Virus record (IMG/VR): IMGVR_UViG_3300021438_000029
Location: 1-40,396 of that record
Reading direction: 5' to 3' (one strand)
Length of the DNA stretch: 40,396 nt
Source of the DNA: a virus
Shown here piece after piece: positions 1 through 40,396 of the stretch; position 1 is the stretch's first letter; each line of letters begins with the position of its first letter. Made by a program: the position numbers and the translations under genes. Below the pieces are notes generated by a model. The model ran no database searches and was not told the origin of the DNA. It saw only the letters and a program-made list of their open reading frames with translations.

Positions 1-83
1 TGGCTCCGGTAAGCAGACGCGAAGCAGACCAATCAGCCGGTCAGCTTTGCGCCGCTCCCTCAACCATCCCACCAGAAAGCAGA

Positions 84-797
84 ATGAGCAACATCACCAC
101 CATCCAGAAGACCATGACCAGCACCGAACTGCTGGAGATCATCAACACCGCCCGCGAAGATGCCGGCGAGTCCGTCATTCGACGCAACGACTTCGTGGCC
201 CGATGCCGCGACGAGCTGGACGGCGACTACTACGAAAGTTTCGTAGTATCGAATCCGCGCGGCCCGGCTTCCGAAGTGATCGCGATGACGCGGGACCAGT
301 GTCTTCTTGTCTCCATGCGCGAATCGAAAACTGTTCGCCGGTCAGTTCTCGCGCGGCTAAAGAAGCCTGACGATGTGGCTGCCGTGATCGAGGCGCCGAA
401 GCCGGCCGCCGAAGACCGCCCGATCAGCCTGGAAGCGGAGATTGCCGCAGCTGCCCGCGTGCTGAGCGATGACCGCCTGAAGGCCATGTTTCCTCTGCTG
501 TGGCAGGACATTACCGACGGTATGCAGAACGCGCTACGCCGCACGCTCGGCGCCCCGCTTGCCCTGGCTGCACCCGACGCGCCGAAGCTGCTGGACGCGG
601 TTGAGATCGCCAAGGCGCACGGCATCGAGCTGCCGCAGAACCTGCGCGGCGCGGCCGGCAAGTACGTGAAGGCCCGCGTCACTGCTGTCGAGACTGAGCG
701 GATCATCAGCGGCGCGATCCGCAAGTCATCTGCCTACGCCGATCATGCTGCCGTCGCCGATGCGCTGCGCGAGTACCTGGGCAAGCGGGCCGCCTGA
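84..797 (+). CDS. Rha/antirepressor-like phage regulator
   Basis: This is a 237-residue soluble protein. Residues about 11-95 (TELLEIINTARED, then ENDFVAR-like RNDFVARCRDEL, then MRESKTVRRSVLARLK) match the N-terminal domain seen in many phage antirepressor and Rha-type regulators. The rest is Ala-rich and ends in a basic helical segment. By family, such proteins interfere with host or phage repressors or act as DNA-binding regulators, but the target here is unknown. The start is uncertain: ATG 84 has a weak AGAAAG upstream, and an internal ATG at 114 sits exactly where the conserved domain begins. It is the first gene in the window. A promoter lies in the gap behind it, so it may belong to a separate transcript from the genes that follow. 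Confidence 0.65.
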   Translation: MSNITTIQKTMTSTELLEIINTAREDAGESVIRRNDFVARCRDELDGDYYESFVVSNPRGPASEVIAMTRDQCLLVSMRESKTVRRSVLARLKKPDDVAAVIEAPKPAAEDRPISLEAEIAAAARVLSDDRLKAMFPLLWQDITDGMQNALRRTLGAPLALAAPDAPKLLDAVEIAKAHGIELPQNLRGAAGKYVKARVTAVETERIISGAIRKSSAYADHAAVADALREYLGKRAA

Positions 798-834
798 TCC
801 AGCGAACAGCGACAACAAAAGGCGTCAAAAAGGC

Positions 835-863
835 TTGCAATCGCAAACGGTTGTGGTCATAAT
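835..863 (+). promoter_or_regulatory. sigma70-like promoter for the small early genes
   Basis: TTGCAA (835-840) and CATAAT (858-863) are separated by exactly 17 bases, close to the sigma70 consensus. The site lies in the 123-base gap between the first gene and the next + strand gene. Just downstream, CACCC (885-889) and GGGTG (893-897) form a small hairpin in the leader. It would drive the + strand genes from 921 onward. This is prediction only. Confidence 0.55.
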
Positions 864-920
864 TGATCCCAATGCAGCACGAGACACCCGCCGGGTGACG
901 GAGCTGCAAGGGGCGATGAG

Positions 921-1163
921 ATGGCAACGAAAAAGCAAGCAGCGCACGCGCCGGAACTGCTGGAAGTCTTGGCAGCGGCTGAGGCGCTGGCAGCGGAGTA
1001 CACGACGATTTCTCCGGTCACTCACCTGATCGGCGGCGTTGAAACCAGCGCGATGCCCATGGGCCGCGCGGGGAGTCTGCGCATCAATCAGCAGTGGGGC
1101 GCACTTGTCGAGGCGCTGCACGCCGCTCGCATTGCCGGGATCAAGATCGGCGGTGCGGCATGA
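921..1163 (+). CDS. small hypothetical protein
   Basis: An 80-residue protein of unknown function. It starts with a Lys-rich stretch, followed by a predicted helix rich in Ala, Leu and Glu, then a less regular segment. No motif or membrane segment is recognised. AAGGGG lies at a reasonable distance before ATG 921. Its stop overlaps the next start (ATGA at 1160-1163), so the two are probably translated together. The high-GC codon pattern agrees with its neighbours and supports it being real. Confidence 0.6.
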   Translation: MATKKQAAHAPELLEVLAAAEALAAEYTTISPVTHLIGGVETSAMPMGRAGSLRINQQWGALVEALHAARIAGIKIGGAA

Positions 1164-1522
1164 GTGCGCACGACGAACAGACGATTGACCGAGCGGTGCG
1201 CGCCATGGGCCGTGCGCTGGCTGCCGGGTCGGATCACAAGACGGCGATGCGCGCCGCACTGAATGCGGCGGCATCGACCGGCTGCCTGCGCGAATACGTG
1301 GTGACCGTGGCCGGCGTGAAGCTCACGTGCGGGTTCGGCGCCGACATCGAAGACGGCTGGATCATCACCGGCGCGCCGGGCGAGGATCTGGCGCCGATGC
1401 TGACGCAGAGCGACCTGTTCGCTGCGATCGATCGCGCCGTCATCCGGCAGATGGAGCGTGAGACGAACCGAGAAGCGCTGGACCGGATTGAAGAGCGGCA
1501 CGAACTGCGGAGGGCTGCGTGA
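1160..1522 (+). CDS. small hypothetical protein
   Basis: A 120-residue protein that I do not recognise. It is soluble, with helical ends around a central stretch that looks like beta strands (EYVVTVAGVKLTCGFG, then DGWIITG). The start at 1160 overlaps the upstream stop by ATGA. The stop at 1522 touches the following start (TGATG), which places it in a tightly coupled block of small early genes. A role in host takeover or regulation is possible but rests only on position. Confidence 0.6.
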   Translation: MSAHDEQTIDRAVRAMGRALAAGSDHKTAMRAALNAAASTGCLREYVVTVAGVKLTCGFGADIEDGWIITGAPGEDLAPMLTQSDLFAAIDRAVIRQMERETNREALDRIEERHELRRAA

Positions 1523-1725
1523 TGGCCACCATGGGAACCCAAGGGCGCCACGACGCCGACAACTGGACCGGCTACGAATCGGGCTGGATCGCCGGCAAGA
1601 CGTGGCAGCAGCCGTCGCCGCGCCGCATGGGCCGCATCGAGGCGGCCGGTCACCGCGTGCTGGCCGTGACGCTGGCGCCGCTGGGTGTAGTGATCGTCGT
1701 GTCGCTGGCGATGGGGTGGCTGTGA
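1522..1725 (+). CDS. small single-pass membrane protein
   Basis: A 67-residue protein. The N-terminal two thirds is polar and rich in Trp and Gly. Residues about 45-67 form one hydrophobic segment (VLAVTLAPLGVVIVVSLAMGWL) that runs to the C-terminus, so it is probably tail-anchored in the inner membrane. A GGAGG sequence ends about seven bases before ATG 1522. A GTG at 1519 is in frame, but the ATG fits the ribosome site better. It overlaps both neighbours by one base. The function is unknown. Confidence 0.6.
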   Translation: MATMGTQGRHDADNWTGYESGWIAGKTWQQPSPRRMGRIEAAGHRVLAVTLAPLGVVIVVSLAMGWL

Positions 1726-1961
1726 TGAGCCGCCACGACACCGACCGAATCCAGTTCAACCCAGACAGCGACTGGCAGGACAGCGTGCAGGCCATCGAGC
1801 ACGAGACAGCACCGCGCGTCCCACGTGAGCGCTCGCCGATGTCGCTCGGCGCCCTGCTGCTGGCCGTGGTGATCGTCTGCCTGTGCGCAGCCACCGTGCT
1901 GGTGGCATGCACGCCAGCCGAGGCCGCTGAGATCGACCGCGCCCGCGTCACCTGCAACTGA
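1725..1961 (+). CDS. small single-pass membrane protein
   Basis: A 78-residue protein with a charged N-terminus (DRIQFNPDSDWQDSV), one membrane segment at about residues 40-61, and a short C-terminal tail with two cysteines. The segment ends in VLVAC, which resembles a lipobox, but it is too far from the N-terminus to be a normal lipoprotein signal. It starts within the upstream stop (TGATG at 1723-1727). It pairs with the preceding membrane gene, so the two may act together at the membrane; this is inference. Confidence 0.55.
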   Translation: MSRHDTDRIQFNPDSDWQDSVQAIEHETAPRVPRERSPMSLGALLLAVVIVCLCAATVLVACTPAEAAEIDRARVTCN

Positions 1962-2156
1962 CATCGAGGGCGCACCGGCAACGAGGGGCAAGCGCATCCC
2001 GGCCGGTCGTCAGTCCCATGGGGCGAATCCGACGCCGGTCCCGCGCCGGCAAAGAAATGCGCAAGCGGCGAGGCACACGAGACATGCAGACGCAGCGGGT
2101 GAGAGCGCTGCGCCAGCCGGTGAGAAGCCGGCACCTACAACCAACTGGAGAACGAG
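1962..2156 (+). other. 195-base gap with a leader hairpin and a possible 36-codon basic ORF
   Basis: No established gene lies here. A short frame from ATG 2056 encodes about 36 residues, nearly a third of them Arg, and runs a few bases into the nuclease gene. It has only a weak AAAGAA upstream. GCCGGTGAGAAGCCGGC just before the nuclease can form a hairpin. The CTGGAGAACGAG before ATG 2157 supplies the nuclease ribosome site. Confidence 0.3.
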
Positions 2157-2984
2157 ATGCCGATTGAACGCGGTCTGACGCATGCCGAGTACCTGAGCCG
2201 GTGCGCGGTCAGCAACAGCCTGATGACGGACCTGAAGCGGTCGCCGGCCTACTGCTGGGCGATGAACATAAACCCAGCGCGGCCGAAGCGCAAGGCAACG
2301 GCTGCAATGCTGTCCGGCACGCTGGCACACTGCATGATCCTTGAGCCGAGTGAATGGGGGTTGCGCTACAGCGTGCGCCCCGATGGACTTGACCTACGCA
2401 CCAAGACTGGAAAAGAGTGGGCAGAGCGCCAGTGCGGCGAACCCATTTCCATGGCACAGGAGCTTGACGCCGAGTTCCAGCGAGCGGCAGTGACAAACGT
2501 CCCAGAGCTTGCCGAGATCCTGAGCAGCGGGGAACCGGAGCTTTCAGTGTTCTGGGCCGATGAAGCAACCGGACTGCAGTGCAAGGCCCGCCCCGACTGG
2601 CTGCACAAGCGCAAGGATGGCCGCTATGTGATCCTCGACCTCAAGACGACCAGTGAGAACGGCCCGGATGATTTCGGCCGATCGGTCAACACCTGGGGGT
2701 ACCACCGCCAGGCCGCGCACTACATCGACGGCGTGGAGGCCTGCGGGCTTGATGTGGCTGAGTTCCGCTTTGCCATCGTCACATCGGCTTACCCGTTTCT
2801 CGCCTACACCGCGGTGCTGGACGAAGACACGCTACAGCAGGGGCGCGAAGAGGTGGCGGAACTGCGGGCCCTATACGCCGACTGCCAGCGCGCAAATCAC
2901 TGGCCGCACCACGTCGGCACGCAAATCGTCGGCCTGCCGAACTGGGCGCGCCGCAGCATTGAAATCGAGGTGGGGTACGCGTGA
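2157..2984 (+). CDS. RecE-like/DUF3799 PDDEXK exonuclease
   Basis: A 275-residue nuclease of the PDDEXK superfamily, resembling the C-terminal nuclease half of RecE. Visible motifs in order are a GTLAHCMILEP segment with His58, Glu128 in ELSVFW, Asp147 in ARPDWL, the core D161-L-K163 in LDLKTT, and Q185/Y189 in YHRQAAHY. Together these give the metal-binding active site. By family it degrades double-stranded DNA ends for phage recombination and works with a single-strand annealing partner. It overlaps the next gene, which is probably that partner or an accessory. The start at 2157 has GGAG seven bases upstream. Confidence 0.85.
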   Translation: MPIERGLTHAEYLSRCAVSNSLMTDLKRSPAYCWAMNINPARPKRKATAAMLSGTLAHCMILEPSEWGLRYSVRPDGLDLRTKTGKEWAERQCGEPISMAQELDAEFQRAAVTNVPELAEILSSGEPELSVFWADEATGLQCKARPDWLHKRKDGRYVILDLKTTSENGPDDFGRSVNTWGYHRQAAHYIDGVEACGLDVAEFRFAIVTSAYPFLAYTAVLDEDTLQQGREEVAELRALYADCQRANHWPHHVGTQIVGLPNWARRSIEIEVGYA

Positions 2985-3559
2985 TGGACATCAGCAACCT
3001 GCGGCACACGATCGTGCCGAAGTCGGACCAGATCAACAGCGAACAACTGATCGGCGGGCCGATGACGATCACCGTTACCGACGTGCGCCTGGAAAACACC
3101 GACGAACAACCGCTCATCGTCCACTATGAGGGAGACGACGGGCGACCATACAAGCCCTGTAAAACAATGCGTAAAGTGCTGATTTTCGCCTGGGGCGAAG
3201 ACGGCCGCACGTGGCCCGGCAAGTCCATGACGCTGTTCAACGACCCCGGCGTGCGCTTCGGCGGCGCCACTGTCGGCGGTATCCGAATCAGCCACATGTC
3301 GGGCATCGAGCGCGACATCAGCCTGAGCTTGACTGCGACGAAGGGCAAGAAAGCCGGCCACACGATCAAGCCCATGCCGACACTGCAGGAAGTGACGCGG
3401 CTGATCGACTCGGCCAACAACCGGGCCGCGCTCGATGCCGCCAAAGCTGCCGCCGCAATGTTGCCGGCGGCCGAGCGCGAACAGGCCCGCACCGTCTACA
3501 GCGCCCGCATCGCGCAACTCAAGGCCGCAGCGCAACAGCCGGCCGCTGAAACCGCCTGA
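2984..3559 (+). CDS. conserved phage protein partnered with the PDDEXK nuclease
   Basis: A 191-residue protein beginning DISNLRHTIVPKSDQINSEQ. The middle looks like beta strands (TITVTDVRLE, IVHYEGDDGRPYKPCKTMRKVL, SMTLFNDPGVRFGG) and the C-terminus is Ala-rich helix. This pattern recurs in phages directly beside PDDEXK nucleases. I know no assigned activity. A single-strand DNA-binding or annealing role is inferred from the neighbour. ATG 2984 overlaps the nuclease stop (TGATG) and is preferred over the in-frame GTG at 2981. Confidence 0.65.
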   Translation: MDISNLRHTIVPKSDQINSEQLIGGPMTITVTDVRLENTDEQPLIVHYEGDDGRPYKPCKTMRKVLIFAWGEDGRTWPGKSMTLFNDPGVRFGGATVGGIRISHMSGIERDISLSLTATKGKKAGHTIKPMPTLQEVTRLIDSANNRAALDAAKAAAAMLPAAEREQARTVYSARIAQLKAAAQQPAAETA

Positions 3560-3567
3560 ACACCAAA

Positions 3568-3584
3568 GGCCGCACTGCGCGGCC
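3568..3584 (+). other. hairpin between the recombination genes and the H-NS-like gene
   Basis: GGCCGC (3568-3573) and GCGGCC (3579-3584) pair perfectly around ACTGC. No T-run follows, so this is not a standard terminator. It ends only a few bases before the GAGGA of the next gene and could influence its translation. Confidence 0.4.
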
Positions 3585-3594
3585 CCAACGAGGA

Positions 3595-4347
3595 ATGACC
3601 ACGACCAAGCCACAAACGCCCCGCCGCGTCTACGCGATCAACCACCCGTCAACCGGCACCACGCGCCTCGTGCGCGCCGTCAACGTCGCCGCAGCGCTCC
3701 GCCACGTCGTGCGCTCGGACTACACCGCCGAGGTGGCGACGCAAGATGACCTGATCGACCTGCTGAGCGCCGGGACGCGCGTTGAGGATGCGGGCGCCGA
3801 CGACCTGGGCGAGCCGCCAGTCAACGCGATGCGGGTGACGCTCGGTGCCGCGCCGGCGCCGGCTCTGCAGCATGAGCGCGACCCGCGCGTGCCGGACATG
3901 TTCGAGGACGCGCCGGCTGACCCCGTCACCGTGCTTGATGGCGGTCCGGCCAGCGCTCAGGAGCCAGCCGCCGCGCAGCCGGGGGAGCCTGCGGGCCGTC
4001 TCGACGCTGCGCCTACTGCAGGCGAGCCGGATGGTGCGTCCTCAGCCCCCACGCCAGCCGCTGATGCGCAACCCGACCAGGTTGAAGATGGCGCCGCCGA
4101 CCCGCTGCAGAAGCCGCTGGCCGACGCCTACCGCTTGGGCCTGAACGAAGAGGGCCTTCCGGGCCAGGTCGTTGGCGAGCGGGCCTTTGAAATGGCAGTG
4201 GTGCGGGCTGGCGGCAAGGTCGTCGCCATGTACCGCAACCCGGCAGACGGTGCCTCATGGTCTGGTCGCGGGCTGAAGCCGCGCTGGCTGGTGGAGGCGC
4301 TGGAAGCCGGGCAGTCGCTGGATGAATTTCTGATCAGCCCAGCCTGA
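3595..4347 (+). CDS. phage protein with C-terminal H-NS-type DNA-binding domain
   Basis: A 250-residue protein in three parts. Residues 10-60 form a compact domain (RRVYAINHPSTGTTRLVRAVNVAAALRHVV is the start; it is split here only in description). Residues 70-170 are an Ala/Pro/Asp-rich linker of low complexity. The C-terminal 42 residues contain YRNPADG, WSGRG and LKPRWLVEAL, the DNA-binding module of betaproteobacterial H-NS proteins; the Gly-Arg-Gly loop normally enters the minor groove of AT-rich DNA. The usual H-NS oligomerisation coiled coil is missing. It may therefore bind H-NS sites without forming filaments, or join host H-NS. GAGGA touches ATG 3595, an unusually short spacing that suggests weak translation. 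Confidence 0.75.
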   Translation: MTTTKPQTPRRVYAINHPSTGTTRLVRAVNVAAALRHVVRSDYTAEVATQDDLIDLLSAGTRVEDAGADDLGEPPVNAMRVTLGAAPAPALQHERDPRVPDMFEDAPADPVTVLDGGPASAQEPAAAQPGEPAGRLDAAPTAGEPDGASSAPTPAADAQPDQVEDGAADPLQKPLADAYRLGLNEEGLPGQVVGERAFEMAVVRAGGKVVAMYRNPADGASWSGRGLKPRWLVEALEAGQSLDEFLISPA

Positions 4348-4459
4348 AGCGATAGCTTTTTTCAATCAAGCGCACAAGCCACCTGCGCCACAATGACGAA
4401 ACCCCGCAAGTGATGACACACCGCGGGGCTTCTGACCACCAACTGAGAAAGGTTCAGCG
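4348..4459 (+). other. gap with two hairpins before the BRO gene
   Basis: AAGC (4347-4350) and GCTT (4355-4358) form a small stem followed by a six-T run, a weak terminator-like signal at the end of the H-NS-like gene. Further on, CCCCGC (4402-4407) pairs with GCGGGG (4423-4428) around a 15-base loop, with only a poor T-run. These may reduce read-through into the BRO gene. No gene is seen. Confidence 0.4.
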
Positions 4460-5275
4460 ATGGCTGACAAGAATTCTACCCTTGTGACCCCGTTCGTGTT
4501 CCCCGGTGACGGGAAAGCGATCCGCTCACTGATCCTGCAAAATGGCGAGCCGGGATTTGTCGGAAAAGACGTTGCGGAGCGGCTGGGGTACGCCGACACC
4601 AGCGATGCTATCAAGCGCCATTGCAAGGGGTCGGTGATTCGCCTACCCCTTTTGACGGCCGGTGGACTGCAAGACGCCCGCATCCTGACCGAGCCAGATG
4701 TGCTGCGCTTGATCATGTCCAGCACCCTGCCTGCCGCGCAAGAGTTCGAGCGGTGGGTGTTCGAAGATGTGCTTCCGTCGATCCGTCGAACTGGCGGGTA
4801 CGCGATGCATGCGCAGAAAACCAACGGCGCTGAAGACATGGAGATCATGCGAGTGGTCGCCGATGCGCTGCGCCTTGAGGGGTCTGCGCGGCTGGACGTG
4901 ATTGGCCGCGCCATGGCGATTGTTGCCCCGCACCTGCTGCCGGCAATGCCCGTCTACGCCATCGATGCCCCGTCCGGCTCAACCGCTGGCAGCAGCGAGA
5001 CGACTGCATCCCTGACGACGCTGCTCAAGCGTCACGGCTACAAGGTCAGTGCGGCAGCGTGCAATGTTGCCCTGAAGGATCTCGGCATCATCGAGGCGAA
5101 GTCAAGGCCCAGCACCAAGGGTGTGTCGTACTTCTGGAGCCTTACGGAGGCCGGCCTGAAGTACGGCAAGAACGTGAGCAACCCAAAGAACCAGCGCGAG
5201 ACACAGCCGCATTGGTATGAGTCACGGTTTTCGGAACTGGCGCAACTGCTGCGCATCGAAGGAGCGCAGGCATGA
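4460..5275 (+). CDS. BRO-N family phage antirepressor
   Basis: A 271-residue regulator. Residues about 10-115 are a BRO-N domain: IRSLILQNGEPGFVGKDVAERLGY, split here as a long match, is followed by DAIKRHCKG, the acidic ILTEPDVLRLIMSS and FERWVFEDVLPSIRRTGGY. The C-terminal part (residues 175-271, SLTTLLKRHGYKVSAAACN then FWSLTEAGLKYG) resembles the winged-helix C-terminal domain of phage antirepressors. The family binds DNA or repressors and promotes lytic switching. GAGAAAGG precedes ATG 4460. The last codons overlap the next gene by ATGA. Confidence 0.85.
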   Translation: MADKNSTLVTPFVFPGDGKAIRSLILQNGEPGFVGKDVAERLGYADTSDAIKRHCKGSVIRLPLLTAGGLQDARILTEPDVLRLIMSSTLPAAQEFERWVFEDVLPSIRRTGGYAMHAQKTNGAEDMEIMRVVADALRLEGSARLDVIGRAMAIVAPHLLPAMPVYAIDAPSGSTAGSSETTASLTTLLKRHGYKVSAAACNVALKDLGIIEAKSRPSTKGVSYFWSLTEAGLKYGKNVSNPKNQRETQPHWYESRFSELAQLLRIEGAQA

Positions 5276-6279
5276 GCACCGAACAACTGCCCGACATCAA
5301 TAGCCCGTTCAACGCCTGCATGTACCGCGACGGCTGCCGAGCCGAGCACGCCCAGCGCGTCACGCTGCAGCACCATGCCGTCGATCAGGCGCAGCGCATC
5401 GCCGACCTGGAGGCCGAGCGCGACATGCTGAAGCGAATTGTCGGCGCGTACAGCCCGCAGAAAGAGCTTTTCGCGGCGCTGACGCAGGCGAAAGAGTCAG
5501 GGCGAAAGGCCAGGCAGGAGCGCGACGAGTTGGCGCGTGGGCATCGATCACAGCACGACGCCGACAGTACTGAACTGCGCCGCGTGTGCGCTGACCGGGA
5601 TGCAGCGCGGAAAGAGCGTGACGAGCTGCGCGCACAGATCAGCGCCTGCAAGCCCCACCTCCGCGAGCGACTGGACGGCATGCTCGAATCTCCGGCCAGC
5701 ATGCTGGCATTGCGGGAGGCGGAGGTGCTTGGACTGCTTGGGCGGCTGAGTGCTGCGCAGATACAGGTAGACGAGCTGCGCGCGAAACTGGCGGAGATCG
5801 AGGGGCAAGAGTGCTTGACGGTTGAGGCCGGGGAGTGGCGCACGATGAGCATCGACAAATCAATCGGCGAACTCATTGCGGCTGCCTCCGGAAGCGGCGA
5901 GGGCTTGGTTTCGGTCGAAAACGTGACGCTGGCTCAACTGCGGTTGCGCGACCTGATCGCCACAGTCATCGCCGATGCCCGGCGCGAGGGGGCGGAGCAG
6001 ATGCGCGCAGAGGCCGCCAAGATCGCCCGCGCGCTGCCGCTGTACTACGGCTCAGGCGACGATGGGGCCGATGAAAGCCTCGCGCAGGAAATCGAGGACC
6101 TGCCCCTGCCGACCGGCCCGCGCCAGGCGGTGCGGCTGACGGATGGGCAGATCACCGCCCTTGTGGACGGGTATGGGTGGACCGTCGCCGAGGCGCTCAT
6201 CGAAGACATACCGGAAATGGCTAGGGAAATCGAAACCGCCGTGCTCGCGGCGAACGGAATTGGGGGCGAGAATGACTGA
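5272..6279 (+). CDS. coiled-coil early protein, Ead/Ea22-like in layout
   Basis: A 335-residue protein. Residues about 1-30 contain a Cys-containing N-terminus (NACMYRDGCRAEHA). Residues about 38-170 are a long coiled coil rich in Glu, Arg and Ala. The rest is acidic with a final helical segment. Such modular coiled-coil proteins are common in early regions of lambdoid phages and have no settled function. It starts inside the BRO stop (ATGA at 5272-5275), so it is co-translated with the antirepressor. It overlaps the next gene by eight bases. Confidence 0.65.
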   Translation: MSTEQLPDINSPFNACMYRDGCRAEHAQRVTLQHHAVDQAQRIADLEAERDMLKRIVGAYSPQKELFAALTQAKESGRKARQERDELARGHRSQHDADSTELRRVCADRDAARKERDELRAQISACKPHLRERLDGMLESPASMLALREAEVLGLLGRLSAAQIQVDELRAKLAEIEGQECLTVEAGEWRTMSIDKSIGELIAAASGSGEGLVSVENVTLAQLRLRDLIATVIADARREGAEQMRAEAAKIARALPLYYGSGDDGADESLAQEIEDLPLPTGPRQAVRLTDGQITALVDGYGWTVAEALIEDIPEMAREIETAVLAANGIGGEND

Positions 6280-6598
6280 AATCACACGGCAACACCTGGA
6301 GGACGACAGCCGCGAGTTGACTGCGCGGCTCGTCGGCAAGCCGGACGCAATGATGCATGCTCAGGAAGCCGTCGCAAAGATCCGCGCTGACCATGTGGAG
6401 GATGTCCTCGCAATGGTCCCGTGCAGCGAGTGCGGGCAGCGCGGATGGCACAAGCTGTCGTGCTCGCAGCGTACAGACCGAGCGCTGCAGATACCAGCCG
6501 CGCGCGATGCGGGCGGGTTGGTCACGGCCTGTCAGCGGCCATGCCGCTGCGGTCCAGACGGCTGCGCGGACAGCTTGTGCACAGGGAGGACGGCATGA
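6272..6598 (+). CDS. small Cys-rich protein, possible zinc binder
   Basis: A 108-residue protein with a helical N-terminal half and two cysteine clusters. The first is CSECGQRGWHKLSC and the second CRCGPDGCADSLC. They could bind one or two zinc ions. It begins within the end of the coiled-coil gene (overlap of eight bases) and ends with an ATGA overlap into the next gene. The function is unknown. The spacing of the cysteines suggests a small nucleic-acid-binding or adaptor protein, which is inference. Confidence 0.55.
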   Translation: MTEITRQHLEDDSRELTARLVGKPDAMMHAQEAVAKIRADHVEDVLAMVPCSECGQRGWHKLSCSQRTDRALQIPAARDAGGLVTACQRPCRCGPDGCADSLCTGRTA

Positions 6599-7011
6599 GC
6601 AATGCAACAAGTAAAAGCGCTATCGCTAAGCGCACGGCACGCGAAACAGGCAGTAGCAAGTACGAAGGCAAGCCGTGCAAGCAATGCCGGAGCCCAATCC
6701 GATACACGTCATGTGGCGCGTGCTGCAACTGCTCGTGCATCAAAGCTGATCTGCGCGAGTCGCTGGCAGCAGCGGAATCAGAGGCCCGCGACATGCAACA
6801 GCAGTGCGCAAAGCACGTTGAGACACTACAGGCGATCGGCACTGTATTGGATGTGGCTGGCCGTGTGGCTCGGGATCGGTCGCATGCCCATGAGATGATC
6901 GATGCAGCGATCGACTGCACGCCCATGCGCAACATCATGGCGGCGGTCTACGGGCTAGGCCCATGTGGTGAGCCACTGAAGCCAAAGCGGACGCGGAAAA
7001 AATCAGCGTAA
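6595..7011 (+). CDS. small Cys-rich early protein
   Basis: A 138-residue protein. The N-terminus is Lys-rich, then CKQCRSPIRYTSCGACCNC supplies seven cysteines that could hold zinc, followed by a helical stretch (LRESLAAAESEARDMQQQC) and a basic C-terminus. It starts inside the preceding stop (ATGA) and is the last gene of the + strand early operon. The strong terminator follows 25 bases later. I cannot assign a function. Confidence 0.55.
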   Translation: MSNATSKSAIAKRTARETGSSKYEGKPCKQCRSPIRYTSCGACCNCSCIKADLRESLAAAESEARDMQQQCAKHVETLQAIGTVLDVAGRVARDRSHAHEMIDAAIDCTPMRNIMAAVYGLGPCGEPLKPKRTRKKSA

Positions 7012-7035
7012 GCAAGCCCTGACCCCAGACGCAAC

Positions 7036-7070
7036 AAAGCCCCGCTCGGCATCCCAGCGGGGCTTTTCCT
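7036..7070 (+). terminator. strong bidirectional intrinsic terminator
   Basis: AAAGCCCCGCT (7036-7046) and AGCGGGGCTTT (7056-7066) are a perfect 11-bp inverted repeat with a nine-base loop, followed by a T-rich tail. It ends the + strand early operon. Read on the other strand it also has a TTTGTT tail, so it can end the long leftward late transcript that converges here. Confidence 0.9.
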
Positions 7071-7130
7071 TGGCTAGGCTGCTTGGCTAACTGTACGCAA
7101 ATTATCTCGGTTTATCCAAGGGGGATAAAG

Positions 7131-7397
7131 TCAGTTGCGCTTCAGTTCTTCGCAGTAATTGACCAGACTTCGCACCATTTTCAGCATAAGTTCGTGAATT
7201 TCTGCATGTTCGTGCAGCATGCTTGCCAGTTCTTCCGCTGCGTCGTCCAACAGAACAACGGTTGCGCCCGTCATGCGATGGTGAAGGGCATCGGTGGCAA
7301 ACGCCGCGCCAGATCGGCGCAGGTCTTCGGTTGCGAGCTTCGTCGTCTTCTCTGCGATCTCAAGCATGCGACGCGGGGTGATTGTTTTCATGATCAT
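7131..7397 (-). CDS. small helical hypothetical protein
   Basis: An 88-residue, largely alpha-helical protein (KTITPRRMLEIAEKTTKLA; then AAEELASMLHEHAEIHELM) without a recognised motif. Its start at 7397 overlaps the stop of the Rha gene (ATGA), so it is co-translated with it and is the last gene of the leftward late operon. An in-frame second ATG at 7391 is possible. It may be a partner of the Rha protein. Confidence 0.6.
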   Translation of the reverse strand: MIMKTITPRRMLEIAEKTTKLATEDLRRSGAAFATDALHHRMTGATVVLLDDAAEELASMLHEHAEIHELMLKMVRSLVNYCEELKRN

Positions 7398-7918
7398 CCC
7401 TTGATGGCAAACATGTCGGGCTGCTGCTCTTCAGCAATCAGCACAGCCTCAGGGCGCAGCACCTTCAGCGCCCGCTTGCGCTTGTTCATGTCGGCACTTC
7501 CGCCCTTGGCTGCGGCGTAGGTGGCGGAATCAAGCTGCTCCCATGCAACGATGCGCTCGTGCAGCGTCACGGGAACGGCTGGCACACGGTAGGATTGCGC
7601 GATCTCGGCAGCCATCTGGTTGAATGCCTTGATGTAGGTTCGCTTCCACGCCAGTGCGTCAGGACCAGTGAATCCCATTGCAAGCAGGCAGAACCCGTCT
7701 TTGCTGATGAGGTACTCGGGGCGCATCTCGCCTTTTGAGTCACGGTATTCAACCGGCGCAAAATTCCGCCCGTCGTCTTCGGTTAACAGCAGCGAACGAA
7801 TTGAGCGCAGAACGTCCTTGTGCTGCTTCTTGAACCGCTTCGCCACCTTGCGCGAGGTGGTCATTGGCTGGCCGTCGATCTCGGTCAGGTCGGCGAGGAT
7901 GTGGGTGATGCCTTGCAT
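7394..7918 (-). CDS. rha: Rha family phage regulatory protein
   Basis: A 174-residue protein with a full Rha domain at about residues 15-100. Key segments are TTSRKVAKRFKKQHKDVLRS, FAPVEYRDSKGEMRPEYLIS and KDGFCLLAMGFTGPDALAW, followed by the usual YIKAFN helix. In phage P22-type systems Rha interferes with growth in certain hosts; in general it is viewed as a DNA-binding regulator. The C-terminal 60 residues are helical and less conserved. AAAGGA lies six bases before ATG 7918. It sits downstream of the endolysin, an odd place for a regulator, and so would be made late. Confidence 0.85.
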   Translation of the reverse strand: MQGITHILADLTEIDGQPMTTSRKVAKRFKKQHKDVLRSIRSLLLTEDDGRNFAPVEYRDSKGEMRPEYLISKDGFCLLAMGFTGPDALAWKRTYIKAFNQMAAEIAQSYRVPAVPVTLHERIVAWEQLDSATYAAAKGGSADMNKRKRALKVLRPEAVLIAEEQQPDMFAIKG

Positions 7919-8008
7919 ACGTGTCCTTTGTCTATCTCGGGTGGAGCGCGCCGGCTGGTGAGACTTGCCAGCTTGTCCCCCGTCGGGTAGGCGCGCTGTA
8001 GCATTCTA

Positions 8009-8461
8009 TCAGCCGAGCATTGCAGCCTCGACCGCACGCCGGATGACAAGCCCGCGCAGCACACGGCCACCACCACGATTCCACCGCTTGATTTCCTGCT
8101 GAGCGCCGGGCCAGTCGCCCGCATTGACCCGCTTGCGAAGCGTGGACCCAGCCAAAGCCGCAATGCCAAGGTTGTATGCAAAATCCAGCAGCGCGGCGAT
8201 TTGGTCGAACGATTGTGCGCCGGGACACAGGCGCAACACGGCCGGCAGGTACTCGCGGCGCAGTTGCTCCACCGCCAGGGCGTAGGCGTGCTCACGGGTG
8301 ATTGGTGGGTCTGTCAGGCGGACCGGGCGGCCGTCGAGATATCGGGTGGACCCGAGGCCCACCGACGGAACGCCAGCGGGGCACAGGTACGGCCGCAGCC
8401 GCAGACCCTCGAATCTGACGATGACGGGCAGCGCGCGCTTGATCGGTGCCGGTGTTTGCAT
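8009..8461 (-). CDS. endolysin, GH24 lysozyme
   Basis: A 150-residue muramidase that cuts peptidoglycan during lysis. The catalytic glutamate is E18 in RFEGLRL, followed by YLCPAGVPSVGLGSTR. The spacing E18-x8-C27-x5-S33 matches the E-x8-D/C-x5-T pattern of phage lysozymes, with Cys in place of Asp and Ser in place of Thr. There is no signal sequence or SAR membrane segment at the N-terminus, so release should depend on a holin. GGAAG is placed before ATG 8461. The long structured-RNA region lies immediately upstream in the same transcript. Confidence 0.88.
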   Translation of the reverse strand: MQTPAPIKRALPVIVRFEGLRLRPYLCPAGVPSVGLGSTRYLDGRPVRLTDPPITREHAYALAVEQLRREYLPAVLRLCPGAQSFDQIAALLDFAYNLGIAALAGSTLRKRVNAGDWPGAQQEIKRWNRGGGRVLRGLVIRRAVEAAMLG

Positions 8462-8884
8462 GTTCAGCTTCCGTTAAGGTTGATTTCAAGGCGTACCACT
8501 CCTTACCCGTTGCTCCTGCCTGCCCCGTATTGCTGGGGTTCTGCAGGGCCTCGCCTTTATCAGGACACCTTGCCGGGGTCACCAGCTCTCGGAGGTCAGT
8601 CCGCCTGCCTTCGCCACTTGCGATTCGATCCGTGTTGTCTTGCTAGGCGGATCGGTCGTGCATCTTGGCGACAAGCCCTCAGAATTCGAGGGGGAGATCG
8701 GTAATCGCTTACCAGTCCTGTGTATACCTTCGCCTCTCGGCTACTTGGTGGTGCGGGTCACACCGGCATCCCGTAACGTGGGACTGACGGCCGGCTTCTA
8801 CCGGTCATCGAATCTCTGTCGTAGTGCATCAAACCCGGATGACTTCCCGTTTGTCTGTATGGCCGCTACTCGCCACAAACGGAA

Positions 8885-8992
8885 AAGCCCCTGACGGTTT
8901 CCGCTACATGGCCGGCAAGCTATGTGTAGGGATCGTCAGGGGCTTCCGGAGGGCGAGCCCTCTGCAACTGTTGTCTTGAGCTTGCCGGCCAT
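8885..8992 (-). other. perfect interleaved inverted repeats forming an H-type pseudoknot
   Basis: Arm A 8885-8896 (AAGCCCCTGACG on +) is the exact reverse complement of 8934-8945. Arm B 8908-8921 (ATGGCCGGCAAGCT) is the exact reverse complement of 8979-8992. The order A, B, A', B' means the 12-bp and 14-bp stems cross, with loops of 11, 12 and 33 bases, which is sterically possible. On the - strand the A stem ends in GGGGCTTTTCC, so alone it is terminator-like. Pairing of B with B' could switch or lock it. Confidence 0.75.
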
Positions 8993-9003
8993 CAGACGCT
9001 GAG

Positions 9004-9009
9004 AGTATA
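9004..9009 (-). promoter_or_regulatory. extended -10 promoter at the 5' end of the structured RNA
   Basis: The - strand reads TGG followed by TATACT (9009 to 9004), an extended -10 element. No good -35 is seen (CATCTC at the 17-base position). Transcription would begin near 8997, five bases before the B' arm of the pseudoknot. This fits an RNA made independently of the late transcript. Confidence 0.45.
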
Positions 9010-9014
9010 CCACA

Positions 9015-9479
9015 TCACCCGCCCTTGAGATGCACCCGCCCGCCGACGTACAGACCGAGCACGCCACAGACAACTTCCCCAAGCGCGCCAGTCAGCACGA
9101 TGTGAGCAGGCCAGATCGCCGACCCGACCAGTAGCAGGATCGAGGCCGACGCCAGCGCAGGGCGGATGGCCCCATTCCAGCCGTCAACCCAACCGATGCC
9201 AGATGGGCGCCCGATGGCCTCCATCGCATCCAGCATCATCCGGTCTGCAGCATCGCCCGCACTGGCCTCGCGCTGCGCCTCGATAAGCTTGACGCCGGCC
9301 GCCGCAGCATCCTGGACGGCCAGGCGTTGGCGCTCAGCACGCTCGCGCTCAAGGTCAGCCTGCAGCTTGATCATCTCGACCTCGGCCCGCCGGTCCTCGC
9401 GGGCCTTGAAGATACCTAGCAACTCGCCCAGCAGCCATCGCAGGCCGGCAGAACCAAGGAAGGAAATCAGGGCGGTCAT
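9015..9479 (-). CDS. three-TM holin-like membrane protein
   Basis: A 154-residue protein with a hydrophobic N-terminal helix (ALISFLGSAGLRWLLGELLG), a charged coiled coil at about residues 26-75 (EDRRAEVEMIKLQADLERER), and two C-terminal membrane segments after the motif WNGAIRPALA. This resembles the three-TM holin of gene-transfer agents and related prophage proteins. The role would be to permeabilise the inner membrane for the endolysin. Its start overlaps the previous stop (ATGA at 9476-9479). Confidence 0.55.
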   Translation of the reverse strand: MTALISFLGSAGLRWLLGELLGIFKAREDRRAEVEMIKLQADLERERAERQRLAVQDAAAAGVKLIEAQREASAGDAADRMMLDAMEAIGRPSGIGWVDGWNGAIRPALASASILLLVGSAIWPAHIVLTGALGEVVCGVLGLYVGGRVHLKGG

Positions 9480-9778
9480 TGGTGCAGTCCATCCAGCGGC
9501 ATCGGCCGCGACTCGGTTTCAGGAGGCGGCCCGGACTGCCAGCGCTCGGACGTGACCGACAGGTGCGCAAGCATGGCCAGCAGCATCGGGTACATCCAAC
9601 CGGGCGACGCCCCGCCAGCTGCGCTGTAGATCAGCAGGCACGACAGCACGGCGCCGGATAGCTGGGCCGCGACGCAGCGATACCGGTGCGTGCGCCACGT
9701 CATGCGGTTGAGCCGCGCGGCATAGACGGCGACGGCCAACGCGGACGCGCCGGAAATGAATAGGTTGTGCGGGTCCAT
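9476..9778 (-). CDS. small multi-pass membrane protein of the lysis module
   Basis: A 100-residue protein with about three hydrophobic segments (NLFISGASALAVAVYAARL, QLSGAVLSCLLIYSAAGG and MYPMLLAMLAHLSV) and a Pro-rich C-terminal tail. ATG 9778 shares a base with the upstream stop; an in-frame GTG at 9781 is less likely. It may be a holin, antiholin or holin partner, which is inferred from position and topology only. Confidence 0.5.
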   Translation of the reverse strand: MDPHNLFISGASALAVAVYAARLNRMTWRTHRYRCVAAQLSGAVLSCLLIYSAAGGASPGWMYPMLLAMLAHLSVTSERWQSGPPPETESRPMPLDGLHQ

Positions 9779-10161
9779 CACTTGTCTCCCACGTCAACGC
9801 CAACACGGGCCATCCCGGCATCAGCAAGTTGCCCGAACCGCTTTCCGATCCATGACAGCGCCAGATGCATCACTGCGCCGGCACCACAGATGACGGCATT
9901 GGTTGCGACGCGGGACAGGGTGATTTGTTGACCCGCCGCGGTGCCGATCACGGCAGAGACGATGGCCGAAGCGACGAAGCGGGCCGCACCGTGGACGGGA
10001 TGAGCCGGCGGGGCAAAGGTCAGGCCAAGGACTGCGCCGGCCAGGCCGAGCGAGAGGGCCTGCACATCGACGCCGACTGCAGCCAGCGCGGCAGCAGACA
10101 GGCCGGCGCTGATCGCAGTAGGCGCAGAGGCCACAGCGGCAGCGGAGACGGGATCAGGCAT
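9778..10161 (-). CDS. multi-pass membrane protein, holin candidate
   Basis: A 127-residue Ala-rich protein with about four hydrophobic stretches (VSAAAVASAPTAISAGLSAA, ALSLGLAGAVLGLTFA, VASAIVSAVIGTAAG and AVICGAGAVMHLALSWIG) and a soluble, positively charged C-terminal tail. The start is ATG 10161 just inside the end of the upstream gene. Its position before the endolysin and its topology are those of a class I or II holin, but three neighbouring membrane genes compete for this role. Confidence 0.5.
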   Translation of the reverse strand: MPDPVSAAAVASAPTAISAGLSAAALAAVGVDVQALSLGLAGAVLGLTFAPPAHPVHGAARFVASAIVSAVIGTAAGQQITLSRVATNAVICGAGAVMHLALSWIGKRFGQLADAGMARVGVDVGDK

Positions 10162-10522
10162 GGCTGCTTTCCTTGATTTTGTGGTCGTAGAACCAGCCAG
10201 CAAACGCGGCCATGCCAGCACCGAACACGTCGGACATTGGCCAGGAGAACACGTCGTTGCAGACGCTGGCCGTGTCGACGCCCTGGGTAACCCAGAAGCA
10301 GTCACACACAGGCTGCATCACAAAGCAGAACGCCGCGGCGTCGCACACGATGCGCCACGCGACATCGCGCTGGTGATCGCGCGCCAGCAACGCCAGCACG
10401 GCCCCGAAGATGCCGTTGGCCCGGTACGTCACGGCGCGGGTGCTGCCGTCGAACGCCATCGCCATGTCGGGGGCGTAGTACCAGACAGCCAGCAGCAGTA
10501 GCAGAAGGGCCGTGCGCAGCAT
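10154..10522 (-). CDS. membrane protein of the lysis module
   Basis: A 122-residue protein with an N-terminal hydrophobic helix (LRTALLLLLLAVWYYA), possibly a signal anchor, and further hydrophobic segments (GIFGAVLALLARD; IVCDAAAFCFVMQPVCDCFW; GAGMAAFAGWFYD). Six cysteines is high for this phage. The start ATG 10522 follows the small lipoprotein stop at once. The C-terminus is KIKESSHA. A holin or accessory role is inferred from the context. Confidence 0.5.
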   Translation of the reverse strand: MLRTALLLLLLAVWYYAPDMAMAFDGSTRAVTYRANGIFGAVLALLARDHQRDVAWRIVCDAAAFCFVMQPVCDCFWVTQGVDTASVCNDVFSWPMSDVFGAGMAAFAGWFYDHKIKESSHA

Positions 10523-10523
10523 G

Positions 10524-10664
10524 TCAGCGCCCGCCGCCGCCCATGCCCTGCGGGCTGGCATCGGGCGCGCTGGCCGGCACATCAGGCGATTGGATGGTCT
10601 GCGCACCTTGCTGGCATGCAGCAACAACGGTGGAGCAAATGATGGCAAAGAGTATAGTTTTCAT
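10524..10664 (-). CDS. 46-residue lipoprotein, o-spanin-like
   Basis: A very short gene: a signal sequence (MKTILFAIICSTVVAAC) with the lipobox VVAAC gives Cys17 as the lipidated residue. Acylation would leave a 30-residue mature peptide rich in Pro, Ser, Gln and Gly. Size and composition resemble Rz1-type outer-membrane spanins. A clear inner-membrane spanin partner (one N-terminal TM and periplasmic coiled coil) is not visible nearby, so it may act alone or have another role. It lies between the tailspike and the holin-like genes. Confidence 0.6.
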   Translation of the reverse strand: MKTILFAIICSTVVAACQQGAQTIQSPDVPASAPDASPQGMGGGGR

Positions 10665-10672
10665 GGCGCGAA

Positions 10673-12259
10673 TTATGATGTTAGGTAGCTAGCAGTTAAT
10701 CGTATCGACCCGCCCGGAGACCATGATTGTGTGGCACTCCCTATTTGAACGAGCGCCCCAGAAGGGTTTACCGTGAAAAGCTCAAGAATCCCAGACCCGC
10801 CCGTAGTGCGCAGCGTCAATTGGAAATCCTGGGCGCCAGATGATTGCGTCATACCGGACCCAACGACCTGAACAATCGAGTACGGAGACAAGTCGGCGCG
10901 CGGCAGAGAAAAGCGCCATGCCCCCGTGCCAAATGTCGTAGTTGATCCAATGCTGAGATTTATCTGAACCGTAATTGTTGCGCCGGACCTTGAAAAGTAT
11001 CCGGCAAGCGACCCGTTGCCAATTGAAGGCTGAGGGGAATTCGCAGAAGACCACACAGGTGTGTATTGGGCCAGCCGCTGAAGCACACTGTTGCCGGTTC
11101 CGTTGTCAGTTATATTCCAGCCCGGAACTACCACATCAATTACACTGTCGGTGCATTCGAGAGTTATTGGCGTAGCAAATACAGAATTAGATATCATGTT
11201 ATTTGCGCCGCGAATAGTGACAGACCCGGCCGCCGCGCCAATTCTGCAGTTCACCAACATCGCTTTCGATGTTGATGGTGATGTAATAATGCCGCCGGTG
11301 TAGCAATTGATGACAAACGTATCATTCATCCCGCCAAAGTCAAAAAGCGTAGCGCCCTCGCCGGCAAGATCAGAAAAGTGACGTGGCGCTCCTCCCGCAT
11401 CAACTCCCGTGCAAGATATGGCGCCAACAACGCCAGGGGAGCCAGTCGTTGACACCTCAGAGCACATTACGCGCGACTCAAGCCCGGTGTCCGGTGAAAA
11501 CGTTATGGCAGAGCTTGGCCCGCCGTGTAGGCGGCATCTGTCTACGCTCTGATAGTTTCCTGACGTTATTGCAACAGCGGCTCCAGTGTTTGAGTTATTG
11601 TTTACCTGCAGTAATTCAATTCTAGAATTGTCAGACAGCATCAAACCGATGCCGGAAAATGATTTTATGATTATAGATGTTCTTTTTCCGGCTCCTCTGA
11701 GGGTGACGTTTGTGGGTATTGTGATGGTTGACGTTATCTTGTACACACCTGGAAGCAAATCTGCAGTTCCGCCACTTGCGCCAAAGCTTGACACAAGCGC
11801 TTGAATTTTTGCAGTGTCGTCAACAATTCCGTCACCGGACGCGCCCATGTCGGCCGAGCTGATTGCGTCGCTCATTTTAGCCGAAGAGTTTCTGGCAATT
11901 GCCAGCGATGCTGGGTGCTTATAGCCGACAATGGCTGCACCTTTGCCTGCGGCCGCGCTTGCGAGGTCGGCTGCCAGGCCGGAGGCGGACCCAGATCCGG
12001 CCAAAATTGACGACCTGAGCCGCGCCGCCAGTGCGGCCGGGGTCGCGTCGTCCGTGACATCGGCCCCGTCCGCAACAATCGCCTCGGCCACAGCCGCCGC
12101 CATCGTGGACGATTGGAGGAGCACTTTGTTGATTTTTTGGCGAGTAAGGAGGCCGGTTGGGAACCCGGTGTCCAGATCCGGCAGTGCCTCGTATTCAGAT
12201 TGACTGAGTACGTCAGCAAGGGATGACCCGGCAAACTTCTTGATGTGGTTCGTTGCCAT
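10673..12259 (-). CDS. tailspike with beta-helix (pectate-lyase-like) domain
   Basis: A 528-residue receptor-binding protein. Residues 1-86 are an anchor domain shared with the next fibre gene (MATN..KKFA, then TGFPTGLLTRQKINKVLLQ). Residues about 140-155 carry GDGIVDDTAKIQAL, the start of the right-handed beta-helix typical of tailspikes that bind or cut capsule or O-antigen. The helix runs to about residue 400, and a beta-rich C-terminal domain with many Thr and Gly follows. DNA of the C-terminal part (10680-11880) is clearly richer in A and T than the anchor part, which suggests domain exchange. Enzymatic activity is not proven. Confidence 0.8.
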   Translation of the reverse strand: MATNHIKKFAGSSLADVLSQSEYEALPDLDTGFPTGLLTRQKINKVLLQSSTMAAAVAEAIVADGADVTDDATPAALAARLRSSILAGSGSASGLAADLASAAAGKGAAIVGYKHPASLAIARNSSAKMSDAISSADMGASGDGIVDDTAKIQALVSSFGASGGTADLLPGVYKITSTITIPTNVTLRGAGKRTSIIIKSFSGIGLMLSDNSRIELLQVNNNSNTGAAVAITSGNYQSVDRCRLHGGPSSAITFSPDTGLESRVMCSEVSTTGSPGVVGAISCTGVDAGGAPRHFSDLAGEGATLFDFGGMNDTFVINCYTGGIITSPSTSKAMLVNCRIGAAAGSVTIRGANNMISNSVFATPITLECTDSVIDVVVPGWNITDNGTGNSVLQRLAQYTPVWSSANSPQPSIGNGSLAGYFSRSGATITVQINLSIGSTTTFGTGAWRFSLPRADLSPYSIVQVVGSGMTQSSGAQDFQLTLRTTGGSGILELFTVNPSGALVQIGSATQSWSPGGSIRLTASYLTS

Positions 12260-12261
12260 AT

Positions 12262-13008
12262 TCAGTATTTGATGCAGGTCATCAGGGCCACAGATTTGAC
12301 GCGGACTTCAGAGCCAGATCCGGCTGATCCGGTTTGAGCGGAATCGTCCCAGATTCGACCGATGTTGGCATCCCCCCCTCCGGCTGTGCCGGCCCCGGTT
12401 TGGCCTTGCCGGTACGTGTGGGTATGTGCCGGCATTTGGTCGGCTTGGTAGCTGCCCAGTGATCGGGATGGATCCAGCCCACGGCCATGATCCCAGCCGC
12501 GCCGGGAAATGCCGCGCAGGTCCGGAAGTCGGAACGTGGTGGAACCATCTCCGGAGCTGAATAGGGTGAATGACGAGGCCCACCCGGATTCTGCCACAAC
12601 GACAGATTGCGCTTGCGCGTAAGCCCAGAGTGAAGGGTATGCCGAGCGCGTCCGGGTCGATCCGTCAAGCTCCAGCCACCCGTCCGGAGCAGCTCGTCCG
12701 TACATGTCGGCGACCGTGCCTGTCGGGAGTATTCCGGAGGTATGCAGCAGAATTGCAGCGCCCAGTTTTGCGGCAAATGCCGAGACATCGCCATCATCAA
12801 GGGCGTCAACGCCCTTCCTCTTGATGAATTCAGCCACGCCGGCCGCCCCGGTGGTTGCTTGACGCAGCGCAGTGTTGACCTGCTCGGACTTGGCGATGCC
12901 CGATTCAAACCCGGACGCGAGCAGGGAAACAAGGGCCGCCCATGCGCTCGGCGACATGGTGTTTGCATACGGACCCGCTGCAAACGCTCGATATTCATTG
13001 GTTGCCAT
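12262..13008 (-). CDS. tail fibre with phage tail collar domain
   Basis: A 248-residue fibre. Residues 1-88 form the anchor domain also found at the start of the tailspike. The collar domain follows: LPTGTVADMYGRAAPDGWLEL, split from DGSTRTRSAYPSLWAY, then FRLPDLRGISRRGWDHG and DQMPAHTHTYRQG. The fibre tip ends VALMTCIKY. By family it forms a trimer at the tail end and contacts the host. Start ATG 13008 is preceded by a suitable purine run. It is separated from the tailspike by only two bases, so both are made together. Confidence 0.85.
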   Translation of the reverse strand: MATNEYRAFAAGPYANTMSPSAWAALVSLLASGFESGIAKSEQVNTALRQATTGAAGVAEFIKRKGVDALDDGDVSAFAAKLGAAILLHTSGILPTGTVADMYGRAAPDGWLELDGSTRTRSAYPSLWAYAQAQSVVVAESGWASSFTLFSSGDGSTTFRLPDLRGISRRGWDHGRGLDPSRSLGSYQADQMPAHTHTYRQGQTGAGTAGGGDANIGRIWDDSAQTGSAGSGSEVRVKSVALMTCIKY

Positions 13009-13017
13009 TATCAGCCC

Positions 13018-13659
13018 TTAAAAAACAAACCCACCGACATCCAGGCCACTCGCACTCCGGGTGGCTGAATCGAGCGAAAGAATCGGAGTCGATATGTAAA
13101 CAAAACCGGCCACGCTGACCCCCATTGGTTTGGGCACAAGCCCGCCTTGCCGAATGGCGGCGCGCAGCAGCATGGAAACCGAGGGGCCGCAGATGTAAAC
13201 CGTGATGGTCATGTCCTGGTTGTCGGCGCAGAAAATCAGGTTGTCATCAGTGGAGTGCTCCAGACGGATCGGGATTGCATCCCACTCCGACCGCAGCCCT
13301 TTCCAGTGGTTGCATAGGATCTTCAGGCGGATGGCGGCGCGATATGTCGGGTCGTCGAGTTGAACAACCCCCTCGGTCGGCGCATAGCCAGCAGCCCACG
13401 TTCCCTCATCGAATCCGAGGCCGGGCGTATCAAATGAAAAGCTCGTGCCGGGTATTGGTGCCAGCACTTCGCGCGACAAGCCGACCCATAGGCCAATCGC
13501 GTCAAGCTGGGCGCCAATCGCTGAATCCAGGTCGAAGGCTGCCGGGATTGCCGCAGAGGATGCTGCGGCAGCCGAAGAGGTGAGCAGATCGACCAGGGCG
13601 GAGAACTTGGGTTTGTCCCGGTGCTGCTCAGTGATCAGAGCTAGGTAATCGCGCGCCAT
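13018..13659 (-). CDS. DUF2612 baseplate protein
   Basis: A 213-residue protein with the DUF2612 pattern: LDSAIGAQLDAIGLWVGLSRE near residue 45, then YRAAIRLKILCNHWKG and a C-terminal beta-rich part (FCADNQDMTITVYICGP). DUF2612 proteins lie next to baseplate J genes in myoviruses and act as baseplate or fibre-attachment components. Start ATG 13659 directly follows the J gene end. Confidence 0.78.
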   Translation of the reverse strand: MARDYLALITEQHRDKPKFSALVDLLTSSAAAASSAAIPAAFDLDSAIGAQLDAIGLWVGLSREVLAPIPGTSFSFDTPGLGFDEGTWAAGYAPTEGVVQLDDPTYRAAIRLKILCNHWKGLRSEWDAIPIRLEHSTDDNLIFCADNQDMTITVYICGPSVSMLLRAAIRQGGLVPKPMGVSVAGFVYISTPILSLDSATRSASGLDVGGFVF

Positions 13660-13660
13660 G

Positions 13661-14836
13661 TCACACCACCGTGACCATCACGTCAGCCGGGCTGCACGTC
13701 GGTTGCTCGCTGAAGGCCAGCACGAGGTCGGAGGCTCCGAGCGCTCCAGTCCCCTTCGCTGATTGCAGCGTGGCAATCTGGAACTTCACCGCATCCGTTG
13801 TGCCCATCAGCAGCGCGGGGCCAAACAGCCGGGTGTACAGGATGTCTTCGCCGAACGGAAGCCCGTTGATGTAGTCTGAGACCGCCTGCTTGATGGCATC
13901 AGCCACCGCACTGGAGTACCCGCCTCGCGTATGGATCGTGAGCGCGACTTTGATGGTCGCCGGGGTAGGCGGGAAGAACCTGATGGTCGAGGGAATGCCG
14001 GATTCGCCATAGACCGTGATTGACGTGGATCCATGCGTGTACGTGCCCGGCGTCTTGCGCGTCATGATCGTCTGGGCGATCTGGGTCGCATCGCCGCCGC
14101 GCACAATGCAGGCGATCGAGTGCGGCGGAAGGCCATCGGCGCTGGTTGCGTTCGTGTCGTTTTCCAGCACATCGGCGGCAGTCACCCCCGGCAGGCCCAG
14201 CAGGGCACCATGCAGGCCCGCAAGGATCGTGGTGGACGGCACAGCCACGGACAGCGCCTGACGACGGCGCAGCGCGGCATCTGTCTCGACTGCAGCGCCC
14301 GGCGTTGCCGCTGCGGCGTTGCTGATCGACTGCCAGCCGAGCGTCGGCGTCACGATGCCCGTGATGGTGCCAATCGGGGCCGATATGTCGCCTTGCTTGC
14401 GGCATGTTGCGGTCACGGTGATTTCGCCCTCGGTCGGGATGACCACGGCGGCGGGCAAGTCCCACTTGTTGCCTGCGGCGTCCTGCACGATGCCGGCGCT
14501 GATCGTCGTGCCGGCCACGCCGACGATGCGGACCAGTGCCTGAGACTTGGACGACGACTTGCGGGTCAGCCCGTTGATCTTGACCGCCGACGACAGCCCG
14601 GCGCCCTGGGCGGTGGCGGGGCTGAACGAGTTGTAGACAGCCACGGCTGCGGCGTTGGCGTCGGAGATAGCCAGCGCAAACACGGCCAGCAGCTGCCCGT
14701 CCTGCGAGTCGCTGCCGAGGTATGCGTCGGCGCCAAAAATCCCTTGGTATTTCGACTGCAGGAATTCGAGCACCTCTGCAAACGTCGGCGCCGAGATTCC
14801 GGTCGCTGTGATCGTTGGGGCGGTTGAGGTGATCAT
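13661..14836 (-). CDS. baseplate J-like protein
   Basis: A 391-residue wedge protein (Mu gp47/P2 gpJ family). It shows FAEVLEFLQSKYQGIFG, the DSQDGQLLAVFALAISDANAA segment (split), ETDAALRRRQALSVAVPST and a C-terminal domain with PFGEDILYTRLFGPAL. It joins the wedge to the hub when the contractile baseplate assembles. The start at 14836 overlaps the upstream gp25-like stop (ATGA), so both are co-translated. Confidence 0.9.
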   Translation of the reverse strand: MITSTAPTITATGISAPTFAEVLEFLQSKYQGIFGADAYLGSDSQDGQLLAVFALAISDANAAAVAVYNSFSPATAQGAGLSSAVKINGLTRKSSSKSQALVRIVGVAGTTISAGIVQDAAGNKWDLPAAVVIPTEGEITVTATCRKQGDISAPIGTITGIVTPTLGWQSISNAAAATPGAAVETDAALRRRQALSVAVPSTTILAGLHGALLGLPGVTAADVLENDTNATSADGLPPHSIACIVRGGDATQIAQTIMTRKTPGTYTHGSTSITVYGESGIPSTIRFFPPTPATIKVALTIHTRGGYSSAVADAIKQAVSDYINGLPFGEDILYTRLFGPALLMGTTDAVKFQIATLQSAKGTGALGASDLVLAFSEQPTCSPADVMVTVV

Positions 14837-15186
14837 CAGATGGGGCCGGTGATGGCTGCTGAGCCGTATTGCGTGGTGATGGTGGCGCCTACCTTCAGGC
14901 GGCGGGTCAGGCCGTCGAATGCGCTCGTGTAGTCCTCGATTCCGGACACGCCAGGCGTGCCGAGGATCCGGTCCTTGATCACTGCGTCATAGCTGCTGAG
15001 GGTGTATTTGCCGAGCACTTCGGTGCGCCACGGCATCCCGTCTTCCGTGTCGATGAAAAAGTCACCAGCGTTGAGCCTGAGCCGCGTCATAACCGCCTGG
15101 GCTACCGCCTCCGGGGAGTTGGCGAGCCAGTCAAGGCCAGTGCCTAGGCAGTAGTCGCCGCCTTCGTCGAGTCGTCGGTATCGCAT
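14836..15186 (-). CDS. gp25-like baseplate wedge protein
   Basis: A 116-residue protein, the usual size for the T4 gp25/Mu gp46-type wedge. Key segments are GLDWLANSPEAVAQAVMTRL, DTEDGMPWRTEVLGKY and IKDRILGTPGVSGIEDY. Gp25-type proteins trigger sheath polymerisation at the baseplate. Directly upstream on the - strand stands an intrinsic terminator, so its level depends on read-through. Confidence 0.8.
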   Translation of the reverse strand: MRYRRLDEGGDYCLGTGLDWLANSPEAVAQAVMTRLRLNAGDFFIDTEDGMPWRTEVLGKYTLSSYDAVIKDRILGTPGVSGIEDYTSAFDGLTRRLKVGATITTQYGSAAITGPI

Positions 15187-15201
15187 CGTTTTGGCGTGAA
15201 A

Positions 15202-15222
15202 AAGCCCGCGCTTGGCGGGCTT
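15202..15222 (-). terminator. intrinsic terminator between spike and gp25 genes
   Basis: On the - strand AAGCCCGC, loop CAAGC, GCGGGCTT is followed by a further TTT (15201 to 15199 and on). It is an 8-bp perfect stem at 15202-15209 and 15215-15222. It lies in the 59-base gap inside the late operon. Late transcription must pass it, which fits Q-type antitermination. Confidence 0.8.
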
Positions 15223-15245
15223 GTTGTTCTTGGGGCTCGGCTCGA

Positions 15246-15953
15246 TCAGTCGGGGGCTGACGTGTGGCCGGTGCCAGTTGACACCCCGCCGTGCGTGTGG
15301 CTCTTGCCGATGTTCTTGCCGTCATTGATCATGGATCCGCTCACAAGCAGATTCCCCGTGATTGACACCGTTCCGGTGAGCGAAATGTTTGTGGCGGTGA
15401 CGGTCGCAATCTCTGCCACGATGCTGGCCGCTCCCGTCGTCTCGACGTGCACGACGTGAGTGGATGGATCAATCGAGATTGAAGCTGCTCCGTCATCGCT
15501 GCGCAACTGCACTGCGGTCGTGCTGATGCCGCCGATCTTCTTTGCCTGCGACATCGGGCCGGGGATGGCAAACCCGTCGGACAGGTCATGCATCCGCGGC
15601 TCCATCGGGTACTGCACGCCGCCGGACTGCCACCATGCATCGATGCAACGGGCGGCGAATACCACCAGCACCTCGTCGCCGGGCTCGATCGGGAACGTCA
15701 GCGTGCAGCCGCCGCCGTGCGGAAATACCACAGGCACGTCAGGCAGCACCGGCAGATTGATGCCGGAGAACTTTCCGTTTTGCCCCTGGGCAACGCCCTT
15801 GATTGCCGGCTGAATCGATGCCGTGACCGCCACCGGGTCGAATGACACGACGATGCCGGGGATCGCCGTCCAAAGGCTTGCGCGGCTGCCGTCCATGGCT
15901 GCGCGCATCGCCTCCTCTTGGTCTGCATACCGCTCGCGGGGATCAATCGCCAT
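15246..15953 (-). CDS. baseplate spike (Gp138/gpV-like)
   Basis: A 235-residue protein. The N-terminal OB-like domain contains IPGIVVSFDPVAVTASIQPA and FPIEPGDEVLVVFAARCIDAWW. The C-terminal half is a repetitive beta stretch with SISIDPSTHVVHVETTG and ends in SHTHGGVSTGTGHTSAPD. The His-x-His tip motif is the iron-binding apex of P2 gpV-type membrane-piercing spikes. It overlaps the hub gene by 11 bases. Confidence 0.85.
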   Translation of the reverse strand: MAIDPRERYADQEEAMRAAMDGSRASLWTAIPGIVVSFDPVAVTASIQPAIKGVAQGQNGKFSGINLPVLPDVPVVFPHGGGCTLTFPIEPGDEVLVVFAARCIDAWWQSGGVQYPMEPRMHDLSDGFAIPGPMSQAKKIGGISTTAVQLRSDDGAASISIDPSTHVVHVETTGAASIVAEIATVTATNISLTGTVSITGNLLVSGSMINDGKNIGKSHTHGGVSTGTGHTSAPD

Positions 15954-16884
15954 TGCTTGCCACCATGCTCACATACGTCTGCGATATCACGCCGATCCCA
16001 GTGGGGTCAACGGCCTCGCAGATCATTTCCGTGTACCACGTTTGCCCGCGGGTGTCTCCCGTGTGCTGTACGTGGTATGCCTTGTAGTAGCCGTCCGCGT
16101 CGCCTGACGGAACCTTGAAGTTCTGGGCGGAAACCCAATCGGCGCTCATCTTGTATGCCTGCACGCTGCTGGCATCCAGCTTGATCTGCACGCCGCGTTT
16201 GATGCGCGGGTTCAGCAGGCACTTGACCGTCACGCCGTCAATCGTCTGCTGGGGCATGCCGATCAGGCCCGTGCCCGAGTTCAGGAGGATCGCAGTGCCG
16301 GGCAGCGTTGCCCCTTGCCGGATCAGATCGACCTTGCCATCGGAGATCGACCAGTCAACCCCGTTGGTCTTCGCCAGCGTGCGCATGTGGTCGCGCGCCG
16401 ATCCGTACAGCACCTTGCCGCGCGGCAGGGCGTAGGAAGAAAGCTCAGGGGCTTCGCCGCCCTGAACGCCGAATTTCGCCATGCTGCCAACGATCTGGCG
16501 GCGCACGTCGTCCTGAGTGGCGCCGGCCGCAAGCGACTCACTCAGAAACGAGTAGTTGTAAGCGGGGTCGCTGTCGGTGGCCAGAATGTCGAGATACGTG
16601 TCGGTCCCGGACTCGCGCCCGACGCGGATCTGCTTGATCTGGCCGGCAAAGATCATGCCTTCTGCGCCATCGTAGCCGGCAGACAGCTCAACCCGAGTGA
16701 ACTCGTTCTGAATCCGCTTGATCGTGCTTGGCGCCGCGTTGTACACGCGGATGTCGGCTGATTTTGGGGTCTGGACTGCAGCCTGGGTAACCGTGAACCG
16801 GATGTGCAGCGCCGACAGATCAAGCGCCCCGGATCCGGCTGCCCCGATCACCAGCGAGCAACGGCGTCCGAACTGAATGGTCAT
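15943..16884 (-). CDS. baseplate hub protein
   Basis: A 313-residue protein with alternating beta-rich segments: LHIRFTVTQAAVQTPKSADI, RVELSAGYDGAEGMIFAGQI, DTYLDILATDSDPAYNY and CLLNPRIKRGVQIKLDAS. This is the pattern of the hub (gp27/gpD type) in phages with DUF3383 sheaths. It connects tail tube to spike. It sits between the plug and spike genes, overlapping both. Confidence 0.75.
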   Translation of the reverse strand: MTIQFGRRCSLVIGAAGSGALDLSALHIRFTVTQAAVQTPKSADIRVYNAAPSTIKRIQNEFTRVELSAGYDGAEGMIFAGQIKQIRVGRESGTDTYLDILATDSDPAYNYSFLSESLAAGATQDDVRRQIVGSMAKFGVQGGEAPELSSYALPRGKVLYGSARDHMRTLAKTNGVDWSISDGKVDLIRQGATLPGTAILLNSGTGLIGMPQQTIDGVTVKCLLNPRIKRGVQIKLDASSVQAYKMSADWVSAQNFKVPSGDADGYYKAYHVQHTGDTRGQTWYTEMICEAVDPTGIGVISQTYVSMVASNGD

Positions 16885-17192
16885 GGCGTGATGATGTAGA
16901 GACGGGATGGGGCGCCGAGGTCGGCAAAATCCGGGATGGCGTCCGGAGCGCCATCGGTGGAGACGCGCAGCTCGAACCCAAGCCCAAGGTGGCCGTGTTG
17001 GGCCAGCAAGTCAGCGCCAGTTACAAGCGGCATGCCGGACAGAAGCGGGACGCCGGACAAGTCGGCAATGTCAAGAACCCAGCCGCCGTCATCCGTGCCA
17101 CGGTACAGCAGCGTGAACTGGTATGCCGTAGACAGCACGGGGACCGTGACCGTCTGGGGGGTTGCCGACAAGGGGACTTCAAACACGGCCAT
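16881..17192 (-). CDS. baseplate plug-like protein (Pam3 gp18 type)
   Basis: A 103-residue beta-rich protein: EVPLSATPQTVTVPVLSTAY, YRGTDDGGWVLDIADLSGVP, then GADLLAQHGHLGLGFEL. This matches the short plug domain seen in small myovirus baseplates, which closes the tube end. Start ATG 17192 shares a base with the upstream stop (TGATG); two earlier in-frame starts are less likely. Confidence 0.65.
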   Translation of the reverse strand: MAVFEVPLSATPQTVTVPVLSTAYQFTLLYRGTDDGGWVLDIADLSGVPLLSGMPLVTGADLLAQHGHLGLGFELRVSTDGAPDAIPDFADLGAPSRLYIITP

Positions 17193-17752
17193 CACCAACC
17201 TCCTGCGTGAATAGACTGCTTGAGCGTCGCAGTTCCGCTGTTCTGGGTCGGCGATGTCGCCGACGGATTGGCCTGAGCCTTGACTTTCAACGCAGTTGTT
17301 GACGTCTCGACGATGATGACCTGCCGCATCGTGATCGTCGCCATCAGCGCGGCCTCGGTGGCTTGGTCGGTCGTCACGGCAATCGAGCGGATCAGCATGT
17401 TCCGGTACGAGCGCTTGCCGGTCACCACATCGAACGGGACGCGCGATTCCTGCAGCGCCAGCAGTTGGGTGTACACGTCCTTGACCGACTGGATAGCCGA
17501 GCCGGACAGCAGGGTGCCGCTGACGATGCCGGAGATGACGCCGGTCAGCGCGAGGCTGCTATCGGACCACCCGACCTGCATCACCAGCTCGGTCGGCATC
17601 TTGTAGGCGTGGTCGCTGATCTGGGCGCCAAGCTCTACCGGGTGATCGGTGATGGTCAGTGTGTCGGTGTGCTGCTCGCTAATCGTGACGTTCGGCAGGA
17701 TTCCGCCGATGTTGCGCCCTTGTTTCAGGAGGATGGTTTGCAGTAGTCCCAT
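17192..17752 (-). CDS. Dit-like baseplate adaptor
   Basis: A 186-residue protein. The core ITDHPVELGAQISDHAYKMP is followed by LTGVISGIVSG and SYRNMLIRSIAVTTDQATEA then LMATITMRQVIIVE. It is the Dit-like N-terminal domain typical of tail proteins next to the tape measure. It probably forms the first ring of the hub at the end of the tube. ATG 17752 is almost directly after the tape measure stop. Confidence 0.75.
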   Translation of the reverse strand: MGLLQTILLKQGRNIGGILPNVTISEQHTDTLTITDHPVELGAQISDHAYKMPTELVMQVGWSDSSLALTGVISGIVSGTLLSGSAIQSVKDVYTQLLALQESRVPFDVVTGKRSYRNMLIRSIAVTTDQATEAALMATITMRQVIIVETSTTALKVKAQANPSATSPTQNSGTATLKQSIHAGGW

Positions 17753-17753
17753 G

Positions 17754-19346
17754 TCACATCACCCTCGGCGTCATGTTGCGCACCAGCGACTGATTCACGC
17801 CGGTCAGTGCGCCAGAGACAGCGCTGGCCGTGTCGCGCGCATCGCCTGCGCCGTTCACCGTGATGGTGGTGGTTTGGGTGATCTGCGGGCCACCGGTGGC
17901 GCCGAGCGCGTACCGGCTCTTCGTCTGCTCAAGCGCGCGGGTCATCTCTTCGACCGAGATCGATGCCTTGTTCACGCCGTCGCCAGCGTAGAAGCTCTTC
18001 CCCGTCAGCGGGTTGGCCACGCTGGCCCACTCCTGCGAGACAGCCAAGATTGCCGCCTTGACATCGCCGGACTTGCCGCTGAGGTAGTCCATGATCGCCG
18101 GGCGCTTCGACCCGGCCAGATACCCCTCGAACAGCCGGTCCTGAGTGGCTTTGTCGAACTTCTCCGACCCGCTCATGCTCAGCGCCTTCATGCCGGACTC
18201 AAGCGTACCGGGGATCATCTGGTACCGGCCGGCCGCCTTGAACTTGCCTTCTTTCTGCGCTGCCAGAACCTCGGCGATGGTCATGCCCGCAAGGTCTTCG
18301 GTGCCGGCCTTGTAGCCGTGCGCCTTGCCGCGGTTGACGGTGTTGTAGTCGCCCTCCCCGCGGGCGATCAGGGCAGCAAATGGCGAAGATGCCAGTCCGC
18401 CGGATGACGCCCCGCCGCGGCCCTTCTCGGTACCAACCCGCGCGCCGGCCGCTGCCGCTGCGCCAGGTCGGCCAAGGCCGTTTTCGGTTCCGCTGAGCGG
18501 CGTCACCAGCCAGTCGAAGAAGCTTTTCGGCTTCTCGCCGGGCTTGGCGCCAGCCTTGCCGCCCATCAGGTTCGAGACGGCTTCGGAAATGCTGGTGAAC
18601 TTTCCAGCCCACGACATCAACGACGCCAAGCTCTTGTCCACGCCATCGATGAAGGCGAGGAACCCCGGAAGAGCCTTGTCAGCGACCGACAGGGCGATCC
18701 CCTCCAGCCGCATCTTGATCTTGCCGAGGGCCAGTTCGTACTTGTTCGCAACCTCGGCGGCTCGCTCCATGTCGAGCCCAGCATCCCTCATGGCCTGCTT
18801 CTGCTCGGCGATCTTCTGCGCATACGCGGGGTCCATGATCGCGTTCAGCATCGTCTCATCGATGCCGAAGAACTCCGCGTACTGGTTCGCCAGCGCGTAA
18901 TCCTTCTTGCTGAGCGCCTGCCCGAACTCGACCATCAGGTCTGACGTGTCGCGCAACTTCCCGTTGGCGTCGCGGGCCTGGATTCCCAGATCCTTGAAAA
19001 CCCCCTCGCTGCCGGGCTTGGTCTTCAGCAGTCGCGCGAAGTTGGCCAGCGACGCCGCCGATGCATCGGCAGATGAGCCAAGCTGCGACGCGGCGAACCC
19101 CATCGCCTTGATGTTGCCGGCACTGGCGCCGGTGCGTTTGCTGGCCCAGTACAGGCCATCAAGCTCGTTCGCCATCTTGTTGACGCCGGCCACGAACGCA
19201 ACCGCGGCGGCGGCGGCCACTTTGCCCAGTGCGCTGATCGTCTTGCCGATCTCGGCCGTGGTCGCGTTGGCCTTCTTCTGGCTCGCCTCGTCGACCTTGA
19301 AGCCGATCTTGATCAGGTACGCGCGCAGGATGTCGGTGTCAGCCAT
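17754..19346 (-). CDS. tape measure protein with muralytic domain
   Basis: A 530-residue protein, short for a tape measure and so suggesting a short contractile tail. Residues 1-30 are the start domain (ILRAYLIKIGFKVDEASQKK). Residues 40-60 are hydrophobic. Helical parts with a membrane-like stretch occupy 60-250, and a Gly/Ala linker 285-325. Residues about 322-465 are lysozyme-like, with E331 in ARGEGDYNTVNRG and the substrate-cleft-like AAGRYQMIPGTLESGM. This domain would cut peptidoglycan during DNA entry. It follows the frameshifted chaperone, as in most phages. Confidence 0.85.
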   Translation of the reverse strand: MADTDILRAYLIKIGFKVDEASQKKANATTAEIGKTISALGKVAAAAAVAFVAGVNKMANELDGLYWASKRTGASAGNIKAMGFAASQLGSSADASAASLANFARLLKTKPGSEGVFKDLGIQARDANGKLRDTSDLMVEFGQALSKKDYALANQYAEFFGIDETMLNAIMDPAYAQKIAEQKQAMRDAGLDMERAAEVANKYELALGKIKMRLEGIALSVADKALPGFLAFIDGVDKSLASLMSWAGKFTSISEAVSNLMGGKAGAKPGEKPKSFFDWLVTPLSGTENGLGRPGAAAAAGARVGTEKGRGGASSGGLASSPFAALIARGEGDYNTVNRGKAHGYKAGTEDLAGMTIAEVLAAQKEGKFKAAGRYQMIPGTLESGMKALSMSGSEKFDKATQDRLFEGYLAGSKRPAIMDYLSGKSGDVKAAILAVSQEWASVANPLTGKSFYAGDGVNKASISVEEMTRALEQTKSRYALGATGGPQITQTTTITVNGAGDARDTASAVSGALTGVNQSLVRNMTPRVM

Positions 19347-19350
19347 CGGG

Positions 19351-20065
<715 letters not shown>

Positions 20066-20066
<1 letters not shown>

Positions 20067-20509
20067 CAGAAGACCCCCAGCAGGGTGTCAATCTTGATGA
20101 CGTCAAACACCCATTCGACCGTGCCGCCATCCTTGGCATAGGCCAGGTCCGGCTTCTTCTTGAATGCGACTCCGCGGCAGGTGGTCACGTCGCCAACTTG
20201 CGGGTTCGTGATCGTGATGAGGTTCTGCCCCCAGACGGCCGAGGAAAGCGACTGCACGGCATAGAGCGCCATCAGCTTGGCGTTGGTGGGGCTGGTCTTG
20301 AGGTAGCGCACGGTCACAGTGCCGGACTTGTCAGCATGCAGTGAGTGCATGCCTTCGCCGTCTGAACCGATGGTCATCGTGTTCTTGTCGCCGGACTGGG
20401 AAATGGTGATGCCCTCTTCAGCGACGGCCGAGCCGGCCCCGAGGTTGATCACCGCGCCGACGCCGATCAGCGTGGCCTGTACGTCGAGAAAGGAATGGGT
20501 CTTGGACAC
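20066..20509 (-). CDS. tail tube protein (DUF3277 type)
   Basis: A 147-residue beta-rich protein: DVQATLIGVGAVINLGAGSA, then GITISQSGDKNTMTIGSDGE and GTVTVRYLKTSPTNAKLM, ending in VFDVIKIDTLLGVF. Length and strand pattern fit the DUF3277 tail tube found beside DUF3383 sheath genes. It stacks in rings inside the sheath. Between it and the sheath is a 147-base gap in which I see no gene; this gap holds its ribosome site. Confidence 0.85.
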
Positions 20510-20656
20510 TTTCGCGCCTCCAGAAGTCCCGGCCGGGCCGGGTTGTTTCTGCGAGGCGCTTGGCGTCCGCGGGCTGTGTAGCCGTTGGGCGCCGCGAGGC
20601 AGGAGTGGCGATCAGATCGCCGCAGCGGTGTTGATGCAGTTCAGCGCGCGCGCCTT

Positions 20657-22138
20657 CTACCGGGCAACGTTCATGAGCACATCCGTGAAATGGATCGCGC
20701 CGGCCAGCTTGAGCGCGCACTGGATGACAGGCGCCTTGCGGGCCTGGCGATTGGCTGCGGATTGCGTGTCAACCGGAGGCGCGTAGACGTAGAACCCCTT
20801 CGACAGCGTGCCGCCGGTGACCAGCGCGCCAAATCCGTCGCCAGTCCACAAACCGGGGGCCAGCAAGCCATTCGTGACGCCCTGAGCAAGCCGGCTTTCG
20901 ATCGTCGCAAGGATGCGGTTCACGCCCTCGTCGGTCTGCGGGATCTTCGTCGTGCTGGTGTAGAGCAGATTCCAGACGGCGGTCTGCACGTCGTTCTGTG
21001 CCCAGTCCAGGCCGTGCACCTCGTCGAAGAAGTAGCCGTTGGACATCACGCCATCCTGCAGGATGGCGGTGCCGTTGTCGTAGGCCACAAAGATGTTGCA
21101 GTTCTTCGCCTTCGCCGCCGCCGCTTGGCTGGAGCGGATCACCTCGGCAACGACGCCCGGCTCGGTCTTGAACTTCAGCGTCAGCGTGGTGTTCTGGCCA
21201 TCGAAGTTGACGGTGAACGCCCGCCCAAAGCTGCTGGCCGCGGCGTGCGCGTGGCTGCCGCTGTACTGCACGAAGGTGCGTTTGTAGTTCAGGGCCTTGA
21301 GCTGGCTGGCGATGTCGCTGGTGCTCAGCGGGTCGATCACGGCTGTGTTCTGAGTCGTCACGCCGAAGATGCGCGACGCGCCGGAGCCTTCGATGAAGCC
21401 GGCGACCGCGATCGTGTCGGCGTCGGTCACGCTCGGCGCGGCGACATAGAGGCCATACCAGGCGTTGCTCATGTCCGCTAGGTTCTGCACGGCAGCCAGC
21501 AGCGTCTCCGCCGCGAGGCCCGCCACCGGGGCGGCAGCCTGCCCGGTCTTCAGGCGCAGCAGGTCGGCCAGGTCAGAACCGGAGCCGGGCGCGGTCGCAT
21601 AGGTCAGCGTCGAGGCCGTGCCGGTCGTGGCGCTGGTGACGCGGAAGCGCTTCATCGTCGCGTCCCACGTCACCGTGGCCGAGCCAGCCAGCGCAGTCGT
21701 GACGGCCGATGCGACGCCATTCAGGTTCGTGACGCCGGTCAGGCTGATCGCCGTCAGCGTCTTCACAGTGCCGTTGACAGTGATGGTCAGCCCGCCCGAC
21801 GAGATCGCCGTGAAGTTGCTCACGGCCTGCTGGGTGGCCGTCAGGATGCCGCCGTTCAGCACTGCGGCCGAGGCGGTCTGTGCCCACCGGCCGATGTAGC
21901 AGACGGATGGCTGCGGCGACTGGCCGAAGTACAGCGCGGCGGCTTGGTACTCGGGCGCGCTGCCGAAGTCGGTGGCCACGTCATCCAGCGACGTGTACAG
22001 GCGCATGCGCTCAGTCGTGTCGACCACCGACGACGATCCGAGGATCAGCAGCGAGCCGAAGTTTCGGGTTGCCGCAGCGGTCGGCGACATGATCACCTGC
22101 ACGTTGACGACTGAGGAAGTGGGAAGTCCGTTTGCCAT
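20657..22138 (-). CDS. tail sheath protein (DUF3383)
   Basis: A 493-residue contractile sheath. Signs are SSVVNVQVIMSPTAAATRNF, the LLILGSSSVVDTTERMRLYTS segment (split), YFGQSPQPSVCYIGRW, a subdomain with Thr/Ala-rich strands (residues 90-200), FVQYSGSHAHAAASSFGRAF and a C-terminal FTDVLMNVAR. Presence of a sheath shows this is a myovirus. ATG 22138 has a purine-rich region upstream. Confidence 0.88.
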   Translation of the reverse strand: MANGLPTSSVVNVQVIMSPTAAATRNFGSLLILGSSSVVDTTERMRLYTSLDDVATDFGSAPEYQAAALYFGQSPQPSVCYIGRWAQTASAAVLNGGILTATQQAVSNFTAISSGGLTITVNGTVKTLTAISLTGVTNLNGVASAVTTALAGSATVTWDATMKRFRVTSATTGTASTLTYATAPGSGSDLADLLRLKTGQAAAPVAGLAAETLLAAVQNLADMSNAWYGLYVAAPSVTDADTIAVAGFIEGSGASRIFGVTTQNTAVIDPLSTSDIASQLKALNYKRTFVQYSGSHAHAAASSFGRAFTVNFDGQNTTLTLKFKTEPGVVAEVIRSSQAAAAKAKNCNIFVAYDNGTAILQDGVMSNGYFFDEVHGLDWAQNDVQTAVWNLLYTSTTKIPQTDEGVNRILATIESRLAQGVTNGLLAPGLWTGDGFGALVTGGTLSKGFYVYAPPVDTQSAANRQARKAPVIQCALKLAGAIHFTDVLMNVAR

Positions 22139-22152
22139 GTGTGGCGCTCCGG

Positions 22153-22737
22153 TCAGGGGTGGATTGGTAGATCAAAGCTCGGCCCGCCAGCGGCGCCGCC
22201 AAGGACTTCGGCAGACGAAATGGTCAGCGTGCCGGGGTAAGTGCGCACGGTCACGCGGCGCAGGGTGATGCGCACATCCCTGCGGCGCACCCACTGCTGA
22301 TTCACGAGGTCGGGCGCACTGATGGCATCGCCGATGCTCACCACAGCCACGCCAGCGGCGCGCAATGGCTCGCGGTTCTGTGGGATGTACAAGCCGTCCC
22401 GCAGCGTTGCCGCGTAGCGCCCTGCCGCCGGCCCGTAGAAGCTGGCCAGCACCTCGAACACCGGGTGGCGTTTCAGCGTGCTGGTGCCGCTGCCCGGGTC
22501 GTGTTCAATGCTCGGCGTGTTTTCTGGCTGCTCGCTGGCGATGCCGATGGCGCACCAGTTTTCATTCGGCTCAGGCTGCCGCGGCGTGACCGGCTGCCAC
22601 CTTGGGCGCACCATCTCGCCCGGCAGGCCAGTGATGCCAGCCACGGCGCCCTGCAGCAGCACATCAAGATCAAGGTCATCAGCCGGCACCGCCCCCACTG
22701 GGGCCAGGTAGCCGCCAGTCGCGGAGGTGTTCGGCAT
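22153..22737 (-). CDS. neck/tail terminator-like protein
   Basis: A 194-residue protein, starting MPNTSATGG at 22737. It shows DLDLDVLLQGAVAGITGLPG, NENWCAIGIASEQPENTPSI (split), HPVFEVLASFYGPAAGRYA and a C-terminal VRITLRRVTVRTYPGTLTI. Position directly before the sheath, its size and the strand pattern suit the tail terminator or neck protein of this phage group. This start is chosen because it falls just after the upstream stop; a longer frame to 22842 would overlap that gene. Confidence 0.6.
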   Translation of the reverse strand: MPNTSATGGYLAPVGAVPADDLDLDVLLQGAVAGITGLPGEMVRPRWQPVTPRQPEPNENWCAIGIASEQPENTPSIEHDPGSGTSTLKRHPVFEVLASFYGPAAGRYAATLRDGLYIPQNREPLRAAGVAVVSIGDAISAPDLVNQQWVRRRDVRITLRRVTVRTYPGTLTISSAEVLGGAAGGPSFDLPIHP

Positions 22738-22739
22738 GG

Positions 22740-23111
22740 TCAGCCTCGCAGTTGGATCAGGTCGCAGTCGGCGCTGATGAAGCCGCGCCCGAAGTGGCCC
22801 CAGTCCTTGACGGATGAGACGGTGTAATCGCGTCCCCGCCATGCCACGACATCAGCATCCTCGGCATCGCTGCCTGGGATCAGGTTGAACCGCGTGTACA
22901 GGGTAATGCTGCCCGACGTGCGCGAGCCTTCCGCCAGCCGGTTCAGGCGGTCGCCCGATGCCGAGATCACGACCGCGCTGAACTCCGTCTCCGTGGGGTC
23001 GTTGCTGGCGATTCCCGACGCGCTCACGGTCTGGGTCATGCGCTTGCAGATCAGGCCGTCGTCCCGGAAATCCGGGTCGTCGAGGATTTCCGAAACGTCG
23101 AGGTCTGCCAT
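22740..23111 (-). CDS. head-tail/neck completion protein
   Basis: A 123-residue protein: VSEILDDPDFRDDGLICKRM, SITLYTRFNLIPGSDAEDAD and DYTVSSVKDWGHFGRGFISA. The conserved layout (DPDF start, Arg/Thr-rich strand, DWGHFG..GF end) recurs in myovirus neck modules, but I know no defined activity. It is between two neck genes with gaps of two and three bases, so its virion role is likely. Confidence 0.6.
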   Translation of the reverse strand: MADLDVSEILDDPDFRDDGLICKRMTQTVSASGIASNDPTETEFSAVVISASGDRLNRLAEGSRTSGSITLYTRFNLIPGSDAEDADVVAWRGRDYTVSSVKDWGHFGRGFISADCDLIQLRG

Positions 23112-23114
23112 GTG

Positions 23115-23672
23115 TCAGGTCTTGCGGACGATGTAGGTGATCGAGGCGCGAAGCTGCCCCGTGTTGATCAGCGGCGTGATGCCGGCCGCCGACTGCGCCT
23201 CAGCAGCGCCCATGCCTGCCGCGATGTGCGCCAGGTAGGTCTTCTCGCCCTTGCGCATGCTCTTGGTCTGCCGGGAGTGCCTGCGGGCCGCCACCGTTGC
23301 CGGCGACAGCGCGGGATCGATGCCGGCCCGGATCACGCCCCGGATGCCGCTCACCGCCGCCATGCCTGCCGCGGTCAGTTGCTGTTCCACGATCGCCGGC
23401 TTCCCGTCGAGTGCAGCAAACGCCGCCCCCTTCAGCCGCCCGGCGATCCGGTCCTCTGCGCCACGGATGCCCGGCACCATGAACGGGCGCGCGGGGATGT
23501 TTGAGGCCGGCGATCCGTTGTCATGGATGTATGCGAGCGTTGCGTTGTTCACTGGGCCTTCGCGCGATGCGTTGGCTTCTGGCACGCCCACCAGCACGTC
23601 ACGCCGGACCAGCTCGGCCATCGCCTTCATGAGCGCGGGCAGGTTGTCGGTGACGAGGGATTTGTCAGCCAT
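23115..23672 (-). CDS. HK97 gp10-like tail completion protein
   Basis: A 185-residue protein starting MADKSLVTD at 23672. Signs are RDVLVGVPEANASREG, AYIHDNGSPASNIPARPFMV with the IPARPF motif of gp10-type proteins, and the C-terminal GITPLINTGQLRASITYIV. By family it helps close the neck. ATG 23672 lies eight bases inside the end of the upstream gene; an upstream extension to 23813 would lie in that gene and is rejected. Confidence 0.7.
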   Translation of the reverse strand: MADKSLVTDNLPALMKAMAELVRRDVLVGVPEANASREGPVNNATLAYIHDNGSPASNIPARPFMVPGIRGAEDRIAGRLKGAAFAALDGKPAIVEQQLTAAGMAAVSGIRGVIRAGIDPALSPATVAARRHSRQTKSMRKGEKTYLAHIAAGMGAAEAQSAAGITPLINTGQLRASITYIVRKT

Positions 23673-24903
23673 TGCGCCCAGCCTGTTCGGCCTTGAATTT
23701 CTCGACAAACAGGATCGCCTTCTTTGGCTCCCACTTCGCCCACTGGTCAAGCATCCCGGCAATGTTCTTTGCGCCGAATCGCTCGCCCATCTTGGCAATG
23801 ATGGCGGGGCCATGCTCGGAAATCAGCGCCTTCGCTTCAGCCTTCTCTGCGCGGCTGGTTGCAGCCGATTCCTTCGCCTTGGTCTTGGCTTCGGCTGCCT
23901 GCCGGGCCTTGTGTCGGTCGATCTCCGCGTTCAGGTCGCCGCGCTTCGACAGCGGGGCATTGACGGCGGCTGGGTCGGCATTGGCGCCAAGGAATCCAGG
24001 GGCGGGTACCTTGGGCTGAGCCGTATTGCTGAACGCCTCTCGCAGCTTCATCAACTTCTCAGCCTCATCTGCCGCTTTCTTCGCGCCAGCGGGCGAGATG
24101 GTCGTCTGCCCCAGCCTGTTTGCTGCAGCTTCCACCGCCTCCCGCGCGCTGGCCTCGTTGCGGACCGCATCCCGGTGTGCGCTGTCAGCCTTCAGGTGGC
24201 CGAGCGGATCATCCTTGCGGTTGATCGACTTCAGCTTGGCGTGCGCCGCCTCTTTCTGCGCCGTGGCGTTGTTCAGTGCGCCGACTGAGGGGTGATCGAG
24301 CTTGGCGGCGCTGATGTACTGGCGGGCAGCGTGGGCAGGCGCGGCCGGCTTGCCCCATGATTTCTTTCCGTGGTCGTACTCTTGCCCGTGGATGTTGACC
24401 AGCGGCTCGCCTGCCAGCGCATAGCGGGCAAACGCCTCGCTCGTCACCTCTGGATTCTTGCTGACGGCCTCGCCTGTCTTCAGGTCAACGCAACCGGGCC
24501 CAAGCTCCATACGGCCCTGGTTGTACTTGCCGCCCTTGGCTTCAAGTTTTGTTGCCAGAGCGCTCTCCGCTGCCTTTTGCTGCAATTCTGCGGGGCTCTT
24601 TGGCGCCGTGCCGGGGCGAGCCCGCCCAACCAGTCCGCGATTGACTGCGACGGGCGCTGCAGGCTTCGGCGGCTCCGGCTCATGCGGCTTGAAGTCCGGC
24701 CGGTTGAACTGGCTGGTTTTCGCATTCAGCCGCGGCTCACTCATGCTCTTGGGGTTGACCTTCAGGCCCGTGAGCTTTCCGCCTGCGCCGCCCTTGACCG
24801 TGAACCCGCCGCCCTCGGTGCCATCGACCAGCACCGCAGCCCCGTTCATCGTGACCCAGTGCTCGGCGTCGTTCGTGTGAACGTGGATGGCGAGCTTTTT
24901 CAT
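23665..24903 (-). CDS. large Lys/Ala-rich hypothetical protein, possible internal virion protein
   Basis: A 412-residue protein starting MKKLAIHVH at 24903. Residues 1-55 have the segment HWVTMNGAAVLVDGTEGG then FTVKGGAGGKLTGLKVNPKS, a Gly-rich pattern also seen in head-associated proteins. Residues 60-110 are Pro-rich and 150-360 long basic helices with KxxA and DPxG turns. The C-terminus has ISEHGPAIIAKMGERFGAKN. It is basic and highly soluble. Its place in the neck module suggests a packaged or ejected protein; this is inference. It starts at the border of the + strand moron. Confidence 0.55.
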   Translation of the reverse strand: MKKLAIHVHTNDAEHWVTMNGAAVLVDGTEGGGFTVKGGAGGKLTGLKVNPKSMSEPRLNAKTSQFNRPDFKPHEPEPPKPAAPVAVNRGLVGRARPGTAPKSPAELQQKAAESALATKLEAKGGKYNQGRMELGPGCVDLKTGEAVSKNPEVTSEAFARYALAGEPLVNIHGQEYDHGKKSWGKPAAPAHAARQYISAAKLDHPSVGALNNATAQKEAAHAKLKSINRKDDPLGHLKADSAHRDAVRNEASAREAVEAAANRLGQTTISPAGAKKAADEAEKLMKLREAFSNTAQPKVPAPGFLGANADPAAVNAPLSKRGDLNAEIDRHKARQAAEAKTKAKESAATSRAEKAEAKALISEHGPAIIAKMGERFGAKNIAGMLDQWAKWEPKKAILFVEKFKAEQAGRNG

Positions 24904-24916
24904 TTCCGTGACTTTC

Positions 24917-24958
24917 TGTGCAACATAAACAGCACTTCTTGTGCAACAATAAAGGCAC
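24917..24958 (+). promoter_or_regulatory. paired palindromic direct repeats before the moron
   Basis: TGTGCAACA starts two 19-base copies at 24917-24935 and 24940-24958 that agree at 15 of 19 positions. Each contains GTGC, ten bases, GCAC, a short palindrome with half sites one helical turn or more apart. The copies are 23 bases apart, so a regulator could bind both on the same face. They sit in the only intergenic stretch before the + strand lipoprotein gene and look like an operator pair. A promoter is not clear. Confidence 0.5.
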
Positions 24959-24990
24959 TGAAACACCACAACCAACCCGAAAGCCGACCC

Positions 24991-25572
24991 ATGAAATCAC
25001 AGATCATTGCCATCTCCGCCGCCCTCGTTCTCGCCGCCTGCGGCGGCGGCGGAAGCGCCGCGGAGCCGGACGCACAAGCCATGCCGGACGCCACCATTAT
25101 GCGGGCCGACCCGGTCACGCAGTCCTACATCCAGCCGGTGACGGCTGCGTCGGATGCGTGGCAGATCGCCGCAGACTCGGCGCCGACGTTCTTCGCCAAG
25201 CCGTTCAGGGCTCAGGCGTGGATCCTGCCTGTGATCGAGATCGAGCGCCCCGCGTGCAAGAGCGGGTCTGTCACGATCTACACCGAGCTGCAAATCACGG
25301 CCGAGGTGCCCACGTCAAAGAACCGCGAGACGTACCTTGCGGTGATGCCCAACATCAACGGCGTGGCGCGCGACGACATGCGTCTGATCGACACCATCCC
25401 TTCGCCTGGCGCGACGCCGAAATATTCGACCTACACCTACCGCAAGACGCTGCCGGCCGAGGCCATGCCCGCCGGGAAAATCGGCATCGACGTTCGCAAG
25501 TTCGCCGACGACGGGCTAGCCCTCACCATCACGCATGTCATGATGGACGTGACCTGCAGCGGGGCGCAATGA
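24991..25572 (+). CDS. secreted lipoprotein (moron)
   Basis: A 193-residue protein with a lipoprotein signal: MKSQIIAISAALVLAAC, Cys17, then GGGGSAAEP as flexible linker. The mature part has beta strands (VTIYTELQITAEVPTSK; YSTYTYRKTLPAEAM) and ends VMMDVTCSGAQ with a second Cys pair. Start ATG 24991 follows CCGAAAG. It is on the opposite strand to the surrounding structural genes, so it can be expressed in the lysogen. It may alter the cell surface (lysogenic conversion or exclusion). The function is not recognised. Confidence 0.7.
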   Translation: MKSQIIAISAALVLAACGGGGSAAEPDAQAMPDATIMRADPVTQSYIQPVTAASDAWQIAADSAPTFFAKPFRAQAWILPVIEIERPACKSGSVTIYTELQITAEVPTSKNRETYLAVMPNINGVARDDMRLIDTIPSPGATPKYSTYTYRKTLPAEAMPAGKIGIDVRKFADDGLALTITHVMMDVTCSGAQ

Positions 25573-25763
25573 CCAAGCGCCGACCTGAAGACGGGCGGCC
25601 ACCGTTGCCACCAGGGGTCGCGAAGACCGAGCGGATCGCCCTGCGCGTGACGCCGGCTGACAAGGCGAAGGTCGAGCGGCTGGGGGTGGCGATGGGCGGA
25701 AGTGCCGGCGACTGGCTGACCGCGCAGATCCGCAAGGCGAAAGAGCCAAAGCCTCAGAGCTGA
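25569..25763 (+). CDS. small RHH-like DNA-binding protein (moron)
   Basis: A 64-residue basic protein. TERIALRVTPADKAKVERLG then GSAGDWLTAQIRKAKE looks like a ribbon-helix-helix fold, one short strand followed by two helices. The N-terminal 18 residues are Pro/Arg-rich. It overlaps the lipoprotein gene by ATGA and so is co-expressed. It may regulate the operon through the palindromes upstream. It ends in a ten-base convergent overlap with the DUF4054 gene at 25754. Confidence 0.6.
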   Translation: MTKRRPEDGRPPLPPGVAKTERIALRVTPADKAKVERLGVAMGGSAGDWLTAQIRKAKEPKPQS

Positions 25764-26140
25764 AGCCCGCCGGCCCCGATCATGCGGGCCATCGTCAGCA
25801 ACTGGACCCCGTACACCGACTGGTTCCAGAACGGGGCGTCAGCGAACGTCACCGCCTGGGTGGCGTAGCTCACGCTCACGCCACCGACCGACTTCGACGC
25901 CTGGGGGCCGGAGATCCCGCCGACCGCCTTCCCTGCGTCAGACGCAGAGATCGCGGCGGCGGTGATCGTCAGCATGTGCGCCGCGTACCACGCCGCGCCG
26001 TCGTCGAGGATCTCCGCCCACCGGTCAGCGTTCAGTATCTTGTACGCGAGCGACAACTGGATCTCGACCACCGGGTCGGTGTAGCGGCCGACATCCGAGA
26101 ACTCGGGCAGGCGTTCGCGGAAGGTCACGGCGTCGAGCAT
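25754..26140 (-). CDS. DUF4054 head-tail connector protein
   Basis: A 128-residue helical protein: TFRERLPEFSDVGRYTDPVV, then LNADRWAEILDDGAAWYAAH and a C-terminal FADAPFWNQSVYGVQLLTMA. This is DUF4054, a connector protein of myovirus heads. The start is ATG 26140 after a short gap from the preceding gene; longer frames run through that gene. It ends at the moron, whose last bases it overlaps. Confidence 0.8.
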   Translation of the reverse strand: MLDAVTFRERLPEFSDVGRYTDPVVEIQLSLAYKILNADRWAEILDDGAAWYAAHMLTITAAAISASDAGKAVGGISGPQASKSVGGVSVSYATQAVTFADAPFWNQSVYGVQLLTMARMIGAGGLQL

Positions 26141-26147
26141 GGTCAGG

Positions 26148-26396
26148 TCACTTCTTCTTGGGCTTCTGGTCGGGCGGCGGGGCTTGGTCGCCCTCGGGAG
26201 CCGAGTCACCCTCGGGCGGGACGCTGGCGGCCAGCGCGTCGGCCGGGGCGGGCTCTTCGGCTGGCAGCGGCGCAAGTTGGAACGGCGAGATGGCCGAAGC
26301 CACCTCATCAGCCACGTCCTGCACGCCGGCCGCCAGATCCACCAAGCGGTCGCCGACGATGACCGCCAGCGGGAACTTGAGGTTGATCTTGGCCAT
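26148..26396 (-). CDS. small acidic, Pro-rich C-terminal structural protein
   Basis: An 82-residue protein: an ordered N-terminus (MAKINLKFPLAVIVGDRLVD) and helix to about residue 40, then Pro/Ala/Glu repeats and a KPKKK end. It lies directly between major capsid and connector genes with gaps of two and seven bases. It is most likely a minor head protein; I cannot assign a family. Confidence 0.6.
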   Translation of the reverse strand: MAKINLKFPLAVIVGDRLVDLAAGVQDVADEVASAISPFQLAPLPAEEPAPADALAASVPPEGDSAPEGDQAPPPDQKPKKK

Positions 26397-26398
26397 GG

Positions 26399-27457
26399 TC
26401 AGATCGAGTCCCGATACGAAATCGTGGGCAGGTACACCGCCTCGATCTGGCCAATCCGGCACCAGTAGGTGGTGATCTGAAACAGACTGCGGTACTCGAC
26501 CGGGGTGCGCTGCGTCTCGGTCAGCGGGAAGCGGACGCGGTCGTAATCCTTGCGGTACGCGCACATGCGATCCACGGTGCCGAGCTGGCCCTGGGTGCCG
26601 CCGACACCGGCGCCGATCAGCCACTTCGAGGGCAGGATCTCCAGCTTGCCGCCGGACTGAGCCACGATGTTGTTGTCCAGCAAGTACTTCAGGATGCTGA
26701 TGTTCCCCGCGCTGGAGATCGTGCGGCTCGACAGCAGGCCGTACTGCGCCGGGGGCAGCATCAGGCGGTTCGGCATCACTGCCCAGCCCGAGTTCGCCCA
26801 GGTCGCGGTCAGCAGTTCGTTCACGTCGCGCAGGGTCTCGTCGGGCGTCTTCAGGTTGAAGGTGCTGCCACCGACGCCGGCTGCAACGTTCGCCACCGAG
26901 GCGCCCGGCTGATTGAACAGGCCGTAGAAGTTCGGGATGGACGGATCGCCGATGTATACAATCTGGTCGATCTGCATGTTTCGGGCAAGGTTCATTGCCT
27001 TGACCTTCTGCATGTCGATCGGCATGCCGAGTTTCTGCGACTTGACCAGTTCCGGGACGGTGAACTTCACCTCCGAGCCCCACAGGCGCAGCGGCAGCGC
27101 GGTCTTGCCGATATCCACATCGGGACCAGCCAGAGCGTTGCCCTCGCTGGTGATCCAGTTGATGTTCGAGCCGCCGACACCAGAGGCGCCGTGGCCGAAG
27201 TTGCTGAGGGTGAAGCTCGACACCTCGTCGGCGGCCGACACGTCGGTGCGGATGTCGATGTCACGGGTCCAGGTCACATCGACCAGCGGCTCGTGAAGCG
27301 TGGGGTCGAGGCGTTCGAGCTGGCTGACCAGGAACACGCCCGTCGAGTCGACGGTGTGGCGGTCATAGGTGAACATGCCGTCACGGGTGAAGTGGCGGCG
27401 GGCAGCAGCCTTCGAGGCGGCGGCGAGAGCGGTTTGCTCGTGGACGTTGGATTGCAT
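26399..27457 (-). CDS. major capsid protein (DUF2184 type)
   Basis: A 352-residue capsid subunit. It shows LVDVTWTRDIDIRTDVSAAD, GSEVKFTVPELVKSQKLGMP, IDQIVYIGDPSIPNFYGLFN and a final RIGQIEAVYLPTISYRD. These fit the DUF2184 family, which carries the HK97-like fold. ATG 27457 is preceded by TCTGGAG-type ribosome site. An intrinsic terminator in the leader (27482-27494) may control the level. Confidence 0.88.
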   Translation of the reverse strand: MQSNVHEQTALAAASKAAARRHFTRDGMFTYDRHTVDSTGVFLVSQLERLDPTLHEPLVDVTWTRDIDIRTDVSAADEVSSFTLSNFGHGASGVGGSNINWITSEGNALAGPDVDIGKTALPLRLWGSEVKFTVPELVKSQKLGMPIDMQKVKAMNLARNMQIDQIVYIGDPSIPNFYGLFNQPGASVANVAAGVGGSTFNLKTPDETLRDVNELLTATWANSGWAVMPNRLMLPPAQYGLLSSRTISSAGNISILKYLLDNNIVAQSGGKLEILPSKWLIGAGVGGTQGQLGTVDRMCAYRKDYDRVRFPLTETQRTPVEYRSLFQITTYWCRIGQIEAVYLPTISYRDSI

Positions 27458-27481
27458 TGCGAATGCTCCAGAAATAGAAAA

Positions 27482-27494
27482 CCGCCAGCGGCGG
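27482..27494 (-). terminator. short intrinsic terminator before the major capsid gene
   Basis: On the - strand CCGCC, loop GCT, GGCGG is followed by TTTTC (27481-27478). The stem is only five base pairs but GC-only. It lies in the 110-base leader between the 31-aa gene and the capsid gene. It may limit transcription from upstream or protect a processed mRNA end. Confidence 0.5.
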
Positions 27495-27567
27495 AAATTG
27501 ATTTCTGCGAGGCACTCGCAACACGAGGCCCGAAGGCGAGGTGATGCGCGAGGCAGTTGTTGGGGCG

Positions 27568-27663
27568 TCAGGGCTGCTTGGTGAGCCAGGCTTCCCAGGC
27601 GGTCAGCATGCCCTTTGCGAGACGGATCAGAGCTGCGTGCAGCTCACGGGTGGCCGTGCTCAT
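27568..27663 (-). CDS. 31-residue helical protein
   Basis: A very short gene from ATG 27663, overlapping the cement protein stop (ATGA type, TGATG), to the stop at 27568. The peptide is one amphipathic helix (RELHAALIRLAKGMLTAWEAWL). Small peptides of this sort occur between capsid genes in other phages. The coupled start and the helical design support translation, but the function is unknown. Confidence 0.55.
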   Translation of the reverse strand: MSTATRELHAALIRLAKGMLTAWEAWLTKQP

Positions 27664-28157
27664 CACAGGTTGTAGGCGATCTCGGCGACGCCCAGGGCAT
27701 CGGCGGGGCCGTTGAAGTAGGCGCCGGTCAGAGCGACCGTGTTGGTGCTGTCGGCGACGGCTTCGACGCCACCCAAGGGCTTGCCGGCGGCAGCGGCGGC
27801 CACGCGCACGTACACCGTTCCGTTCTTCGCGGCCGTGCCAGCGTTGACGCCGGCCATGATGTAGCCGCGCTTCAGCACGGAAGCAGCGCCCAAGGTCGGC
27901 GGGGTCGAGGTGCCGAGGCCATCTTGCGACGCGCCAGCCGGGAACTCGCGGACGAGGAAGCCGTAGACGGCCGAGGCGGTGTCGCCGGTCGTCAGGTTGC
28001 GGACTTTGCCGCTCACCAGCTTGACGGGAGCGCCGAAGATCGTCGGCGGGGTGCCGTCGTCGATCAGGTTCGGCTCAATCGTGGCCGACTCGACGCGCGA
28101 GACGCTGCCAGCAAAGCCGGCGGGCATCTTGAATTGGAAAACGTTGACTGCGGGCAT
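27663..28157 (-). CDS. capsid cement/decoration protein
   Basis: A 164-residue beta-rich protein. Typical parts are VFQFKMPAGFAGSVSRVESA, APVKLVSGKVRNLTTGDTAS, VYGFLVREFPAGASQ, VLKRGYIMAGVNAGTAAKNG and VALTGAYFNGPADALGVAEI. This matches the structural cement Gp24-type family that stabilises capsids on the outside. An intrinsic terminator with a UACG loop stands just upstream, so it is set apart from the protease gene. Confidence 0.78.
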   Translation of the reverse strand: MPAVNVFQFKMPAGFAGSVSRVESATIEPNLIDDGTPPTIFGAPVKLVSGKVRNLTTGDTASAVYGFLVREFPAGASQDGLGTSTPPTLGAASVLKRGYIMAGVNAGTAAKNGTVYVRVAAAAAGKPLGGVEAVADSTNTVALTGAYFNGPADALGVAEIAYNL

Positions 28158-28186
28158 GGTTGCTCCAGTGGTCAGAAATGAGAAAA

Positions 28187-28200
28187 CCGCCCGTAGGCGG
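28187..28200 (-). terminator. intrinsic terminator with UACG tetraloop
   Basis: On the - strand CCGCC-TACG-GGCGG is followed by TTTTC. The loop C(UACG)G belongs to the very stable UNCG group. The site lies between the protease/scaffold gene and the cement gene. It may lower or fine-tune transcription into capsid genes, unless a Q-modified polymerase ignores it. Confidence 0.65.
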
Positions 28201-28223
28201 CTTGATCTTGGGAGGAGGCCCGC

Positions 28224-29528
28224 TTACTTGCGCGCCCAGAACTCGGCGTTGCGGGCGTTGACCTGCTCGGCCCAGTTGCCGGCGTGCGACGGTTCTTGCG
28301 GGGCGCCGTGGCTCATCTTGGCTTTCACCATCTCCGACGCCGCGATGAACGCGGGGGCCAGCGCGTCGCAGGTCATGCGGCTGATGTCCTTGCCAGGCAG
28401 CAGCGCGTTGACGATGCCGGCGTGGTCACCAGCCTGGGCGGCTCGCAGCGCGCGGCGACGCAGCAGGCACAGCGATTCGCGGGCCTTGGCGGGGGCCGCG
28501 TCCATCGTCGGGAACTTGATGCCGGGGCTCAGGATTTCGGCGCGGGCGCGAGTGTCCTGTGCCTCGTCAGCCAGGCCAGCCGAGTCGGTGGTCATGGGCG
28601 ACTTGCCGGGCCTGTTGCCTTCATCGTCCTCGTCAGCCTCGTCAGCCTCGTCATCGGTCGTCGGCTCGTCACCGTCCGGCTCGCCCGCCTTCGCCAGCTT
28701 CATCACGATGTCTTCCAGCCGGGCCATGCGCTCGTCGAACGGCTTCAGGGCTTCCGCGATTGCGGCACCGATTTCGTCGTCATTGGTCGTCACGGGCTTG
28801 GCGGACGCAGCCGCCTCGTCGTCGGGCTTCGCGGCGCCGGGCAGATGCACGTGGATGTGCTGGGCGCCGCCTTCATCGCCGCCCGGTTCCGGCGCATCTT
28901 CCAGCGCCTTCTCGAAGCCCTCGGAATCCCGGGTCATGAACAGCTTGCGCATCCGGTCGCGGAACGAGGTCTGCGCGGTCTTTTTGTCAGCCATGTGGCC
29001 ATCTCCAATCGAACAAATGGGACCGCACCGGCCCCGTCGAACCAGGGCAATGTGATTACCCACGATTTGCCGCTGTTCCGCGCGGCCCGGTGAAACCTGG
29101 ACGTACTCGGCGTCATACCCGGCGCTGACCTCGGGGAGATCGTCGCCTTGCAACTCGCGCACGGCCTTGGCGTCGGTGATGACCAGGTCTGCCAGCAGAA
29201 GCTCCGACTGGTCGCCGGTGCCGCGCCTGACGTTCTGAGCGTGCCCGATCGCATGCTCTCGCCAGTTCTCGGCGCTCACCGGGTCGTCGGGGTGATCCTG
29301 GGTGACCGGCATGCCCTCGAAGCTGGCAATGGTCAGGTCGCACAGCAGTTCGTCGGAGCCGCGCTCCACCGTGATGACGCCGTCCTTGGCATCGATCTCG
29401 GGAAGCTCATGCTCGGCGTAGTCCATCGACCCACAGCGCGCGATCGGCACATCACGGCAGACAAGAAACCCAGCCGGCGTCAGGCTTCGCAATGGGCCTA
29501 GCTTCTGCGGGGTGAAATACTTTGTCAT
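28224..29528 (-). CDS. DUF2213 prohead protease/scaffold
   Basis: A 434-residue protein from MTKYFTPQKLG (ATG 29528; in-frame ATGs at 29537 and 29546 are possible). Residues 1-185 are DUF2213: FLVCRDVPIARCGSMDYAEH, LLCDLTIASFEGMPVTQDHP (with His), ADLVITDAKAVRELQ, EVSAGYDAEYVQ and GNHIALVRRGRCG. The central region has acidic clusters (DDEADEADEDDEG) typical of scaffolds. The C-terminus is helical. In sum, a capsid maturation protease joined to a scaffold. Confidence 0.75.
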   Translation of the reverse strand: MTKYFTPQKLGPLRSLTPAGFLVCRDVPIARCGSMDYAEHELPEIDAKDGVITVERGSDELLCDLTIASFEGMPVTQDHPDDPVSAENWREHAIGHAQNVRRGTGDQSELLLADLVITDAKAVRELQGDDLPEVSAGYDAEYVQVSPGRAEQRQIVGNHIALVRRGRCGPICSIGDGHMADKKTAQTSFRDRMRKLFMTRDSEGFEKALEDAPEPGGDEGGAQHIHVHLPGAAKPDDEAAASAKPVTTNDDEIGAAIAEALKPFDERMARLEDIVMKLAKAGEPDGDEPTTDDEADEADEDDEGNRPGKSPMTTDSAGLADEAQDTRARAEILSPGIKFPTMDAAPAKARESLCLLRRRALRAAQAGDHAGIVNALLPGKDISRMTCDALAPAFIAASEMVKAKMSHGAPQEPSHAGNWAEQVNARNAEFWARK

Positions 29529-29550
29529 TTCAATCATCACCGGCATAACA

Positions 29551-31953
29551 TTAAATTGGGGCGACACGCAAACTCCGGCCACCGAAATTTCGGCTGCTAC
29601 CGTCATCGACGCCGGCTACTAGCTCAATTTTGTGCCAACCTTTTGAGAGATTACGCACTGTAGATCTACTACGCGAACATGCTGATCCTATCGGACCTAA
29701 TTCGCCGACATACATTCCTAGATCGGAGGGTGCCGTCATATGAACAACATTATCGATAGACAATGTAACCCTATACGGCGACCCAGTACCCAGGTAATAT
29801 GTCATAAAATCAAATGCAATTGTATACAAACCACCCAGCGAATATACATAACATACTGTAGGCGTCGGGAATGACGATGTTTGCCCTGTACCGTTTGTAA
29901 TTACCTCATATGCATCTTTCCGGCTAAAATCTTTACGCAACGCGCTATCGATGTCAAAAACACCGATACATATGTTTGCAGACACTGCAGATATTTCAGT
30001 GTAGTAAATAACGTATTGCACACCTTGATACGTGATAGGTGTGCAGCGGCCTGAGCCCTGCGTTGTACCTGCAATCCCTACAAAATACGTTGACAACCAG
30101 CTGGGCTCTACCCAGGACGCGGCAAGCGCTGGGTTTCCTGTGTCGATTAGATAAAGTATCCCCATCAGCGAGCCATTTCGCCGGCCAAGAATATATACTG
30201 CACCTTGTGACGAAACAATTGGCGCAGGCCAGCCGTCGTAATTCTGCGCTCCTGTTTTTATCGCGGCAGGAATCGTCCAGGTTGTGCCCATATCGTCCGA
30301 GGTAGATACCATCGTCGATTTTGTACCGCTCTCATTTCGGATCGTCGCGAGCAAGCGTGTCGATCCTGGCAGCTGGCAAAATCCAATCTCCGTCAAATCA
30401 TTGCCGGAAAGCGAAATAGTCGCTTTTTCGCTCCACGGCCCTGTAGGTGACGACGCGCGCACAACCAGCGATACCCAATTTGGTGTTGGATTTTTGTATG
30501 CCGGCATGAGATACTCACTGCCGATTTTTTTAATTGGTCCGCAGACGGCGTATGCAGCACTTATCTGTGTTGCGTTTGTCCACGTGTTGCCGCTGTCGTA
30601 AGAAACCTGAATGAACGAGCCCAGAAGACTGCCCGCCGTGCTGGTGGTTAAATACGTAAGGTATAGCACCCCACTTTCCGAATATAGGCTCGGGTCGCGA
30701 GGGTCATGTGTTGCGGGGAGTCCGACGGTGGGTATGCCTGTCGTAACAAAACCGCCGTCAGGTGTGCCCTTTGATAGTTCCAGTACGCCAATACTCCCAA
30801 GATGTGTCCCAGATTGGCGGAACGCAATAAATATTGTTTTGCCTATTTTCGTCGCGTGCGGGAATGCATTATATGTAGCACCGGATACGCTGCTTGAGTA
30901 CAGCGTCTTGGAAAAATCGATCTGCCCCCCAGGAATTGGTTCCAGGTCTCCTGACACCAGGGCTTGAGTCGTTGCCAGCTTGGCCGGCGCGGCGCCAGCC
31001 AGCACGGTATTGATGCCGTCGATGTCTTGGAGCGCGGTGTCAGCTTTGCCGAGGCTGGTCTGCACGACGGCTGCGAGGTCGGCTTTGGGGATTCCGCCAG
31101 CCGGCGCCGGATATGCCGCATCGGCCTTTGCGCCTTGCGCGGCAGAGGCAAATGCCGTACTGGCGGCCGTTGCCGCAGTGCCTAGGCCGAGCGCAGATCT
31201 TTGCGCAGCAGCATCCACGGCGCCGAGCAAGGTCACTCCCGCCGACGTTGCGCCAGTCACCGCGGCCTGAGACAGCGCCGCGCCGGGCTGCAATGCGGTT
31301 CCAGCAAGCAGCCCCTGCGCTGCAGTGGCGAATGCGCCAGCCGGCTGAGCGGCAGCGGTGCCGGCACCAGTAACCTGGGCCAGCGGAATCGTGGTCCCAA
31401 CAGGCAGGACGCCAGGCTGAAGCGCGGAATCGGCCTTGCTGCCCTGGGTAGCCGTAGCCTTTGCGTCAAGGGCGCTCTGCAGCCCCGTGACCGTGCTGAT
31501 CGCCTGCGCGCCCGTGTGGGTGGAGCGGTCGCGCAGCTGCGCATCCATGGAGTTTGCCGTGGCCCCATATGCGATGCCGGACAGCTTGGAAACTTGTGCG
31601 GGGGCAATGGCGCCCGCATTGGTGGCATCTGCCAGCGGGATCACGGCATCGTTGCCGGTATCGCTGGTGATGGTCACGCCCGTTGGAGAGACGACAGCGG
31701 CCAGGTTGGTAGCCCCGCCAGCCGCAGCGATTGCCAGCGCCTGAGCAGTGCTGACCGGCTTGTCCATGTCGGCGGTGTTGTCCACATTGCCGAGCCCGAC
31801 CTGAGCCTTGGTGGTGCCGTGCGGGTTCGAGGTGCTGCTGACGTGAGCCGTCAGGCTGGCGGCCGATGCAGCACCCAGCGTGGTCAGGACGTCGGTCTTC
31901 TCGGCATCAGTCATCGGCGACGGCGTGCCGGAAACTTGTACTTGCAGGGTCAT
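29551..31953 (-). CDS. large fibre with sialidase-like propeller
   Basis: An 800-residue protein. Residues 1-335 are Ala/Thr-rich fibre repeats, including GLGNVDNTADMDKPVSTAQA, the usual tail-fibre motif. Residues about 340-720 look like a six-bladed sialidase-type propeller with FR (378-379), DPRDPSLY (417-424) and two Asp boxes, SYDSGNTW (451-458) and TSDDMGTTW (about 551-559). A beta-rich C-terminal domain follows. The DNA of the propeller part (29551-30950) is distinctly AT-rich while the repeats are GC-rich; the border is sharp. Its place between MuF and protease genes suggests a head-attached fibre. Confidence 0.75.
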   Translation of the reverse strand: MTLQVQVSGTPSPMTDAEKTDVLTTLGAASAASLTAHVSSTSNPHGTTKAQVGLGNVDNTADMDKPVSTAQALAIAAAGGATNLAAVVSPTGVTITSDTGNDAVIPLADATNAGAIAPAQVSKLSGIAYGATANSMDAQLRDRSTHTGAQAISTVTGLQSALDAKATATQGSKADSALQPGVLPVGTTIPLAQVTGAGTAAAQPAGAFATAAQGLLAGTALQPGAALSQAAVTGATSAGVTLLGAVDAAAQRSALGLGTAATAASTAFASAAQGAKADAAYPAPAGGIPKADLAAVVQTSLGKADTALQDIDGINTVLAGAAPAKLATTQALVSGDLEPIPGGQIDFSKTLYSSSVSGATYNAFPHATKIGKTIFIAFRQSGTHLGSIGVLELSKGTPDGGFVTTGIPTVGLPATHDPRDPSLYSESGVLYLTYLTTSTAGSLLGSFIQVSYDSGNTWTNATQISAAYAVCGPIKKIGSEYLMPAYKNPTPNWVSLVVRASSPTGPWSEKATISLSGNDLTEIGFCQLPGSTRLLATIRNESGTKSTMVSTSDDMGTTWTIPAAIKTGAQNYDGWPAPIVSSQGAVYILGRRNGSLMGILYLIDTGNPALAASWVEPSWLSTYFVGIAGTTQGSGRCTPITYQGVQYVIYYTEISAVSANICIGVFDIDSALRKDFSRKDAYEVITNGTGQTSSFPTPTVCYVYSLGGLYTIAFDFMTYYLGTGSPYRVTLSIDNVVHMTAPSDLGMYVGELGPIGSACSRSRSTVRNLSKGWHKIELVAGVDDGSSRNFGGRSLRVAPI

Positions 31954-31955
31954 GA

Positions 31956-32366
31956 TCAGGCAGTCAGGATGAGGGTGCCGCGAGGCAGGACAAGCGCGCC
32001 ACGGGGCAGCACAAGGGCGCCGTTCGGCACACTGGAATCGGTGGGCGGCAGAACCCCGCCGAGCAGCTCAACGAGCGTGATGGATGCGACATCTGGAACC
32101 ACGACACCCATGAACTTGGCGGGCGAGATCTCCGGGTGCTGCACGTCAAACCGGTACGTCGTGCGCCGGCTGCCTGACGAGTTCGGGAACAGCGCCATTT
32201 CCGCGTGGCCGGTCGAGTCCGTGCGCGCCCGAGTGACTTTCTGCGTCACGACGCCAGACCAGAGATCCGGTCCGCTGATCGTCGCGATCACCACCGCGCC
32301 AGATAGCGGGCGGCCAGTCGGGTCAGCTAGATCAATGGTGATTCGCGCGGTCGGGTATGTCGCCAT
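31956..32366 (-). CDS. Ig-like adaptor protein for the head fibre
   Basis: A 136-residue beta-rich protein from ATG 32366. It contains ARITIDLADPTGRPLSGAVV, VTRARTDSTGHAEMALFPN and TYRFDVQHPEISPAKFMGVV, which look like an Ig/carboxypeptidase-regulatory-like fold. The C-terminus has three similar repeats (GALVLPR, GALVLPR, GTLIL). It ends two bases before the fibre gene and is probably its attachment protein. Confidence 0.5.
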   Translation of the reverse strand: MATYPTARITIDLADPTGRPLSGAVVIATISGPDLWSGVVTQKVTRARTDSTGHAEMALFPNSSGSRRTTYRFDVQHPEISPAKFMGVVVPDVASITLVELLGGVLPPTDSSVPNGALVLPRGALVLPRGTLILTA

Positions 32367-32386
32367 GTCGCACCCGCCGCGGCGGC

Positions 32387-33118
32387 CTACTTGTATTCGG
32401 GGATGACCGGCGAGGCAACACAGCGGCAGTTGTAAATCCCGCCAGGGTGCGCGCGCGCGCCGGTTCGTTTGTCTGCGATCGGCGGGGAGTCCCACCGGAA
32501 ATAGCGGCCGTCAAGCTCGGCGTGGTCGTCGCGCACGGCGGAGTCGCCGGCCGTCTCCCAGATGTAGCCCTCGGACCCGACGTGCTCAGCACGGGCCTGC
32601 ATCAGCACCGATGCCGTGCGCGCCACCTCTGTGCGCGCGATCAGCACAGCGCGGGATCTGGCGACCTCTCCGGTCCGCATGATCTCGGCCGCGACCTCAC
32701 CGGCCCGCGTGCCGTCCTCAAGCGCCTTGAGCGTCAGTTCGTGGACGCGCTGCGCCGCACCGAGCGGGATGCTCTTGATCAGCGTGACCTGCTCGGCCAG
32801 CTTGGCGCGCATCAGGTCGCCCGTGGGCGCCTCGGCGATCTCCCTCGCCAGCCTGCGCCCGATCTCGGCAGACCGCTCGCGCCAGGCCCGCTCATCGCTC
32901 GCGCTGACATCAGCCAGCATCCGCGCCGCGGCAGACTCCGCCCAGACCTCCAGGGCATCGGCGTACTTCGCCAGCGCGCCACCGATCCGCGCGGACGACT
33001 CAGGCTTGCCCGACATCGCCCTCACGACCATGCCGACGTGATCGGCGATCTTTGAGAGCTGCCCGGCGTACCGGCGTTCGACGCTCTTCAGCTTGGGCCG
33101 CGGGCTTGGGTGCTTCAT
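32387..33118 (-). CDS. MuF-like minor head protein
   Basis: A 243-residue protein from ATG 33118 (overlapping the portal stop by ATGA). It has long helices in the first 130 residues, VLIARTEVARTASVLMQARA, then RDDHAELDGRYFRWDSPP and the ending GGIYNCRCVASPV. This is the Mu gpF/SPP1 gp7 head morphogenesis domain. Few copies sit inside the capsid near the portal and may be ejected with DNA. Confidence 0.85.
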   Translation of the reverse strand: MKHPSPRPKLKSVERRYAGQLSKIADHVGMVVRAMSGKPESSARIGGALAKYADALEVWAESAAARMLADVSASDERAWRERSAEIGRRLAREIAEAPTGDLMRAKLAEQVTLIKSIPLGAAQRVHELTLKALEDGTRAGEVAAEIMRTGEVARSRAVLIARTEVARTASVLMQARAEHVGSEGYIWETAGDSAVRDDHAELDGRYFRWDSPPIADKRTGARAHPGGIYNCRCVASPVIPEYK

Positions 33119-34548
33119 CTTCGCTTCCTGAGCCACCGACCGATGAGCGAATCACCCGTCTGCACCGGCGCGAGATCGGTGCCCAGATCAGGCGCCGGCG
33201 GCTCTCCTGGGGCCGCTGCGTCGATCTGGTCCTGGGTGATGTTGCCGAATATGCCGGTCACATGACTCGACGCCTTCAGCTCTTGCATGCCCGTCTGCAC
33301 GTCGATCAGCCCGGCGTCCACCGCCCCCGTGACTGCAGTCATCACCTTGCCGGCAATGTCCGCCTTTTCGATGTCGTTCATGCGCTCAAGGCTGCGGAAC
33401 GAGAACTGGAATTCGTCGGGCAGCTTGGCGCCCAGCAGAGACATGGCCATCACGCACAGCAGGCGGTACACCGGAGAGCGCAACCGCTGCTCCTGGTCCT
33501 GCGCAATCCGCTCGTGGTACTGGCTCATCTCCCCTTCGCCGGACGACCCGAGCCCGGGGGATGATTGGCCGAACAGGCGTGTGATCGGAATGCCGGTCGC
33601 GCCACTGAGCTGGTTGGCAAACTGGCTGATGATGTCGCTCAGGCCGCTGAAGCTGTACTGCTGCGTCTCGAACGTGTCTTTGCCGTCGAGGACCGTCAGG
33701 CCCTCGTTGCTCTGCGACTGCCGGATGAAGTCCATCTGCTTCAGCAGCCCGCGCATCGCCGGCCCACCGATGGAGACGATCTCGCGCAGCCCGTCGATCT
33801 TCACTGTGCGCAGATGGGCCTTGTAGACCAGTTGGCTTGCCCCGACCGTGGCCGAGTCGAACGCCACGAGGCGATCCCACATCGGTTCAAGGATCGACAG
33901 GCCCCACCCGTTTTCGCTGACGCGCTGGTAGTGCGGCAGGTCACCGCCCTCAAAGCGCAACACGCGAGTGTGGTGGATGCGCCCGACCGGCAGACCAGCC
34001 TCATTCGTCAGCAGGTCATAGAAACGCGGTTTGCCCATCTCTGGGCCAAAAGCCTTCACCCGGTCGCCCAAGCTCGGCGACACCATCCAGCGATCAAGCA
34101 CCAGCAGGCCCTTGAACTGGCCTTTCCCGACCGCATCCAGCCGCAAAGGCGTGGACATGTCCTGCCCCTCGATCAGCAGCACCGCCAGTGCGCCGCCGTA
34201 CAGCCGCGACCACTTAATGACCTCGCAAAGGCGCTCCCACAGCGCCATGGCCTCGAATCCGCGCTCCAAGCGCTCAACGGCCTTCGGGTCGATGCCCGAC
34301 ATGTCGATGCCGGCCCGAGTCATGTCCTCGGCGGGCGCATTGACCGCAGCCCCGACGATCCACGACCCGCGGTAGGCCGCCTCCAACCAGACCCGGTTCC
34401 GCCCCTGGTAGCTCAGCGCGTAGCTGCTGCCGGACTGCTGGTTGTCGGCACCCCAGCCGAGGCGTGCGCCGAAGTTGGCGTATCCGTCGTTCGTGTGGAC
34501 CACTTTCGCCGCAGCGCCCGACGATGATGTTTTGCGCTGCTTTGCCAT
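33115..34548 (-). CDS. portal protein (DUF1073)
   Basis: A 477-residue portal from ATG 34548. Signs are YQGRNRVWLEAAYRGSWIVG, ERLCEVIKWSRLYGGALAVL, RFEGGDLPHYQRVSENGWG, ITRLFGQSSPGLGSSGEGEM and YHERIAQDQEQRLRSPVYRL. It forms the 12-fold DNA gate and docks the terminase. ATG 34548 sits three bases after the terminase stop; GTG 34554 is possible but less likely. Confidence 0.9.
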   Translation of the reverse strand: MAKQRKTSSSGAAAKVVHTNDGYANFGARLGWGADNQQSGSSYALSYQGRNRVWLEAAYRGSWIVGAAVNAPAEDMTRAGIDMSGIDPKAVERLERGFEAMALWERLCEVIKWSRLYGGALAVLLIEGQDMSTPLRLDAVGKGQFKGLLVLDRWMVSPSLGDRVKAFGPEMGKPRFYDLLTNEAGLPVGRIHHTRVLRFEGGDLPHYQRVSENGWGLSILEPMWDRLVAFDSATVGASQLVYKAHLRTVKIDGLREIVSIGGPAMRGLLKQMDFIRQSQSNEGLTVLDGKDTFETQQYSFSGLSDIISQFANQLSGATGIPITRLFGQSSPGLGSSGEGEMSQYHERIAQDQEQRLRSPVYRLLCVMAMSLLGAKLPDEFQFSFRSLERMNDIEKADIAGKVMTAVTGAVDAGLIDVQTGMQELKASSHVTGIFGNITQDQIDAAAPGEPPAPDLGTDLAPVQTGDSLIGRWLRKRR

Positions 34549-34550
34549 GG

Positions 34551-36134
34551 TCACCCGGCCAATCTGGCCCAGACATCAATTGAAGAACTGCTCGGGCTCA
34601 TGGCGATCATGAGCGAGTCGGCCAGATTCGGCGATCTGGACCCGTCCGGAGCCTTGTCGATCACGATCTTCCCGGTTGTGTTGATGCTGTACGTCGGCTG
34701 GGAAAGCTCAGTCGTCAGCCTGTCGCGGTTCTCGGCATCGCTTCTGATCGAAATCAGTTCGTCCGGCGAGAACTCGCGGCCCTCGGTCACCGCCTGGTGC
34801 GTGCGCTGGAACCGAAGCCGCAGCGCCCACCAGCTTTGCGACTTCCGGTTGGCGAAGAAGTCCTTGTTCTTCCGCCCCTTCACGTCTTCGTCATCCGGGT
34901 TGGTGACAGCCTCGGACCCGCGGAACGGGTCAACCCTGATTGGCGGCTGGCCGGCCTCTTCGCGCGTCTCCGAGATCACCCGGGCATCTCCGCGGACGCC
35001 AGCGCCCAAGCCGTCTGAGTCGAAGCGGAACCGGCTGTAGCCATGCTCATCGCATAGCCCAAAGGCCCGCGCCGTGGTGGCAAAGATGTCGCCACCCTTG
35101 CCCGACCACTCGGTCACGCGCTCGACCACAACGCCGTGGATCCCGCAGAACGCATTGCTGTCCTTGCCCTCGTCTGCCACGTCCAGCGCTCCGAATCGGG
35201 CGCCGGTTGGCTCGAATCCAAGTTTCACGTGCGCATCGACCGCCGACTGAATCCACTCGCTTGGGATCACGACACCATCAACCGATGCGGCGTAGTTGAT
35301 GTCGATCTCCTGGGCCACGGTCACCGGGTCAAGCTCGGCGCACTGCTTGGCGTACCAGTCATCACCCTTGCGGGGGTCGTCGCGCCAGTGGAATGTGAAG
35401 ACCTTGACCTTCCCGCCAAACCGCTTCCGGTGAAACGGGTTGCCCATGCCGTTCGGCGTGGACACGTCAATCTTGCAATTCGAGGTCTGCGACAGTGCCG
35501 CGTCGATGCTGCTGGCGTGCTCGTAGAACGCGGATTCGTCCTTGAAGTAGACCGATGTCCGGTTGCCTCGCCCGATGTTGTCGCCCGCCTCGCCCACCAT
35601 TGCCGAACCGTTTTCGCGGTTCTTGATGGTCATGAACGGGGCGTCCGTTTTCGGGTTCCAGCCCTCCGGCCGAAACTCAGGTGGCAGCAGGCTGATGAAC
35701 TGGCGAGCCTTCCAGAAAAGCGACTTCGGGTCGCTCAGGTCGTCGACGTACTCTTCCTTGCGTGACCCAAACCCGGCAACAGTGCCCGGGTGGAACAGGA
35801 TCATCCAGACCGAGAACCCGACGCACAGCCACGAGAGCCCCATGTCGCGCGACTTCTCGACCAGCCCATCCTCGCGGGCCAGCCACCGATCGCGCAACCA
35901 GGACAGAAACTCCGCCTGCTTCGGAAACAGCAGGAACGGCACGACCGCGGGCAGCCCAATTTCAGGGTTTCGCGGGTCGAACGTCATCCCCCAATCGCCG
36001 ATGAACTCAGCCGGCCTGTCGCGGTAGAACTCTTTCAGGCCTTCGAGCATCCCGGGCGTTGAGCGGATCCGGGCGAGCCTTTCAGCCCTGCGCGTGTACT
36101 CCGCTTCGTAGTCCGGTTTCCATGCTTCAGCCAC
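34551..36134 (-). CDS. terL: terminase large subunit
   Basis: A 527-residue packaging motor. The ATPase shows Walker A-like KSRDMGLSW (94-102) and Walker B VYFKDESAF with D199 and E200. The C-terminal RNase H-like nuclease shows GALDVADEGKDSNAF and RFDSDGLGAGVRGDAR. It ends PNLADSLMIAMS, the usual third acid (D in LADS). It cuts and pumps the DNA into the head. It overlaps the small subunit gene by eight bases. Confidence 0.95.
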   Translation of the reverse strand: MAEAWKPDYEAEYTRRAERLARIRSTPGMLEGLKEFYRDRPAEFIGDWGMTFDPRNPEIGLPAVVPFLLFPKQAEFLSWLRDRWLAREDGLVEKSRDMGLSWLCVGFSVWMILFHPGTVAGFGSRKEEYVDDLSDPKSLFWKARQFISLLPPEFRPEGWNPKTDAPFMTIKNRENGSAMVGEAGDNIGRGNRTSVYFKDESAFYEHASSIDAALSQTSNCKIDVSTPNGMGNPFHRKRFGGKVKVFTFHWRDDPRKGDDWYAKQCAELDPVTVAQEIDINYAASVDGVVIPSEWIQSAVDAHVKLGFEPTGARFGALDVADEGKDSNAFCGIHGVVVERVTEWSGKGGDIFATTARAFGLCDEHGYSRFRFDSDGLGAGVRGDARVISETREEAGQPPIRVDPFRGSEAVTNPDDEDVKGRKNKDFFANRKSQSWWALRLRFQRTHQAVTEGREFSPDELISIRSDAENRDRLTTELSQPTYSINTTGKIVIDKAPDGSRSPNLADSLMIAMSPSSSSIDVWARLAG

Positions 36135-36756
36135 CGATCATCTTCCTGTACGCCTCTTCGGCGCTCATGGGGCGCCCGGTGTCCTTGGGCTTGCTGTCGT
36201 CCAGGCTGGCCGATGCAATGCCGTATGCCTCGCGCTCCAGGGCCACCAAGTTTTTCAGGGAGTCGGACAGCGCCTTCATGGTCTTGGTCCGCTCGGGCAG
36301 CCCGATCACAGCCCGGTACAGTTCGTTCAGCTTGTCGACCCCGCGGTCATCCTCGGCCCGCATCATTTCGCCAAGCGCCGCCAACGATGTCACGTCAGCA
36401 GTCTGAGCCTCAAGCTCGGCCAGCAGCGACATGCACAAAGCGCGCGACCGGCTGATGTCGGACCGCTGACTGATCCGGACGTGAGCCTCGGTCGCCGCTA
36501 CCTCATTGATGACCTGCCGCTCGGTTGGCGTCTCAATGCGTACCGAGTTGCGTACCTGTTCCTTGCGTACCAAGTCATCCGCCTTTATGCGGACCTTCTC
36601 GGCCAGGTCGCGAATCCATTCGTCGCGCTTGGCGCGTTTGCGGATGGCGCCTTCGGTGATTCCATGCTCGGCCGCGATCTCTCGCAGCGACATGGCTCCG
36701 GCTCGGTACTGAGCTTCGATCCGCTCCCAGTCCGGAGATTTCTTTTCTTCAGCCAT
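36127..36756 (-). CDS. terS: terminase small subunit
   Basis: A 209-residue DNA-recognition protein. The N-terminal helix-turn-helix is GAMSLREIAAEHGITEGAIR with a basic helix KRAKRDEW following. The C-terminal half is helical and suits oligomerisation (residues 100-180). By family it binds the pac or cos site, which is often inside or near this gene. A 98-base gap separates it from the Rha-like gene upstream; depending on frameshift, part of the gap may be coding. Confidence 0.88.
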   Translation of the reverse strand: MAEEKKSPDWERIEAQYRAGAMSLREIAAEHGITEGAIRKRAKRDEWIRDLAEKVRIKADDLVRKEQVRNSVRIETPTERQVINEVAATEAHVRISQRSDISRSRALCMSLLAELEAQTADVTSLAALGEMMRAEDDRGVDKLNELYRAVIGLPERTKTMKALSDSLKNLVALEREAYGIASASLDDSKPKDTGRPMSAEEAYRKMIGG

Positions 36757-36854
36757 CGCCGTCTCTCATCCGTGCTGCCCGCGCCCACCTCCCTGACGCC
36801 GATGGTTTCGGCCGGGATCGCGCCATGTCGCAGGCTGCTGTCGTTTCCCCACGA

Positions 36855-37244
36855 TCAGCCGGGGCGCCACCTGTGCCCATGCGCTGACGCGCGAGTGCTG
36901 GCGATGCGGCGGCGGTTTGTGGCCGGGCAGAAAAAAGCCCACCGGTAGAACTCGGCGATAAGCGACACCTTGAAGTCGATCACCCGAGCCGTGTTGCGCA
37001 TGAATGAGACGATCAGGGCGGCCTGCTGTTCATTCAGGTCGGCGTACTCGACAGGCACGCCGCCGTGAGCCCCCATTCGGATTTGAAATCTGATTGGGCC
37101 AAACGACTCAAGCCGCGTCTGGTGGCGCCTCACAAGCTTGATGGTGCTGGCGCGCTGGTAGGCCATGCCTTGCGCGATCACCTCGGTAGAGGCCCGAAGC
37201 TCGCCATCAGGCGTAAGCCGCACAAGCGACGTTTGCTCAATCAT
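36855..37244 (-). CDS. Rha-like phage regulator
   Basis: A 129-residue protein. VIAQGMAYQRASTIKLVRRH, then IRFQIRMGAHGGVPVEYADL and AALIVSFMRNTARVIDFKVS with LIAEFYRW are recognisable as a Rha-type domain. After FYRW the reading frame turns into an Arg-rich stretch of poor character. A slippery T TTT TTC lies just there (36936-36930, third-base phase); a -1 shift would give a 159-residue form ending at 36766. It is the first gene after the late promoter region and before the terminase. Confidence 0.65.
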   Translation of the reverse strand: MIEQTSLVRLTPDGELRASTEVIAQGMAYQRASTIKLVRRHQTRLESFGPIRFQIRMGAHGGVPVEYADLNEQQAALIVSFMRNTARVIDFKVSLIAEFYRWAFFCPATNRRRIASTRASAHGHRWRPG

Positions 37245-37268
37245 GTGTTTTCCCGCTACAGAAACGAC

Positions 37269-37297
37269 AAAGCCCGCCGATTGCTCAAGCGGGCTTT
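37269..37297 (-). terminator. intrinsic terminator after the late promoter
   Basis: AAAGCCCGC (37269-37277) and GCGGGCTTT (37289-37297) are a perfect 9-bp inverted repeat with an 11-base loop. On the - strand the stem is followed by GTCGTTTC, only a modest T-run. It lies about 100 bases downstream of the candidate late promoter, as tR' does in lambdoid phages. Confidence 0.65.
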
Positions 37298-37401
37298 GGC
37301 GTACAGGCGTGAGTGATCATCTAGGGTCTGCCGGTCTGAGCCGGCCTAGGCCACTTGGGCCAACCACTGTGACGATCTCCAGCGTACCGGATCACGCTCA
37401 G

Positions 37402-37431
37402 ATCCTAACACACGCGTCAAGAGTGCCGCAA
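37402..37431 (-). promoter_or_regulatory. candidate late promoter (pR'-like)
   Basis: On the - strand TTGCGG (37431-37426) and TAGGAT (37407-37402) are spaced by 18 bases. The -35 lies within the last codons of the Q-like gene and a second TTGACG lies in the spacer. Position right behind Q and before a terminator matches pR' of lambda-type phages. The match to consensus is moderate. Confidence 0.45.
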
Positions 37432-37992
37432 GTGCTTGGAGATGCGACCAAGTGCAGATCCCGCGAACTCGTCACACATGGCCAGCATGTGGGCGCCCAG
37501 CTTGATCTCGTCGCCCTCGCCCCCGGACAGCGACGCCTTCCCGGACCCCTTGCAGTGCTTGCACACCCGCACCGCCGGGCCCTTCTCCGCGCTGTCCACC
37601 GTGCCCCGGCCGTCGCAGTGCTGGCACTGGGGCCACAGCCAGTGGCGGATCACGGCGCCGATCACGCGCGCCACCTGGGCGTCAGTGACCCCGAGCTTCA
37701 GGCGGGTCGCGCTGATTGACCCGTAGCGCATGAGCGCATCCTTCGCCGGCCCGAGCGTCTGCAGCCTCATCAGCAACAGCACCCGGTCAACGCCCTCGTT
37801 GGCGCCGTCGAGTTCTCGCGCTGAAACCGAGTCAGCCTCGGCGCGCAGCCGGGCCAGCAGCGTGCCAATCCCCAGCTTGTCGGATTGCCCCGCCCATCCT
37901 GCGGCGGTCAACACATCAGCCGGCCCTTGCGTGATGTCGCTCATCCCCAGACTGCTCGCCCGCGCCGCCAGTGCGTACCGTTCTTGGATCAT
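37417..37992 (-). CDS. Q: Q-type late antitermination protein
   Basis: A 191-residue protein. The DnaJ-like zinc module has C123/C126 (CQHCDGRGTV) and C144/C147 (CKHCKGSGKA). Before it comes LKLGVTDAQVARVIGAVIRH, a helix-turn-helix-like segment. This combination marks the Antiterm family of phage Q proteins. It lets RNA polymerase pass terminators in the late operon. GGAGG precedes ATG 37992. Its position at the end of the early arm and before the late genes agrees with this function. Confidence 0.8.
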   Translation of the reverse strand: MIQERYALAARASSLGMSDITQGPADVLTAAGWAGQSDKLGIGTLLARLRAEADSVSARELDGANEGVDRVLLLMRLQTLGPAKDALMRYGSISATRLKLGVTDAQVARVIGAVIRHWLWPQCQHCDGRGTVDSAEKGPAVRVCKHCKGSGKASLSGGEGDEIKLGAHMLAMCDEFAGSALGRISKHLRHS

Positions 37993-38182
37993 GCCGAACC
38001 TCCGATTTGGTGGCGCATTTTACGTGCATCTCCGAATTGAATTTCTTATTTCATGGCGTATTCGCAAGTGCAGAGCCTGCCCGGTGCTGCGGAAAATCGG
38101 TGTGTCGTGTCGCGTCGTCGAACCCTCCGCCGTCTGATCGCAGCGGCGGGCGATCGCACCAAAAGCGGCGCTTGGGTAGGCG
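37993..38182 (-). other. 190-base gap between RusA-like and Q genes
   Basis: One - strand frame is open to the stop at 38020 (TTRHDTPIFRSTGQALH is the part most like protein), but it has no start codon outside the RusA gene. A second frame reads well over the last 20 codons (QFGDARKMRHQIGGSA) and stops in the Q start, yet contains an early stop. It may hold a frameshifted gene remnant. The final 20 bases hold the Q ribosome site. Confidence 0.35.
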
Positions 38183-38548
38183 TCAGCGCGCCACGACCAC
38201 CACATCAACCCAATGCTGCCCACGCGGCGCTTTGTCCTGCTTGACGATCCACGTTAACCGAAGATCACCATCGTCTATCCCAAGATAGTCTGCGATACCG
38301 TCCCTGACATGCTTGGCGCTTGCCGTCAGCCCGTCGTCATCCATGCGCCGCCCACCTCGGCGAGTGATCGTGATGGTTGCTCCGCCGGCAGGCATATCCC
38401 TAGTCGCAAACCAGTGAGGCAAGGCCTTAGCGAGGCTTACACGCGCTGCAAGTCGCTGCTCTTTTGCCCGCTTTGCCCTGACGCGCCAATGCTCACGCTG
38501 ATTAAGCGCATTTACCAGCCGCACAGGCACCTTTGCCGTCACTTGCAT
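38183..38548 (-). CDS. rusA: RusA-like Holliday junction resolvase
   Basis: A 121-residue protein, the usual RusA length. The basic N-terminus (LNQREHWRVRAKRAKEQR) is followed by RRMDDDGLTASAKHVRDGI and DYLGIDDGDLRLT. The acid cluster D70-D72, D83 and D92/D93 is in the places of RusA catalytic aspartates. By family it cuts four-way DNA junctions to resolve phage replication forms before packaging. ATG 38548 overlaps the upstream gene by ten bases; GTG 38557 is an alternative. Confidence 0.8.
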   Translation of the reverse strand: MQVTAKVPVRLVNALNQREHWRVRAKRAKEQRLAARVSLAKALPHWFATRDMPAGGATITITRRGGRRMDDDGLTASAKHVRDGIADYLGIDDGDLRLTWIVKQDKAPRGQHWVDVVVVAR

Positions 38549-38769
38549 ACAATCCACCCCGCCGGCTTGCGGCTGTACTTGATCTTCCCGGCCTTTTTCA
38601 GCCGCTGAATTGACCGCTCAAGTACGCCGATTGGATCCCACACGCCAAACGTACAGCATTGTTTTTGCAGCGCATGCATCGACCACAGATCACCGCGAGT
38701 TGCAGGGTGATCAACCGCGTAACTCTTGATCGCTCCGAGGACCATCATATCCAGCTTTTTTGCATTCAT
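38539..38769 (-). CDS. small winged-helix-like protein
   Basis: A 76-residue protein: MVLGAIKSYAVDHPATRGDL, then DPIGVLERSIQRLKKAGKIK and YSRKPAGWIVC. This is the arrangement of a small winged helix: three helices and a beta wing at the end. A DNA-binding function is likely on fold grounds only. It starts in an ATGA overlap and runs into the RusA gene. Confidence 0.55.
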   Translation of the reverse strand: MNAKKLDMMVLGAIKSYAVDHPATRGDLWSMHALQKQCCTFGVWDPIGVLERSIQRLKKAGKIKYSRKPAGWIVCK

Positions 38770-38936
38770 TCCAGTATCTCGACAGAAAAAGAATCAGCAA
38801 GCATCGCCCCGCCATCCTCAAACTCAAACGCAGTCGGCACGGAATTCAACATCGTCAGCTTGATTACCTCTCCATCTTCCACCGTCATTTTGTCGATGCA
38901 TGGAATATCGAACTCGATGAGCACCTTAACTTTCAT
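38766..38936 (-). CDS. 56-residue hypothetical protein
   Basis: A small acidic protein from ATG 38936: MKVKVLIEFDIPCIDKMTVE, then EVIKLTMLNSVPTAFEFED and a final DSFSVEILE. It seems all-beta and without motif. The start overlaps the upstream stop (ATGA) and its own stop overlaps the following start. A longer frame to 39041 would run through the upstream gene and is not chosen. Confidence 0.6.
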   Translation of the reverse strand: MKVKVLIEFDIPCIDKMTVEDGEVIKLTMLNSVPTAFEFEDGGAMLADSFSVEILE

Positions 38937-39358
38937 GCGAACCCCTGCGCAATCGCAATATCCGACAGGGCGATGCAATGCGCCATTGCTTGTCGTTGCT
39001 CGAACTCCGACGCCTGCGCCATTATTTGCTGGCCCGCCCATCCAGCGTCAACCAGCAACTCCAGATCATCGTCGCACCACAGGCACCCTCCTTGAACCAG
39101 CGCATTCAGGGCGCCCACGCCAGCGTCTAACAGATCGACAATCTCCTGGTCCATGCCGCGATCCTCGGCAATCGTGTGAGCTGGCGTGATGACACGACAC
39201 AGGCCATTGACGATCGATGCGCAGTCTGCCCCAGGCTGGAGCGCGTACATGTCGCACTCGATATGGCCCCATGCCGCCCTGACCGCTGCCCGCTCTACAG
39301 GAGTCATCACGCGAGCGCGTGGCTTGTACTGCTTGCGTGGCTTTTTTGTCGCACCCAT
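38933..39358 (-). CDS. small hypothetical protein
   Basis: A 141-residue protein beginning MGATKKPRKQYKPRARVMTP, a strongly basic lead, followed by helices (VERAAVRAAWGHIECDMYAL; TIAEDRGMDQEIVDLLDAGV; EFEQRQAMAHCIALSDIAIA). It may bind nucleic acid through the basic end. ATG 39358 shares bases with the upstream stop (ATGA). I do not recognise a family. Confidence 0.6.
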   Translation of the reverse strand: MGATKKPRKQYKPRARVMTPVERAAVRAAWGHIECDMYALQPGADCASIVNGLCRVITPAHTIAEDRGMDQEIVDLLDAGVGALNALVQGGCLWCDDDLELLVDAGWAGQQIMAQASEFEQRQAMAHCIALSDIAIAQGFA

Positions 39359-39564
39359 CACGGCACCGCCTTTCCGTTTTCCATCTCGCCAACCAGCCTT
39401 TCCAGCATGTCCGCCGCGTCGCTCAGGTCGCCGAGCCGCATCTGGTTTATTGTGATCGAGTGATACGCTCCAGGCCGCGCCGACACGTATGCATTCTTGG
39501 CGCTGCGGCGCATGGCCCGCAGTGATTCTGCAAGTTCTACCGCTTTGGTGATGTCGGCGTTCAT
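39358..39564 (-). CDS. small hypothetical protein
   Basis: A 68-residue helical protein: ITKAVELAESLRAMRRSAKN, AYHSITINQMRLGDLSDAAD and MLERLVGEMENGKAV. No motif or membrane segment. Start 39564 and stop 39358 are both in ATGA overlaps, so it is part of the coupled chain of early genes. Confidence 0.6.
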   Translation of the reverse strand: MNADITKAVELAESLRAMRRSAKNAYVSARPGAYHSITINQMRLGDLSDAADMLERLVGEMENGKAVP

Positions 39565-39980
39565 TCGTCACCCCGCAGCACAGCCAGCGCCCGCACCAAC
39601 ACACCCTCAGGCACGTGCCGGTACAGGATGTCCCGGATGTCACCCGTCAGCTTTTCACGCCTGCGTCGATCCGCATACTCCGCCTCTTGCTGTGCCTTGT
39701 ATTCGGCGTCTGCGCGCCCTCGGTCCTCGGTCTCGCGCAGCACATCCGCCACATCCGAGTCTGTTGCCGGCGTGACGTACACAGACCCGTATGCGCCCAC
39801 TGTGAACCCGGTGCCGATATCGACGCCAGTCAGTCCGCCGCTGGTCTGCAGCACATGTCGGAACACCACTGAGACGTAGTCAACTTCCCGGATTTTGCGC
39901 ACGATGCGATCCGGTCCAAAAGTCTTCCTGCTGACAATCACGGCATCGCCAGGCTTCAGGTTTTCGAGGATTCTGTTCAT
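39561..39980 (-). CDS. small hypothetical protein with SH3-like N-terminus
   Basis: A 139-residue protein from ATG 39980. Residues 1-75 look like a small beta barrel (LKPGDAVIVSRKTFGPDRIV; YVSVVFRHVLQTSGGLTGVD). Residues 80-120 are a charged helix rich in Glu and Arg (ADAEYKAQQEAEYADRRRRE). A longer frame to 40007 has a Gly-rich lead without support. Unknown function. ATGA overlaps at both ends. Confidence 0.55.
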   Translation of the reverse strand: MNRILENLKPGDAVIVSRKTFGPDRIVRKIREVDYVSVVFRHVLQTSGGLTGVDIGTGFTVGAYGSVYVTPATDSDVADVLRETEDRGRADAEYKAQQEAEYADRRRREKLTGDIRDILYRHVPEGVLVRALAVLRGDE

Positions 39981-40207
39981 TTCGCCACCTCCACCCGATA
40001 CCGGCATGGATTCACGCCAACACGCGGCAACAGCATCGGCTGATGTGACGGGTCAGTCATCTGGCGCACATGCAGCGCACAGGTATCAGCTTCACTGCAC
40101 ACACCATCGCGACTAGCGCCGATGCAGTGCGTTTTCTCAATGGTTACAGGCTTGCGCCCAAGGTTCGCAGCCATGCCCATATGCGGGCTGATGTTGGTTT
40201 TGCTCAT
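39977..40207 (-). CDS. small hypothetical protein with Cys pairs
   Basis: A 76-residue basic protein: MSKTNISPHMGMAANLGRKP then THCIGASRDGVCSEADTCAL and a Pro-rich end. The C-x8-C-x5-C set with His could hold a metal ion. Start 40207 overlaps the stop of the Ala-rich gene (ATGA). No family recognised. Confidence 0.55.
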   Translation of the reverse strand: MSKTNISPHMGMAANLGRKPVTIEKTHCIGASRDGVCSEADTCALHVRQMTDPSHQPMLLPRVGVNPCRYRVEVAK

Positions 40208-40396
40208 TTCGCATCTCCGACAACCGAAAGGAAATCTTCCGACATTTCTTTAATCGCAGCAGACCACGCAGCAGCCATCGCAGCATCCATCGCAGCAGCC
40301 CTCGCAGCATCCCTCTCAGCAGACCACGCAGCAGCCCTCGCAGCAGCCATCGCAGCATCCCTCGCAGCAGCCCTCGCAGCATCCCTCGCAGCAGCC
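40204..40396 (-). CDS. partial Ala-rich repeat protein, cut by the window edge
   Basis: The last 63 codons of a gene whose start is beyond the right edge. In this frame the 12-nt tandem repeat reads as four-residue units such as AARD, AARA, AAMA and AAWS. The chain then leaves the repeat as IKEMSEDFLSVVGDAK. The result is a long Ala-rich helix with Arg/Asp/Trp at every fourth place. This frame is preferred over the Leu-Leu-Arg-Gly frame because its stop overlaps the next start (ATGA) and its C-terminus looks like a normal protein. Confidence 0.65.
   Translation of the reverse strand, partial: AAARDAARAAARDAAMAAARAAAWSAERDAARAAAMDAAMAAAWSAAIKEMSEDFLSVVGDAK
40255..40396. repeat. 12-nt tandem repeat
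   Basis: About twelve imperfect copies of a 12-base unit (type CGCAGCAGCCCT on the + strand, with CCA, GAC and TCC variants) fill the end of the window. All lengths keep the reading frame of the Ala-rich gene. The window ends within the array, possibly because of assembly trouble in the repeat. Confidence 0.85.

Follow-up and report, generated by a model that had tools for sequence, protein, structure and literature searches.

A non-coding insertion ahead of a phage endolysin gene and a possible C4-like self-targeting RNA at its 5′ end

What occupies the 553 nt between a holin-like gene and the endolysin gene of this phage, and does the stretch act as an RNA? The window analyzed here is the entire virus record of 40,396 bases, whose terminase, portal, tail sheath, tape measure, and baseplate genes group it with temperate myophages such as Burkholderia phage Magia and Salmonella phage SEN34. 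Its late genes lie on the − strand; holin-like genes, the endolysin, and a Rha-type gene close the operon. From the 5′ to the 3′ side of the transcript, the locus is arranged as follows.

9015–9479, − strand: gene upstream of the gap, related to phrog_6637 of unknown function (E 5e-8); its product is assigned as holin-like by position and small size
8462–9014, − strand: non-coding insertion, without coding potential and without a protein or RNA family
8009–8461, − strand: endolysin, the next gene downstream of the gap (phrog_7, E 2e-42)
7394–7918, − strand: Rha-type antirepressor/regulator gene, downstream of the endolysin (phrog_518, E 1e-36)

The gap between the holin-like and endolysin genes

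The initial annotation had described 553 bases without a credible gene, and this is borne out. Between the end of the holin-like gene at 9015 and the endolysin start at 8461, the codon log-likelihood is negative in all six frames, whereas the known genes listed score +0.08 to +0.36. Neither Pfam nor PHROG gave a match for 8462–9014 with all six frames read through; a hidden or frameshifted gene is thus ruled out. No Rfam 15 family matches the region at gathering or permissive thresholds, and this includes the covariance models of GOLLD, ROOL, and HEARO, the large phage RNAs with which the stretch had been compared.

Among the closest endolysin relatives with an inspected upstream region, the endolysin directly follows the holin-like gene in L003–L007, and one further frame separates the two genes in L002 and L008. 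None of the nearest relatives examined has a long non-coding gap at this point, so the 553 nt are an insertion or moron in this phage; uncovered gaps of more than 200 nt upstream of the endolysin occur only in distant genome loci among 155 relatives. The nucleotide search that had been suggested as a route to homologues of the region yielded only noise from phages, plasmids, 401 genomes of one family, and 399 genomes of the order, and back-translated seeds used as queries found nothing.

Several side observations concern other parts of this phage and other loci. This 40-kb phage carries four antirepressor or Rha-type regulator genes (84–797, 4460–5275, 7394–7918, and 36855–37244), and the product of 37417–37992 is weakly similar to an antitermination protein Q-like family. 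In L031, palindromic repeats GGTGACAAA/TTTGTCACC at about 5450–5520, just behind the endolysin gene, resemble an operator array. Longer repeats with the ends GATTTCACGGAT...ATCCGTGAAATC, flanking about 80 nt, are present in two Azospirillum loci, L165 and L178, and probably represent a short interspersed repeat of Azospirillum.

Folding across the gap and the interleaved repeats

The proposal of a large ornate RNA had relied on at least nine perfect stems, a GNRA hairpin, and a repeated motif. The count does not hold up, since perfect stems of at least 5 bp with loops of at most 12 nt number 5 against 4.3 ± 2.1 in shuffles. The hairpin GGTAA-GCGA-TTACC is indeed present at 8700–8713, but the stretch surrounding it folds no better than shuffles. 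The motif GGCGAAGG does occur twice on the − strand (8608–8615 and 8727–8734; CCTTCGCCACT/CCTTCGCCTCT on the + strand). Taken whole, the region folds only modestly better than shuffles (− strand, z −2.65; + strand, z −3.51). This is attributable to 8842–9001 alone, the only part that stands out in 120-nt windows (− strand, z about −4.3; + strand, z −4.3 to −4.7), relative to a background of 99 windows with mean z −0.45 and sd 1.16. The remaining 120-nt windows of the gap range from −1.94 to +1.35 (− strand), and the approximately 380 nt of 8462–8842 have a z near 0, folding like shuffles. Only the first 120 nt or so of the 553-nt gap, counted from its 5′ side, are strongly structured; what appeared to be a large structured RNA can thus be reduced to a 120-nt module. 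The features in and beside this module are the following.

9004–9012, − strand: extended −10 promoter-like site TGGTATACT, identified from sequence, with a predicted start near 9000–8997
8979–8992, − strand: 5′ arm of stem A (P1-like), ATGGCCGGCAAGCT, from an inverted-repeat search
8908–8921, − strand: 3′ arm of stem A, AGCTTGCCGGCCAT, whose core CATAGCTTGCCGGC is also found in the viral locus L207
8949–8962, − strand: possible P2-like hairpin GAGGG-CUCG-CCCUC, which the computed fold does not favor
8934–8945, − strand: antisense stretch b, AAGCCCCTGACG, complementary to b′
8885–8896, − strand: target site b′, CGTCAGGGGCTT, with an SD-like AGGGG at 8892–8888 and TTCC behind it
8798–8878, − strand: weak candidate leader ORF of 26 codons with a TTG start, 9 nt behind AGGGG

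The extended −10 reported for the 5′ end of the region is present at 9012–9004, and a promoter scan gave no −35/−10 pair there. It is followed by stem A, a perfect 14-bp stem (8992–8979/8921–8908), with which b and b′ are interleaved as a perfect inverted repeat of 12 bp, or 14 pairs when G–U is counted. These two long repeats are the significant part of the region, which the initial annotation had missed: the longest is reached in 0 of 400 shuffles, two repeats of at least 10 bp occur in 1 of 400, and the complementarity of b and b′ greatly exceeds chance (0 of 500 shuffles; duplex −26 kcal/mol). A second complementarity, GCUCGCC/GGCGAGU, is at chance level. Pairing of the AGGGG of b′ with the anti-SD sequence (−5.7 kcal/mol) is about equal to that of the Rha ribosome-binding site (−5.3 kcal/mol), and the 26-codon ORF behind it has no coding score.

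Repeats of this kind may also act in cis. A transcription attenuator or terminator, in which the fold decides whether transcription ends or passes without any antisense action in trans, is an unlikely though serious alternative, and it would act on the late transcript or on a local transcript of about 118 nt. Segment 1 (8968–8956, GUUGCAGAGGGCU) would pair with b, as it does in an imperfect hairpin of the minimum-energy fold (−44.2), or b would pair with b′ (12 bp, then UUUU). The near-repetition of segment 1 in b′ (CAG(A)GGGCU), which makes the 1:2 and 2:3 hairpins mutually exclusive, speaks for such a switch, as do the TTCC after b′, through which four U close the stem, and a hairpin at b′ in the local fold of both this phage and L207. 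However, segments 1 and 2 both lie inside stem A, which is very stable, and a 2:3 pairing would thus form a pseudoknot; L207 also lacks an equivalent 1:2 hairpin. As an intrinsic terminator, the 12-bp stem has a loop of 37 nt and a U-run of only 4, and it is absent from the terminator scan; a search for a Rho-type C-rich stretch gave no clear C>G bubble (C/G at most 1.44).

A likely homologue in a P22-like phage

A pattern search of viral contigs with the 11-bp core of stem A returned three viral loci, two of them inside genes. The third, L207, belongs to a record with P22-like portal, head-closure, and DNA-ejection genes (a P22-like podovirus) and no match to the terminase of the present phage. 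Its element lies on the same strand as the late genes, at their end, and adjoins convergent early genes. A TAAACT −10 stands at the identical 14-nt distance from the stem, GGGCTTT (GGGCUUU) at the identical 20-nt offset from stem A, and GGCUCGC of the P2-like hairpin recurs within a 7-bp hairpin. Outside the selected stem, 16 of 2000 shuffles reach the similarity of the loop and 30 of 2000 that of the downstream 60 nt; all three segments together give a sum z of 3.1 (4 of 2000), and two chance hits treated alike as alignment controls gave z of 1 or less. On this comparison, L207 is likely, if not certain, to be a homologue of the element in an unrelated phage. The complementarities of L207 itself are weak (43 and 129 of 500 shuffles), and no Rha-type gene was found among the tested genes around it.

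L207 is the sole relative retrieved: L205, L206, L209–L213, and most of the relaxed-pattern set were coding or chance matches, and L208, the single match of a terminator-stem pattern, is an ordinary long-loop terminator-like repeat. A stricter stem pattern had zero matches in the 399 genomes of the order, screening of 351 genomes, 38 virus records, and 93 loci with a covariance model built from this phage and L207 retrieved nothing, and L207 as a DNA query gave noise in phages and plasmids.

The homologue helps to weigh the large-RNA proposal. Non-coding stretches do stand at comparable places in the two phages (553 nt here and about 400 nt in L207), as an ornate GOLLD/ROOL-like RNA of about 550 nt would lead one to expect. 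Against it, the 406-nt stretch of L207 folds at z +0.19, the downstream similarity between the phages is weak (11 of 300 shuffles reach its score), and the part of the gap outside the 120-nt module, with no excess structure and no Rfam match, is not clearly conserved in L207; we consider such an RNA very improbable. What survives of the initial claim is a non-coding, structured, promoter-led RNA at this place with a likely homologue at a comparable one, while the ornate form of about 500 nt does not.

The opposite extreme, a non-functional intergenic insertion such as a degraded moron or gene remnant with chance repeats, would be compatible with a region that mostly lacks structure and conservation and with the absence of a long non-coding gap from the nearest relatives. 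Inverted repeats beyond chance, and a homologue at a comparable place of an unrelated phage, render it quite improbable. Somewhat less improbable, and with the attenuator one of the two main rivals to a C4-like reading, is a new class of small phage RNA with no relation to C4. Its hallmark would be the invariant GCCGGCAAGCU/CAUAGCUUGCCGGC stem, and it could be, for instance, an sRNA acting in trans or a protein-binding RNA made during late transcription. Both stem arms are identical in two unrelated phages whose remaining sequence has diverged, and no Rfam family covers them; yet the stem itself was what the pattern searched for, which makes its invariance a product of selection, only two members are known among the sequences searched, and the b:b′ complementarity is left unexplained. 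Another reading, which we regard as doubtful, holds that small promoter-led RNAs with interleaved stems form a new class and a mobile module at the late-operon end of unrelated tailed phages (myovirus-type and P22-like podovirus), where they would control lysis or antirepressor genes by pairing with their own transcript.

Comparison with C4, P4 CI, and large phage RNAs

C4 of P1/P7 is described as being processed out of a larger transcript and pairing with ribosome-binding sites (PMC5320573), and the CI RNA of P4 as pairing with target sites in its own leader and thereby ending transcription (PMC4825925). By analogy with both, we tentatively propose that the element acts as a small regulatory RNA module directed at its own transcript. 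Transcription would start at the promoter at about 9009, and the first approximately 90 nt would form a stem-closed RNA bearing b, complementary to b′, which lies on that transcript 11 nt past the stem. Copies of this 5′ RNA, processed as C4 is by RNase P, might pair in trans with b′ on new transcripts, covering the SD-like AGGGG and thereby blocking translation of the short leader ORF. In the prophage state, lost translation, or early termination in the untranslated stretch of about 400 nt, would then let fewer late-operon transcripts continue into the endolysin and Rha-type antirepressor genes, giving the RNA a possible role in immunity or lysis timing.

Genuine C4 loci offer a yardstick for this proposal. 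The relaxed pattern retrieved three loci that Rfam calls C4 antisense RNA, adjoining isrK, which share the topology and the relation of loop to downstream SD and stand ahead of a Rha gene; the core GGCAAGCT that they have in common is no evidence, because it was the search pattern. Of 200 genomes sampled from a Burkholderiales family, 84 carry Rfam C4 RNAs, one genome having as many as 20 matches, and in many of twenty such loci (L304–L323) b pairs with an SD about 30 nt behind the RNA. The pairing of b with b′ in the present phage is a stronger form of this relation: 14 pairs at a site that holds AGGGG, although b is predicted in a hairpin arm rather than in a free loop, and the gene after the SD is a candidate ORF. 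The stem-closed RNA folds at z −6.0 in this phage and −6.6 in L207, compared with −5.4 for a genuine C4. P1 is present as stem A, P2 and P3 are possible in a fold 9 kcal/mol less stable than the minimum-energy fold, and a CUACA/UGUAG pairing of only 5 bp, below the threshold of the complementarity search, lies where a:a′ is expected.

Two side observations were made on C4-type loci. IsrK and C4 RNAs occur in tandem on three viral contigs (L242 7093–7281, L290 6677–6869, and L232 3589–3781), in L242 directly ahead of a Rha-type gene. In the present phage, the Rha leader between endolysin stop and Rha start (7919–8008, − strand) can be folded so that an 8-bp stem, AGCGCGCC/GGCGCGCT, encloses two hairpins. 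The outline recalls a small C4, but its energy is not unusual (z −1.1).

The element may resemble C4 in its logic without being a member of the family, a placement that we hold as tentatively as the proposal itself. It is not filed as a C4 because neither this phage nor the L207 record matches RF01695 (gathering cut-off 45 bits) even at E up to 10, because b is hidden in the best computed fold and the endolysin precedes the Rha gene, and because no Rha-type gene was found beside the L207 element, whose complementarities are individually weak. Whether a prophage remains silent depends on C4-type RNAs. Should this one operate within the late lysis region, antisense control of immunity would extend beyond antirepressor operons to a lysis gene, and C4-type RNAs would diverge beyond the reach of the Rfam model.

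Among known systems, GOLLD, ROOL, and HEARO share with the region only a phage non-coding stretch of similar length, in contrast to its confined structure. With P4 CI RNA, the proposed RNA has in common an origin in an untranslated leader, complementarity to a site just downstream, and a long untranslated stretch behind it. Unlike P4, where seqA lies upstream and seqC downstream, the transcript strand here holds only one full match and none upstream, and a P4-type replication operon is absent downstream. Compared with C4 (RF01695 of P1/P7 and the isrK-C4-antirepressor loci), the element differs in the 16 unpaired nt after its outer stem, in an unfavored P2/P3, in a target site 11 rather than about 30 nt behind the stem, and in the endolysin standing between RNA and antirepressor. 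It shares with C4 the plan of a stem-closed RNA, about 90 nt long, that opens the very transcript it would target, as well as complementarity to an SD site farther along and a setting in temperate phages that carry Rha/Ant genes.
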